From Hymenoscyphus infarciens (Eukaryota > Ascomycota > Leotiomycetes > Helotiales > Helotiaceae), in NCBI GenBank assembly GCA_001414345.1, contig LLCB01000279.1, forward strand, positions 1 to 64,000: 64,000 nucleotides of DNA, given 5' to 3'. This document shows positions 1 through 64,000 of the stretch, one piece after another (position 1 is the first letter of the stretch; each line of letters opens with the position of its first letter). Made by a program: the position numbers and the translations under genes. The notes under the pieces were generated by a model that saw only the letters and a program-made list of their open reading frames with translations, was not told where the DNA came from and did not search any database.

Positions 1-415
1 GACTAAATAGTATCTATTAAATAGAAACTATAATTCTTTAGTATTCTTATAGTTTTTATTTAATAAAGACTAAATAGTATCTATTAAATAGAAACTATAT
101 TTCTTTAGTATTATTATAGTCTTTATTTAATAAAGACTAAATAGTATCTATTAAATAGAAACTATATTTCTTTAGTATTATTATAGTCTTTATTAAATAA
201 AGACTAAATAGTCTCTATTAAATAGAAACTATATTTCTTTAGTATTATTATAGTCTTTATTAAATAAAGACTAAATAGTCTCTATTAAATAGAAACTATA
301 TTTCTAAGAGAATTAGTATTCTTATAGTCTTTATTTAATAAAGACTAAATAGCATCTATTAAATAGAAACTATATTTCTTTAGTATTCTTATAGTCTTTA
401 TTTAATAAAGACTAT
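1..415. repeat. 67-bp tandem repeat array, about six copies
   Basis: Units start with GACTAAATAG at 1, 68, 135, 202, 269 and 343, and a seventh, broken unit starts at 410. The period is 67 bp except for one 74-bp unit carrying a 7-bp insertion near 306. Each unit junction is a near-perfect palindrome, GTCTTTATTTAATAAAGAC. Units differ by a few transitions. The array is cut by the window start and ends where normal-GC sequence begins at about 416. Confidence 0.93.
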
Positions 416-1566
416 CTAACACGCCGATCCTTAGTCTAGAGACCCATCTAGGGTCGGATCTTAGTGTTCCGCGCGTCTCTTAAATGGCTCATCCTCGGTT
501 AACTCTACATGCGTGAGGTGCTGGGGATTTAACACGCGGGGTTGTGCAGATGATAAACCCTGTTTGGTCTGTGGTGGGCCTCTCTGCCTTTGATACAGCC
601 TTGCTCTAGGTCCGGATATTGGGGTCCAAATGAGTTTAGTTGTTTTGTACAGCCTCGCTTTGAGGGGGGGTAGGCTTGGTTGCTACCTGGATATTTACCA
701 GTATCAAAGGGAAATGTCCTGGAGCATTCGGCGGTCACCCAACAGGCAACAGAATGACCTTATCAGCGGGTAATAGGATACGAGCAACTTGCCAATCTTT
801 TCGTACAGTGAAGATGACAGCCGAGACAGCAGGAGGGAGAGAATCCAGAGCCCAGAAACGTGATACTCACGTGCATTCTGGCCCCCAAGATCAGGTCCCG
901 TCGGATCGTATCTGCAGGTCCGGAAAAACAGGCGCCGAAAGTGCAGATGACGGGATTCACAAACTCCCCACCAACAACAATCACCAGAAGCTTCAAGATT
1001 ATTCACAAACTTCCAGATATTTCACCTACAAACCCTGCTTAATTAGACCATCTCGTAAGTTGAATATCTCACCACCATACCCCCCGCACCTGGCCCAAAT
1101 CTGACAACCGCTACCGCCAATATCCACTCTCAAATGGAAGGCTGGGGTAATCTTCAACCAATCATCGAACGAGCGCGAAGTGGCTGAGCAGAAAAGGCAT
1201 CGGTGCATCTTCTTGTCACGAGCGGGCGAGCGAGCGAGCGTCTGAGCGACTTACCCATAGCTTCCAGATTCCAGATTCCTTCCCAAAATACTGGACCGCG
1301 CCTAACTCCGCTATGCGTGTTGGTTTCTACGCCGGCAAACTTAAACAAAGGCCATTATCTCGCAAGCGCAGGCATTGCTGTACTTGTACCGCCGGATTCA
1401 GGAAAGGCTGAATGGGCAAGCAGGGATGGGCGTTCTTTGTTCAACCGTTGATAAGAACGGTGACGATCCATCTGAGAGCAAATCTCAGAATAATATTCTT
1501 CCTGACGGGCCGCATCGACTTCACCAGCTCCCTCGCTTTTCGCGGCCTCAGAAGTCCGCCAACAAC
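416..1566. other. No convincing gene; upstream region of the deaminase
   Basis: Normal-GC sequence between the tandem repeat and the deaminase start. Several overlapping reading frames exist on both strands, but none shows a recognisable domain. The deaminase frame is open upstream of 1567, with another ATG at 1426, so 1426-1566 may be coding or 5' UTR. Confidence 0.5.
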
Positions 1567-3436
1567 ATGACTCCCGAAGAGTACAATCGTCTCCGGGAAA
1601 GCCTTGTGCAAGAAGAAAAAGACCAAGCATTTGATGCAGAATGTGCAAGAAATCCCCTCGATATCGAAAGGAAAGCCGCTCAGATTGTTCGAGATGTCAG
1701 AGCTTATGATCGGGAAAAGACCTTTGGGCAATCATCACCTGACTCGATGGGGGGACCTCAAGCGGAGCACTTTCTGGCGAATGTGCATCCCATCAACAAG
1801 TCGAAGCTATTCCAAATCGCGAAGAATATGCCAAAAGGAGCGCATCTTCACATCCATTTCAATTCCTGCTTATCAGCAGAGTTCCTGATCAAGCAGGCAA
1901 GGAATATCAAGGCTATGTACATCCGAAGTACTGTGCCTCTGACGTCCGCCGCAAATTTCGAGTCCTCACGGATTTCATTTATGGTGATGACGGAGCACCA
2001 AGCAACTCATGAAAAGCAAAAGGATGGCAGTGAAAAGTTCATTGGTCTGGGGGACATTTTCAGGGGCCGATATATCAGCAACACATGGATGCGGTACAGC
2101 GACTTTCAAAAAAGATTCGACAAAATTCGCATCACTGCAAACCCTCCTCGTCCCCCACACCAACTTACACGGACCGAGGATTGGTTGGTTCAGAAAATGG
2201 AGATATCTGAGGAAGAAGCCCATGGAACTCACCAAACAGGCCGTGGGTAAGTCATTGTTCTCGCTAATGATCTTTCTTTTCGGTTTTTTGGTAGCTAATG
2301 ATTGGTAGGATTTGGGAGAAATTCAATCACCGGACTCAGATGATGAAAGGCCTATTCGCATACGATTCTGCTTATAGGAATTACACGCGGGAATGCATCC
2401 GGGATTTTGTCGCTGACAATATTCAATATGCTGAAATTCGGCCAAATTTCATGGCCACAAACACCCTGAAGTCAGATGACGGTGTAGACAACATTGACAA
2501 CGACGGTATCATGGCCATCATCCAGGAGGAGCTTGCGGCAACAATGAGTGAACTTGCAGCTGAAAGACAATACTTCGGGGGGATGAAAGTTATTTACTGC
2601 ACCCCACGGTCCTTTGACAACAAGCAAGTCGAAACCCAACTTTACGATTGTATTAATTTGAAAAGGAAATATGGCGATTTACTTTGTGGTAAGTTTGCCA
2701 AAATTTCAGACAAACAATATGTCGGGAAACTAATAATGGAGTTAGGATTCGATCTTGTCGGTCATGAAGAAATGGGCAATGAACTGAATAAGTTTATCCC
2801 TGAATTTCTCAGGTTTCGCGAACAGTGCGACGCGGAGAAATTGGACATTCCATTCCTCTTCCACTGTGGCGAAACTTTGGAGGTTGGTGGCAAAGTTGAC
2901 GGCAATCTATACGACGCGATTCTTCTGGGATCCAAACGCATAGGGCATGGCTACGCTTTGGCCAGACATCCCCTTCTTATGGAGAAGTTCAGGGAGAAGA
3001 ATATTGCGATCGAATCATGCCCAATCTCCAACGAAGTTTTAGGGCTCACGCCCAATATTGCAGGTCACAACCTTCCAGTTTTATTGGCGAATAAAGTTCC
3101 TTGCACCATTAATAGCGACAATGCAACCTTTTACAGGTAAGTACCACTCGACCCAATTTTCTCCATCGCGAAATTGACAATTTTAGATCTTCGCTTTCAC
3201 ATGATTTCTACCAGGTTATGATTGGCTCTGAATCCATGAGCTTGTTTGGGTGGAAACAACTTGCGAAGTGGAGTTTGGAACATAGCTGTATGGAACCTCC
3301 ATTGAAGAAAAAGGTCACGAGGGAATGGGAGAGGCGGTGGGAAGATTTCTGCTACTGGATTGTAGAGGAATTTAGCGATGATGAGCAATTAGAGGCTTGG
3401 CGCAATCCGACCCAGAGGCAGGAGGGCAAGTTGTGA
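1567..3436 (+). CDS. ADGF/CECR1-type adenosine deaminase, three exons
   Basis: Exons are 1567-2246, 2309-3136 and 3187-3436, giving 585 aa; both junctions keep phase. Introns of 62 and 50 bp start GTAAGT, and the first has a CTAATG branch site. The protein follows the adenosine deaminase-related growth factor family. MPKGAHLHIHF gives the HxH metal ligands near residue 95. HCGET gives the catalytic Glu, RIGHGYAL and ESCPISN follow, and the C-terminal SLFGWKQLAKWSLEHSCM block is typical of ADGF rather than classical ADA. The family hydrolyses adenosine or deoxyadenosine to inosine or deoxyinosine and ammonia. The usual SDDP motif reads SDNATF: the metal-binding Asp stays, but the second Asp is Asn. 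I believe this also occurs in fungal members, though I could not check. The start at 1567 (ATGACTCCC) was preferred to ATG 1426 because family-like sequence begins there. No signal peptide is evident. Confidence 0.88.
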
Positions 3437-4754
3437 ATACCGAGATGACGGTCACCAACTACTTAAACAACCATCAACCCACGAGTCACGAAGAAATGCA
3501 GCAGCGAGTTCCACGAGCCATACGATATACCAACGATGTCGACATTAGAAGACATTTCTTTCTTTCCGCGCAGGGCAGACGGGGCAGCATGACATGTCTT
3601 GCCATATGCCTACTGCTAGTAGATGCCGAACCGAACTTGCGCTGTTTCCAGTATAGACAGACAGACAACGCCGTCTGGGATATCAAGGGATTCCCGCACC
3701 ACTGGCGCATATTGGATATCCACGACCTGGTTGGATACCCCACGACTCGGTAGGATATGGTGCCGGCCCAATCGTGTTCAGCATCCTACTCTAGAATAGA
3801 GTAATTTTTGGAAATGGCTGGGCTTCGCAAATCTACCATATACTCTTGACCTTCTGAGCTATCTTTGGGTCTAGGTACGAGGAAGACTTGAGAGGAGTGT
3901 AATATTATGAGATAGTAGAAAGATAATGATAGCCAGCGAGGACTTTTTAATTTATTCACGATGATATCATGAACTACTTTTTATCCATTTTGTGGGGGGG
4001 GGGGGGTTGTGGTTATTCACGGGATGTCGATGCTAATTTTCTACTTTGGGAGAATCGAAAAGATTTGTAGACAGCGAGTCGAGGAAGCTGCGAAATGACG
4101 TGGCTGATCACTGACTGACATGTGACCGTGGGACTTTGGGTCTGGGGAAGCAGGTACCCTTTACGATTGAGGAAGTTACAACTTCTCCAAAGACTTCGTT
4201 CCTATATCGGATGATTTGGGGATTGGTTTATATTAGTTTCGAAGGGAAAGCTATTGCTGAATGCACGTGGCTGAGGTGGTTGGTGAGAGTGAAGTGTGAG
4301 CTATGCTAAAGACTCTAAAGAGAATAGGAGCTCGTCTTAAACTCTATTAATTACTTTACTTGTTTCAAAGATTTTTTGAGTAAATATATTAAATAGACTA
4401 GGTGTGCTTAGTATATATTTAGTACTCTATACTTTGAAATAAGCATTGTTATAAATCGTTTGGAATAATTTGATTATTAGTTAGAATTAAGGAAATCAAT
4501 AATAGATCACAAGGCAATTTATAATTAGTAGATAATGTCTACTAGTTTTGATTAATAAGTAGAATTAATAAAGTAGATGTGAATCATGTGATTCCACGGC
4601 TCGTTAAGGCTGGGTCGTGTAGCAAGACTGGTTAATCACACCCTGTGTAAGGAGACATCTGTACTTAATCCCAGTTTGCCATCTGTTCCTTGCTAGGCAC
4701 ACTACTGAAGTTTTGGAATTACAACCCAGCAAGCGAAAAGACAAACTTCCAACA
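3437..4754. other. Intergenic; 3' region of the deaminase, no supported gene
   Basis: An open frame runs on from the end of the deaminase to about 3753 but has no domain and overlaps the deaminase 3' end. A run of 13 G lies at 3994-4006. Sequence at 4320-4600 is AT-rich and may be transposon-derived. Confidence 0.5.
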
Positions 4755-6341
4755 ATGTCGTGGTTTTCAACTGAACGAGCAGGAAGAGAAGGGTGGAGAT
4801 TAGATATCGTCTCCCTCCTTGCTGTTATCGGTGAAGGAGCCATGGAATCCATTGTTCAACCTATGACTAGTTCCTGGACTTGCATCTTACCTCGGATTAT
4901 ACCTGCTCCTCAGGTTCTTTTGAAGGCGAATCGACCTACTAGGATGCCGGAGTTTGCTGCTGCTATTACAGGTGGGTATTATCCTGGAAGCCCCCCCCCC
5001 CATCTTTATGGTTTGTTTTAAGAGGGTTGCGAGGGTTGAGAGACTGTTTCCTCTTCAGGCATACTTCTAGAAAGGGCGATACTGACGCAGAGATCGTCTA
5101 CAGGAGTTTGGAATGGTACTTCGGTTGGAACTCTTAACTTCTTTCCGAACATCATCCACCCTATTGATGAAATGGATGCTTTTGCGTTTCGGGTTTTGGA
5201 GATTAGACATAAGGACGAGAGTCCGCCGGTGACCCGAAGAGCATCACCCGAGAAAGAGATGATAGGAAGCGTAGTGGGGGAGGGCGAAATGGAAGCTCAA
5301 CACACAATCCATATTCGGCGAAGCGAATCCACAATCAAGCATATCCAACGAGTTGTCACCGAGACGTTATTTAAACCAAGACCTCATATCCCAACACAGA
5401 GTTTCTCACCACTAAACTTACTCTCGGTTATCTCCTGCCTTCTCACGATCGGTCTCTTGATTTTAGCAGCAATAACCAAAGATGGAACTGCCTGTCTGGC
5501 ACTCATCACCATCTCCCTTTCCTCCTCGATTGTCGGTTATGCATCATGGTGGTCTCCAATCCTTAAGCGACGACCTTTTCAGGGGTATGTTCCGGACGGA
5601 GATCTTGCTATTCGTACGCGAGAAGGGGCGTTTATACTTGTGAAATGCAATGAGAATGTCGCAAGGTGGGTGCTCTCTTGGTTTTCGCCCTCTCTCTAGT
5701 TCTTTTAGATCTTTTTTAGAGGAGTTGTGTATCTATCTACGTGCTTAACCAACGAAAATACTGACTCCGAAATCCTCCACAGAGAGCTCTACACCGGGAC
5801 CGAAGAATGTCATTACTACGTCGGTCCAAAACCCTACCGTATCCTCGTCGGTTCTGGGACGTTTTTACTGATGATGTCCGTTGTTCTGTTGGGGAACTGC
5901 GATTTCCCTATGCAAGCGGCGATTGGGGGGAGCTACATGTTTTTGAATGGTGCATTCTGGCTAGTTTCCTTGCTGCGCAAGGATTGGTTTTGGGATTTGG
6001 GGTTATATGTTGTTAGAGATGTTACGCCCAGTGATGCATTGCATGCTGATGTTAGTATGGCGGGAATAGGCGGGGATTGGGATAGGGAGAAGATTGCTAG
6101 TTTTACGAGAACGTTGTGGTATGCGATTCGAGAGACTAAGGAGGTGGGGTGGGTGAGGAAGATGGGCGCTGCGCCTAATACTAAGGAATGGGATGAGTGG
6201 CTTAGGAAAGCTGAACGGGAGGCGAAGAGGGGAAATCGGGAGTGGAAGGCTGTTGGGAGGAGGGTGGAGCTTGTGGGTGGTGTTACTTCTGGAGGGGAGC
6301 AGAATGATAATGTGTGGCATGGTTCCTTGTCTACTGAGTAG
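4755..6341 (+). CDS. Conserved fungal multi-pass membrane protein, function unknown
   Basis: Exons are 4755-4971, 5104-5665 and 5783-6341, giving 445 aa. I recognise the general layout of an uncharacterised fungal membrane protein but can assign no function. Two hydrophobic hairpins are visible. One lies in exon 2 (LLSVISCLLTIGLLILAA then CLALITISLSSSIVGYASWW). The other is in exon 3 (ILVGSGTFLLMMSVVLLG then AAIGGSYMFLNGAFWLVSLL). Between them is a soluble stretch with DLAIRTREGAFILVKCNENVA crossing intron 2, and ELYTGTEECHYYVG follows the intron. The C-terminal ~120 residues are charged and look cytosolic. Both introns start GTGGGT and belong to the repeated intron family reported here. An earlier in-frame acceptor at 5057-5058 would add 15 residues. 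I chose 5103 because the sequence before it matches the 3' end of the HET-gene intron. The start ATG at 4755 has an ACA context. Confidence 0.8.
4972..5103 (+). mobile_element. Introner-like element copy A (intron 1 of the membrane-protein gene)
   Basis: 132-bp intron. It starts GTGGGTATTATCC and has GGTTTGTTTTAAGAGG in the middle after a poly-C run. It ends with CATACTTCTAGAAAGGGC, then GATACTGACGCAGAGATCGT and CTACAG. The 3' ~45 bp differ from the 3' end of the HET-gene intron (copy C) at only a handful of positions. ACTGAC is the probable branch point. Confidence 0.75.
5666..5782 (+). mobile_element. Introner-like element copy B (intron 2 of the membrane-protein gene)
   Basis: 117-bp intron. 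It starts GTGGGTGCTCTC, has TTTTTTAGAGGAG in the middle and ends AATACTGACTCCGAAATC then CTCCACAG. The end shares the ATACTGACTCCGA block with copies A, C and E. The middle has diverged and also holds a plain GCTTAACC branch-like site. Confidence 0.6.
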
Positions 6342-6700
6342 GTTTGTGTTTCCGGTTATTTTTGTGTGAGGTGCTGATGTTTTTATAGTCTTTGGGGATT
6401 TGCGAAACGCTTTCAGCAGTTTCATTTATGATTACTTTCGAGGTGAACCTTCACCGGTCCCAAGTTTGTTCAAGCATAAATAGAGTGCATAAGCGGAATA
6501 CAAACATATAACAGAGTGGTAGAACCCTTCTGCTGGTAATCTCAAATATAAGTATTTAGGGACAGGATGTATGAGAACTCGAAAACAAAACAAGCTATTG
6601 AGCAGACCATTCGAACCACCAGACCCCGTGTAAGAACAGTTCATCTGCAGGATCAGTGAAAGCACGCAGCATTTGAGATAGCTCATTGACGTCAATGTGG
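6342..6700. other. Intergenic, nothing recognised
   Basis: Normal-GC sequence between two convergent genes. No domain-bearing frame or RNA gene was seen. Confidence 0.5.
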
Positions 6701-7009
6701 TCAAGAAACGAGCTCCCAATCCTCACCACCGTCGCTTTGAAGAACCTTCAAGTATTGTCCGAAGCCATCGCCCAAGAAAGTCCCAGACAAGAAGTCTCCG
6801 AATTTAAGGGGTACCAAGGCAGCGCCCTCGATAACAGAACCAGCTGCGTCTACGGAGATGAAAAGTCGAGCTTGGGTGGCTACCGCCACAGTAACTTGAT
6901 CGGTACCGATGAGGACCGGGGTAGAAATGTTTTTGTCTTTAGCTGTGATGCGGAAGCGAGTTCGGCCTTGGTTAGAGAGAAAAACCGTCCTAGTTCTGTT
7001 TGTGAGATA
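6701..7009 (-). CDS. Last exon of an unidentified small protein
   Basis: The minus frame is open from about 7012 to a TGA at 6703-6701 and encodes about 100 residues. They are rich in beta-like and hydrophobic stretches, such as RFRITAKDKNISTPVLIGTD and VTVAVATQARLFISVDAAG, and end GGEDWELVS. Codon use and amino-acid mix look genuine. A good GTAAGC donor lies at 7098 and acceptors at 7011-7010 and 6997-6996. The short upstream exon starting near 7149 does not join in phase with either, so the 5' end is unresolved and the gene may be broken. Family unknown. Confidence 0.45.
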   Translation of the reverse strand, partial: YLTNRTRTVFLSNQGRTRFRITAKDKNISTPVLIGTDQVTVAVATQARLFISVDAAGSVIEGAALVPLKFGDFLSGTFLGDGFGQYLKVLQSDGGEDWELVS

Positions 7010-7236
7010 CTGTTAGAGTACTGGATTGGACTTGGAGCGAATAAAACAGCTACATGAGTCTTAACAACGTGGCTGATTAATGAGAAAGGGAGGCTTACCT
7101 GTTTCCACTAATATGGTCTGTAAATTGCTGGTTGGGTGGAACATAACTCAGCACTCAACCACCGAGATCATTCAACAAAGTAACCATGATCTTTTTTTTG
7201 GAATTGTGGTGCTTGGGAGGCTGTCATGAGAGTGGT

Positions 7237-7791
7237 TTATGGGTGGACTGCGGAGGATGTGTCCCATTCCGGGATTTTGCGTTCTACTGTTAGGCAACTT
7301 AGGTTCTTGCCTGCGACTTCTCTGCCAACGATCTTGGAGTTAGTATTGCCAATTCTAGAAGCATGTTTAAGGAAATTGAGGAGCAAGCAGGGATGTGAGG
7401 AGGAAATGAGTTGTCTGCGGAGGAAACCAAGTTTCAGTCCTCCTAAAACAACCCGAAAGAGGAAAAAAGAACTCGGAGAACACCCACCGCCACCATTCAT
7501 CGATAACTTTGAAGCTCTCGGCGGTTAGGAGATAGCGCTAGTTGTCTTGGTTGGTGGACTTGGTTCTTTTTAGTTGGCTTCTGGTTATAATTTTGGGAGA
7601 TTAGTACTAGTAAATGAATGACTGACCATTCGACGTAGGCGTTGAAAACCATAATGATGGGACCTGTCTCTCGTGAAGAATGCTCTGGAGTGGCTGGCTA
7701 ATGAAACAGCTTCGTGAAACAGATTGACCATGTAATTCCCCGAGATATCAATTTCCAAAGATTTAGAACAATGGAGTTCCAAGTGGTTCAT
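7237..7791 (-). CDS. Small hypothetical protein carrying a HET-like intron
   Basis: Exons on the minus strand are 7791-7627, 7537-7488 and 7321-7237, joining in phase to 99 aa ending WDTSSAVHP. The joins read GFQRLRRM / RYLLTAESFKVIDEWW / REVAGKNLSC with no stop. Intron 1 (89 bp) uses GTCAGT and CTAG. Intron 2 (166 bp) is a full-length relative of the HET-gene intron 4.6 kb away. No family is recognised. The short length could mean a truncated gene, but the intact frame across three exons argues for a real coding sequence. Confidence 0.5.
7322..7487 (-). mobile_element. Introner-like element copy D (intron 2 of the 99-aa gene)
   Basis: 166-bp intron. It starts GTGGGTGTTCTCCGAGTTC, has GGTTGTTTTAGGAGG in the middle and TTTCCTCCTCAC further on. 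It ends GGCAATACTAACTCCAAGAT then CGTTGGCAG. By eye it aligns with copy C from end to end, with roughly three quarters of positions identical. The flanking exons of the two genes do not resemble each other. Confidence 0.8.
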
Positions 7792-8157
7792 CTGGATGAA
7801 GTTGGTTAACGATTATTAAAGAGGGTTTTCAGTATAAAAGAGTAGTTATTAAGATAGTAAGAAACTAAAATCGCGTTTAGTATTACTTAGACTCTTATAG
7901 AAGAAGTACGTTCCTTACTAATTTTCTATTAAGCTAGGCTTAATAAGGAATTTTTTAGCCTACTTTCTACAAATGTCAAAGAGGTCCGTTATATAAGTGG
8001 CTGGAATTTCAAGGCGACCGAGCACGTGGGGCACGTGCTAAACAAAAAATGCCACAGATAAATCAAGCAAGGCGATCTTGTATGAAGATTTTACTAGCTC
8101 AACATCACGAGACCTCTGTACACTCGAGATTACAAGATATTCCAGGGAAGGTAGGTC
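7792..8157. other. Intergenic, partly AT-rich, nothing recognised
   Basis: Sequence 7805-7980 is AT-rich with TpA-rich runs like the degraded repeats elsewhere, so it may be a transposon scrap. The rest is the promoter side of the APH-like gene. No gene seen. Confidence 0.4.
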
Positions 8158-9156
8158 ATGATTCACCAGGCATGGTTTGCAGAATCACCTGACAATTTGT
8201 TCATAGAAATGGCGGCCACGATTCCAAACGAATTGCTACAGAGGCACCACATGGACTTTCTAGAATCGACCTTCTTTCAGTCCAGTCAACCCTCAAGGAG
8301 GCTTCCGACTCCCTTAGAGGTTAGAGCATTGTGTGGGGTAAAAAAATCGCAACCCCCTCCAGTGATCTTTGAAGACCTCAATCTTATTGTTAAATTTGGG
8401 CCCTTCGTCAAGATCCAGGAGGCTCTATGTCTTTGGGTCGTCAGGAAGGAATTGGGGGACCAGGTTCCGGTTCCAGAAGTTTACGGCTGGCGTGTGGATG
8501 AAAACGAAGTATTCATTTATATGCAGCTGATTCAGGGTATCGCGCTCCAAGACCGATGGGGCAGTTTGAGCGTGCCAGAAAAGACGACTGTTTGTGAACA
8601 GATAAATACTATGCTCAAATCTCTACGTCGACTTAGGCAAGAACCTTGCCATCAATTTATTAGTATGTTCACAGTTGCCTTACTACACCGCACAAGTTTA
8701 CGGGAGTCTAATTCTGACCTGCTCGTAGGGGCAATTAACGGCAAACCTCCTGGAGATATAGTCTTTGAGGACATGCAAGCAGCTGGGCCTTTTCCCAACG
8801 TCAAAACTTTCAACGACTGGTTTTCCTCTCTCCCCCAACGATCCCTTTCCGAATCTCAAAAATACCAGGATCCCTACAGACCACTTCTTGCAGATGATGG
8901 CGTAATTACATTCACACATGGTGATATCCACCAAGGAAACATCTTAATTTCTCATCAACGCCCTTTTCGGGTAGTGGCAATTGTAGACTGGGGCCAGGCG
9001 GGCTGGTAGCCGGACTATTGGGAATACTGCAAGGCTGCATATACTTGTATCTATTCTGGGGAGTGGCGTCTAAAGTGGATCCCCATGTTTCTTACTCCAC
9101 GGCTTGATGAACATGAAGCATTCTCGGAGTATGTAATGTCTATTGGCGCGGTTTGA
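8158..9156 (+). pseudogene. APH/protein-kinase-like phosphotransferase with an internal TAG
   Basis: The frame 8158-9006 encodes an APH-family phosphotransferase. LIVKFGPF carries the ATP-binding Lys, VPEVYGWRVD is the hinge region, HGDIHQGNI is the catalytic loop with Asp and Asn, and IVDWGQAGW is the metal-binding Asp block. A TAG stop at 9007-9009 follows GQAGW. The same frame then stays open to TGA 9154-9156 and reads PDYWEYCKAAYTCIYSGEW, the expected family continuation (fungal members usually read WYPDYWEY-like here). One base change at a Tyr codon explains the stop. With the stop, the product keeps the catalytic core but lacks the last ~49 residues. Substrates of fungal members are mostly unknown. 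Start 8158 is the first in-frame ATG; 8209 is an alternative. Confidence 0.8.
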
Positions 9157-9318
9157 TTCTGAAATAACTATTTGAATATTTAAACATGGGTGTCTCTTTC
9201 TGGGGCCCTGACAGTGATCCTTCCACTTCCTTGCTGTATTGATGTCCCGCCATGTCTTGTATCTTCAAACCTTACCAACCGAGTTCATCACCTACTTCGT
9301 GGCTGGATGAACTTCTTC

Positions 9319-9603
9319 TTAAACCAGCCCGGGGGGAAGAGGTGGTGGTGGAGCTGACGAGCTTCCTCCAGTCGATTGAATCAACCCGCCTTCTGTTCGC
9401 CCTCCCATGGCACTGTGTACACCCAGAGCAAACACCGACGAAAAACCGACTGAAAGCCACTGCAAAACGACTACAGCCGTTCCTGTGGTCAGAGGTACAA
9501 AAGTATTTCCCAGCATACTTGTCGCAAATTGTAGACCATTTGTGGTCAATTGGGTTGATACTGCCGCGACGAGCCCAAATACAACCGACCCTCCAATTGC
9601 CAT
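9319..9603 (-). CDS. Possible terminal exon of a membrane protein (weak)
   Basis: A minus frame of 94 codons starts right after an acceptor-like TTTTTTCACAG. It has two hydrophobic stretches (GGSVVFGLVAAVS and TGTAVVVLQWLSVGFSSVFA) and ends SSAPPPPLPPGLV. The opposite strand is also open (9252-9659), so strand choice is uncertain. No family is recognised. Confidence 0.25.
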   Translation of the reverse strand: MAIGGSVVFGLVAAVSTQLTTNGLQFATSMLGNTFVPLTTGTAVVVLQWLSVGFSSVFALGVHSAMGGRTEGGLIQSTGGSSSAPPPPLPPGLV

Positions 9604-9659
9604 CTGTGAAAAAATTCTGCAAAACCTCTACAAAAACGATTATTGAGACGAGTGTTTAA

Positions 9660-10181
9660 ACAATATGTAGGAAGGTTGGAAGAATAAGATTATCCTTCGT
9701 CGTTCTCGGTACACCTAAACAGAATGAACTTATACTAAGAAGCCTGAAACAATCCAATGTCTGGGTTGTATTTTGCGAAAGATTTTGGGTGACCAGAACT
9801 CGTCACTTCTTGTTGTTCCAATTCTCCTGAAACAACAAAATTCATTGTCCAAGACTCGTAGCACAATAATTTCTTATGGGTGTACGTACAGAATAATGAC
9901 CTCGACTCTTACAACCTTACAACAGGCCACTGATTGAATATAAAAACAGCAAACCATACCGAGGTAACATGAGAGCGTCGTTATGCAACTCAAGCATATA
10001 TTGTTTGCTACCAAACCCCTTCTCTTGGAAGAAGGAAAGAGAAATGCTTATTTACTGTAACCGAAAGTTGAAACAAGAAAATGGTTAGTGAAAGGGCCAT
10101 GCAACTCACTAGACTTTCTTTGCCCCTCCATTGTTACAGCTGAAATTTTGAAGTGAGATTCATTATCTTGTAGGTTTCATT
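9660..10181. other. Intergenic, nothing recognised
   Basis: Normal-GC sequence downstream of the HET gene on its strand. No open frame with a domain was seen. Confidence 0.5.
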
Positions 10182-12920
10182 CTATACTAAGCGAAAACTC
10201 TGGTTCGAACTGTGCTTTGGTATAGGATCAACAGCTTCACCATCCATCATACCATGTACATAACATTCTCCAACGAATCCAAAGTTCTTTCCAACTCTCT
10301 TCAATACAACTGGGACCGAACACCCAAATACAATACACACCAAGTGGCCAATTTCGGCATTTGGTGGTGCTAAGCCAACAAGCTTTTTACCATCTTCCAT
10401 AGTGGTGGAAAAGCATTTTCTTTCCCAAATCACCTGCTGTACACGATCTAAGAATTCCACCTTGCCATCGGGTGTCCCGGCTAGTCTTGCCAGGGTATTC
10501 GTGTTAAAATAGGTGTCCGGTTGGTCTTCATACCATTTCATACATGCCTTGCAAGCTATACGATACCAATTGGGTGGATTGGTGCCGTCTGGCCCCCTAT
10601 TAGCCACCAGGGTTCGCCATAATTGGTCCCATTCTGCCTCAGAAAGCTCCCTACCCTGCTCCCATCCAAGTACCCCAAGCGCTTTTTTGTTGAGTAATCC
10701 TCCTGTAATCGGGGCAGATTCTTGGATTTCTCCAAGTGAAAATCCGCGGACAGTAAGAGACCCATTGAATTGTGGTGGGGGTATTTTCTTAAACTGGACT
10801 GGTTTTGTTTCGGTGTATTGTCCGGAAGCCTGCTTTAGTCGTTTTTGCTTGCCATTTGCGACAGGTTTGTATCTACCGAACTTGAACTCTGGGAGGAGTC
10901 CACCTGATGCAGAGTAGTTACTCTTCCCATTTACACCCCCAACGAGGCTGTCTCCGTTGGATCGACTCTGGAACAGTCCTCTAGGTCCACCATAAGCATG
11001 TCCGTCTAGTGGTAGGATCCACGAGGGGATGTTGGGTTTTCGGCCATGTTCATCCTCAGCTGGCATGGGTGCCCAGTGTCGGCAAATGATATCCAAAGAC
11101 TTTGAAGTTTCCACACAATATTCTATAAAGTCTGCATACACATCGACAGTACTCTTCTCATAGTTTGGTTCAATACGTTTGTCGACCATCTTTCGCGTGA
11201 GTTTGGTGCCTCGAAATGTCGTTGCAAAATATTTTGTAATTTTGTGAACAATGTACCCGCTGACAAGCCAAATCAAGAGTCCAGTCAAGAGCAAAATTAT
11301 TGTCCAGATCAAGCCAATTACCACCAATCGTGATGATGAGCTAACGCTCACAGCCGAGGCTGACGTATAAACCGAGCTACCGCTGCTAATCCCTGAAAGC
11401 AATATCTTCATTCTCTTTTTGGAAATGATGAAACTCAATTTCCAAACTAACATGGCTATTAGCGGAACACCAAGAACACCGAGTCCCGTCACCAAGATGA
11501 GCGTCAGCCAGGTGCTAGTTTCCTCTTCCCGGTCCTCTGGTATGAAGCTATCTTTGGCGATTTTGAGCACCGCGAAAATGGTATCCTTGGGATCTGATGC
11601 CTCAAATGCAAGGAGCATAGACGAGACCAGCTGCTCAAGAGTGAGTAGACGTTGTTGTATTTTGCCCTCGTTTGTTTTCCGAAAGAGGTTGCTGGTGGTT
11701 GTGACCAAAATGTTGGCCCCAAGTGCTCTGGCATCCAGAGCCGCCATCAAGTTTTCTTCGGGGTTTCGAGACGTTGAGTAGTTTTTTGGTTTCCCGTCGG
11801 AGACACGCCTGATTGAAGTGTGCTTTGTCATGAACAATGCTATTGCATCCCCAAAATCTGTCCAAGGCATAACCTCCCCGCCACAGCGAACATATGGTCG
11901 AGTAGCCAGCGCCAGTTCTTGAATTACCCATCGTCGTTTAAACTGGTGGACGATCTCGGAGTCAGTATTGCCTTTCCTAGAAGTATGTTTGAGGAAAAGA
12001 AGGCGGAAACAGGGTTGCGTGAGGAGGAAGTGAGATGTCTAGGGAGGAATAGTGTCTCCCTCCTCCTAAAACAACCTAATAGAGGGGAAAATAACTCGGA
12101 GAATACCCACCCAATCGACTTTCATCAACCTGATGACATTATTGCAGGCCAGAAGCTCCGGTTGTTGCTTTTCCTTGAGTCTCCGAATAAAAATATCCAA
12201 TTTTTCAAGGTCAAGAATGTCTCGTAAAAACTGAAAGGTACGATTGTTTTCTTCGTCTCCGCCCACAGCATCTCCAAGCCAGATACACACTTCTTCGGCT
12301 TGAAGATAAACATCATGCATGCGTGACACTTGGGCAGTTCTTTCCTCTGGGTACTTTTGGTTGATGCAAAGGGCGTCGGCCCACACGTACACCCTTTCAG
12401 TCTTCGATCTCAATTGTCGCAAAGCGCTATTCAAGTTGTTTTGGATGCACTTGTAGCTCACGATCTTTTCTAAGAGGCCGTCCATTGCCGTATCTCCGAT
12501 TGTGGTAAAATTTTCGTGAGTCTCATCATCCTCAAAAAGATAAACTTTGTGTTTTTCGATATCAGTGCCCCAGTAATATGAGAGGGCTGTATATCTGATC
12601 GGTGCTTCCATATTCTGACGCGGTTGATCACCCCCTACTAAAGGCCAAGGCGACAAGCGGCATTCAAGTCGAGAGTCAGCGGTGCCTGGATATATGGTAA
12701 GAACTCGTATTTCGCAGTCATAATCGATGTCTTTGTATGCGTAGGTTGTCCGCTTTCCAGTTGTCTCTTTCTTGGCTCTCTTCCATAGATGCATGCTACG
12801 CCGGGCTTCATTGCCCTGGTCGGCGACTCTGGGAGAGGTTGCGCCATTCTGGAATGTATCTGCTCTATTTAACGGTGTTGGTGAATTTCGTCCGGAAGTT
12901 TCTGGCTCTGAATTTGCCAT
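10182..12920 (-). CDS. HET-domain protein with two membrane segments
   Basis: Minus exons are 12920-12111 and 11942-10182, giving 856 aa, phase 0 at the junction. Residues ~68-290 form a heterokaryon incompatibility (HET) domain with RYTALSYYWG at 110-118 and VWADALCINQ at 179-188. The intron splits the third HET block, and joining restores MKVDW/FKRRWVIQELALA. ASDPKDTIFAVL follows near residue 385. Two strong hydrophobic segments lie at ~415-443 and ~476-501, which is unusual for HET proteins. The C-terminal half is poorly recognisable and ends in an MMDGEAVDP-type segment known from HET-NACHT relatives, where it is often in a Gly/Val-rich C-terminal block. HET proteins trigger cell death after non-self fusion. 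A role here is inferred from the domain only. The 168-bp intron is a member of the repeated intron family. Confidence 0.87.
11943..12110 (-). mobile_element. Introner-like element copy C (HET-gene intron)
   Basis: 168-bp intron. It starts GTGGGTATTCTCCGAGTTAT, has GGTTGTTTTAGGAGG in the middle and TTCCTCCTCACG further on. It ends with CATACTTCTAGGAAAGGC, then AATACTGACTCCGAGATC and GTCCACCAG. It is the closest relative of copy D and shares its 3' block with A, B and E. Confidence 0.8.
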
Positions 12921-13851
12921 CGCGGTGTTTGCGAGATGAAAGAGTTATGGGAAAGAATGGTTATTAAGAAGAAGGGTAAAGCCCCTGAGATGCTGAGATG
13001 GGGCTCTGCTCGACATGCTTTGCAGGCCTAGGAGAAAAGCCCAGAAGAGGGTGAGCCTTCCAGCCTCGTTGAGGGAGTACAAATGAAGAATTGGTGGCAC
13101 TCTGGATAAACGCCATGATTCAATTGACCATTAACCAACCCTGTTTGGCATGCTGTGACCGCTTTCCAGTTGGGTCTTATTGGGGGCCATCGACAAGGAC
13201 TTTGAGATCGACGGACTCTGAGCAACGATGATATATCAGAAATCCATCGCGTTACTTGTCTTTCTTTCCTATCAGTTGAAGCTAACAGCTTCAATTCGGT
13301 AGGGGTCGACATATATTGCCCAGGCAACCTTATGTGAGTCTGTGAGATCATGGAGAGTGAGAATTGAATCGTCCCGTTTTGCGAGGGGCAATAAAAGCAG
13401 CGGGTACTGATAATTAAGCCATTCGAGGTGAGAAACAACATCCATATTCCAACGCGATACCCCAGATTCGCAATATAGCAGAATGTGTTTTCAAATCTAC
13501 GATGACAGTCAGCAAATTTCGAAAGGAGTAGGAGAGCTTCGATACCTATTCATTGCCGCTTGCTTCTGCCCGGCCCAGGCTTGCTAAAATTAGCAACGAT
13601 AAGCATGCGTGCTCGGAGTACGGTCTCTGTTTATCCTCCGCACTACATCGTGATATAAGACCGATAGCTCGAGGGGTTTGTGGTTTTTGTCGAGTGTACT
13701 GTCCATTATTAAGTTTTAAAAGTAAACTGCGTTTGCAGACAACATCACGTATCCAATTCTTGACTCGACATGTCACCTGACTTGTCTCAGTTCCTCGGCC
13801 TCTCACATGACGAGCCGCTTTGAAATTTATAGGAAGTAGGCTAAAAACAGT
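12921..13851. other. HET-gene upstream region, no supported gene
   Basis: Normal GC up to the transposon-rich block. Minus frames at 13028-13441 and 13546-13875 are open but show no domain, so they are probably chance frames. Confidence 0.45.
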
Positions 13852-14830
13852 GTCACGGAAAAAGAGGGGTCTCATATGACCCCTTTTCCCTGTATATATA
13901 GCAGAGTTTTTGCCTTCTAAATTTAAGCTTCTTAGAGCGTTTTTAATCTAAAAATACGTTATAGTTATAAGCTCGGTTTATATATATAGTATATTCTATA
14001 ACTTCTTTATCTTCTACTTATGTATTTAACACGTTACTACGTATTTAGAACGCTCTCCGCTATTAGTTAGCGTAATTAACCTCTTCTTAATACTTATATT
14101 TAATAAGTATTTAGAAGCTCTACTACGAGTAAGGCTCTTCTAACTTCAAATATAGAACTCTTCTAACGAGCGTAAACAAGGACTTTTCTAATAAGCGTAG
14201 ATAGAACTCTTCTAATAAGCGTAGATAGAACTCTTCTATAGAACGCTCTCGACTTCGAATATAGCGAAAGCTCTACTACGAGTAGGTATACTTTAATTTA
14301 GTAGCTTATTCTCTTAATAAGCTTATATAAAGCTCTTCGTAGAAGGTCTTTAAACTAGAAGCTATACTAGCCTACTCTAAGAGGTACTCGATTAAGACGA
14401 TCTAGAAGCCTAGTACTCTATAAAGCTAGTAGTATAATACTAACTACGAGCTACTATATCTACGAACGCTACTCGCTCTTTACTAAAGACACTAAAGCTA
14501 GAACTAAAGTAGAGTTAGAGCTAGAGTATAAGAGAGGAAGTTAGATAGAATCTAGAAGTGAGACTTTACTCTTAAATACTATAGAATCGCTGTTTAGAAG
14601 TACGCTCTATAGAATTCTCTATAGTAGAAATAGAAGACGATATAGTTAAGAGATTCTTTTATAATCTAGTTTTATTATAAGCCTAGAAAGCTGTCTCCTA
14701 GATCTAAGAGGTATATTATAGAAAAAGAGAGGTTTTATATAACCTCTTTTCTCTATATATATAGTAGAGTTTTTATCTCTAAATATAAGACTTCTTAGAG
14801 CGTTTTTAATCTAAAAATATATTATAAACA
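13852..14830. repeat. Direct repeat pair at the edge of the RIP block
   Basis: About 120 bp at 13852-13970 (starting TGTCACGGAAAAAGAGGGG) recurs at 14703-14825 with C-to-T and G-to-A changes. Both copies contain a hairpin; in the first it is GGGGTC-TCATAT-GACCCC. TATATATAG and the block CTTCTTAGAGCGTTTTTAAT follow. The first copy is nearly unmutated and the second is RIP-altered. This could be a pair of short LTR-like ends around about 730 bp of AT-rich sequence. Family unknown. Confidence 0.55.
14155..14251. repeat. About 24-bp minisatellite, four units
   Basis: Units begin at 14155, 14181, 14204 and 14228 with a GAACTCTTCTAATAAGCGTA-type core; the second begins GACTTTTC. It lies inside the AT-rich segment between the two direct repeats. 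Confidence 0.7.
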
Positions 14831-14974
14831 GTCTTTATTAAGTCTAGCTTAGTTTCTAGTAGATGATTAGTAAAGAACGCGTCTTATTTATAAGAGTCTA
14901 AGAACTAATAATAATAGCTTTAAGACTAAATACGAATTTAGTTTTAATATATTAATTTAAGTTATTAATATCTC

Positions 14975-15149
14975 TATTATAGGACAAAGGTGGATTAGAC
15001 AAAGAATCACCTAATGATCTCTATCTTTTAAGCGAGGAGTATAGTATTTAAAGCCTTATACTCTCTTCTATAGTTCTAGGAATTAAGCATCTACTTTAAC
15101 TTTACTTTACTTATCTTATACTCTTAATATAGCTTCTATAATCGCTATA
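14975..15149 (+). repeat. Copia-1 5' LTR
   Basis: Starts TATTATAGGACAAAGG and ends ATCGCTATA. The internal region begins GTTATAAGCC, the likely primer-binding side. Confidence 0.88.
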
Positions 15150-18100
15150 GTTATAAGCCTAGTTAGTAGATAGAATACTACTTCTACTACGCTAGTTATA
15201 TTAGCTTTATCTTCTTTTTATCTATCTTTATCTTCTTTTTAAGAGTACTACTTTTATAATAATAAGCTTACTCTTAACTAAAAAGGTCCTTCTTACTAAC
15301 TAAAACTCGTAACCTATATAGTATAACCGCTTCTTTTATATTACTTACTAAGAAAGAGTCTAGGAATACTTTAATCTAAATAGCTTTAATATTAAGAACG
15401 CTAATAAGCTTAAAAGACTCTATCCTATAATTAAATAGGCTATACTTAATAAGAATATTAGACTTAAAGAAGCCTAGCTTATAGTAAATAAAGCCTAAGA
15501 TATACTCTTAGTAGTTTAATATATAGAAAGAGATCTACTAGAACCTCCTCTCTTAGTATTAGTTAACAACGTTAAAGAGGACTTTAAAGATAATATTAAA
15601 AGATATACTTTTAAAATTAATAAGCTTTATACTATATAAGATAAGATATATAAAGTTAGCTCCTAGGTAGAGAGTACTATAGACAAGTCTATACTCTTAG
15701 AAGCTTAATCCTTACTTAGGTATACTAGGAAATTCGCTCTCTAGAACCTAATTTAAAAGCTTAAAAATAACTTAGTACTAATATTAGAAAGTATAGAAGA
15801 TATAGTATATATAGAATACTAGAATATACTTATTTAAACTAAATTAAGGTCTATAAACCCTAATTACTAGTTCTTTAACTAGAAACGCTACTATAACTAA
15901 GCGAAAAATTTTTAACTCTTAGAGATTAAGAGTCTACTTATAGTAAAAGACTTCTTAAATATAGTTTACTAAATTACTCTTACTTAAGTAATAAGTTAAA
16001 AGATATAGTTAATTAATAATATAGAGCTTAGAAAAGGAGTTATATTACTTAATAATCTTACTAAAATATTTTTAAGAATCTTATATAAACATCTTATATT
16101 AAAGACTAATAAGAAGACTAGTAGAATATTCTCTATCTTTAGAGATAGAAGCGATAACCTATCTAATTCTAGAAATAGAGCTTAAAATAGAGGTTTTAAT
16201 AATAAGAAATGTCTATATAAGACTAGTTAAGAACACTTTTAAAAACTAGTTAACTACTAAACCTTAGAATTCGTACTTACTAGAAAGTATAATCCTACTT
16301 TTAATAATCCCTTAGATAATAAGGAGTTAAAAGAGATTATATAGTACTTAGAAGCCTCTTTCTAAATAGACCTCTAAAAGAAACTAATTAAAAAGTTCTC
16401 TATAATATAATCTAAGTTTAGAAAAGGATTTATAAGCTCTACTTAGAGGTTATTAAAATACTTTATTAGGAATATAAGTATTATAATCTTATTTTTAGAG
16501 CTTCTAACTAATCTAGAAAGAATAAACTAAGCCTTAAAATAGAGAATCTACGCTTTCTTAGCTAAATATACTAAATACTCTCTTATAGATTTAATACTCT
16601 TTAATAACTATAAAGTAGTCTATCTTATTAATAGTAAGAATATACTTGTCCTAGAAACCTTTAAGTACTCTAATAATATAATAGAATTAAGAATAACTAG
16701 TATTCTAATTAGTAGAATAAGAATAAGAGTTATAAAGAACGTTCTTAGAGATAAGAGAGGAAGTAACTCTATAAATCTAACGCTTACTAATATTATAGTT
16801 ATTAAGGGTTTTTATTCTAATATTATCTTAGAAGTATATATTAGAGAATCTAAATTATAGTATAATAGGTATAACTATTTACTATACTTTAGACTTATAA
16901 AGAATAGTATAGTTATTAAATCTTTAATTTATATAGTAAACTTAGTCTTATTTAAATATAACCTTATTAATAACTATACTAAGCTTTAAAACCCTTAAGC
17001 TATATTTACTTTAATATACCTAATACTTTCTAAAAAGATTAACAAACGCTTTTATAAGAAGATAAGAGACTATACTAGACTAAGAAGTAATTTAGTAGAA
17101 ATTTAGTATAAAAGATTAGGATATTTAAGATAAAAAGCTCTTAAAGCTCTAGTCTAGTTAGTAAGAAACGTAAAAATTATAAGTATTAAATAAGTAAAGT
17201 ACTTATATTATATTATTACTTATACTTAAAATATAGTTTTAAGATATATTTCTAAGAATAAGAGTATATAACTATTCTAGTAGTACTTATAGAATCTATT
17301 TAACTTCTTAACTAGATATAATAGAGCTAAATAGCTCCTTCTAATAAAAGAGAAGTATAGTAAGAAGCTCTTTAGATTTATAATAATAAATAAGAGAGAA
17401 GAAATAGTGTTTAAAAAGCTTAGAAACTTTAAAAAATAGATTAGATAGTAATATAGTCTTTTAATTTATAAGCTTAAGTATAATAATAATAAATTAGTAA
17501 TTCTATAATATAGAGCCTTAGAATATACTTTATAAGCTATAGAAATTAGAATAGACTTAGAGCTTATACTAACTTATACTTATAAGCTAAATAGAGAGGT
17601 AGAGAGAGTAAGATAAGAAGTAATTATATACTTAATTAAAATATTATTTACTACTAACTTATTATAATACTTCTAGACTAAGTCGACTATAGCTAGAATC
17701 TAGCTCTATAATATAAGTCCTAACTAAAGAAATAAGTTTAAGATATTAAATAAGGTACTCTTATTATAGTTTAATAATTATTTCTATTAATATAATCTAA
17801 AGTTTAGAAACTTAGTAATAAAAGACCTTAGACTAGATTAAAATAGAATCTATATCTATAAGTTTAAAGCTTATCTACTAAAAAAGAAGAGAGAGTAAGA
17901 AGTTAAAAAGAGAGCTTTTAAAGTTAATCTTAAAGCTTATATAGGTTATTTAGTTAAGTATATCTTATTAAATATCTACTATATCTAGGTTCTATAGCTT
18001 AATTAAGTTATTATAACTTAGAATATTATATTTAATAAAGAAATCTTTTATATACTAGAATATAAAAAAGTAGAATAATAATCTATTATAATTACTTATA

Positions 18101-20922
18101 TAGTAGTATAGTATATAGTTAAGTAGAAGTAATAGAACGTTAAAGCCTTACTTAAAAGTATTAATATATATAAAACAGAGAGTATAGGAAAACTAAAACT
18201 AAGAGCTTAACTAGTAAGGGATATCTTATCTAAAGCTACTAATATATTAAGTAAAGCTTTAATTAGCTAAAACTTAGAGATAAGGCTAGAAAAGAGAGAT
18301 ATAATCTCTTCTAAGTTTAGACTTCTATTATCTAGAGTAATACTTAAACCTAAAAGTATATTAGAATAGGTTATAAGCTCTTAAAATAAGTAAAATATAG
18401 GAATCTTCTAATAAACTATAAGACTCTCTTAATAAGTGTTTATAAGATTCTCCTAACTATAAAATAATACTAAAAGTATAGAAGGCTTAAGTAGTCTATT
18501 AATTAAGATAAGTAATAGAATATTAGAAAGAATCTCTAGAGAGAGTAGGCTCTTTTAATAATAAAGTAGTATATAAGAAAGAACTCTTAATATACTAGTT
18601 CTAGAAACTTCTAATATAAAGTTAACTAAGAAGTAGAGAATAATAAATATAGAAAGTAAAAACCTAAAAGAGCTTAAGATAAAGTAAGAATATATAAAGA
18701 AAGTATATCTACTTATATTAAGAAAGAGTAAGAGAGATTAACCTAGAAAAGAGGATATTAAAGATATAATAATCTCTACTCTACTAGCTATATTAATTAA
18801 AATAGAGCTCTAATAAGCTATTTTAGAATATTTAAATTATTTCTTTAATACTTTTTAGCCTTTATTAGAAAATATAGTATTAAATAGAGAGGACTTATAA
18901 GATATCTACTATATTATTATAGTAGTAATAATAGAAGAAGAAACGCCTTTAAAGCTTAAATACCTATACCTTTATTAATTAAAACTACTAAAAGAACTAA
19001 AATTATAAAAAGAACTTATAAACCATCTACTTAGTAAGTACTTTAAAGACGATTTAGAGCTTAAAATTAAGAACTTAAAGAAAAGGAAATACTAGTATAT
19101 AATTAAAAAATAGAATACTAAAACGAAACTATTACCTCTAAAGTAGCTATTTATATATAAATATAACTTTATAAACTATCTAATTTAATACTAAGCTTAG
19201 CTTATAGTTAGAAATAATCTCTAATAAGAAGATACTATCCTTTTAATATATACTACTATACTTATAGTAAGATTATTCTAAATAGCTATAGTAATTACTA
19301 CTAGATTTAACTTAGAGATTAAGTAATAAAATATTATAAACACGTTTATTAATATAGAAAGGGATATAGAAGCTTCTCTAATAGCTTACTAACTTCTAGA
19401 TAGATATTAATAAAAGAGACTATATATTAAATTAAATAGAGTACTTTATAGGTTAAGAGATTCCCTAGCTCTATAATTTAAATACTTTATAACTACTCTT
19501 TAAGAATATAGCTTAATACTCTATTTAAAAAAGTCTTATATTTATATAGATCTCTTAAAGAAGGTTTTAATAATCTTTTATATAAATAATATATAAATAA
19601 TATACTATTAAGATAATATATCTTTAATAAGAGTTATAATAGATAAACTAAAGCTTTTATATAAACTATACTTACTTAGTAATATAGAATAGTATCTTAG
19701 AGTAAAAGTCTATAGAGATAGAGTATAGAAAAAGATATAGCTCTCTTATAAAATATATATTAAATAAATTATTAAATAATTTAAGCTTATTAATAGAGAT
19801 TACTTAAATATACTACTCTTAATATATAAACTAAAAAAGAATTAAGGAATAGTAAAACCTATATTTATAAAGTTCTATTAAAAGAAGATAGGTTTAATAC
19901 TTTATATAGTAATTATAATATAACTAGATATTATATTTACTACTTCTTAGCTTTTATACTTCTTAACTAACCTAAATAATAAATATATAACTATAATAGA
20001 TTAGTATATTTAATACTTATTTAAGATAAAGTTCTTAGAAATTATATATAAAGAAGAGCTTAAAAGTATATAACTAGTACTTATTTTAGACATATTATAT
20101 ACTAATAATCTAGAAACTTAAAGATCTTTTAATAAATATATAATATTATTATTTAGTAGACTTATAGCTTAGAAAGCTTTATAATAAGATATAATTATAA
20201 TATTAATAATAGAAGCTAAGCTTTTAAAAGTAAAGTAACTAAGTATAGAAATAATAGTGTTAAAGTATCTCTTTAAAGAATTATAGCTTAATTTAGATAA
20301 GATATAGAATATATTCTATAATAATTAATAAACTATCTAATTAATTACTAAAGAAAATAAGAGAATATTTATAAAGCTTTAATATATAAATATCTAGAAT
20401 ATATAGCTTTATTAGAAGTATTAGAAGAGATCTTTCTAGGTTACTTATTTACTAATAAATAATATACTAGTAAATAGACTTATAAAAAACTTATCTAAAT
20501 AGAAATTTAAACATTTTAAAGCTTTACTTAATCTCTAGAATACTTATTTACTTAGTAAAATACTCTCTTAAGAAGTAAAAGTATACTAAATTTTAGGTTA
20601 AAACTATATTTTTAGGTTAAAAACGCTCTTTTAGAATAGTAAATAACACTCTTTATTAGTTTTTATATATTATTATACTTTACTTTATTATTTTTTACTT
20701 ATATATTTTTAAGAAGTTTTATCCTTTTTTATATTATAATTATTTAAAGAGTATTATAAGCTAGTTTTAGATTTTATTTATTTATTTAATTATTATATAC
20801 TTAGTAATTAAATATTATAAAACCCTTTTAAAAAGCGCTATTAAATATAAATATAAAGTTTTAAAAGAACTAACTACTACTATATAAATATAAAGTATAC
20901 TAACTAACTAATAGTACTTCTT

Positions 20923-21120
20923 TTAATACTTAGAAATAGTTTTACTAAGAGTAATAAGCACTATACTTATTTTATTAAGAGTATTATTAAGATTAATATT
21001 ATTAGACTTATTATTACTATTATTATTCTTAGACTCCTTACTCTTAGAAACATCCTTTTTATACTTATAGCCTTTTAAAGAACGCTTAGAATAGTTATTA
21101 GTAAGCTTCTTAAAAGACAA
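20923..21120 (-). pseudogene. 65-codon open frame inside Copia-1 (not a gene)
   Basis: A Lys/Asn/Ser-rich frame that stays open only because of base composition. It is antisense to the degraded internal or 3' untranslated part of Copia-1. It is listed so that it is not mistaken for a gene. Confidence 0.6.
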
Positions 21121-22570
21121 CTTCTTAGAAACTAACTTTATAAGAGTAGTTTTCTTTAAAATAGTCTTTCTTAGAATAGACTTTAGAATAGATTTTTTAG
21201 AATAGCTTTTTAAAAGAACCTTTAAAGGCTTTTAGATAGACTTTTACTACTTAGAGAAAGAGGTATTATCTTTACTATAAATAGTAGAACTCTTATAAAG
21301 AGTACTTAAGATCTTAGTTTAACTATAAGTATTAGCTCTTATAAGTAAAGTACTATTTAAGGTAGAAGCTATAAAAGGAGTATTCTTAGGAATATAGTTA
21401 CTATACTTTAAAACCTTAGAAGTATTACTATCTAGTTTATTATTAGAAGTAAGACCTTAAAAACTATTAAGCTCCTTATAGTAATAAGTATAGTTTAAAA
21501 CTAAGGATAACTAAAAGCTTCTAAAACCTTATTTAAGTCTTATATAGATTATACTATATAACTTCTCTTACTTCTAAATCTATAAAATTAGCTAAAGAAA
21601 TAAAATAAGAAGTAGAAGACTAACTAAATAAAGCTCTATATAAACTTTATTACTAATATTAGTTTAATATTTCTTAAGATTTTTAGTTAAAGTAATTATA
21701 AAAAGGAGATAGATACTTAGTAACGCTTTATAAGAGTATCTAATAGTATAGTTAAAATAGTATATAACTTTTTTAGATTCTATATTATAGTAGTAACTAG
21801 TTAATTTACTAGCTACTATAAAAGTAATATAGCCCTTATAAGGAGCTTTTTAAAAATTTAAAATATTATAATAAGCTTTCTTAATAAAAGACATAATAAG
21901 TAAGCTCTTACTACTAATAGTTAAATACTTAACGTTATTACTAGAAAGTTTGTTTAAGAGCTTAGTATTAATAGCTAGAAGCTTCTTAGAAAGTTTTTTA
22001 GGTTTAGGACTATCTTTAGAAGCTTAATATTAATTAGAGCTTATAACTACTAACTTCTCTAGCTTATTCTTAGAGACGTTAATAGTATAAAATCTACTAA
22101 GTATACTACTCTAGAGTATAACTAGACTAGAAGAGGAAACATATAAGAGATTTAATATTTAATATTCTTATATAGTTAGTTAAAGTATAGAATAAAGATT
22201 AATATACTTAAAAGAATAATACCTAAGTTCTAATCTATTAATTATATATTTAACGCCTTTCTTATTATCTTTATAAACTTTAGCTTTATAATACTTATAA
22301 ATAAGTATAGAGCTATTATTTATAGAGGTCTTACTATCTAGAAGATAAGAGATCTAAGAAAGAGGCTATTTTAGTTAATATAAGAGCCTAGAAAAGGTAA
22401 ATATAAGCTTTATACTATAGTCTTTTATTAGATAGTATACGTTATAGTAGTCTAGTAGTAGTAGAAGAGTTTTAAGAAAGTTATAAAAAGAAAAGAAAGA
22501 GGTTAAGTTATAGAATCTATATATATAGTAAATAACGCTTTCCTAATTAGGAAAGGTTATTTAAGAGGTG

Positions 22571-22745
22571 TATTATAAAATAAAGGTAGGTTAGATAAAG
22601 GATTACTTAATAATCTCTACCTTTTAAGTAAAGAGTATAGTATTTAAAGCCTTATACTCTCCTTTATAGTTCTAGGAATTAAGTATCTACTTTAACTTCA
22701 CTTTACTTATTCTATACTCTTAATATAGCTTCTATAATCGCTATA
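22571..22745 (+). repeat. Copia-1 3' LTR
   Basis: Starts TATTATAAAATAAAGG and ends ATCGCTATA, followed directly by the ATCTC duplication. Confidence 0.88.
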
Positions 22746-22750
22746 ATCTC

Positions 22751-23425
22751 TATAACTACTCTCTTATATCGAGATCCGCTCTAAGAAGTACTAGTGAAAT
22801 ATCTAACTTACTTTTATAAGTCTTTCTATTAATACTTATAAGCTCTATTCTTAACTTATTTTATATTATTTTAAAAACTAAAAAAGCTTAAAACTAAATT
22901 TAGCTTTTAGATATTTTAAGTCTTTTTTTTTAAAAAAAAAATCAGACTCGATAAAAGCTTTAAAACTATATATTAAACTCTTTTATATATAAATTTTACT
23001 AATTTAATATACTTTTATAATATAGAAGTTATTTAAATACTAAATTAGTATTTATTACTAAAGCTATTATTATAAGCTCTTAGACGCTCTAGCTAAACTA
23101 TGTCTACTCTATACTATCTCTTAATTTTACTAGTCCGCTTTTCTAAATAAGTGAAGTTAGCTAAAAAGAATATCTAATTAACTTTATAATAACTTATCTT
23201 TATTTCTTAGCTACTAAGAAATATTTTAATAAATTTAGAAAGTAGACTAAAAAAGACTTTATTAAGCCTAGCTTTGTTTATAATAGATTACTAGTAATAG
23301 CTTTAGTATTAATTCTCTTTTTAGTTTTATTATATAGCTTTAGTTTAATTATATTTTAATAAAATCTCTTTTATATTAAAATTCTCTTATTTAAACTATA
23401 GATAAATATCTCTTTTATCTATATT
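22751..23425. other. RIP-degraded DNA of unknown origin
   Basis: AT-rich, no open frame. About 90 bp near 23070-23160 (core AAGCTCTTAGACGCTCTAG) recurs at 31725-31820, so this is repeat-derived. Confidence 0.5.
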
Positions 23426-24428
23426 TATTAGTATAACTTATAGTTATAAAAGCGATATAAAAAGAGTTATATTATCGTTTATATATACTAAGTAAAGCTA
23501 GTTATAATACTTTTCTAAATAGTTCTTAAATAAGAAGATTATATATTTCTATATATACTAACTCGAGTAGTTATTTACTTCTAAATATACTAATACTAGT
23601 ATCTTTCTAAAAAGACAGAAGTTACTTAAAATTATTAAAAACCTTATATCTAATCTATCTAATTAGAGCTTTCTATTTCTTATTTTTAACTAATAAGAAA
23701 GCTTTATTTTAAGACTTTATTATCTCGTCTTCTTTTCTATCTATCTTAAAAGCTTAATATCTAACTTATTAGTAGTAACTAACTTTTATAAAGCGTTATA
23801 GTAATTCTTTTTAGTTATAGTATCTATAGAACTACTCTTACTATTAATCTACTTAATTCTATTAATCTCTTTTAATTTATATATCTTTTATAAATATATA
23901 AACTTAATTATTAATTACTTCTCTTTAGTTATATCTAATTTAGCTATATATTTATAAATAGACTTTGAATTATTATATATAACTAGTAGAATCTTAAAGT
24001 CTAAGATACTTTCTAATATTAATTTAATTAAGATAGTAGTAGTAAAGCTAGAGCTTATTATATATAATTCTAATACTAAAACACTAGAAGTAACTCTCTT
24101 ATACTTAGTAGAAGACTAATATAAAATATTAATATTATTATTCTTATTTATAAGTATAATAATATAGCTGATTTATAATAATAAGTTCTTATTATTAGCG
24201 AATAATCTATTAGTAAAAGCGTATAACTTTAGAGAAGACTTATCTAGTTTAATAAATTTAAGTTCTTTTATAGTATTATTAATTTATTATTAAACTTACT
24301 TATTAAGAAGTAAAATATTATTATTTTTAGAATTAATAGTTTAGATAATATAAGATAAGTTAAAAGTAGTCTTAGGTTATAATACTATAACTAAGTATAC
24401 TTCTTAGATATATTATATAATATTAGTA

Positions 24429-27378
24429 TAGAGAATATATATAGTTTTTAAAGAACTAACTATACTAACTTACTATATAGTTAGTTTTAGTAAATTTTAC
24501 TTAGTTTTAAATTATTTGTCTAAAACTATAGTTAGTATAGTTTTATATAATAAAACTATATAGTTTTAAAAACTAAGTTACTTTTTAATATTATATAAAA
24601 TATATAATAATATATTAAAATTTTATAGTTTTAGCTAGGTTTCTAAGAAAGTTTAAGTTTTAAAGAGCCTAGAAAAGAGGAAAACTAAACTCTTTTAAGC
24701 TCTATTTTAGCAGTTTTTAGGCTTTCTATTAGCTAGGCTCTTACTATCTATCTTATAATAAACTTTAAACGTTAGTAATACTATTATTAAAATAATAATA
24801 ATAATATTAGTATACTACTAAAAAAAGCCTAAACACTCTCTAAGAGATTAGTAAGAGTTCTTAAACCTACGCTAAAGATACGCTAATCTCTTATATTCTT
24901 TACTTCTACCTAAGCTAAGGCTTAAGCTGCCGCTGTTACTAAAAAAGTAGCTACTCTAAATAATAAACTAGGAGATAAAGATATAGATTAGGAATAAGCA
25001 CTTTTATATATACCTCGTAAGTCTTCTTCTACTAACTCGTCTTATTTAGTTTCCTCTAGTTTATCTACTAGTTTAAAGTATAAATATATATAAAAGTTAA
25101 ATATAGAGTAATAATACTCTTAGTAGATATTAATACTAAATATATATATTAAATAATAAAAAAGAACTTCTAGGATTATAAGTATTATATATAATAGTAC
25201 TAAGTCTTATCTAGTATTAGAATCGTATAAAAACACCTATTTAAAGTTTATAAGATTCTAGATAAAGGACCTTATTAAAAGATAGTATATAGTATAGAGT
25301 AGTAGATTAAGATTACTTTAGAATTAGTATAGTAAAATACTAAAAAGCAACGTTAAATTAGCTATAGTAATAGTACTTTACTTAATCTAAAAGTACTTAA
25401 ATATCTTTAGGTATAAGTAATTATTATATACTCTCTAGCTTTTAAACTAGTAGAGATTCCTAAGATTAGAGCCTTTTTATACTATCTTAATCCTAATATA
25501 CTAGTTTAGCTTCTACTTATATACTATATAATCTATAAATAGATCTAAAACTAATATAATATATAAAAAGTTTAAATCTACTATCTACTTAATAGTATAC
25601 TCTTAAAGATCTATATCTTATATAACTTTTAGAGCTTACTAAATAATCTTATAATATTTAATATACTAGTATACTTTATAAGAGTAGATAGGAAGCTTTA
25701 ATTAGTAGTATTAGCTCTTAAAGAAGTTAAAAGCTCGTATATAAGTAAGTATCTTAGAGAAGCGATTATCGAGGTTTTAAAGAATTAGAGTTTTATATAA
25801 AATTTAAAATACTTTTAGATAGATAACACTTTAAATAATAACATAATAATCGAGTTTCTATAGTTAAGTATATACTTCTTTTACTCTATTTAATACCTTT
25901 ACTAACTTTTTAGAAATACGTCTTAAATATAGAATCTTAAATTATACTACTCTTAAGTATTAAATACGTTATATAGGTTATATTATTAACCTTACTATCT
26001 AGTCCTTCCTCTTTTATATAACTAAAGATACTCTTAATTATAATAATATTAATTAATCTTTAGTATTTTAAGTAATAATAGATTATATTAAAAATTAGTA
26101 TAAAATTAAACCTTTTAGTAAACTTTATAATATTATAGTATATATTTAAAAGAGTATTTAATAGCTTATAGCATATAAAGAGATTATAGAATTAAGGCTT
26201 AAAAGAGATAATAATACGTAGTAGAATTCTTAGTATAATATATTAGATAGTATACTTATTTATAAAAATAATATACTTCTTTACTTTAAGTACTTTCCTT
26301 TTAAAAAGAAGAAAGACTTTAAGTATAATAAAGATAATATACTCTCTAATAATAATTAGTATATTTTCTATATATTATATATAAGTTTCTAAAGTAATTT
26401 AAGTATACTATTAAAGTACTTAAGTTAGATTATTTAACACTCTTAAAAGCACTTATTATAATAGATTATTATCTCTTAGCTTTTAAGTATAGTAAAAGGA
26501 TATTTATAAAGGACCTTATACTCTTATAGCTATTTAATTTAAACTAGAAGAAGCTAAATAAATATTATTAATTATCTAATAATTTATTAGTATATACTAT
26601 AGTACTTATATTAAATCTACGCCTTAAATAGTAGTATATTAATAAGAATTAGAAAAAAGCTTTTTAAGACTTTATTAGAGGTTTAGTACTTAATCTTTAG
26701 AAGGAATATCGTCTAATAATCTTAGTATTACTTAATAATCTTACTACTACTACTACTACTCTAAAAGACAATAATAATCTCTTTTCCTTATTCCTTTATA
26801 CTACTTTTAATAAAATTAATAATATATTTACTACTAATAAATATAAGTACTATTATATCTCTTTTATTATACTAATATATTTAAATCCTATTAAATAGTA
26901 GCTTAAGCCTATCTAATAAAAGTAGTATCTAAATCTCTCTTAAATAGCTCTTAATATACTCTTAATACTTATTATATCTACTAAGCTAGAGTAACTCTTC
27001 TCTAGTACTAAAATTATAATTACTAATTATTAGAACCGTCTTAGTATACTCTTAATAAACGCTCTTATATATACAAAGTCTTAGTTCAGTTTACTTAATA
27101 TAGAAGATACTATAATAAAGTTTAAAAGAGAGATTAAAGTATTAAAGAAAGAGAATAATAAGAGAATTATAAGAGAGGTTTATACTTTAGTTACTACTAA
27201 AAAGCTACTTTTAGGTTAAAAATAGTAGCTCTTTTTATCTACAGTTTTTAAAACTATAATAGTTTACGTAGTTAGTTTTGTTAATTTATTACTTAGTTCT
27301 ACTAATAGTACTAAAACCGTAGTATAGTTTAGTATATTCAAAACTAGACGAAAACTACGAAAACTATACTATTCTCTA
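24429..27378 (+). mobile_element. RIP-degraded hAT transposon nested in Copia-2
   Basis: The terminal inverted repeats read TAGAGAATATATATAGTTTT on the left and TAGAGAATAGTATAGTTTT on the reversed right end. They fit a CAGAG-type hAT terminus after C-to-T change. Copia-2 sequence resumes on both sides. Broken plus-strand translation near 26.9-27.1 kb shows the hAT dimerisation block (ALNILLILIISTKLE, LFSSTKIIITNY-NRL). Upstream fragments resemble a BED-finger region near 25.2 kb. The element is inactive. A clean 8-bp target duplication could not be read in this low-complexity sequence. Confidence 0.75.
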
Positions 27379-28846
27379 TACTATATAATATATTAGTTCT
27401 TAGTTTCTATTATATATAAAGTGTCTTTTATATTAGATATCTTATTCGCTAGCGACTCTTATACTAAATTTAAGTATTTTACGTAGTTATAAGTAAGTAA
27501 TATAAAGCTGTTTTAATACTTAGTAATTAGACTTCTATTAAACTTAATTAGATAATTAATAATAAGCTTCTATCTCTTCTTAGATATAAATCTAGCTTTT
27601 TTAATAATAACGTTCCTCTTATTAGTAAAAGCGTTATTAGTAAGTATAAAAGTATTATTAGTTTAAAAGTTTCTAATACTAAAAGAGCTATTATTTAATT
27701 ATACTTATTTATTATATTAAAATAACTTAATATATAAAAGACATAGATTAAATACTAACTATTCTATTATAAGCTTTATAGTATAGTATTTATAGTATAT
27801 TATAAACTAATTATTATAGCTTCTAGAATACTATATAATAGTCTAACTACTTTAAAGAATATATTCTCTTACTAAGAGTAATCTTTAAGTAGTTATATAA
27901 AGAGTTTCTAATTTAATTTAATTAAGAACTATATATATAATTATATAATATTCTAAATAAATACTTATAATTCTAGAAGTATTATAATAAGTATAAAGAT
28001 AATTCTTTAGCTTACTCTTTAAATAATAGATACTTAGATAAGTACTAGTAACTCTCTAGTATTATTATATACTTAGATTACTAGTTTTAACTTTATAAAA
28101 GTAAATACTATACTCTTAAATTTAATCTTATCTATAAACTATAATCTAGAATCTAAATATTCTAATATCTAGTAATTACTCTTTCTAAGTAATAATTTTA
28201 AATATAGCTTAATCTATTATCTATTTATCTATTAATTTTCTTTTATTATAACTTAATATATATTATACTATTATTAGCTATAAATACTTTAGTATTATAA
28301 GGTTTACTTAAACTAGTAATAAAAGTTTTAGTATCTTAAAGTATAATATTACTCTTATTTTTATTAATAAAAGTGTTTAATTCTTAGAATAGTACTTTAA
28401 AAAACTCGTTTAAACTTAGTAGTCTTAGATACTTTTAGTATTATCTATGACTACGTATCTAGAGCGGTTTTAGTAAGAGTTCTAGAATATTAGTATTTTA
28501 ATAAATTTATAACTAATAAAGTTAATATTAAGAAGAGAGTGAATATTATTTAATGTCTTATTTACTCTAAGATCTAAAAGTTCTCTCTTTTTATAAGATT
28601 ATAGTATTATTTTAGATAGTATTATACTAGAAACTTCCTTAGTTACTAGTACTACTCTAGAAGTTTTAGAAGTTTTAATAAAGTATAGTTTTCTAACTAT
28701 AGATTAAAACTTTATAGAACTATTTAGTAGTAATATAATATAGTTCTTATTCTTAATTTCTTAAAAGATTAAAGAATCTATTTATAACTATTTATACTTC
28801 TACTATACTAAAATATTTGAATTAAAAAGTAAGTCTCTAACTTAGT

Positions 28847-29830
28847 TATTATAGAATAAAAGTAGATTAGATAAAGAATTATCTAATAACCTCTATTCTT
28901 TAAATAAGAAGTATAGTATTTAAAGTCTTATACTCTCTCTTATAGTTCTAAGGAATTAAGTATCTATTTTAACCTTACTTTACTAATCTTATACTCTTAA
29001 TATAGCTTTTATAATCGCTATAGTTATAAGCCTAGTTAGTAGATAGAATACTACTTCTACTATACTAGTTATATTAGCTTTATCTTCTCTTTATCTTTTT
29101 TTTTTACTTCTCTTTTTAGAGTATTACTTTTATAATAGTAAGCTTACTCTTAACTAAGAAGGTCCTCTTTACTAACTAAAACTCGTAGCTTATATAATAT
29201 AACTACTTCTTTTATATTACTTATTAAGAAAGAGTTTAGAAATACTTTAATCTAAATATTTTTAATACTAAGAACGCTAATAAGCTTAAAAGACTCTATC
29301 TTATAATTAAATAAGCTATAATTAATAAGAATATAAAACTTAAAAAAGTATAGCTTTTAGTAAATAAAGCTTAGAATATACTCTTAGTAGCTTAATATAT
29401 AAGAAGAGATTAACTAGAATAACTACTTCTAATAATAGCTAGTAACGTTAAAGAAGACTTTAGAGGTAATATTAAAAGATATACTTTTGAAATTAATAAG
29501 CTTTATACTATATAAGGTAAAATCTATAAAGTTAGCTTCTAAGTAGAGAGTATTATAGATAAGTCTATACTCTTAGAAGCCTAATTCTTACTTAAGTATA
29601 CTAGGAAATTCGCTCTCTAAGACTTAATTAAAAATAATCTAGTACTAATATTAGAAAGTATAGAAGATATAATATATATAGAATACTAGAATATACTTAC
29701 TTAAACTAAAGCAAGGTTTATAAACTCTAATTACTAGTTCTCTAACTAGAAACGCTATTATAACTAAGTAAAAAAATTTAACTCTTAAAGATTAAGAGCT
29801 TATTTATAGTAAAGAACTTCTTAAACGTAG
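28847..29830 (+). mobile_element. Copia-1 5' fragment (LTR plus start of gag)
   Basis: 28847-29022 matches the Copia-1 LTR with one extra base. 29023 to about 29830 follows the Copia-1 leader and gag start up to about position 15960 of the complete copy, then homology stops. The 3' truncation adjoins the MITE-like element. Confidence 0.8.
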
Positions 29831-29839
29831 TTTATTAAT

Positions 29840-30415
29840 AGTTATTATTATTAAAGTTATAGTAATTAATATAAATACTATCTTTTTAATTATTAAAAAC
29901 AGAAATACTATCTAATTAAGTTATTTCTAATAGAAATACTACTCTTATACTATATATTTATTTAGTAGTGATTTTAGTACTAAAATAATAAACTAGAAGA
30001 AGTAGTATTTATATCTAAAATAGATAGTATTTCTATTAGTATAAGACGTAGAGCGTTAGTTTTTAGTAGTATATTATATATACTTTATACTTATTTTAGT
30101 ATTGTTTTTAGAAACGTCTTTGCTTAGAAAAGGTCTTTAATTCTATATATACTTAGTTACTATTTACTATTTTTAGGCGATATACTACTGTTTTACTAAT
30201 ATAAATACTACTATTTTACTTATATTAAATAAATAACGAATATATTAAAAAAGATACTAAGAGCGTATAGAATAAATAAATAATATAAGAGTAGTAGTTC
30301 TATTAGAAATAAATTAATTAGATAGTATTTCTTTCTTTAATAATTAAAAGAATAGTATTTATATTAATTACTAAAATAAACTATTAAAGTTATTATTACT
30401 ATTATTAGTATTATT
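29840..30415. mobile_element. MITE-like element with ~100-bp inverted repeats
   Basis: The left end contains AGTAATTAATATAAATACTA, then TTTTTAATTATTAAAAACAG and AAATACTATCTAATTAAG. The right end read in reverse gives the same series with few changes, through TTTCTAATAGAA and CTACTCTTAT. The ends sit about 580 bp apart with no coding capacity. Exact termini are uncertain by about 10 bp. Confidence 0.65.
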
Positions 30416-31372
30416 ACTCTACGTTCTTAAGTATATATTTAAAATAGAATCTAAAGACTTTAGTACTAGCTCTCTCTAATATTATAGCTCTTAACTTTTT
30501 ATCTAACTTCTTAGTTTAGTTAACCTTAGTAGTAGTAGTATATAGTATTTAAGATATAAGTATTTTATACTTATCTATTTTAATCTATATATCTTTATTA
30601 GAAAGTGTTTATTATAATTTAATATTAGTAAATTAGTAGACTTTAGTAAACTTTTCTTAATTCTATTTTTTAAAGTTAACTTAAAATTAGTTTTAAAGAA
30701 GAGAATCTTTATACTCTCCTTTAGTATACTTCTTCTCTTATTTAGTAGTTTATATTATCTCTTCTATTAATATTAACTTTAGCTTTAGTACTATCTTTAG
30801 TACTAGAATAGGTACGAGAACTAGTACTATTAGAATCGAGGTTAGAGTTAGTATATCTATTATATTATAAAAGATATCGTTACTTAAAGTAGTAGATTTA
30901 GAGTATATAAATATAGTAGATATTATTAAATGTCTAGTTATACTTTACTTAGTAGATAAAGAGATATCGGGTTTTAAGTAAATAAGTATCTTAGAGAGTA
31001 TAAATTATTATAGAGAATAATAGAAGATTAGTATTTATAATTAGAGCTTTCTATATTCAGAAGCGTTTATAGTTTATTAAAGTATTAAATAGTAGAAGAA
31101 ACTACGATCTATAAAAAGAAGTCTACTAGTAATATCTAGTTTACTTTTATATATAAAGTAACTAAGTATCTAATCTATACGTCTACTAATTAGTATTAGT
31201 ATAACTTATAGTTATAAAAGCGATATAAAAAGAGTTCTATTATTATTTATATATACTAAGTAAAGCTAGCTACGATATCTATCTAAATATTTCTTAAGCG
31301 AGAAGGTTATATAGTTCTATTTATACTAATCTAGATAGTTATTTACTTCTAAATATACTAATAATAGTAATC

Positions 31373-32440
31373 TTTTTATTAATAACTTTAAGTTATTATA
31401 AAGAAAAATCTTAAAAGACTATATAAAGAACGTAGTTTTTTAATATATTAAAAGCTTACTTAGCTTATATAAATATATAATTATATAAATAAATATCTAA
31501 TAAGATACTCTAAAAAGTAATCTTATATAAGTTAGTATATATTATTAATTATTTCTTAATATATTAAATAGTTATCTAGCTCGTAGTATATATATTAATA
31601 GAGCTATAGTAGTAGTAAAGTAGATAAAAGATATATATAAACTTTTAAAAATTTTATCTCTAGAGATTTAAATCTTTATAATAGTATATATTCTCTTTAA
31701 TAGTTATTAATAGCTCTAATTAGACGTTTAATACTAAAGCTCTTATTAAAAGCTCTTAGACGCTCTAGTAAAACCCGGTCTATTCTCTCTACTCTATAAT
31801 AGAATTAGTAGTTAACTTAAAAAGAAATAGTACGTATATACTTTATATAGATTAGGTTTACTAGAGAGCGGCTAAGAAACCGAGTCTTATTTACTAAATA
31901 TTAATTATATATATAAGAGCTTATTTAGTTCACGCTCTTAATTTACGAATCTCTATATAAAAGTTAAATCGAATTAATTCGATTTATAAATCTACTTTTA
32001 AGTTAGAAATCTATTTAGTAAAAAGCCTCTATTTATAAATCGAATTACTTAAATTAAGCCTTAGTATTATATTTATAAATCTTCTATATAAAAAAGTCTA
32101 ATTTGTAAATATATCTCTAGAGATATATTTATAAATCGAACCTTTGATTTATTCGTATCTATAATACTAATAATAATACTATAGTATATATATCTCTCTT
32201 ATTTAGTATAATACTAATAATACTATAGTATATATAACTCTCTCGTTTAGTATAGTAACGCTATACTATTCTTAATCGTATATATACTATAATTACTAGT
32301 ATAATAGTAGCTTTCTATTTTAAGAATAACTTTATTAAAAGGTCTTATTATCTTATTAGTATACTTCAAAGCTTTATAGAGAAAGAAGTTATAATAGTAT
32401 TACTAATATATATTTTCAGTGAATTCTTTTTAGTAATCAA
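31373..32440. other. RIP-degraded DNA, no gene
   Basis: AT-rich. It contains the 31725-31820 repeat shared with 23070-23160. A series of TTTATAAATCGAATTA-like direct and inverted words lies at 31960-32130. ACTATAGTATATATA repeats occur at 32170-32240. It ends abruptly at normal GC near 32440. Confidence 0.5.
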
Positions 32441-32995
32441 TTCACTAAGAATTCGATTTAGGAATATCGCACGAGCGAATGAAATATCGCCCGTGCTAGC
32501 TCGATTCGCAAGCCACCAATTTCCAAACACAGACTCCTCCCACACCTGCAGCCACATCTTTTTGGCTCACCGTGGACTCACCGAAGTCCATTATTTGTGC
32601 GACCGGTGCAGTGCAATAGGTATGCTTCGCCACCCCTGAACCCACCCCACATTCCCATCCACCTCACGCCTGAAATCCAACCAGCCGCGTCACTGTCAGC
32701 GCATCCCCTCTGTTCATGTTCTCTTCTCCGCCCGGTCGGTCCGCCCTGATAGTCGACACACTCGTAAACCACATCAACGACCTGTCTGAATACCTGGGTC
32801 ACTCAGCTGGAGCCTCAAAGACTACTCTCTCGAAGCAACTCGGTGTCATAGGCATATTACGCAGGCGCAGTCCCCAAATCCCACGATAGTATAAGGTCCG
32901 GTCGGTGGATTATCACCGGAGAATTCAACGACTTTTGCAGCTTCCATCCTCATCTTTTCCTAATTATACCGGAAACTTTACGAAAACGGTTCATC
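32441..32995. other. Normal-GC upstream region of the isolated gene
   Basis: The sequence switches to normal GC at about 32440. A minus frame at 32578-32802 is open but without a recognisable domain. The region probably holds the promoter of the gene at 32996. Confidence 0.45.
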
Positions 32996-34139
32996 ATGTC
33001 CTCTCATATCAGTCTCGATTCCTACGTCGACATTGCAATGTTCTTTGCTTCTCAAGGTTGTCGGTACAAAGGAGATTTGTCACCATCAGAGTACTCAGAA
33101 ACGAATCTCGAAATTTCCGACCTTACCGATTTCAGAGAGCATTGGAGCAAGAAGATAGGCTCATGGCGGACAGAGTATCCAGGCGGAGGCAAGCCCTTCC
33201 GTTATTGCGAAAAGCTTGAGGATATTAAATTTTGTACTTTATTCCTTCAACATCCTGTTGCTGCAATGCTTCTATGGAAGGTTATGCGAGCCTTTTACAA
33301 CCTGGATCATGTAGTCTGTGGTGTACTTCCTGCTTCAAGGTCTGCCGTTACAAAATGGGAAGCAATGAACATATTCCAGTATCTGGAAGCAAGTGAGGTG
33401 GAGGAGAAGTGGCGTCATTCACTGTCGAACATGCGAAGGGACATAGAGGCCAAGCACGTTGTCACCAAGAAAGTCTCGAGATCGAAAGCCAAAAAAATGA
33501 GGAACCGTCTGGAAATTGTATCCGCGGCTAAAAACGAGGATTCAAATGCAGAGAAAAGCTTACAAGAGATGGATTATCGCATCAATGATATGCGACAAGG
33601 CGTTGACCAGCTGGAGAGAGCATGGGAGGATTTGCAGCGAGATTTCCTGCAAGAACTGGAAGACTCCCCAACTGCGAAATTGATGCTGGAACGAATCGGT
33701 TTCGCAATGGAGAAGAGATTTTCGATGTTTAACCATGGCTTGAAGGACGATATCAATTTTACCAATGTCCCCAAGAGCCATGTTGGAAATACGGAACATA
33801 GACCAGGTAAGTTGATGCTTTACAATAAATCTTTCCACGCCGCTAATTGTCGCAGGACTCGAGACTTTTGACTCGGAATTTCCAAATATGAAAACCGAAA
33901 CACCCCAAAGGCAGTTCCGGCCACTTACACGTACGAATTCTATGGAAGCCGTGAAAGAATATGGTAAGTCAAAATTTTCATTTGTGAAACTGCACAAACA
34001 CACACTACTGCTTGCTAATTCTTACTTAGCAATCGTAGTTTTCATGGCCACAAAACAAGGAGAAGCAACTTTGGGAGCGGTAGCAATTATTTTAGTTTTA
34101 TTATTTTGTTTATATCAAGTTCAGTGGTGCATAAACTAA
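32996..34139 (+). CDS. Hypothetical coiled-coil protein with C-terminal membrane anchor
   Basis: Exons are 32996-33806, 33856-33963 and 34030-34139, in phase, giving 342 aa. Introns of 49 and 66 bp both start GTAAGT, with GCTAAT branch sites. The N-terminal ~130 residues look globular (FASQGCRYKGDLSPSEYSET). Residues ~130-255 are charged and helical with a likely coiled coil (MRQGVDQLERAWEDLQRDFL). The last 25 residues form a single hydrophobic helix, GAVAIILVLLFCLYQ, and then stop, as in tail-anchored proteins. No family was recognised. The gene sits alone between two transposon blocks, the usual setting for fast-evolving or lineage-specific fungal genes. It is not secreted by this reading. 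Confidence 0.7.
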
Positions 34140-35629
34140 AAACAGAAGAGCACTTACAAGAAATAAGTGTACTACTCGATTTAAGATTATATTAAAAGAA
34201 TTCAAGGAACTGCTTCATACTTTACACGGGCGCGAACTTGTGGACTTTTCGCGAATAGTTTAGAAGAACGAGGAAGTTGAGATACTGATTGTTTAAAACT
34301 AACTTACACAATATCTAATATTGTGTAAAGCGGGTTAGGTAGTTCTATCCAGTATATTGTTTTCACTAACCGCTACAAATGGCTACATACACTAGTGCTT
34401 TGAAGTTCTATACTTTAGATACGAGTAGTATATATACTTTTCACTTTGACACCAAGCTTAGAGTAGTAGCAAACGAAGCTTGATTACTTTGTAGTAGTGA
34501 GAAACTTAGTTACTACTACCTTCTATATTATGAGCAACCTTCTTAGATAATCATAGCTAATAAATAAAACAGTTAGAGAGAGTAAGAAAACAAGTTCCTA
34601 CCTCCGACTATAGAATCGGTTCTTCTAAATGTCTCGTGTATCTTATTCGGTGTATATACTAGAAAGATGCTAAAGAACAACGACCTAAACTCTCTAAGAG
34701 AAAAGATCCCCTTATATAATATTCGATAACTATAAACGTAGTGAACTAGCAGAAGTAAGCCGTAGAGTGCTAAGAAGAGGTATTAAATCTTTGATTATAG
34801 GCGTGGCAACTTGCGAAGAACTAGTAGTAGAGCTCTTAAATAAATATGAAATAATGAAAATTTATAAAATAAAGAGTATTTAAATTAAATTCGAAGCTTA
34901 ATTTATTTTCGTAAATTAGTTGAAATAAAACTAGTATATATATATATGAATTTCATGACTTTTTATATATTTTAGATAAGTAGTAATAGTTTTAGCGTAA
35001 TCTTCTCTATTTCTTAGTATCTAGTAAATTAAAACAAAATAGAGTTAAAAATAAGACTATTCCTACTTATCTCTAGAAGTACTAATATTATAGTATTTAT
35101 CTCTCTCTTAAAGTATACTCTTTATATTATTAATATTCTTATATTTTAACTCTTTAAAAAGATCTCTTCTATAAGAGAATATACGCTTAATATCTACTTC
35201 GAAACTAAGAACCGCTAGTATATTCCTCTCTACTAGTACTAATATAGAGTATTAGATTTCGTTCGCTTTCTACTAATTTAAGAGCTAATCTAAGAAGTAT
35301 TTATTATCTCGTTTAACTAGTATAGTCGATAGTATTATTATAATAAAATACTATAGTATTTTAGTTTAATATATTAGTATAATATTCTAGTAGTACGTCT
35401 CTAAATATACTATAATACGATTATAATATCGTAATATTATATAGTATATCTTTTAATAACTCGTAAATACTAAAACCCACTTTTTCTTAAAATAAGACTA
35501 TTTATACTTTTTCTATATACTCTTTTATTACTTACTTATTACTAAACTTTATATTATATACTTTATTAAATAAAGATTAAGCGTATACTAGAAAGCTTAG
35601 CTTTATTTTTTTTTTAAAAATAATATAAT
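34140..35629. other. Transition into RIP-degraded DNA
   Basis: 34140-34830 has intermediate composition and no open gene. 34830-35629 is AT-rich and fully broken. Sequence near 35310-35460 resembles the reverse complement of 42230-42420, so it may be one end of an older element split by Copia-2. Confidence 0.45.
34304..34328. repeat. Perfect 11-bp inverted repeat
   Basis: TTACACAATAT, three bases, ATATTGTGTAA. It lies about 165 bp downstream of the stop codon at 34139, too far and too AT-rich to be called a terminator. Confidence 0.7.
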
Positions 35630-35805
35630 TGTCGGTATATATATATATTTAAGAGGTAAATAGCGATTCGGATTAGTGCACGTAGGTACACGTGTACTCG
35701 CTTAGAGGCTACTTAAGTAGGCATCGTAGCTAGCTTTACTCGATATATACGAATAATAATATAACTCTTTTTATATCGCTTTTATAACTATAAGTTATAC
35801 TAACA
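35630..35805 (+). repeat. Copia-2 5' LTR
   Basis: Starts TGTCGGTATATATATA and ends TTATACTAACA, with intact TG/CA termini. It is less mutated than the 3' LTR. Confidence 0.88.
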
Positions 35806-38800
35806 CTAATTAGTAGACGTATAGATTAGATTAGATACTTAGTTACTTTATATATTTCTACTATAGGTATACTTATATAAAAGTAAACTTAATATTACTA
35901 GTAGACTCCTCTTCTTCGATTATAACTCCTTTTACTATTTAAAACTTCGATAATATACTATAAACGCTTCTTAAGATAGGAAGCGCTAATTATAAATACT
36001 AACCTCCTTTTATCTACTAAGACAATTTATACTCTCTAAGATACTTATTTACCTAAAACCTGAATTCTCTTTTACTTACTAAGTAGAGTATAAATAGACT
36101 CTTAATAATATCTAAATTTAATTTAAGTAACAACAACATCTATAACATCTATAACATAATAGACATACTAGCATCGATTCCGACGACTTCAGAGGCTTCA
36201 ACTTCAACACTAAAATAAGCCCTAAAGCTAGTACTAAAGCTAAAGTTAATATAAACAGAAGAGACGATTTTTATAGTAGAACGAGAAAAGGAGTATACTA
36301 AAGAAGAAAACGAAGACCTTCTTCTTTAGAACGAATTTTAAGTAGACTTTAAAGAATAGAATCAAGATAAATTCGCTAAAATCTACTAATCTACTACTAC
36401 TAAGTTACAACGAATACTTCGTAGAAGAGGAGTATAAGTTAAGATAGATAAATATAAAATACTCATATCTTAAGCATTATATAACACTACTACTAAGGTT
36501 AACTAAACTAAGTAGCTAGATAAAGACTTAAAAGATATAGTATTAGTAGAAGCTAGTACTAAAGAATTAAGATCCTATTATAAATATATAGTAGAACACG
36601 CTAAAAGATAATAAAAGCTATAGTAATAACAACCCTAATAATAATAACCTCTAGCCAAAAATATTACTTGAAACACCTAATCTAAGACAAAGACTAGAGA
36701 CGAAGCTTTATAAGCATCTACTATATAATAACAACAACAATAATAACAACTAATATAACAACCGACACCTTTAACGACTTTAATCCTATCAACTAAAAGG
36801 AAAGACCTAAGTAATCTAGCACAACCTTTAATCTAACCTTTAAGTCTACCAAAAGATAACTAGACATCCTTCTTTATATCCTATTAATTTAGTAAAGATA
36901 CTAGTAGTAACAATTTCAACGATGTCTCTAAATATCTAGAATATAATCAGCGATAAGATAATCCTAATAGAAGACTACTAGTATAAATAAATATAGTATA
37001 TTTTAAACTAGAATTAACTTCTCGAAGTTTAAAAGGTTAAGACTACTCTTATATATTAGGTACTCTTATAAAAGTATATAAAGATAATTAAAAGTATAGT
37101 AGAAAAGAAGATAACTTTATAATTAAAGTTATAATATTTAAGGATATATATAAGAGAAGTAGAGTATTACCAGCGATTTACTCTCTTACCTTCTCTACTA
37201 TACTAAAAGATAACGCTTTAAATTACTTCTATACTATACTTTTTAATAAAAATAATAATTAATCTTTTAAAGTTTTATCTATATCTATATAATAATACTT
37301 TAAAGATAAACTTTATAAAAGAGGCTAATTATCTAAGTAGAATAACATTAATTTATAAGAAATAATTTAAGTAACTAGAGCATTAATATTAAGCTTTTTT
37401 AAGAATATGTTATTAAGACTTAATTTACTAAGATTTTCCCTCCCTACTAATTTTCGTATTAATAGTTAATTTTTAAATAAGCTAATTTTAATATATAAAA
37501 AGGTCCTAGATTATACTATTATAATATCAACCTTACTCTAAGACCTTTCAATTTCTAATACTATTACCCTCTTATAAAGTTCGATCTAATTCTATATAAA
37601 AGTCTACCTAGAGATAGTTATAAACGAAACTATGATAACTAAGAAGCACTTCTATAAGAGCGGATAATATAATAGTATAAATAAATTTAGTAGTATAGAT
37701 TAATATAAGAAGAAGAAGACATATTATATATATAGAAAGGATAATCATTTATCTTAGGATTATAGTTAAGAAGAGTAGAACTATTACTTTACTAAATAAA
37801 CTAATAAGAATTCTAGATACTTTAAAGAGAAGCGAGATAGATATACTAGAAAGGTATATAATATAAATATAGCACATACTTAAGGTACCTAGAAGGAGGA
37901 GATATTAAAGACTCTTCACGTTATTACTCTATTAAAAGAAGATAGTTACTTATTAGATACTAGCTTAGATAACGAAGTTATCTATTATAACATTACTTTC
38001 ACAGGATTTATCAACGATTTAAATACTAAATAACTTACTATAAATTTAATAAGTTTAGTACGAAAACACGCTATCGATAGATATATCCTATAAAACCTAA
38101 ACAACCTAAACAACACTTCTAACATTATATACGAATTTATAGAGGAGGTGTTTATAATAATAGCTAAAAGATATATAAAAGAGAACTTCTTTAGCGTAAT
38201 AATCAATACCAGGGTAGCTTAAAAGTTAAGTATAAGATATAACTAATATCTCGCGTATATTAGACTTATTAAAAGCGTCCTAATTAACAAAGGTATAAAG
38301 GGTTAATTCAACATCTAGTTTAGGAAAGGATATACTCCATCTTTAGAATCGATAATAGTCGACATACTAATCAGAAAAGCTGAATTTCATATAGTACAAT
38401 CTAATACCTCTTTTATCCTTTATATTAATAATATAAATAACCTAAATATTACCTTAAATAATCTTTAAAACATACTTATCTAAGAGAATAAGAAAGGATT
38501 AGAAGTTAAAAGGTTCTCTATTATACAACGATTTAGATACTCTTTTCTACTCTAGGATAAAGCTATATATAACTTCATATAAGAGTATCTGACATTTCTT
38601 ATGAATATTAATATTCAACGACTTCATAGGCGATTTAGCTACTTATCAGTACTAAGATTATAACGTGTACTAGAAAGAGCTAGATATTATATTAACTAAG
38701 GTATCCTTCAACATCTTACTAAATTTTATAAATACTATTAAAAACACGGAAGTTCGCCTAGCCGATTTAAGTTCACCCTTTATAATAACCTTGAATTTAA

Positions 38801-41628
38801 TTATAGTATTTTAATTAATACTTTCTTTCTTAATAAGTAAGTAGTCTTATACTATATAGATAAAGTAATAAGGTATTAAGTAGATAACTTTTTACTAGAT
38901 ATAAAAGCAACAACTATATAAAAGGTCTTTTAAAGATATTAGATTAATATATATCTTAGACCTTCTAATTATATTATTATAAATACTAGGATAAACTTTA
39001 TTAGAAAGGACTTTATATACTCTACTACTAGAATAAGTACTATAGTAAAAACTATACTAGTTAAGGTATATAATTCAATTAGTATAGTAGAATAATACTA
39101 TAAACCGATTTAACAAGTATATAATATTATATGTAAATAAGAGCCTTATCTCTTACAAAGCTTAGCACTTCAAATAGCCTTTAAAGTAATCAACGATACA
39201 ACAGGCCTAAATAGTCTAGTCTCTACTCTATTAGTATATAGAGTATATACTCGAATAACTGTAAACAACGTACCTTTATAACCGATTTCTACTAGGTTAG
39301 AGACTTATAAGAAGGCTACTTAAGAAGTATAAAAGTAGATTACATCCTACTAAGTTAAAGAAGCTCTTAATATACAAAACAGACTAATTAACCGAGTTAA
39401 GGACTTACTCTTAAATTTAGACGTTTTAGTATAAAGGGAGTATATAAAGTCTTAGATAGAACCTTTTATCTTTTAAGGAATTAAGAATAAGGACTATATC
39501 GTAGTATTATTAAGTAGTCTTATAAAATTTCAATCTATAGTTATAAAGCTATACTTTATTAAAACTTCTAAAACTTCTAGAATAGTACTAGCGACTAAGG
39601 AAGTTTCTAGTATAGTACTGTCTAAAACAATACTATAACCCTATGAAAAAGAGGGAACTTTTAAGTAATAGGGTAGATAAGATATTAAATAATATTCGCC
39701 TTCTCTCTAATACTAACTTTAATAGTTATAGATCTACTAAAACACTAATATTCTAGAAACTATACTAGAACCTTTCTAGAAGCGTAGACGTAGATAGCCT
39801 TAAAAGTATCTAAAGCCTTTAGGTAATATTAAAGCATTATTCTAGTAGTTAGACACTTTTATTAACAATATTAACTATATTACTTTTAAGAATATTAAAA
39901 CTTTTCTTACTAATTTAAGCAAACCTTATAATATTAAAGTCTTTATAGTTAACAACGGTATAATATATGTTAAATCGTAATAAAAGGAAATCGATAGATT
40001 AATTAATTATAGTGTTTTTAAGATTATTACTTAGAAGGAATTACCTCCTAATGTTAGAATATTTAGATTATACTTTATAGATAATATCAAATTTAAGAGT
40101 ATAGTACTTATTTTTACAAAGTTAAGATTAATAATCTAAGTATATAATAATACTAGAAAGTCACTAATACTTACTTAAGCACCTATAATTTAAAGAGTAA
40201 GCTAGAGAATAATCCTTATACTTATTATAATACTTCTAGGTTTATAAGTATTTATTTAAGATATTACATAAGTATATACATAATCTTTAACTAACTTAAA
40301 TTAGAAATTCTTTATACGCTCTTCTAAAAGTTATCTTTAATAAGAAGATATATTCTTTAAAGTAATTAAGCTATTATATAGTATTCTAGAAGCTAGTAAT
40401 TATTAGTTTACAACGTACTATAAACACTATATTCTAAGGCTTATAATAGAATAGTTAATATTCGACCTCTGTCTTTTATATACTAAGTTATACTAATACA
40501 ACGAGTAAGCAAAGTTAGATATCTCTTTTAGTATAGTAGGCCTTTAAACTAATAATACCCTTATACTTACTAATAACGCTTTTACTAATAAAGAAGAGCT
40601 TACTATTAACAAAGCTAGGTTTATATCTAAGAAGAGAGAAGAGCTTACTATTAACTACCTAATTAAATTTAATAGAGGGCTAATTACTAAGCATTATAAT
40701 AGCTCTATATCTCTTACTTAAGATTATACAAAATACTTAGATTTAGTATAAAAGGCTCTATCTAAGATATCTAATATAAAAGAGATATTACGTATAATAG
40801 ACACTAAAGATTAATATATTATATAACGTGCTAGAGAGATATACTTAGCTACAGTATCCTAACCTAAGGCTGCTTTTAACTTATTATATATTACTTAAAC
40901 TATCGATCCTTAAAATAACGATATTTTACTCTTTAATAAGCGAATTTAATAGTAAATCAATAATCTCTTAAGAGGACTTAAATTTATTAAATTAGATAAA
41001 TCTTCTCTAAAGTTATACGCTTTTACTAATAGATTATTTGCTAATAATAAGAACTTATTATCTTAAATTAGTTATGTTATTACTCTTATAGATAAAGACA
41101 ATAATACTAACATCTTATATTAGTCTTCTACTAAATATAAGAGAGTTACTCGTAGTATTTTAGTATTAGAATTATATATAATAAGCTCTAGATTTAACAC
41201 TATAGCTTTAATAAAATCGACTCTTAAAAGCATCTTAGAATTTAAGGTACTACTTATAGTATATACTAATTCGAAGTCTATTTATAAATATATAGCTAAA
41301 TTAGGTACAACTAAGGAGAAGTAACTAATAATTAATATTATATACCTATAAAAAGCATATAAATTAAGAGAGATTAATAAGATTAAATAGATCGACGGTA
41401 AGAGTAATCCTACAAATGCTATAACTAAAAAGAGTTACTATAATACCCTACAAAAGTTAATCGATACTAATAAGCTAGACATTAACCTTATAGAATAGAT
41501 AAAACGAAATAAGAGACTAAAATAGAGCCTCCTCATTAGTCGAGAGCAGGGAATAAAGGGCTCTGATTAGTTAGCTCGGATATATGATTTTTAGAGTACT
41601 AACTTCTATTATTTTAAAGAAGTGCTAG

Positions 41629-41804
41629 TATTAGTATATATATATATTTAAGAGGTAAATAGCAATTTAGATTAGTATACGTAGATACACGTATACTCGC
41701 TTAGAGGCTACTTAAGTAGACATCGTAGCTAGCTTTACTCGGTATATACAAACGATAATATAACTCTTTTTACATCGCTTTTATAACCATAAGTTATACT
41801 AACA
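41629..41804 (+). repeat. Copia-2 3' LTR
   Basis: Starts TATTAGTATATATATA (G-to-A at the TG terminus) and ends TTATACTAACA. Confidence 0.88.
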
Positions 41805-41809
41805 ATAAT

Positions 41810-43792
41810 CGTTTTATAGAATTATATATATAACTTAGCTAGTATTTAGACTAAATGATTATTTATTTCTTAATTTAGTTAATTTTTATATATAATTAAA
41901 GAGTATAATTTAATAAATTTAATATACTAGTTTTTATATTTATTCTAGCTATTAATCTAATATTATTATCGTCGAATTAGTACTTAGTATTAATAGATTT
42001 TTAGATATATTTTCTACTTATATAAGCTACATTTATCACTTTATATTACTTAGATTAGTTTAAGAGCTATTTATATAATTCTTTTTTTAAAATACTCTAT
42101 TTAAATAGCTCTATAATTCTAGCTATTTAGTACTATATTTTCTATACTATATATTATACTATATAGTTTTAAAAGATAAGACTAAAAAGAAGTAGAGTTA
42201 AAATCCAGAGTAAAAAGCTTAAATATTTAAGCTTAGTAATACTATAATATTATTATAATATCGATTAAAATACTAATAATTTAAAGAATAATATTATTAG
42301 ATCTCGTAGTATTTAAATAGTATAAATAGTACGTATTAAAGTAGGTTTCTAATAATATCTCGTAGTAGTATAATATTATAAATACTATCGACTATACTAT
42401 ATTTAACTAAGTTACTTATAATATTAGTAGTTTAAGAGAGAGAGTATAGAGATAAAGATATTTAAAAGCTTAACTTGAAATACGTTATTAGTAAGATATA
42501 GAGAGTAAATAAAAACTACTAGTTTAGACTTATATATAAGACGGATAATTATTAATTCTAGCTAAATAGTTTTATATAAATTTTATAAAACGTTTTATAA
42601 AGTTATACTAACTTAACTATATAAAGTGAATTATCTAATAAATATATATTAAAAATAGTAAACATCTACTATATAATCTACTATATATAGCTCTAAAATT
42701 TTATTCTTTTTAAATAAAAAAGCAGAATTTATTAATATAGAGATTATAGTATAATCTAGTAAAAGAGCCGTGTTTCACTAGTAAAGTATAGTCTGAGTTT
42801 TAGAATTTACTTATTCTAAAATACTAGAATAATAGTTCTAAATTATTCAAAGTGTTTAGAATAATTTACTTAATTTACTTAGGTTTATATAACGAATAGA
42901 TAAATAAAATATTAATTATTTATTATAAATATTAACATAAATATATAGTATTTAAGCGATTATTCGAGTAATAAGAGCTTAAATAAATATATTACAAATA
43001 GTTTCTATTTATTAAGCTTAATATCCGCTCTCTAGGTCTTAGTATAGAGGGTTTATATAAGTTGAATTTTACTCCCTTTTTATATATATATTTAAATATA
43101 ACTAAACTATAAATTCACTTACTTTTAATTTTTATTAATAGATTACTATCGTCTCTACTCTTTATTACTTATATTATATAAAATAGAGTATTATATTAGG
43201 CACTTTCTAAAACATTTTATACGTAACCTTTAAACTAAGGTTTCAAAAGAGTCGAAAGGCTCTACTCTTTTCACCTTATTTAATAATTTATCTACTTTTT
43301 AGCCTAGAAACGCCTTGGCGTAGCCTAATCGAGATAACGAAAGCAACTAAAGTAGATAATTTCAAGGGATTTTCATATATATTTAGATAAGTGAGAAACT
43401 ATACTAAAAGGGTAGAGAATATAGAATATTCATAAATAAACAACTACTATTTATACCCTAAACGCTCCTTATTCTTAAATAATTCGAAGGGTATTTTATC
43501 CGTGGAAAATCGTGAATATTCTGAATATATTCGTAGCTTTTATTCGTTATGCAGACCTAGATTTACTCTGCAAAAAGGATTTTTTGCTAGCACCGACTTC
43601 GGCAGAGCGGGTCTCTCACATGTGACTTGACAACAGGGCGCAACGGCTAATTCAGAAACGGAAATTTGTTAAAAACGCCTCTCTATTGCCAGTCAGTTTC
43701 TTGGATTTTTACCATTCTTGTACATTTGAAACTTCTTTTGTGCTAAGGTTAAAAGAAACAAGGAGATTTCGAGTCGCGTTTTTCTTTCGGAG
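41810..43792. other. RIP-degraded DNA, then homeobox-gene upstream region
   Basis: 41810 to about 43480 is AT-rich without coding capacity. Sequence 42230-42420 is a partial inverted match to 35310-35460. A hairpin AAAAGAGT...ACTCTTTT lies near 43246-43272. Normal GC returns at about 43500, so the promoter of the homeobox gene is only about 300 bp from degraded repeats. Confidence 0.5.
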
Positions 43793-46267
43793 ATGGATCA
43801 ATCCAGCACCGAGCTCTCGCTTGAAGAATTCTTTGCTTCAACAACAAATCTGGACATATTGTCTTCTTCGTTAGCACCACAACACCAGTTCGGTGATGAG
43901 GTTACCGATGGGCAACATGGAGACTCCTACCGAGTGTACGAATGCAACGATTACTCGAATATATTAAGAGCCTCTCATGACTGGCTTGGTTCCAGCTTGG
44001 AGATGGGAATTGGGACACAGGTGGCCGGAGATTTTTGGTCAGGAGATGCTTTAGCAGCACAACAGCCCATGCAGACGCCCAGCCAGTTAGATTTTGGCTC
44101 AAATCAAGAACAGCATCGGAGTGATTTCGATGAGTCTCTCTCGCCACCGAAAAGTCTTTCTAATTCAAAGAATGCCGCAACATTCTCACAAACGTCTCTT
44201 GCGGTTCTCAGGAATTTTGTATCAGCTCATCCAAGCACACCATACCCCTCTGAAGAGCAAAAAGAGACTTTAAGCAGGCGTTCTGGTTTAAGTAAAACTC
44301 AGGTTACCACCTGGCTCGCAAATGCACGACGGCGAGGGACACGCCGACCAATCCCGAATGCTTCTCCCTCCACACTTGCCGAGCCACGCGATGTTATCAA
44401 CCGACCCCCAACCCCAGCATTAAACGCAATGAATCCCTTCGAAAGGTGGCGGTCCTCTCCCCCAGAAGACGAACATCCTTTCTCTCTTGACGTAGTTCAC
44501 GCAGCATCGTCCCTTGCGGGGTTTTCTTCTTGGTCGGGTTCAGTAGATGGGGAAACTAGACCGGCGCCATCGACAAGAAGTAGTGATGGCTCTTCGAATT
44601 CTACTATTTCTCATCACTCAGGGAGCTCATCTGGGTCTATGCGCCTGCAAAAGAGCCGTAATCGTCGGCGGTGTCGACGGATTCCGAAGACTTTCGCTGA
44701 TATACGCACGGCAACCCATCCTCATGTTTATCAGTGCACATTTTGCACTAAAAGCTTCAAGAGAAAGTACGATTGGAAAAGACATGAACAGTCTCTCCAT
44801 TTATCGCTAGAAAGATGGATATGTGCACCAGATGGGCCCAGTTTCTCATGTCCGAAAACCCAAGTGTTGAGATGTGTTTTTTGCCAGCTTCCAAATCCAG
44901 ACGATACACATTTTGAGACACATAACTTTCTCATGTGTAACAAAAAGCCGTTAGAAACCCGAACATTCTATCGACAAGATCATATGCGGCAACATCTCAA
45001 GCTTCTACATAACTCGTCCTTCCATGAATCTCCGATGGGTAAATGGAAAGTTGAGATACACTCTATCAAATCTCGATGTGGGTTCTGCGACTCCCAATTC
45101 GACTCTTGGTCAAGTAGAGTTGAGCACCTGGCCGCTCATTTTTCCGCAGGTAGTGACATGGCTGACTGGAAAGGGGGCTGGGGGTTTGAATTTCAAGTGC
45201 AGAATCTAATTGAAAATGGCATACCACCCTGTAAGACAGAGCTCCATGGAAATTTGATCACAAGGTCCCAGACTTACAACCCTCTAGATTTGATACATGT
45301 AGACCGCCAGTCACTACTTCCGTTTAGTGCCGCAAAAGCTCCGCCTCGATCCCGAACCATAACATATAACCTGATCAAAAAAGGACTTACTGATTTTCTC
45401 AATCGCCAAAGTCCACTACTCACCCAGCTCCCCGATGAAGAATTGAAGCGTGAAGCAAGATCTATCTTAGCCGCACTCTCTAACTCGGCGAACAATACTT
45501 CAATCACGGAAAATTCGTGGTTTCATGATCTTTTCCTCGACGACACCCAGAATGGGTCGGCAGGCCCTCGTATTCTAAATCCTCAAGAAACTTTTACATA
45601 CCAGACAGATTGTCCGCTAGATTTCCAACTTCGAAATTTTGTCACGATGCAAAAGAACATCGGACATACTCCAACGGACCCAGAAATTCAACTCCAAGCT
45701 CTCAAAATATTAGCCGATGTGGAATTTACCTCAACCTGTGGAGGCGAACAGGTGTCGTCTTGGTTCCGACATTTAGTCCTGTTCTCAGCCTTTTGGATAG
45801 CACCTTTTCGAAGAAGAGTTCTGGATACCGATATGGAGAACTCGGAAGATTTTCAGGTGGATGGAATTCTTGAAGATCGTGGATTTCTGTCCGAGCTCAA
45901 TAACTGTGCACAGTTCGCTACAGTTGTTGCGGAACCTACTTCGCTACTTCAGGGAATCGAACAAACCATCCATAAACCTTCTCAAACCCCCCAAGTAAAC
46001 GCAGCAAATATCGAATTTGACGCCACCGCATCACAACACCATTTCTTAGACGACCCCAACTCATATCAAAGACTTCGTTATGAACTTCTGCGGTTCACGG
46101 CTTCCTGTCTGTCGGCTAATAACCCGGCACAGCATGTTCCGTCAGATGCAGAGATACAAAATCAAGCGAGGTGGATCATTTTTGATGATGATGATCCTTG
46201 GAACCAGACAGCGGCTGACAATCCGGGATGGCTGAATGAATTCAAGCATGATGCAGGACTTTTATAG
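43793..46267 (+). CDS. Homeobox (KN/TALE-type) and C2H2 zinc-finger transcription factor
   Basis: Single exon, 824 aa; ATG at 43793 follows a normal-GC leader. An acidic, Ser/Gln-rich N-terminus leads to a homeodomain at ~130-186. Its recognition helix reads TQVTTWLANARRRG with W174, N177 and R180, in the KN form that usually reads WFxNxR. A Ser-rich linker follows. The C2H2 finger YQCTFCTKSFKRKYDWKRHE lies at ~313-340. Two more Cys/His-rich segments follow: LRCVFCQLPN...RQHLKLLH, and SRCGFCDSQFDSWSSRVEHL around 425-450. The C-terminal ~370 residues are low in known motifs and contain repeated D-EIQ-QA-type segments near 645 and 785. This architecture is common in Pezizomycotina and the protein should bind DNA in the nucleus. 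Targets cannot be inferred. Confidence 0.92.
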   Translation: MDQSSTELSLEEFFASTTNLDILSSSLAPQHQFGDEVTDGQHGDSYRVYECNDYSNILRASHDWLGSSLEMGIGTQVAGDFWSGDALAAQQPMQTPSQLDFGSNQEQHRSDFDESLSPPKSLSNSKNAATFSQTSLAVLRNFVSAHPSTPYPSEEQKETLSRRSGLSKTQVTTWLANARRRGTRRPIPNASPSTLAEPRDVINRPPTPALNAMNPFERWRSSPPEDEHPFSLDVVHAASSLAGFSSWSGSVDGETRPAPSTRSSDGSSNSTISHHSGSSSGSMRLQKSRNRRRCRRIPKTFADIRTATHPHVYQCTFCTKSFKRKYDWKRHEQSLHLSLERWICAPDGPSFSCPKTQVLRCVFCQLPNPDDTHFETHNFLMCNKKPLETRTFYRQDHMRQHLKLLHNSSFHESPMGKWKVEIHSIKSRCGFCDSQFDSWSSRVEHLAAHFSAGSDMADWKGGWGFEFQVQNLIENGIPPCKTELHGNLITRSQTYNPLDLIHVDRQSLLPFSAAKAPPRSRTITYNLIKKGLTDFLNRQSPLLTQLPDEELKREARSILAALSNSANNTSITENSWFHDLFLDDTQNGSAGPRILNPQETFTYQTDCPLDFQLRNFVTMQKNIGHTPTDPEIQLQALKILADVEFTSTCGGEQVSSWFRHLVLFSAFWIAPFRRRVLDTDMENSEDFQVDGILEDRGFLSELNNCAQFATVVAEPTSLLQGIEQTIHKPSQTPQVNAANIEFDATASQHHFLDDPNSYQRLRYELLRFTASCLSANNPAQHVPSDAEIQNQARWIIFDDDDPWNQTAADNPGWLNEFKHDAGLL

Positions 46268-46461
46268 CAAGAACGGACCCATCTGCGTATTGTAGCCCAG
46301 AAGCCGAAGGAACTCCCTCGAAGAAAGATAATTTAGAAACAAGCAACGGGATCACGGCTTCGATTATATCCTTTTAATTTCTGATTCCCTATGTTCAACA
46401 CTTATTGCCACTCTCGAATCGAAACCAATTTTTTTTTTGGCGTTTATTCGAATAACCGCCG

Positions 46462-46797
46462 TCATATTAATATTACCTTCGTTATCCTGCTCCCCTGCCG
46501 TCGTTGCACCCGCTGTACCATAGTACGCTCAAAGATATACAGACAGAGAGCTAATGTTGTGAGAGGACGCCCTGCTCTGAAAATACTGTCGTGACCCTCC
46601 ACAGCCCCGCGCGTTATATGTCTAAACCGGGGTTCTGGAATCCATGCCTTTGTCCATGTTTCTAAGGGAATCTTATTCAAGTAGGTGACGACCGGCTCGC
46701 CACACGTGGGGCACATCTCGTCCTCAAAAGCTGACTGAGCCTCAGCATAAACCAGGCTGCCACAATAAGCGTCTGACCATAGTTCACCCTGATATTC
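46462..46797 (-). pseudogene. Fragment of an unidentified Cys-containing protein
   Basis: A minus frame is open from 46797 to 46462 and encodes a natural-looking segment: EYQGELWSDAYCGSLVYAE, then EDEMCPTCGEPVVTYLNK and WIPEPRFRHITRGAVEG. It is stopped upstream by TGA and has no start or clear upstream exon, though an AG acceptor at the TGA edge is possible. CPTCGEP looks like half of a zinc-binding site. It is best read as a gene fragment or an exon of an unresolved gene. Confidence 0.35.
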
Positions 46798-47655
46798 TCA
46801 GCCATATACTAACGACACTTGACATGGTTAGCATCAAGAGCCTCGCACGCAGCATTCTAGAGTCCCTTGCAACAGTCGCCCATGTAAAGTTGCTTGGGAG
46901 GGGTTAAGATAAGATGGTTCCAACCTCGTGGTGCTACGAGAAGAAACTCTGACGGGGCTGGATAGGAGAGTTGTAGGCACTGAAAAGCGGGCTCGCAGCT
47001 AGAAGGGACGATTCGCTTATGGTGTCTGAAGAATTAGGCCCAGGAGTCGTTACTCAAGCTCTCGCTATGTAGCTTTTTGTTGCCATCGCGAGAGACGGCG
47101 AGAAGCTTGGCCGCGTCATATAAATCCCATGGCGAGTTGAACTCTTATCGTTCTTTTTTCTGATCCAAGTTGTTATTATAAACGATTATCTTCTCAATTA
47201 CGGAATTTCTTTACCTTAATACCTGCTTTAGAAGGTGTTTTGAATCCAGAAAGAGACGAATTTACGATCATAGAACCAAGTTCATCCTGCCTGCAGCAGA
47301 GAATCATTTTGATAATCAAAATAATACTATACATATGTCGTTTTCTTATTCAAAAATGTTTAAATATATTCAGAGCACAATGCAGAGATTTTTTAATAGT
47401 ACAAATACTTTAGATTACAAAGAAAAGAGACATTCTTTTTCTACCTCCCAAGAAATGATGATAATGATATTACTTTTACGTCTGAGGGAACAGACAGCGA
47501 AACCAAATTCCAGCATCCCCCAAGACGACGCGATAATTGTAAATCGTCCAATTGAGTTACTTGAACCAGGTCGCTTTGGACAGGCCGCGCGCCTCGTCTC
47601 TCACCCTATACGGCAACGGATCCATGCAGATGTCTGGGTCGCCACAGGTGGTCGT
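46798..47655. other. Intergenic, nothing recognised
   Basis: Normal-GC sequence with several unrelated short frames. 47160-47460 is AT-richer. No domain or RNA gene seen. Confidence 0.45.
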
Positions 47656-47898
47656 CTACTTCTTCCCGTCGGTGGCTGACTCAGGTTGGCCTTGATGACG
47701 CCGGGCTTGGCTACGACTACGACCGGCCGACTTGGCCCGGTCGTTAGTTGGGACGTTGTCCCCGTCTCCTTCTCCATCTTCTTCTCCATCGCTCTCTCCA
47801 CTTGAGCTTTCCTCCTCAGTCTCGGTCTCTCCCTCCGTCGCGGTTGTATCGGCCTTCTGATCGCGTTCCGATCGCCGGCTTCGTTGGCCATAGGGATA
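47656..47898 (-). pseudogene. Acidic coding-like fragment abutting the RIP block
   Basis: A minus frame of 80 codons ends at TAG 47658-47656. It reads as an acidic low-complexity stretch (ATEGETETEEESSSGESDGE) followed by a basic tail (RSRSQARRHQGQPES). There is no ATG start; the frame is stopped by TAA at 47901-47899, just before transposon sequence begins at about 47921. A second minus frame is also open here. It may be the 3' end of a gene or gag truncated by the insertion. Confidence 0.3.
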
Positions 47899-47920
47899 TT
47901 ACCTTTACGAAAAGCCAAGG

Positions 47921-50140
47921 TGTAATATAAATAAAGTATAAAGTAAGGCTAAATAAGCTATATACTTTATTATATTACTAAGAGTTTTATTAGCTAATAG
48001 GAAGCCTCTATTTCCTGTTACGTACTAGCGCTTACTCTACTTACTTAAAAAAATTTATATTTTAAGAACTCTTTTTTAAAATAATATTTTCTTATAATAG
48101 TATAAATATTAGCTTATAGTACTTCTATATTATTAAACTAAAGAGCCTATAATCTTAATACTAAAGTAAAAGCTCTATTTATTAAGATAGAGAATATTAG
48201 AGATATTAATAAAGCTAAATATTAGTTCTATAGTTTTATTAGAGCTTAGAATATAACTATCTTTTATAAGCGCTATCTTAAGAAGTGCTTAATATACTTA
48301 GTAGAGAAGGCGAATAGAGCTCTAGTATCTACTCTTATAGATATTAGAGAGTTTCTTTATATAAAAGAAAGCTCTACTAAAGATGCTTTTATTATAGCTA
48401 TTTTTACTTTAACTACTAACTTTATATAGTTTAAGATACTATAGTAGAAAGAGTTCTTTAAGCTAGTAAATTTTAAGCCTTTAAATTAGTAGATACTCTT
48501 AACTTAGCTTCTTAATAAGTATTATAATAAGATAAAAGAATAAATATAAGAAGTTATTAATAAAGCTTTTTATCTCTAGATTATTAGTAATAGCTCTTCT
48601 AATATCTTAAAAGATTATATTAAAAACACCTTCTTTCTAACTACTCTAATAGTATATTATATTACTAGAAAAACACGTTAGTTAGTATTATTAAAGCTAG
48701 TATAGATTAGATAGCAGCGAATATATAAAGGTATATACTTAAGATTATATAGAATAACCTTTATAAATAGACCTTCTTCTCTATTAATACTAATTCTACT
48801 TAGTATAAAGTTTAAAAGATTCTTTATATCTCTTTAGAGACCTCTTATATTTACTACGTCTCTTATAATTCTTATAGTCTTTAACTTATTTTTAAAGATC
48901 TCTTCTAACTAGAAAAGAATACTAATAAACGTTAGATTAAGAGTAAAATAGAGGTATTTAATTATAAGAGTCTTATAGCTTTATTATCTTTCTTTTCTTA
49001 CTTATATAAAGAGCTAGGCTTTCTTTAATCTTATATATTTATAACTACTAGTAAAGTTTATACTTTTCTTTAAACTATTAAAATATACTAAAGTACTATA
49101 TATTATTAGCTTAAATCTATTAAGTTATTTAAACTTATATTATAAATATATATAGTTTTAGAAAGAGTAGTAATAAACTAGTAAGTACTTTTATAGAATA
49201 ATACTTAGTAGTAGAAACTTAAAGTACTTATATTTATAATAAAGCCTATTTATACTTTATAGAAGATATCTATATTAAACTATACTTAGCTTTACTTTAT
49301 ATATTCTTACTAGATTAAACTTAATTCTTACTTCTAGTATTTTAGTATTAATAGTATATCTTTTTAGTCTTCTTTAATCTCTAAATACTTCTTCTAAATT
49401 AGTTATAATAGCTAAGAATCTTATATAAAGAAGTAGCTTTTACTTATTTATTTAGTAGTATATATATTAATATTAGAGAATTAGAGATAAGATCTTTTAC
49501 TAAAATATAAGAAGTAGATAGAAACGTTTATTTAAGAGTTAGCTAGCCTAGATAAGTATATATAATACTTAGATTATATTACTTTAGAGAGTATCTTTAA
49601 TATTATAAGACTATACTAGGTTAAGTTTATAGATAATCTAAAGGCTTTTTAGAGTACTAGTGTTTATATAAATCTTATTTCTTACTAGAATTATAGCTAA
49701 TTATAATAGAGAATCTACGCTCTAAATCTTATAAAACTAGCTCTTAAACTTCTTAATACTACTATTAATTCTATATTATTTAAATAATCCTTCTTTATAT
49801 AAAACTTCTTATAAACTTAGCTCTAAGCTTATCTTTATCTATATAAATTATAGAAGTAGAATAAAGAAGATATATTACTAAATATAGAGAATTTACTTCT
49901 AGATAATAATATATATAATAAAGATAAAGATAAAGATAATAGAAGTAATAATGATTTTAGGAATAGCTTTAATTATTCTATATAATTATAATATAAATTA
50001 TTACTTTTTATACTAAAAGGCTATATTTTAATACTATATTTATATACTTTTATACTTAAAATTTATCTTATAATAACACTAATAGCTATATTACGCTTTA
50101 CGCTAAATAAGTGTTTTATATTACTTTATAAAACGTAATA
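47921..50140 (+). mobile_element. RIP-degraded DNA transposon, probably hAT
   Basis: The composition switch is abrupt at 47921. The left end forms a hairpin, 47923-47940 pairing with 47961-47977 (TATACTTTATTATATTA). The right side near 50090-50140 carries similar words, GCTAAATAAG and TTATATTACTTTATA. Broken plus-strand translation from 48.1 to 49.9 kb gives a long transposase-like sequence whose central part (SYSL-LIFKDL followed by LEKNTN) fits the hAT pattern around a conserved His/Asp region. No frame is intact. Class assignment is tentative. Confidence 0.45.
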
Positions 50141-50490
50141 ATAAGTATCTCTAGCTAGCTACTAGATCGTATATAGCTTTTAACTACTTCTTTATTATTA
50201 CCTCGCTATTCTAGTCTAAGTAGAATCTGATTATATTCTCGAGGTTATTATACTAATCGATAATCTCTCTCGACGCTTTCTTCGACTCGACGTATTAATC
50301 GCATACGAATAGCTTAATATTATATCTTATTATAGTACTTTAAGTATACGTACTCGGCTAAAAGCGGCCTTTCTAAGCAGCGGTTCTTATTCTATAGTCT
50401 AACTATCTTAAGACTAGATCTTATATAAGATCCTAGATTTTAGATTTTTCTAATAATAAATAAATATTAGATATTCTATAATAAATCTTA

Positions 50491-50606
50491 CTCTTCTAGT
50501 ATCTAATAAAAATTATTATAAACTCTCTCTCTTCTAGTATCTAATAAAAATTATTATAAACTCTCTCTCTTCTAGTATCTAATAAAGATTATTATAAACT
50601 CTATAG
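50491..50606. repeat. 38-bp tandem repeat, three copies
   Basis: Units start CTTCTAGTATCTAATAAA at 50493, 50531 and 50569 and are nearly identical (one A/G difference in the third). Confidence 0.85.
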
Positions 50607-51821
50607 ATTATAGTAAAATATCTCTTATATATTCTCTTAGTATACTTCTAGCTACTTACTAAGTCTACTACGTTTAGTATCTTTAGATAAAATAATAGAA
50701 TAGATATTACGTATACGCTTTTAAGAAAGCTAAGTTAAAGAAGTATAAGTACTATATAGAGTAAAATACTATATATATTCTAATAAGTTTAATCTTAAAA
50801 ATATTTTAAATATATTATAACTTAGAATAGTAACTATAGTTTATAAGAGAGGAGTTTAGTAAGCTTAAGTTTAAGAAGAAGAAGAAGAAGATTAAGAAGG
50901 CTACTATAATAGCACGAAATATATATAACTATAGTAGAGGCATATAAGAGTACGTATAGAAGAATAACGTATATAGATACTAGGTACTAATATAGAAGAA
51001 AAGGAAAAACTATCTCTCTTCTACTCTAAGAGTAAGCTACTATATATAAGAGGTTCAGATAGTATAAAAGAGTCTAAAACTAACTAACGTTATACGTCGG
51101 CTAATACAAAAGCCTAAACCTATATAACCTTTCTAAAATAGATAATATAAGATAATAACTACTGAAACTCTATATATAGTAGATACTTCTAGCTATCTAG
51201 AATAATAGTATACTATTATATCTCTCTCTCTTAAAAAAGACTCGTTCTCGAGTCTATCTCTCTTATTATTTAGAGTTAAATCGAGATACTATAACATCGT
51301 TATTAAGGTCGAAGTATTTATCGTATTTATTAATTTTATTATAAGCGAGAAGATAGATTAGAGTCTAATTTAAATCGTAGCTAACCTAGTTCGAAGATTA
51401 ATTATATTTTGTTATAAGCGAGATAAGATATCGACTTTAGGTCTAAATTATAACCGAACTAATTCGTAGATACTTATAAAAGAGAGATTTCGTTTCTAAT
51501 TCTTTAATATTAAAGTAAGTATTCGCGTTCGCTAAAAGAGTATAGTCTAACCCGACTAGTAGATTAGAAAAAGTTTAAAGTAAAATTAGAAAAAGTTTAA
51601 AGTAGAAAAAGTTTAAAGTAGAGTTAAAAGCGAATATAGAGTAGCGTCGGAAGTCGTTTAGTTAAGAGGTAATAATAACTTAGTTAAGAGCTTACTTCGA
51701 GAGCGTACTAATTTATATCTGATTCGAATTCGAATAAAAAAAGAACTTCTAGCCTAGCTAGAAGTAAAAAGAAAGTAAGAAAGAATATAAAGACTATAAG
51801 ACTCTGATTAGAGTCGGTAGT

Positions 51822-52050
51822 GTTTTAGCTAGTTAAAAGAGTTTATTACTAAATATTAAAGAGTTTCGCTATCCGAAGTTTAGGATAATAAAAGAGGTGG
51901 TTTCAGCTAGTTAAAGAAGTTATTACCGAAGTTGTCAAAGTTGAAACTATTATCCGAAGTTTAGAATAATAAAGAGATAGGTTTAGCTAGTTAAAAGAGT
52001 TATTACTAAATTTAAAAATGCTATCTAAAGTTTAGAATAATAAAAAGAGG
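51822..52050. repeat. About 75-bp imperfect tandem repeat, three copies
   Basis: Each unit contains AGCTAGTTAAAGAAGTTATT-like sequence, then CGAAGTTTAGAATAATAAA. The units differ by RIP-type transitions and small indels. Confidence 0.7.
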
Positions 52051-53285
52051 TATAGTTTTAGATATAATATTTATTAGTACTATTATATAAACTATATTAC
52101 TTAGGCCTATAGGCCGCCTCGTTCTCTTTAGTAATTTAGGTCTAAATTAGAGTACTTAAGAGCTTATTTATAATTATCTTCCGATTTCGAAGAAGAGTTA
52201 CTATCGTATTATAAGGGATTTAGAGCTAAACTAGATAAGAATAGAGAGGTATTCTTTTAAACTAGAGTGCTAATTATAAGTAACTTAGCGTTTTAGTATA
52301 TCTTCTTATCTAGCTAAAAGATCGTTTACTATTTTAGTAAAGTTATAATTCTAGCGTCTCTTAAAAGTAGTAGATAAGTTTTAAAGCTAAGGTATAATCT
52401 TATTCTATATATAAAAGAAGCGTTCTAATTCTAGTATCTCTCTAAGTAAGGCTATACTCGAAAAGTAACCTTTTAAAGTTAGTAAAAGTTTCTTTAGCGT
52501 AATCTTATTCTAATTCTACTTCTATCTCTTTTAACTTTTATACTAGTAGCTAGGACTTAGTCTATAACCGTAGTCTTTTAAATATTCACTAGTAGAGATA
52601 CTTTTAAAAGAAAAGTTTAAAGTTAGATAATATTCGATTAGGATTAACAACGATAACTTAGCTAAGAGCTTACTTCTTTAGTCTTAATAGAAAGCGTATT
52701 TCGACTAATTCGTATCTAATTCGAGAGTTAGGAAGTAGTAGAAAGGTATTAGAGATAGCGGTGTCTCTTATATAAAAGAGGTCTAAATTCAAGCTTTAAA
52801 AGTAAAGGAGAGTCGAATAAGAGTCGGATTAGTAAGGGCTTAGAGGTGGGATCTTTAAGTTTATTAACTTTATAGTTCACTTATAATTATGTCTATCTCG
52901 TCTAACTAATCGTTTGTCCTTTATTCTTATGCCGCTATCTCGTTTATATATCGTCTATATCTAGTCTGTATTTAAGAAGGTTGTCTCTTTAGAGAGCTAA
53001 GCCTTTATTGTTTTAGCGTGTAGTTGCGGATCAGAGAGGGTTTAGAGGGTTTTTCAAAAAGGGGGGTGTCTCTAGAAGGGGTTGTTACTCGACGTCACGT
53101 AGCGGAACTGAATTCAACATCTTCGTCGTCTATTCGTAAGGATCCGAAAGCGTTCTGAGTATCCTCTGTCTTATAACCAGTTAAAAAGTAGGTATCTAAA
53201 AAGGGTAACTATTTCTTCTTAATCTTGGAAAGCATTCTAAACCGATTCTAACTCGTATCTGGGATCTAGGTAGTTCCTAGCTAGT

Positions 53286-53829
53286 CTAGTTGTCGTACCC
53301 CAAATAAGGGCTTTGCGTGTCAGTTTCGGTTATCTTGCTTTTTCGTTGAGGTCGGAGGGTATTCGAAGGGGCTTCGGTGCCGTGTCGTGTGAGTCGGAAG
53401 GCATCAGGGGCAGGGTTTCGCCTCAGATGACGGTTTGAAGAGACAGAAGGAGGTGTTCGCATTGGTCGGATGGGACTCGGACTTTGGTCGTTATTTGGCA
53501 GTTGTCGACTGATTTGCTGTACCAGGTCTGCTAATTTGGGCGATTCGGTCATCTTGCTGCTGGATTCTTTCTTCTTTTTCCTGATCCTTGGCCTCCATGG
53601 CCTGTATTACTCCCCGCATCTCGTCCGCATTGGAAAAGTCTCGGTTGTCTCGTTGGCTTCTGGGAGCTACGCCTTTGCCTTTGTTGTTCCGTGACTTTTT
53701 GTTATTCTTGGGTGTACGGTGACGAGTCGGGGACCTATCGGTTGGTGCTTGACTCTCTTCTCTGATGAGGGGCTCTACGCTGGGAAGCGGAGCTTGGGAG
53801 GGACCTGGGGTCGCTCCTGGTTCTGACAT
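53286..53829 (-). mobile_element. Gag-like ORF of an LTR retrotransposon, frameshifted
   Basis: A minus ATG at 53829 opens a frame typical of fungal Ty3-type gag N-termini. It is Pro/Ser-rich at first (MSEPGATPGPSQAPLPS), then basic, then a coiled-coil stretch (MEAKDQEKEERIQQQ). It stops at 53491. A second minus frame, 53552-53286, overlaps the end and continues the same style (KLADLVQQISRQLPNN, then a Pro/Arg-rich stretch), so one indel probably split a single ORF. Beyond 53286 the sequence decays into RIP-altered DNA. No protease or RT could be read. Confidence 0.5.
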
Positions 53830-53860
53830 ATTGAAATGTCAATTTTGAGGGGAGGGGGGG

Positions 53861-54306
53861 TGTCATAGCCGACGACGCGGGCATCGGATCGACGAGGGCA
53901 CCACATTCATGGCGGGAAGGTCTGGCAACATCTTCGAGTCAATCACAGCCGTGCCGGCACGTCTCTCATCACGACACTGGTCCCCAACATCATGCCGATT
54001 CTCATGAACCCATACGGACCAGCCAATCCCAATCTACCAGATCATCCATTTTGTTATGAAAGATCCAACACCTGAGCCCATTTCCAACACACCCAGCCAT
54101 CTTAATATAAAGCTCCTTGCCGACCGCCCAACATCGGGCAGCTCAAGAAGGAGCCTCGCTCTGGTTCGGGTTGGAGCATAATAATTGCTCCAACGGCGAA
54201 CAATAGTATACGTCTTTATATGCGTCTTATTTATATCTTCGATTTTGTATCTTGGTTCCGTACGTTTGGTGAAAAGTACTGAAACCAAGTTGTTGGCGGC
54301 CCCAAC
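53861..54306. mobile_element. Putative LTR next to the gag-like ORF
   Basis: About 446 bp bounded by TGTCATAGCC and GGCCCCAACA, so it begins TGT and ends ACA. It holds TATA-like words (ATATAAAG near 54105, TTTATATG near 54215). It lies 31 bp from the gag ATG. Read on the minus strand it would be the 5' LTR of that element. However, the G-rich tract at 53847-53860 next to TG also resembles a polypurine tract for a plus-strand 3' LTR, so orientation is open. No second copy was found in the window. Confidence 0.4.
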
Positions 54307-55811
54307 ACAGCATCCGCTTTCTAAAATGCAAAACGAATTTCTGCGGAAGGATGTAACGGTCGGGCAGGGAGCTTCGAGGATGGAAGACGTCGCCATTTCC
54401 GGTGTCGTTCGAGCCGTTGAAACAGCCCGCAGGTTGGAGTTTTCGACAGCGGACAATCTGGATGGCTGTCAGAATGGGAATGTTTGCTAAATGCCACAGA
54501 GAAGATTACATACCCATCATCAAGCCATCCCATAATGCAACTCGATGCTATCCATCTGCCCCTTTGCCCTTCCCGATTGCGAGGCCAACCTGATTCCCGG
54601 GTTAGCTGTGCTCGAAATGAACGCTTCGCTCACTCACCTCTGGTATGCCTTTGCCATGGGCTAACATGGAACGACGCAGCTCAGTGATGGCATATAAATG
54701 CGACCGACAGAGTATGCGTCGTTGCAAAAAGAAAAAGAAGGAGAAGGGGAGGGCGCTTTGAGATACGGGAGTCATACTAGTACAAGATTTGAAAGCGGGG
54801 TTCGGGCAACTTCCCGGCCACTGAGGGGATTTTGTCTTTCGTCTTTACCCGTATGAATTCCCGGACACAACCATATTCTTACCCACCCACAATGGAATGA
54901 ACACCCTTTTTTGCTCTTGTCTTGTTAACCCCGTCTTCTTTTCCTTCGACTTCTCCAAAGCTTCACAAGTGTGTATTTTTCAGACTGGCCTAGGGGAAAG
55001 TAGAACAGCACATCAGGCGAGGCATGGCGATTGGTGGATGCTTATTCCGAGAAACACCACATGCCCTGGGCACTCGTGGAGGGAATACGAACCTGGCGGG
55101 GTATCAACACCTTGAGCTTCTTTTGCTGCGATTTGTACCTCCACACGGTCCATATTGTGGCGATCGCCATGCAATTCCCCGCAAGTCGGTACTCCCTTCA
55201 TTCAGCTTACCACAAACTGCACATTTGAACTGGCTGAGCTTGAAAGTTTTGCCAACACGAGTAGCGGTTCTCACGGTCCTCAATGTATCTTGGCCTATAT
55301 TTCTTGGTATAGCTTCTTTCTCACTCGTCCAATTTGCGGAGTTTTGTCAATTGGGGAGAGCAAAGCTCGGCAAACTGTAGACATCCCAAGAGTCGCAGAT
55401 TCACAAAGAAGAAGAAAGCATCTACCCGTCGTCCCGTATTCATGTATTTATCCATCACATATCATCAAAGTCCTGTCTAGACGTTGCCAAATGACCTCAT
55501 TTACAACGGGAGGTTCCCTCAAACTCGTATTCCCACTCCCTCTATGGTAACACAGAGCACTAGAACACCGAATGATTTAGCAGGCACCAATGAAGAGATA
55601 GATTTATAAAGTTTCGGTAGGAAGCGAAATGGAGCCAACTTCTCATTTCAAGTCTGGATACTGGTTGCCATCTTGATAAGTGAGTCTCGCTTAGTACTTT
55701 GTTCCCCTGATGTTTGGAGCGGAGATTGGGAGATACCAGACTGACTTGCGATAATGTACTACAGATCCAAATAACTCAAACACCCACACAGCGGAATAGA
55801 AAGATCTAAAC
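54307..55811. other. Intergenic; several open frames, no supported gene
   Basis: Normal GC. Overlapping short frames on both strands (54185-54490, 54897-55115, 55024-55550) have no domain and no consistent splicing. A purine-rich run lies at 54726-54753. A possible 5' UTR intron of the next gene runs from GTGAGTCTCG near 55681 to ACTACAG near 55764. Confidence 0.45.
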
Positions 55812-56389
55812 ATGCATTACAACGCCCTCGCCGCCACCCTCGCCATCCTCTCCATTCTCGCCCTCACAACCGCAAGCCCCCACCACACTCGCCCAACCCC
55901 CACGTTCGTTACTCCTCCTCCACCAGGCGAAAGTAAGCCAGACCTTCCGTTTCCCCCTAGCTTCACCACCTCACCCCCTTCCCTTTCCCTTCCCTCCCAA
56001 CACCTCTCCCTCAATTCATCACTAACATCCTCCCCAAGCATACGCAATAGGCTTCCCCCTCTGCGGCATCCCCGGCTACACCGTAGTACCAGGAAACTAC
56101 ACCGAAACCGTCGGACAACAAACAAACGCCACCTTAAAGGGCTGCTACAAACAATGTCGAGTCACGAATGGGGCGTGTAAGAGTATCGCTTATCACGCTA
56201 GATACACTCTGTGTTTGTTTTTCGATGTTAGTATCCTCTTTTCTTTTGGGGGTTCGACCGGGTAGTTGAGAACAGAGATGGCAATACTGACTCGGAGATT
56301 TTCTTTTCCAGCGCGTGGTGGAGGAGACGCAGTTGGAGAGGGCGGATGATAGTGAGTTTGTGCATTGGGATTTGAGGTGTCATGTCTAA
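55812..56389 (+). CDS. Small secreted cysteine-rich protein, effector-like
   Basis: Exons are 55812-55932, 56039-56226 and 56312-56389, in phase, giving 128 aa. The N-terminal signal peptide is MHYNALAATLAILSILALTT. A Thr/Pro-rich segment follows, then a mature domain with six Cys (FPLCGIPG, GCYKQC, NGACKSI, YTLCLFF, WDLRCHV). The GCYKQC...CKSIAYH...CLFFD pattern recalls small PAN/apple-like fungal secreted proteins, but I cannot assign a family firmly. Intron 1 (106 bp) starts GTAAGC and has a CACTAAC branch site. Intron 2 (85 bp) shares its 3' block with the repeated intron family. Function unknown; secretion and disulfide bonding are inferred from the sequence. Confidence 0.78.
56227..56311 (+). 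mobile_element. Introner-like element copy E (intron 2 of the secreted-protein gene)
   Basis: 85-bp intron. It starts GTTAGTATCCTC and ends GGCAATACTGACTCGGAGAT then TTTCTTTTCCAG. Its 20-bp end block differs from that of copy C at one base. The 5' half is short and diverged. Confidence 0.55.
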
Positions 56390-56727
56390 GTGGGCGGGGG
56401 TAGAGGGCTAGAAAATAAAGGGGTGTAGGGAAGGAGGGGAAGGGGGGCTGAGTGATAGTCTGGAATGCTGGGAAGGGTTCAAAAGAGGGCCGGAGGGTTA
56501 AGTTTAGGTTTACTGAGATGAGCAATGACACAAATGAGAAACAATCAAAAACAAACTGCCTTCTTTGACAGGTTCAACTCGTTTTCATGATTCAAATGCG
56601 TGGAAGTCATGCTAAGAATCTCTTGAATTCATAAGGTCTCGATAACCGTTCTAGAACGCTTTTTACTCCCCTCATTTCTTGCCCATAACATCTATTTCAC
56701 CCCACCACCATACCCATGAAAAGCCAA
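56390..56727. other. Short convergent intergenic region
   Basis: 3' ends of the secreted-protein gene (plus) and helicase gene (minus) face each other. No feature recognised. Confidence 0.5.
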
Positions 56728-59700
56728 TCACTGATCCAATCCATCCAACTCAACAAGCCTCATAACCGCATCTACAACCTCATTCCCCGAAAGATCCAAC
56801 TCCGGCTCATCAATCTTCCTCGCCAAAACATCATCCAGCATACCTCTCAATCTACTAACTAACACCCCAATTCTAGCCCAACCACGTAATCGCAGCCACC
56901 CATCAACAACTAGACCACGACCGAGGGTATCGAGCGTAATAGGGCCTGAGAAGAGGAGTGCCGTGTAGGCATTGAATGCTAACAACAAATTAGCACCAAG
57001 ACAACCAAACGAAAGAAAAGTAGAAGGGAAACATACGAGTCAAGTCCCGAATAAAAACCTTACTAGTAGCCATCTTATTAAAATAACTCATATAAACACT
57101 ATGACCCGGGAAAGTTTGGGCATCGAAAAGCGTCGAGCTAGGATGAACAAAGACCCTCCCATTTTCCTGGTTGAAATACTTGATAGTCTTCGCTTCGGGA
57201 TCTAGTTCCACGGCTCCTGACACGGATTGTGCGAATTTCTTGTCGGGGAAATCAATGCGTGCAAGTTGGGGGTTGAATGCACCGGCGCAGAGTGATCGGA
57301 GAAGTGTGGTGCTATTGTTGTTTTTGTTTAGGGATAGCGATGCTGCTGGGGACGAGGGGACGAAGGAGAGTTCGCGGAGGGAGGTCATATATTGTGTGCG
57401 ATTGGAGGAGATATCGTTTAGGGTTTGGTAAGAGAGGAAATTCTCGGAGCACCAGTTTCGGATCTCGCCTTGTCGAATACTGGGGGTGAATATTAGCATG
57501 AGTAAATACGGTGCAGGGAAGTGAACATACCCTCTATTGCTGACCATCTCATCCCATTGCTCGAATGCCTTGAGATCACCGATCAGATCGCCCTGGTTCT
57601 TTGCAAATCTCGCACGAGCAGATTTCGCTTCATCTCTCTTGTCCTGTGGGGATACGAACGGGGATTTGACTGTAAGAATAGCAGCAATTGTAACGCATGC
57701 ATCCAAACAACCAAACATAGCTCCATAAACCATAAGCTTGCCGCAACGGAGATCAGCTGGGATCATCGATAAATGTCGACCAAGAGCAGTGAGGTCATCT
57801 CCATCTAAGGCACCCATTCTACCCAAAAGATCCATAGCCCCATCCACAGCCAGGCTCTCAGGGGGGGTTAAGGCGCTTGCCAAAAATTGAGCTACCTCCT
57901 TGATACCCATAGCACGAACGGAAAGACAAAGTTGCTCTAATGGAACTCTTCTAATTTCTGGTTCTGGTCGCTCCATCATCTTCGACATCTCGGCGTTTCT
58001 TGTGTAAAGTTTGTAACATTTACCTGCTTGAACTCTTCCAGCTCGTCCTCGTCTCTGTTTACACGCTGCGCGAGAAGCCCAAACTTCTTCGAGTTTACGC
58101 ATGTTGTTCTGTGGATCGTAACTTGTCTCTTTCACTCGGCCAGTGTCAATGACTGCAACAATGTCATCGATGGTAATCGAGGTCTCGGCGACGTTGGTAG
58201 CCACAACGACCTTACGCTTTCCATGAGGAGCGTGTGGAAAAACTCGTCGCTGTTCAGAAGATTGCAATGATGCGTGCAACGGCAAGGCGTGTAGATTAGG
58301 TATTGATCTGAGAGCGTCAAGCGTTCGACTGATCTCCATCAAACCGGGCATGAATATCAAAATTCCACCCTCTTGCTTCAGATGGGTAAGGTCCGCGTCT
58401 ATTTCCTTGACTGTCTGCATGATCAAGTCGTAATTGATTCTCATGCCAATGCTTTGGATGGCCGCTGCCACGTCTGGATCCATTCCTGATGTTTCGGCAT
58501 CTTCTTCGTCTCTTCTTCCACCTCGGCCGGCGTTAAAGCCAGTCATTCGTATAACATCATCTAGGTAATAATCCTCAACAGGATATGTTCTCCCGCTGAT
58601 CTCAACTCTTCCAACTTTGCCATTGCTCTTGAAATAATCTTCAAAGACACCAGCATCAAGTGTAGCACTCATCAAGATAAGTTTCAGATCCTTTCTCTTT
58701 TTCAAAACGTCTCTAAGCAAAACGAGGAGAAAGTCTGTATCCAAACTGCGTTCGTGGACTTCATCGATAATTACGTGACTGACATCTGCTAAACTGGCAA
58801 CCACATCTTCACTACTACCTCCAGAGGTTTGTAGTCTTCTAAGAAGTACACCAGTTGTGACGAATGTGATTTTGGTGTTTGGGGTGACCTTGGACTCGCC
58901 ACGAATGATATATCCAACTTCTTGTCCAACTGTGGAACAACGCTCGTCGCTCACACGATCAGCTAGTCCAAGAGCAGATATCCTTCTTGGTTGGGTACAA
59001 CTAAAGAGAAAAATTAGAGAAGCCAAAGGAAATTAAATAGATTTTGACTTACATGATCTTTGTAGACTCTCCCAAAGCCCTTTGATATAACTCGTCGAGA
59101 ATGAATTGCGCAGACTGTGTGGATTTACCCGAACCTGTCTCTCCAGAGATGATAGTGACTTGGTGGGCGTCCACAGTGTCAATTATGATCTCTTTCATTT
59201 CCCAAGCAGGTAAAGATCTTCGTTGTTGAATTCTAGATTGCAACTTAGGGTCCGTCTGTCGCCTAGTCCAATCCTCCTTACTTCTGGCATTAGGAGACCA
59301 GTTGATTGGCCGAGGATGACGAGATATTTTCTGTCTCTTTCGATGAATGGGCCGTACCTCACTGGTGGTAGAAGCAGCAGCAGAAATATCTCGGAGTCTT
59401 CCTGGTCGCTCGATGATGCCGTAGAGATTTTGTTCTACCCAGTCCACCAGAAAAAATAACATTTGCTCACCAAGAAGGTTGTCAACGGCATGGTTCAGAG
59501 CTTGCTTCATAATACTGAGACGAATGTAAGAAGGAAGAGCAGCGCGAACTGATAGAACAGGAAGCTTTTGAGGGTACTCGGGGGATCTTCGAAATTGTAA
59601 TATAGGGTGAACTTCGGTGTTGCGACCTCGATTAGAGGGCTTAATTACAACTCTACAAACATCCTTCGAGGGACGAGAGTATTGATCACCGAAAACAGAT

Positions 59701-61101
59701 TGTAAACTGTTAAGCTCCTCTTCCCAGATTGCTTCAGAGCTCTCTTTCGCGTCTTCAGCGGCCCAGGATTCCGATTCCTCTGGAGGAACCTCCGAGTCTT
59801 GTCCACTTGACAAAAGGATATTTTGTAAAGATTCGGCAGCTGTCGCTTCATCCCCACTTACATCAAAGATCTGCTTACTCAGGTCCAAGGAATATCCAGC
59901 TTCTGCTAGTCGTTTGATTGCACCTTCTCTCTTCAAATCACTGCTACCCATACTGATTCCAGCCGTGTAGCCTTCAGGCAATGCCCACCGAGGAAGATCG
60001 TCTTCGGGAACGTGAATAAGTAGCCATTCTAGAGTCTCCTCTCTGTCTTTGCACTCTTCCACGGCTTCTTGGACATGGCTCTCGCGAAATTCCAGTTTTC
60101 CAAATTCATTGACAATAGAATGTTTCTGAAATTGAGACATACGTACATCATGAGGATTCCAAATAGCATGCTTCCGGATCAAAGTTTCGATATTCGTCCT
60201 CGCTCGCTTTCCCATTTCGATTTTTGGAACTCGAGTCCACCCTCTATGAATATTATGAGAGCCAGAACCTGCACCTCCCGGTCCGCCATTCCGAAGAGCT
60301 AGTCCCACGCCTCCAGGTCCACCAGGAGTATTGAGCGCTTTCTCTTTGGCCTTGTCCCTCTCCATTCGTCGTTTCTCCATCAAGGCCTTGGCCTCCTCCC
60401 TCTCTCGGAGTGCAGCAAATGGGTCTGCCTCGTATTGCCACGCACGACCATCTTTGATGTCTTCCTTTTTCAGAACCTCGAACTCGCCCTTCCATAAATC
60501 TCGATAGTCGGGAGGAAGCATCATATGTATATTTCGCATGCTGCAAACGCGGAAGAGTCCATATGTGGCAGCAAAATGCCTCGCCTCGAGAGCGGTCGGT
60601 TTCGCAGCAAGGTGCTTGTGACTCGGTGGTAGTTTGAAAGGCGCAAGTGTTACGAGTTCTTGCGTTTTCGGGTTTTTGGCTTTAAGGATAACCATTGAGG
60701 AATATCCGTCCGGGGTTTTGGACTGAGAGTAGAAACATTAGCATTGACACAAACGCGACAATGAACAGTTAGCATACCATTGTGTATTCTGGCTTCTCCC
60801 ATTTCTGCTTCTGGCAATGCTCTGATAGCATGTTCACAGGCAGCTTCCCCGTCCAAGAAGCCCCTCCAATTATCTTCTTCACATCTGGACGCTTTGGGGC
60901 TTCTCCAGCCAAAGCAGGCCCATCGAGTCCTGATGGACCCGCAGTGGCATTCGCAGGCTTCTTTGGCTTGGGATCTTTGTCGGAATTCGAAAACACAATG
61001 AAGCTATCGTCGCCTGTGGTTGTCGCTGGCGATATCGATGCTTTTTTCACCCCTCCACCCCCACCTGGCTTTCCGCCTTTCGCCTGTCCCTTCTTGACCA
61101 T
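56728..61101 (-). CDS. DEAH-box RNA helicase with UBA and RWD domains (DHX57/Ucp12-like)
   Basis: Five minus exons, 61101-60778, 60722-59053, 59000-57531, 57479-57037 and 56978-56728, join in phase to 1385 aa. The four introns are 51-58 bp. Order: a Gly/Lys-rich start (MVKKGQAKGGKPGGGGG), then a conserved KWEKPEYTM...NPKTQELVTLAPF region. A UBA-like segment (EGAIKRLAEAGYSLDLS) and an RWD domain starting EEELNSLQSVFGDQYS follow. The helicase core has Walker A GETGSGKST at ~635-643, TQPRRISALGLADRV, DEVH at ~744-747, VATNVAETSITIDD and QRRGRAGRVQAGKCYKLYT. HA2/OB-type C-terminal domains follow (SLRELSFV, HPSSTLF, FNAYTALLFSG). The layout matches yeast YLR419W, S. pombe Ucp12 and animal DHX57. 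It should act as an ATP-dependent RNA helicase; its substrate is not known from sequence. The start at 61101 faces the aprataxin-like gene. Confidence 0.93.
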
Positions 61102-61699
61102 TTTTGTTGGATATCCAAAAGTTCTAATGAGACTCCATGTAATGCTGGTGTGTCGACACAATATTTTTGGTCGCCGGAGCGAGCGAGTCGGCGGTGGTTG
61201 TCCATTTTAAAAGGCACCTGGGAGGTGCAACTTGAACAGAGTGAAGGCTCACGCCGGAAGTTTTTGTGGGGCAAATCGTCATTCTATCATTCACCGAAGT
61301 CGAGCTTCAACTCCATGGTTCAAGTCAACAACACACAAATAATGAACATCAAGACTACCTGTGTTTCTCTCACGGGGTAGAATCTGCGGCAAAATCTACA
61401 ATGTAGGTGGACCAATTGTCTAGAAAATACTATGGTCCTACACATACACAAGCCTCCTCAGCTAGGTATTTTCTCGAATCAGTCAAGTGTACTATACATA
61501 TATCATAAGTGGAAATCAACCTTACTCGAGATATAGCTGATATTATTTTCTTCGTTGGGCCACCATCTACCTAATCCAGGTACTCCATACTGCTCACACC
61601 GATAGGTAGGTTCATCAGCCTTACCATTTTACCTTTCACAAAGCCATCTCCCGTCGACAACAAGCTGCCCAGCAGTCTTTGAGGAAATCGGCTTCCAAA
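61102..61699. promoter_or_regulatory. Divergent intergenic region between helicase and aprataxin-like gene
   Basis: 598 bp separate two divergent start codons, so both promoters must lie here. No specific factor site can be defended. Confidence 0.5.
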
Positions 61700-62601
61700 A
61701 TGTCTTCAGAAGCATCCAAAACCCCGGGACCATCCCAACCATCACCCAAGAAAACACATGAGGCAGGCGGTACAACTTCACCAACTTCATCGTCCACGCG
61801 CAACCGCCTCAACGCTTGTATTTCCCCCTCCTGGGACCTCCTCCTCCATACAACTAACCCTCTCCAGTCACTTCAATGATGAATCCAAAACGAAAATCCA
61901 CCCCTCCTCCCTCTCCTCCCCGAAAATCCAAACCTCCCTTCACCTCCCGCGATGGTCTAGGAACCTACATCCAAAATCCCGCCTCTCACCCCGCCACCCG
62001 AGTCATCACCTACAACTCCTCATTCGTAACAATCCATGACCTCTACCCCAAATCCAGCGTACATACCCTCCTACTCCCGCGATCCCAGAAACATACCTTC
62101 CTCCACCCCTTCGACGCCTTCTCTGATCCCGAATTCCTCTCCGCCTGCAAAATCGAAGCCGAAAAACTTAAAGAAGCAGTAGGAAAAGAGTTACAACGTC
62201 TCTATAGCAAATACTCCGCTCAAGACGCACCCATAGAAGCAGTTCTAAACGGACATGTGGAATTGGCAATCGGAGAACCATTACCCAAAGGAAGAGATTG
62301 GACGAAGGAAGTCAAGGTTGGGGTGCATGCTCACCCATCAATGAATCATTTACATATCCATGTTTTAAGTGTTGATCGGTTTTCGGAATGTATGAAGCAT
62401 CGGAAACACTACAACAGCTTTGCGACGGATTTCTTTGTTCCCTTGGAGGATTTGCCCTTGGCGGAGGACGATGTGAGGAGGAAACAGAGTTATCTGAATG
62501 AGGATTTGAAATGCTGGAGATGTGGAAAGAATTTCGGGAATAAATTTGCGAGGCTGAAGGAGCATTTGGCAGAGGAGTTTGAGGAGTGGAGAAAAGAATG
62601 A
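61700..62601 (+). CDS. Aprataxin-like DNA 5'-adenylate hydrolase (Hnt3 type)
   Basis: Exons 61700-61817 and 61868-62601 join in phase to 283 aa. The 50-bp intron (GTATTT, ACTAAC, CCAG) is confirmed by restoring LNAFTSMMNPKRKS across the junction. The HIT domain runs from DGLGTYIQNP (~68) to ~230, with the His triad HPSMNHLHIHV at ~195-205. A C-terminal zinc finger, CWRCGKNFGNKFARLKEHL, has Cys ~255 and ~258 and His ~272, with a following Glu as in the C2HE finger of Hnt3. The family removes AMP from abortive ligation ends during DNA repair in the nucleus. The start ATG at 61700 has an AAA context, and an upstream in-frame TTG was ignored. Confidence 0.9.
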
Positions 62602-63429
62602 TACCCATGAAATGCATATTAATGAGGAGTGCCTTGCGCAGGGAGACATTATTCAGCATATGGCAGAGTCAGATAAGTCTTTAGTTCTCTTACGTTTCTA
62701 CTTTCACCTATTCTTCATTCTCCCAGAGTCGTGCCAAAAAAGAGGCAAATAAATCACGAAAGGTAACTACTTAATGTAAAAAGCCACGGCTTGTCCTCCC
62801 AAAAGTCACAAGCACTCCACGGAGTACATCCTACGTACTTACTTGAATTACAGATTTCATTTACTAGCGTTCGCATAAACCCTTCCCTTCAATTAATCCT
62901 TCAATTAGACTCAACAGAGGGTGTATCTTCTCAGCAAAGGACGAAGGAACTCGGGGGTTGCTTGGGGGAAAACAATGTATCTTCAATGCCTCTTGTTCTA
63001 TATTGCCAGCAGTATGGCGCTTCTTTTCGCCCCAACCAACGCTTTCCCACTGGCGTAAGAATGACTACCTTCAATCCCAAAACCCTGGCCATAAATTTAA
63101 ATATACAAATGACTTTAGATTTTCGCTTTCTTCTACGAGAGCATGTTATGAAGGAGGTCGAAAACTGTGTACTGCGGGCGCTATCCGCTTTGGAGATATC
63201 TGCACCGCGACAATTCAAGTTTAGATATCAAGCGGCCGCAGATGTACGATTTCATTTCCATCTGCGGGAGCTATCTGTTTTAGGAGCATCGCTTAAGTTT
63301 ACAGCAGACCGTTTCCGTAAGCTATACGTAATTGGGAAAGGTACTGTGATGATATTTGAGTAATTTTTCTGTCTTCCCTCTCTTCTCGTTCTCTCCTCGC
63401 CTACCTCTTTTTCTACGCAATCACCTATC
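62602..63429. other. Intergenic; long open frame not supported
   Basis: A plus frame runs to 63363 without a domain. It opens at a TTG and mixes low-complexity segments, so I do not call it. The region is otherwise featureless. Confidence 0.4.
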
Positions 63430-63940
63430 ATGCCCGAAAAATTCATTATCGAACCTAAATTTGGCCCCTTCCTGCGGGTCTTCCTTCATTCCCGAACACC
63501 AAAATTCCCAACCCACCCCTTCGCCAACCAAACAGTCATCGTGACCGGTGCCAATGTTGGCCTTGGTCTCGAAGCCGCACGCCACTTCTACAGGCTGAAC
63601 TGTGCGAAATTGATTCTCGCAGTTCGAACAGTCTTCAAAGGCAAGACAGCAAAGGAGGATATTTACCAAACCGTCAAACACCGCGATGCAATCGGAATTT
63701 AAGCTCTAGACCTCGCTACCACGGCGTCGACTGTTACTTTTGCCAAGCGGGTTAATAAAGAGCTCCCAAGGGTTGATATATCGGTTTAAATTACTAGATT
63801 CAACAATAAGAGCTATACTACCTCGGAGGGGATAGAGCAGACGATACACGTCAATGTTATTAACACGTTCTTGCTTACACTGTTGCTTTGACCTTATCTC
63901 AGCTCTCATCCCCTAGAATAAAGATATTAGCCTTAGGTAA
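63430..63940 (+). pseudogene. Decayed short-chain dehydrogenase/reductase
   Basis: ATG 63430 opens an SDR N-terminus. FANQTVIVTGANVGLGLEAA carries the TGxxxGxG cofactor motif, followed by CAKLILAVRTVFKGKTA, as in the retinol-dehydrogenase-like fungal SDRs. TAA at 63700-63702 ends the frame. The same frame continues recognisably (ALDLATTASTVTFAKRVNKE, then SEGIEQTIHVNVINTFLLTL) but holds further stops: TAA near 63788, TGA near 63890, and TAA and TAG beyond. The active-site YxxxK region is not readable. The stops fit C-to-T or G-to-A change at Gln and Trp codons. Confidence 0.78.
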
Positions 63941-64000
63941 GAGGTTAAGGCTTAACCCCTCTACCCCCTACTACTACTAATACTGATTAGTCTTAGACAC
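63941..64000. other. Window end, nothing recognised
   Basis: Short tail of moderate GC after the SDR pseudogene. Confidence 0.4.

Follow-up and report, generated by a model that had tools for sequence, protein, structure and literature searches.

Introner-like elements were described in the Dothideomycetes Fulvia fulva, Dothistroma septosporum and Zymoseptoria tritici as canonical spliceosomal introns repeated at new positions in unrelated genes, seamless and degenerating towards ordinary introns (PMC4457414); PMC8469720 cites them as having inverted repeats or a stable structure. In the Hypoxylaceae and Xylariaceae, sister introns and stwintrons present terminal inverted repeats that pair as RNA, are inserted in sense at new positions and, in the published descriptions available, display no target-site duplication (PMC8469720, PMC12403724). 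A [D1,2] stwintron starts with GGT, and in it an internal intron interrupts the donor of the external intron. The algal and protist introners attributed to DNA transposons also insert into exons and have imperfect terminal inverted repeats, and in many of them a target-site duplication supplies a splice site (PMC9860276). These accounts disagree on ascomycetes: a large survey presents their introners as devoid of terminal inverted repeats (available text of PMC9860276), whereas the work on Xylariales reports such repeats (PMC8469720, PMC12403724). Our search of the literature returned no described introner for the Helotiales. The copying of introners is a known yet rarely seen route to new introns, whose origin is an old open question, and few systems permit insertions to be studied copy by copy.

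The window analysed here, a stretch of 64,000 nucleotides from Hymenoscyphus infarciens, contains several introns of shared design, and these prove to belong to one family reaching far beyond it. The 17-mer of their 3' block, with up to two mismatches, has 212 matches in the 65.6-Mb genome against 2 for a reversed control, a longer version of this block has 173 against 3, and the 5' block has 190 against 35. We conclude that the family comprises at least about 210 copies in this fungus, so that a restriction to the loci first noticed, which would have spoken against an introner, does not hold. A profile built from 29 genome copies gave no match at E 0.01 in the reversed sequence of 98 loci and the window. 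The long form of the intron is about 167 nucleotides, and similarity spans the entire intron. Detailed tests were run on 64 defined copies picked for good matches, a sample that favours copies under splicing constraint. No Rfam family matched at gathering scores in the six sources submitted (the window and loci L010, L020, L061, L063 and L086), and a 20-mer of the 3' end has no exact match in IMG/VR. The 17-mer has seven exact matches in 257 billion bases of prokaryote contigs, which we take as chance.

The four introns listed in the initial annotation are confirmed at their coordinates, all with GT...AG ends; a fifth member had been overlooked. Gene 1 (4755-6341, plus strand) contains two of them. 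The first (4972-5103, plus strand, 132 nucleotides) is matched by two parts of the profile (E = 1e-10 and 5e-5), and its splicing joins the reading frame. The second (5666-5782, plus strand, 117 nucleotides) is degenerate and weak by profile (E = 0.013 for the 3' part and 3.6 for the 5' part). We accept it as a member because its 3' block has a single mismatch to the 17-mer that so clearly exceeds its control genome-wide; its removal is also required for the 445-amino-acid frame that gene 1 acquires once both introns are excised, against 88 amino acids otherwise. The 314-amino-acid piece of this protein that was submitted has no Pfam match. Gene 3 (10182-12920, minus strand) encodes a HET-domain protein of 856 amino acids when spliced and 284 when unspliced. 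Its sole intron (11943-12110, minus strand, 168 nucleotides, E = 9e-50) is a family member, and the PF06985 domain spans the splice junction. In gene 2, splicing of the 166-nucleotide member at 7322-7487 (minus strand, E = 5e-43) gives a product ending in ...ESFKVIDEWWR|EVAGKNLSCLTVERKIPEWDTSSAVHP-stop, and the coding-score test is not concordant there. These last two introns are themselves seeds of the profile (as L009 and L030 respectively), so that among the three strong window copies only 4972-5103 has independent profile support. The overlooked member, also degenerate (56227-56311, plus strand, 85 nucleotides, E = 2e-4 for the 3' part), joins two exons in frame with a donor that was picked by eye.

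How do these introns sit in their genes? They lie mostly in sense within coding sequence and are predicted to splice in frame. Orientation is sense in 58 of the 64 copies, against 77 of 124 control positions. With 90-bp flanks, the frame is concordant across 47 of 64 junctions (P = 6e-11), and it is so in 35 of the 36 junctions where both 150-bp flanks are coding-like. Retention of the intron would break the frame in 43 of the 47 concordant copies, and excision of a single plain GT-AG unit suffices to restore the frames. Since 17 of the 64 junctions are non-concordant at 90 bp, some copies may lie in untranslated regions, beside other introns or outside genes. Among 10 spliced proteins, 6 have a Pfam domain that spans the junction. 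The sites also appear uninterrupted elsewhere, as expected of insertions at new positions: all 33 homologues aligned for three genes (11, 12 and 10, chosen from the 120, 120 and 115 listed) read through at the protein level, one of them 92% identical, although some of these sequences may come from spliced gene models instead of genomic reading frames. The nearest named homologues are from Helotiales (Leotiomycetes). Within the same genome, 60 paralogous matches are uninterrupted at the site. Together with the copy number and the sense, in-frame placement, this supports the introner-like reading, and we regard it as almost certain that these introns belong to a fungal introner-like element family.

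Judged from the sequence, the similarity within the family does not extend past the splice sites. Intron base 1 is where 38 of the 40 scored blast matches start, and in 35 copies conservation exceeds 1 bit in 65 of 80 terminal intron columns while remaining at or below 0.27 bits in 80 exon columns. A pyrimidine is preferred at +1, just after the insertion site; GT is preceded by G in 24 of 64 copies, and AG|G occurs at 3 of 64 sites, unlike the AG/GY preference cited for Dothideomycete elements (PMC8469720). The gap from branch point to acceptor is 14 nucleotides in 53 of 64 copies. The elements are very probably copies of a single introner-like GT-AG intron, inserted exactly into exons and carrying its own splice signals.

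Could these be ordinary introns that share nothing but the usual splice signals? Donor, branch point and acceptor are indeed of the usual fungal kind and are the slowest-changing parts of the family introns. Similarity, however, runs through the entire intron and lies far above that of candidate ordinary introns from the same sequences: over the last 45 nucleotides it averages 0.76 for pairs of members and 0.40 for ordinary candidates, with 495 of 500 sampled member pairs above the highest sampled ordinary pair. The ordinary set comprises 25 candidates, of which about one third may be false, since the same filter retained 8 on reversed sequence; a stricter filter left one candidate. The donor GTGGGT is found in 39 of 64 family copies and in none of 24 ordinary candidates. 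Contradicted by whole-intron similarity and by the excess of 3'-block matches, this explanation has a negligible probability. Hardly more credible is the idea that the introns spread when genes or segments were duplicated, or through conversion among related genes. Several loci do hold at least two copies with both ends defined (gene 1 of the window, L023, L048 and L086), and partial copies occur at L036 and L038, but the host genes are from unrelated families. Moreover, a comparison of the 200-bp flanks of the 64 copies found them mutually unlike, its single match being the same 27 bases counted twice.

A more serious competitor holds that a transposase moved the element as DNA, the introns being short non-autonomous transposons that are bounded by terminal inverted repeats and spliceable by chance; a DNA-transposon origin has been proposed for many introners outside ascomycetes, and most of the non-ascomycete families bear such marks (PMC9860276). 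The 30 longest copies do yield a consensus with imperfect inverted repeats of about 46 nucleotides at its ends, so that, with regard to the published disagreement on ascomycetes, the present family stands with those that have them. Yet we saw no consistent target-site duplication in 64 copies at any tested offset (words of 2, 3, 4, 5, 6 and 8 nucleotides, with starts from 14 bases upstream to 6 downstream of the donor compared with starts from 12 upstream to 9 downstream of the acceptor), the best z being 2.7 among hundreds of offsets. Both edges of the element coincide with splice sites, and the family carries both of these itself, unlike many of the algal and protist introners. The sense orientation of most copies also argues against a transposon, although selection against unspliced copies or the choice of the sample could cause the same bias. 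On balance we consider a DNA transposon unlikely.

The ends are predicted to pair as RNA in 54 of 62 copies, against 93 of 620 shuffles; the window copy at 7322-7487 shows no end-to-end fold (z = 0.47). Terminal pairing is as frequent in ordinary candidates (16 of 24), an unfair control because these are about 57 nucleotides long and the last 32 nucleotides make up most of the intron. RNAalifold predicted end-to-end pairing from 30 copies of at least 160 nucleotides and no pairs from a 52-copy alignment, and covariation lends no support to the consensus structure (both partners changed in 14 pairs, where shuffles gave 14.3).

RNA-mediated insertion appears to us the best mechanism, and an RNA route is reasonably probable. 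The element would insert exactly into exons, mostly in sense, and, as donor, branch point and acceptor all come with it, splicing in the cell would remove it and leave the protein unchanged. The excised intron RNA might enter by reverse splicing, or at a break in transcribed DNA, and then be copied into DNA; paired ends could protect this RNA and keep its termini together. The family provides more than 200 insertions whose edges are sharp; these favour certain sites, and their ends can pair. The term mobile-looking used initially fits the past of the family better than its present: the closest pair among the 64 copies is 93.7% identical and the median identity to the nearest neighbour is 84%, whereas active Dothideomycete families reach 98-99% (PMC4457414). 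Activity has presumably stopped or slowed. Near-identical copies are a mark of recent activity, and their lack among these 64 is not taken to exclude introner membership, because degenerate families are also described (PMC4457414).

The Dothideomycete elements belong to a different fungal class and apparently differ in primary sequence, as judged without aligning theirs. Do the hairpin-ended introns of Xylariales, likewise from another class (Sordariomycetes), come closer? Xylariaceae share the 14-nucleotide gap, and TTCTAGAAA, found in 26 of 64 copies here, is the core of a 10-nucleotide palindrome of Hypoxylaceae and Xylariaceae (PMC8469720, PMC12403724). A single lineage or mechanism of RNA-mobile introns across Pezizomycotina is a tentative, rather doubtful proposal, which rests on the terminal stem, the 14-nucleotide gap holding the 3' half of this stem, and TTCTAGAAA in the inner 3' arm. 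The present family is, however, read as one plain intron and not as a nested pair, and its palindrome is off-centre, in the 3' arm of the repeat. It prefers a pyrimidine at +1, while the available text of these papers reports no exon bias, and if the design is shared this would be a target preference of its own. In Hypoxylon the hairpin is reported to decay as copies diverge (PMC8469720, PMC12403724); no such trend is seen here (rho = 0.11, P = 0.46). Two long copies, L061 and L063, carry dissimilar inserts at a similar position.

The host genome, searched over 65.6 Mb in 742 contigs, holds at least about 210 copies of this introner-like family, an estimate that rests on matches to its conserved terminal blocks and on blast. 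When up to two mismatches are allowed, the 17-base 3' block, which contains the branch point, has 212 matches and the reversed pattern 2; a 20-base version with up to three mismatches gave 173 matches against 3, and the 18-base 5' block, at the same tolerance, 190 against 35. Blast with the intron at 11943-12110 (minus strand) returned 109 candidates, of which 40 were scored: all 40 match, 38 of them from intron base 1. The genome search proposed in the initial annotation thus reaches far beyond the loci described there. Since the 5' and 3' blocks are not always paired at the places listed, the true copy number may be higher. Perfect 5' blocks at contig positions C1:240341, C28:148492 and C225:97728 of the genome (G000) have no partner among the 3'-block matches listed, and may represent copies whose 3' end has diverged or been lost.

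In the window, the four introns initially attributed to the family (4972-5103, 5666-5782, 7322-7487 on the minus strand and 11943-12110) were confirmed at these coordinates, all with GT...AG ends. The family profile gives strong matches to three, of which two served as its seeds; 5666-5782 is weak by profile and has the 3' block with one mismatch. A fifth family intron, absent from the initial annotation, lies at 56227-56311 (plus strand). Five members in 64 kb (4972-56311) exceed the roughly 0.21 that a density of 212 per 65.6 Mb would predict (Poisson P 3e-6, for a window that was not randomly chosen). Three pairs less than 2 kb apart, against 0.30 expected, occur among the 100 places listed for the 3' block.

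Family counts hereafter refer, unless another number is given, to 64 copies with both ends defined. We fetched 98 loci, selected because they matched well either in the 3' block or over the full length, and some overlapping on one copy; a profile built from 29 copies matched 81 of them at E <=0.01 and gave nothing in the other 17. Pieces were joined, duplicates removed and 22 partial copies dropped.

Judged from sequence, the copies resemble introns within genes. In the gene at 4755-6341 (plus strand), the frame grows from 88 to 445 aa once both copies are taken out, and removing 11943-12110 extends the HET gene (12920-10182, minus strand), which has no other introns, from 284 to 856 aa. Reading frames agree across the junction in 47 of 64 copies with 90-bp flanks (P 6e-11), with a range of 43 to 47 over the four flank lengths tried; where both flanks scored as coding, agreement was 31/44 at 60 bp, 38/44 at 90, 36/40 at 120 and 35/36 at 150. 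At 43 of the 47 concordant junctions the frame is lost if the intron is retained. At 150 bp the sense strand had the better coding score in 58 copies; at control positions within these loci it did so in 77 of 124. Of ten spliced proteins submitted to Pfam, six have a domain that spans the junction (HET, FAD-binding of ferric reductase, MFS, sugar transporter, GH28 and IBR), two have one elsewhere and two have none. For the polygalacturonase, for which ten structures matched, both alignments shown run over the junction with no gap.

The insertion site is uninterrupted, with no gap, in all 33 aligned homologues of three proteins: 11 for the sugar transporter (from 120 listed and 958 found; closest aligned 92% identical), 12 for the Mgs1-like ATPase (from 120 listed) and 10 for the HET protein (from 115 listed; closest aligned 74% over its full length). 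Several of them start at an internal methionine or stem from long contigs, features consistent with reading frames predicted from genomic DNA; the aligned homologues could also be transcript assemblies or models already spliced. Among the nearest named homologues are Lachnellula, Venustampulla, Hyaloscypha, Phlyctema, Coleophoma and Stipitochalara, and a taxonomy look-up places Lachnellula and Coleophoma in Helotiales, Leotiomycetes. Within the same genome, 60 paralogue matches extend past the site by 10 residues in both directions (sugar transporter 34, polygalacturonase 5, MFS transporter 11, ferric reductase 10), 49 of them without a stop codon; seven more (4, 2, 1 and 0, respectively) end less than 10 residues from the site and are uninformative.

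The family consensus starts with GTGGGTATTCTCCGAGTT and ends with CATACTTCTAGAAAGGGCAATACTGACTCCGAGATCATCCGCAG, and conservation stops at the splice sites: in 35 well-matching copies, 65 of 80 terminal intron columns exceed 1 bit and the 80 adjoining exon columns reach at most 0.27 bit. Comparison of 200-bp flanks between copies gave no match, the single hit being one 27-base stretch counted twice. No target-site duplication was found in the 64 copies. Relative to exon composition, purines are enriched at -3 (48/64) and -1 (47/64) and pyrimidines at +1 (50/64), with uncorrected P values from 3e-5 to 1e-4 over 12 positions; AG|G occurs at three sites. The -3 purine is equally common at ordinary candidates, putative non-family introns of the same sequences (18/25), and so may be a general splicing preference. 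At -1, purine frequency does not differ significantly between the two groups; at +1, purines occur in 15/25 ordinary candidates and 14/64 family copies (P 0.001, the ordinary set being small and impure). The intron ends pair in 54 of 62 copies, against 93 of 620 shuffles, over about 46 nt in the consensus of the 30 longest; pairing is not universal, being absent in 7322-7487, and its changes gave no covariation beyond shuffles. We consider it unlikely that the element is a DNA transposon. In combination, sense placement in exons, absence of duplication, splice-site-exact edges and pairing ends fit, without proving them, the models of RNA-mediated insertion that PMC8469720 and PMC12403724 discuss for introner-like elements of fungi and for stwintrons of Xylariales.

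These two papers describe inverted repeats without duplication in Xylariales, and the family agrees with them; PMC9860276 reports ascomycete introner families as having neither terminal inverted repeats nor duplications. In 53 copies the branch-point element is separated from the acceptor by 14 nt, the value reported for Xylariaceae, and TTCTAGAAA, the core of the palindrome of Hypoxylon, a genus of another class than the family's host, occurs in 26 copies at a median distance of 39 nt from the 3' end. Drawn from published descriptions, this likeness is a lead and not evidence of descent. A literature search, with most subscription papers outside its reach, found no introner family in Leotiomycetes or Helotiales; what came up concerned Pleosporales and a Dothideomycete genome. 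The introner-like kind is already known; the family itself appears new. The species lists of PMC9860276 may already include a Leotiomycete.

Identity between copies has a pairwise median of 73% and a nearest-neighbour median of 84%, the highest being 93.7%. Between nearest neighbours (52 copies), donor and branch point differ by 6.5-7.8%, less than the middle (19.4%) and the arms (14.2-16.9%), as would be expected if splicing is kept while the rest drifts. The long form measures about 167 nt. Other copies are shorter, the smallest being 100 nt, and are missing segments of the middle; two exceed the long form because they contain inserts. These two, in the fetched loci L061 (361 nt) and L063 (311 nt), both on the minus strand, have them at a similar position, each about 180-200 nt long. 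The two inserts do not resemble each other, an inverted repeat was seen by eye in that of L063, and both may be small elements that inserted into the intron. An interior AGCTTTGTTT, absent from the long form, is common to the introns of L034, L043, L097, L008, L072 and L041, and present with one change in L056, which suggests a subfamily that multiplied separately.
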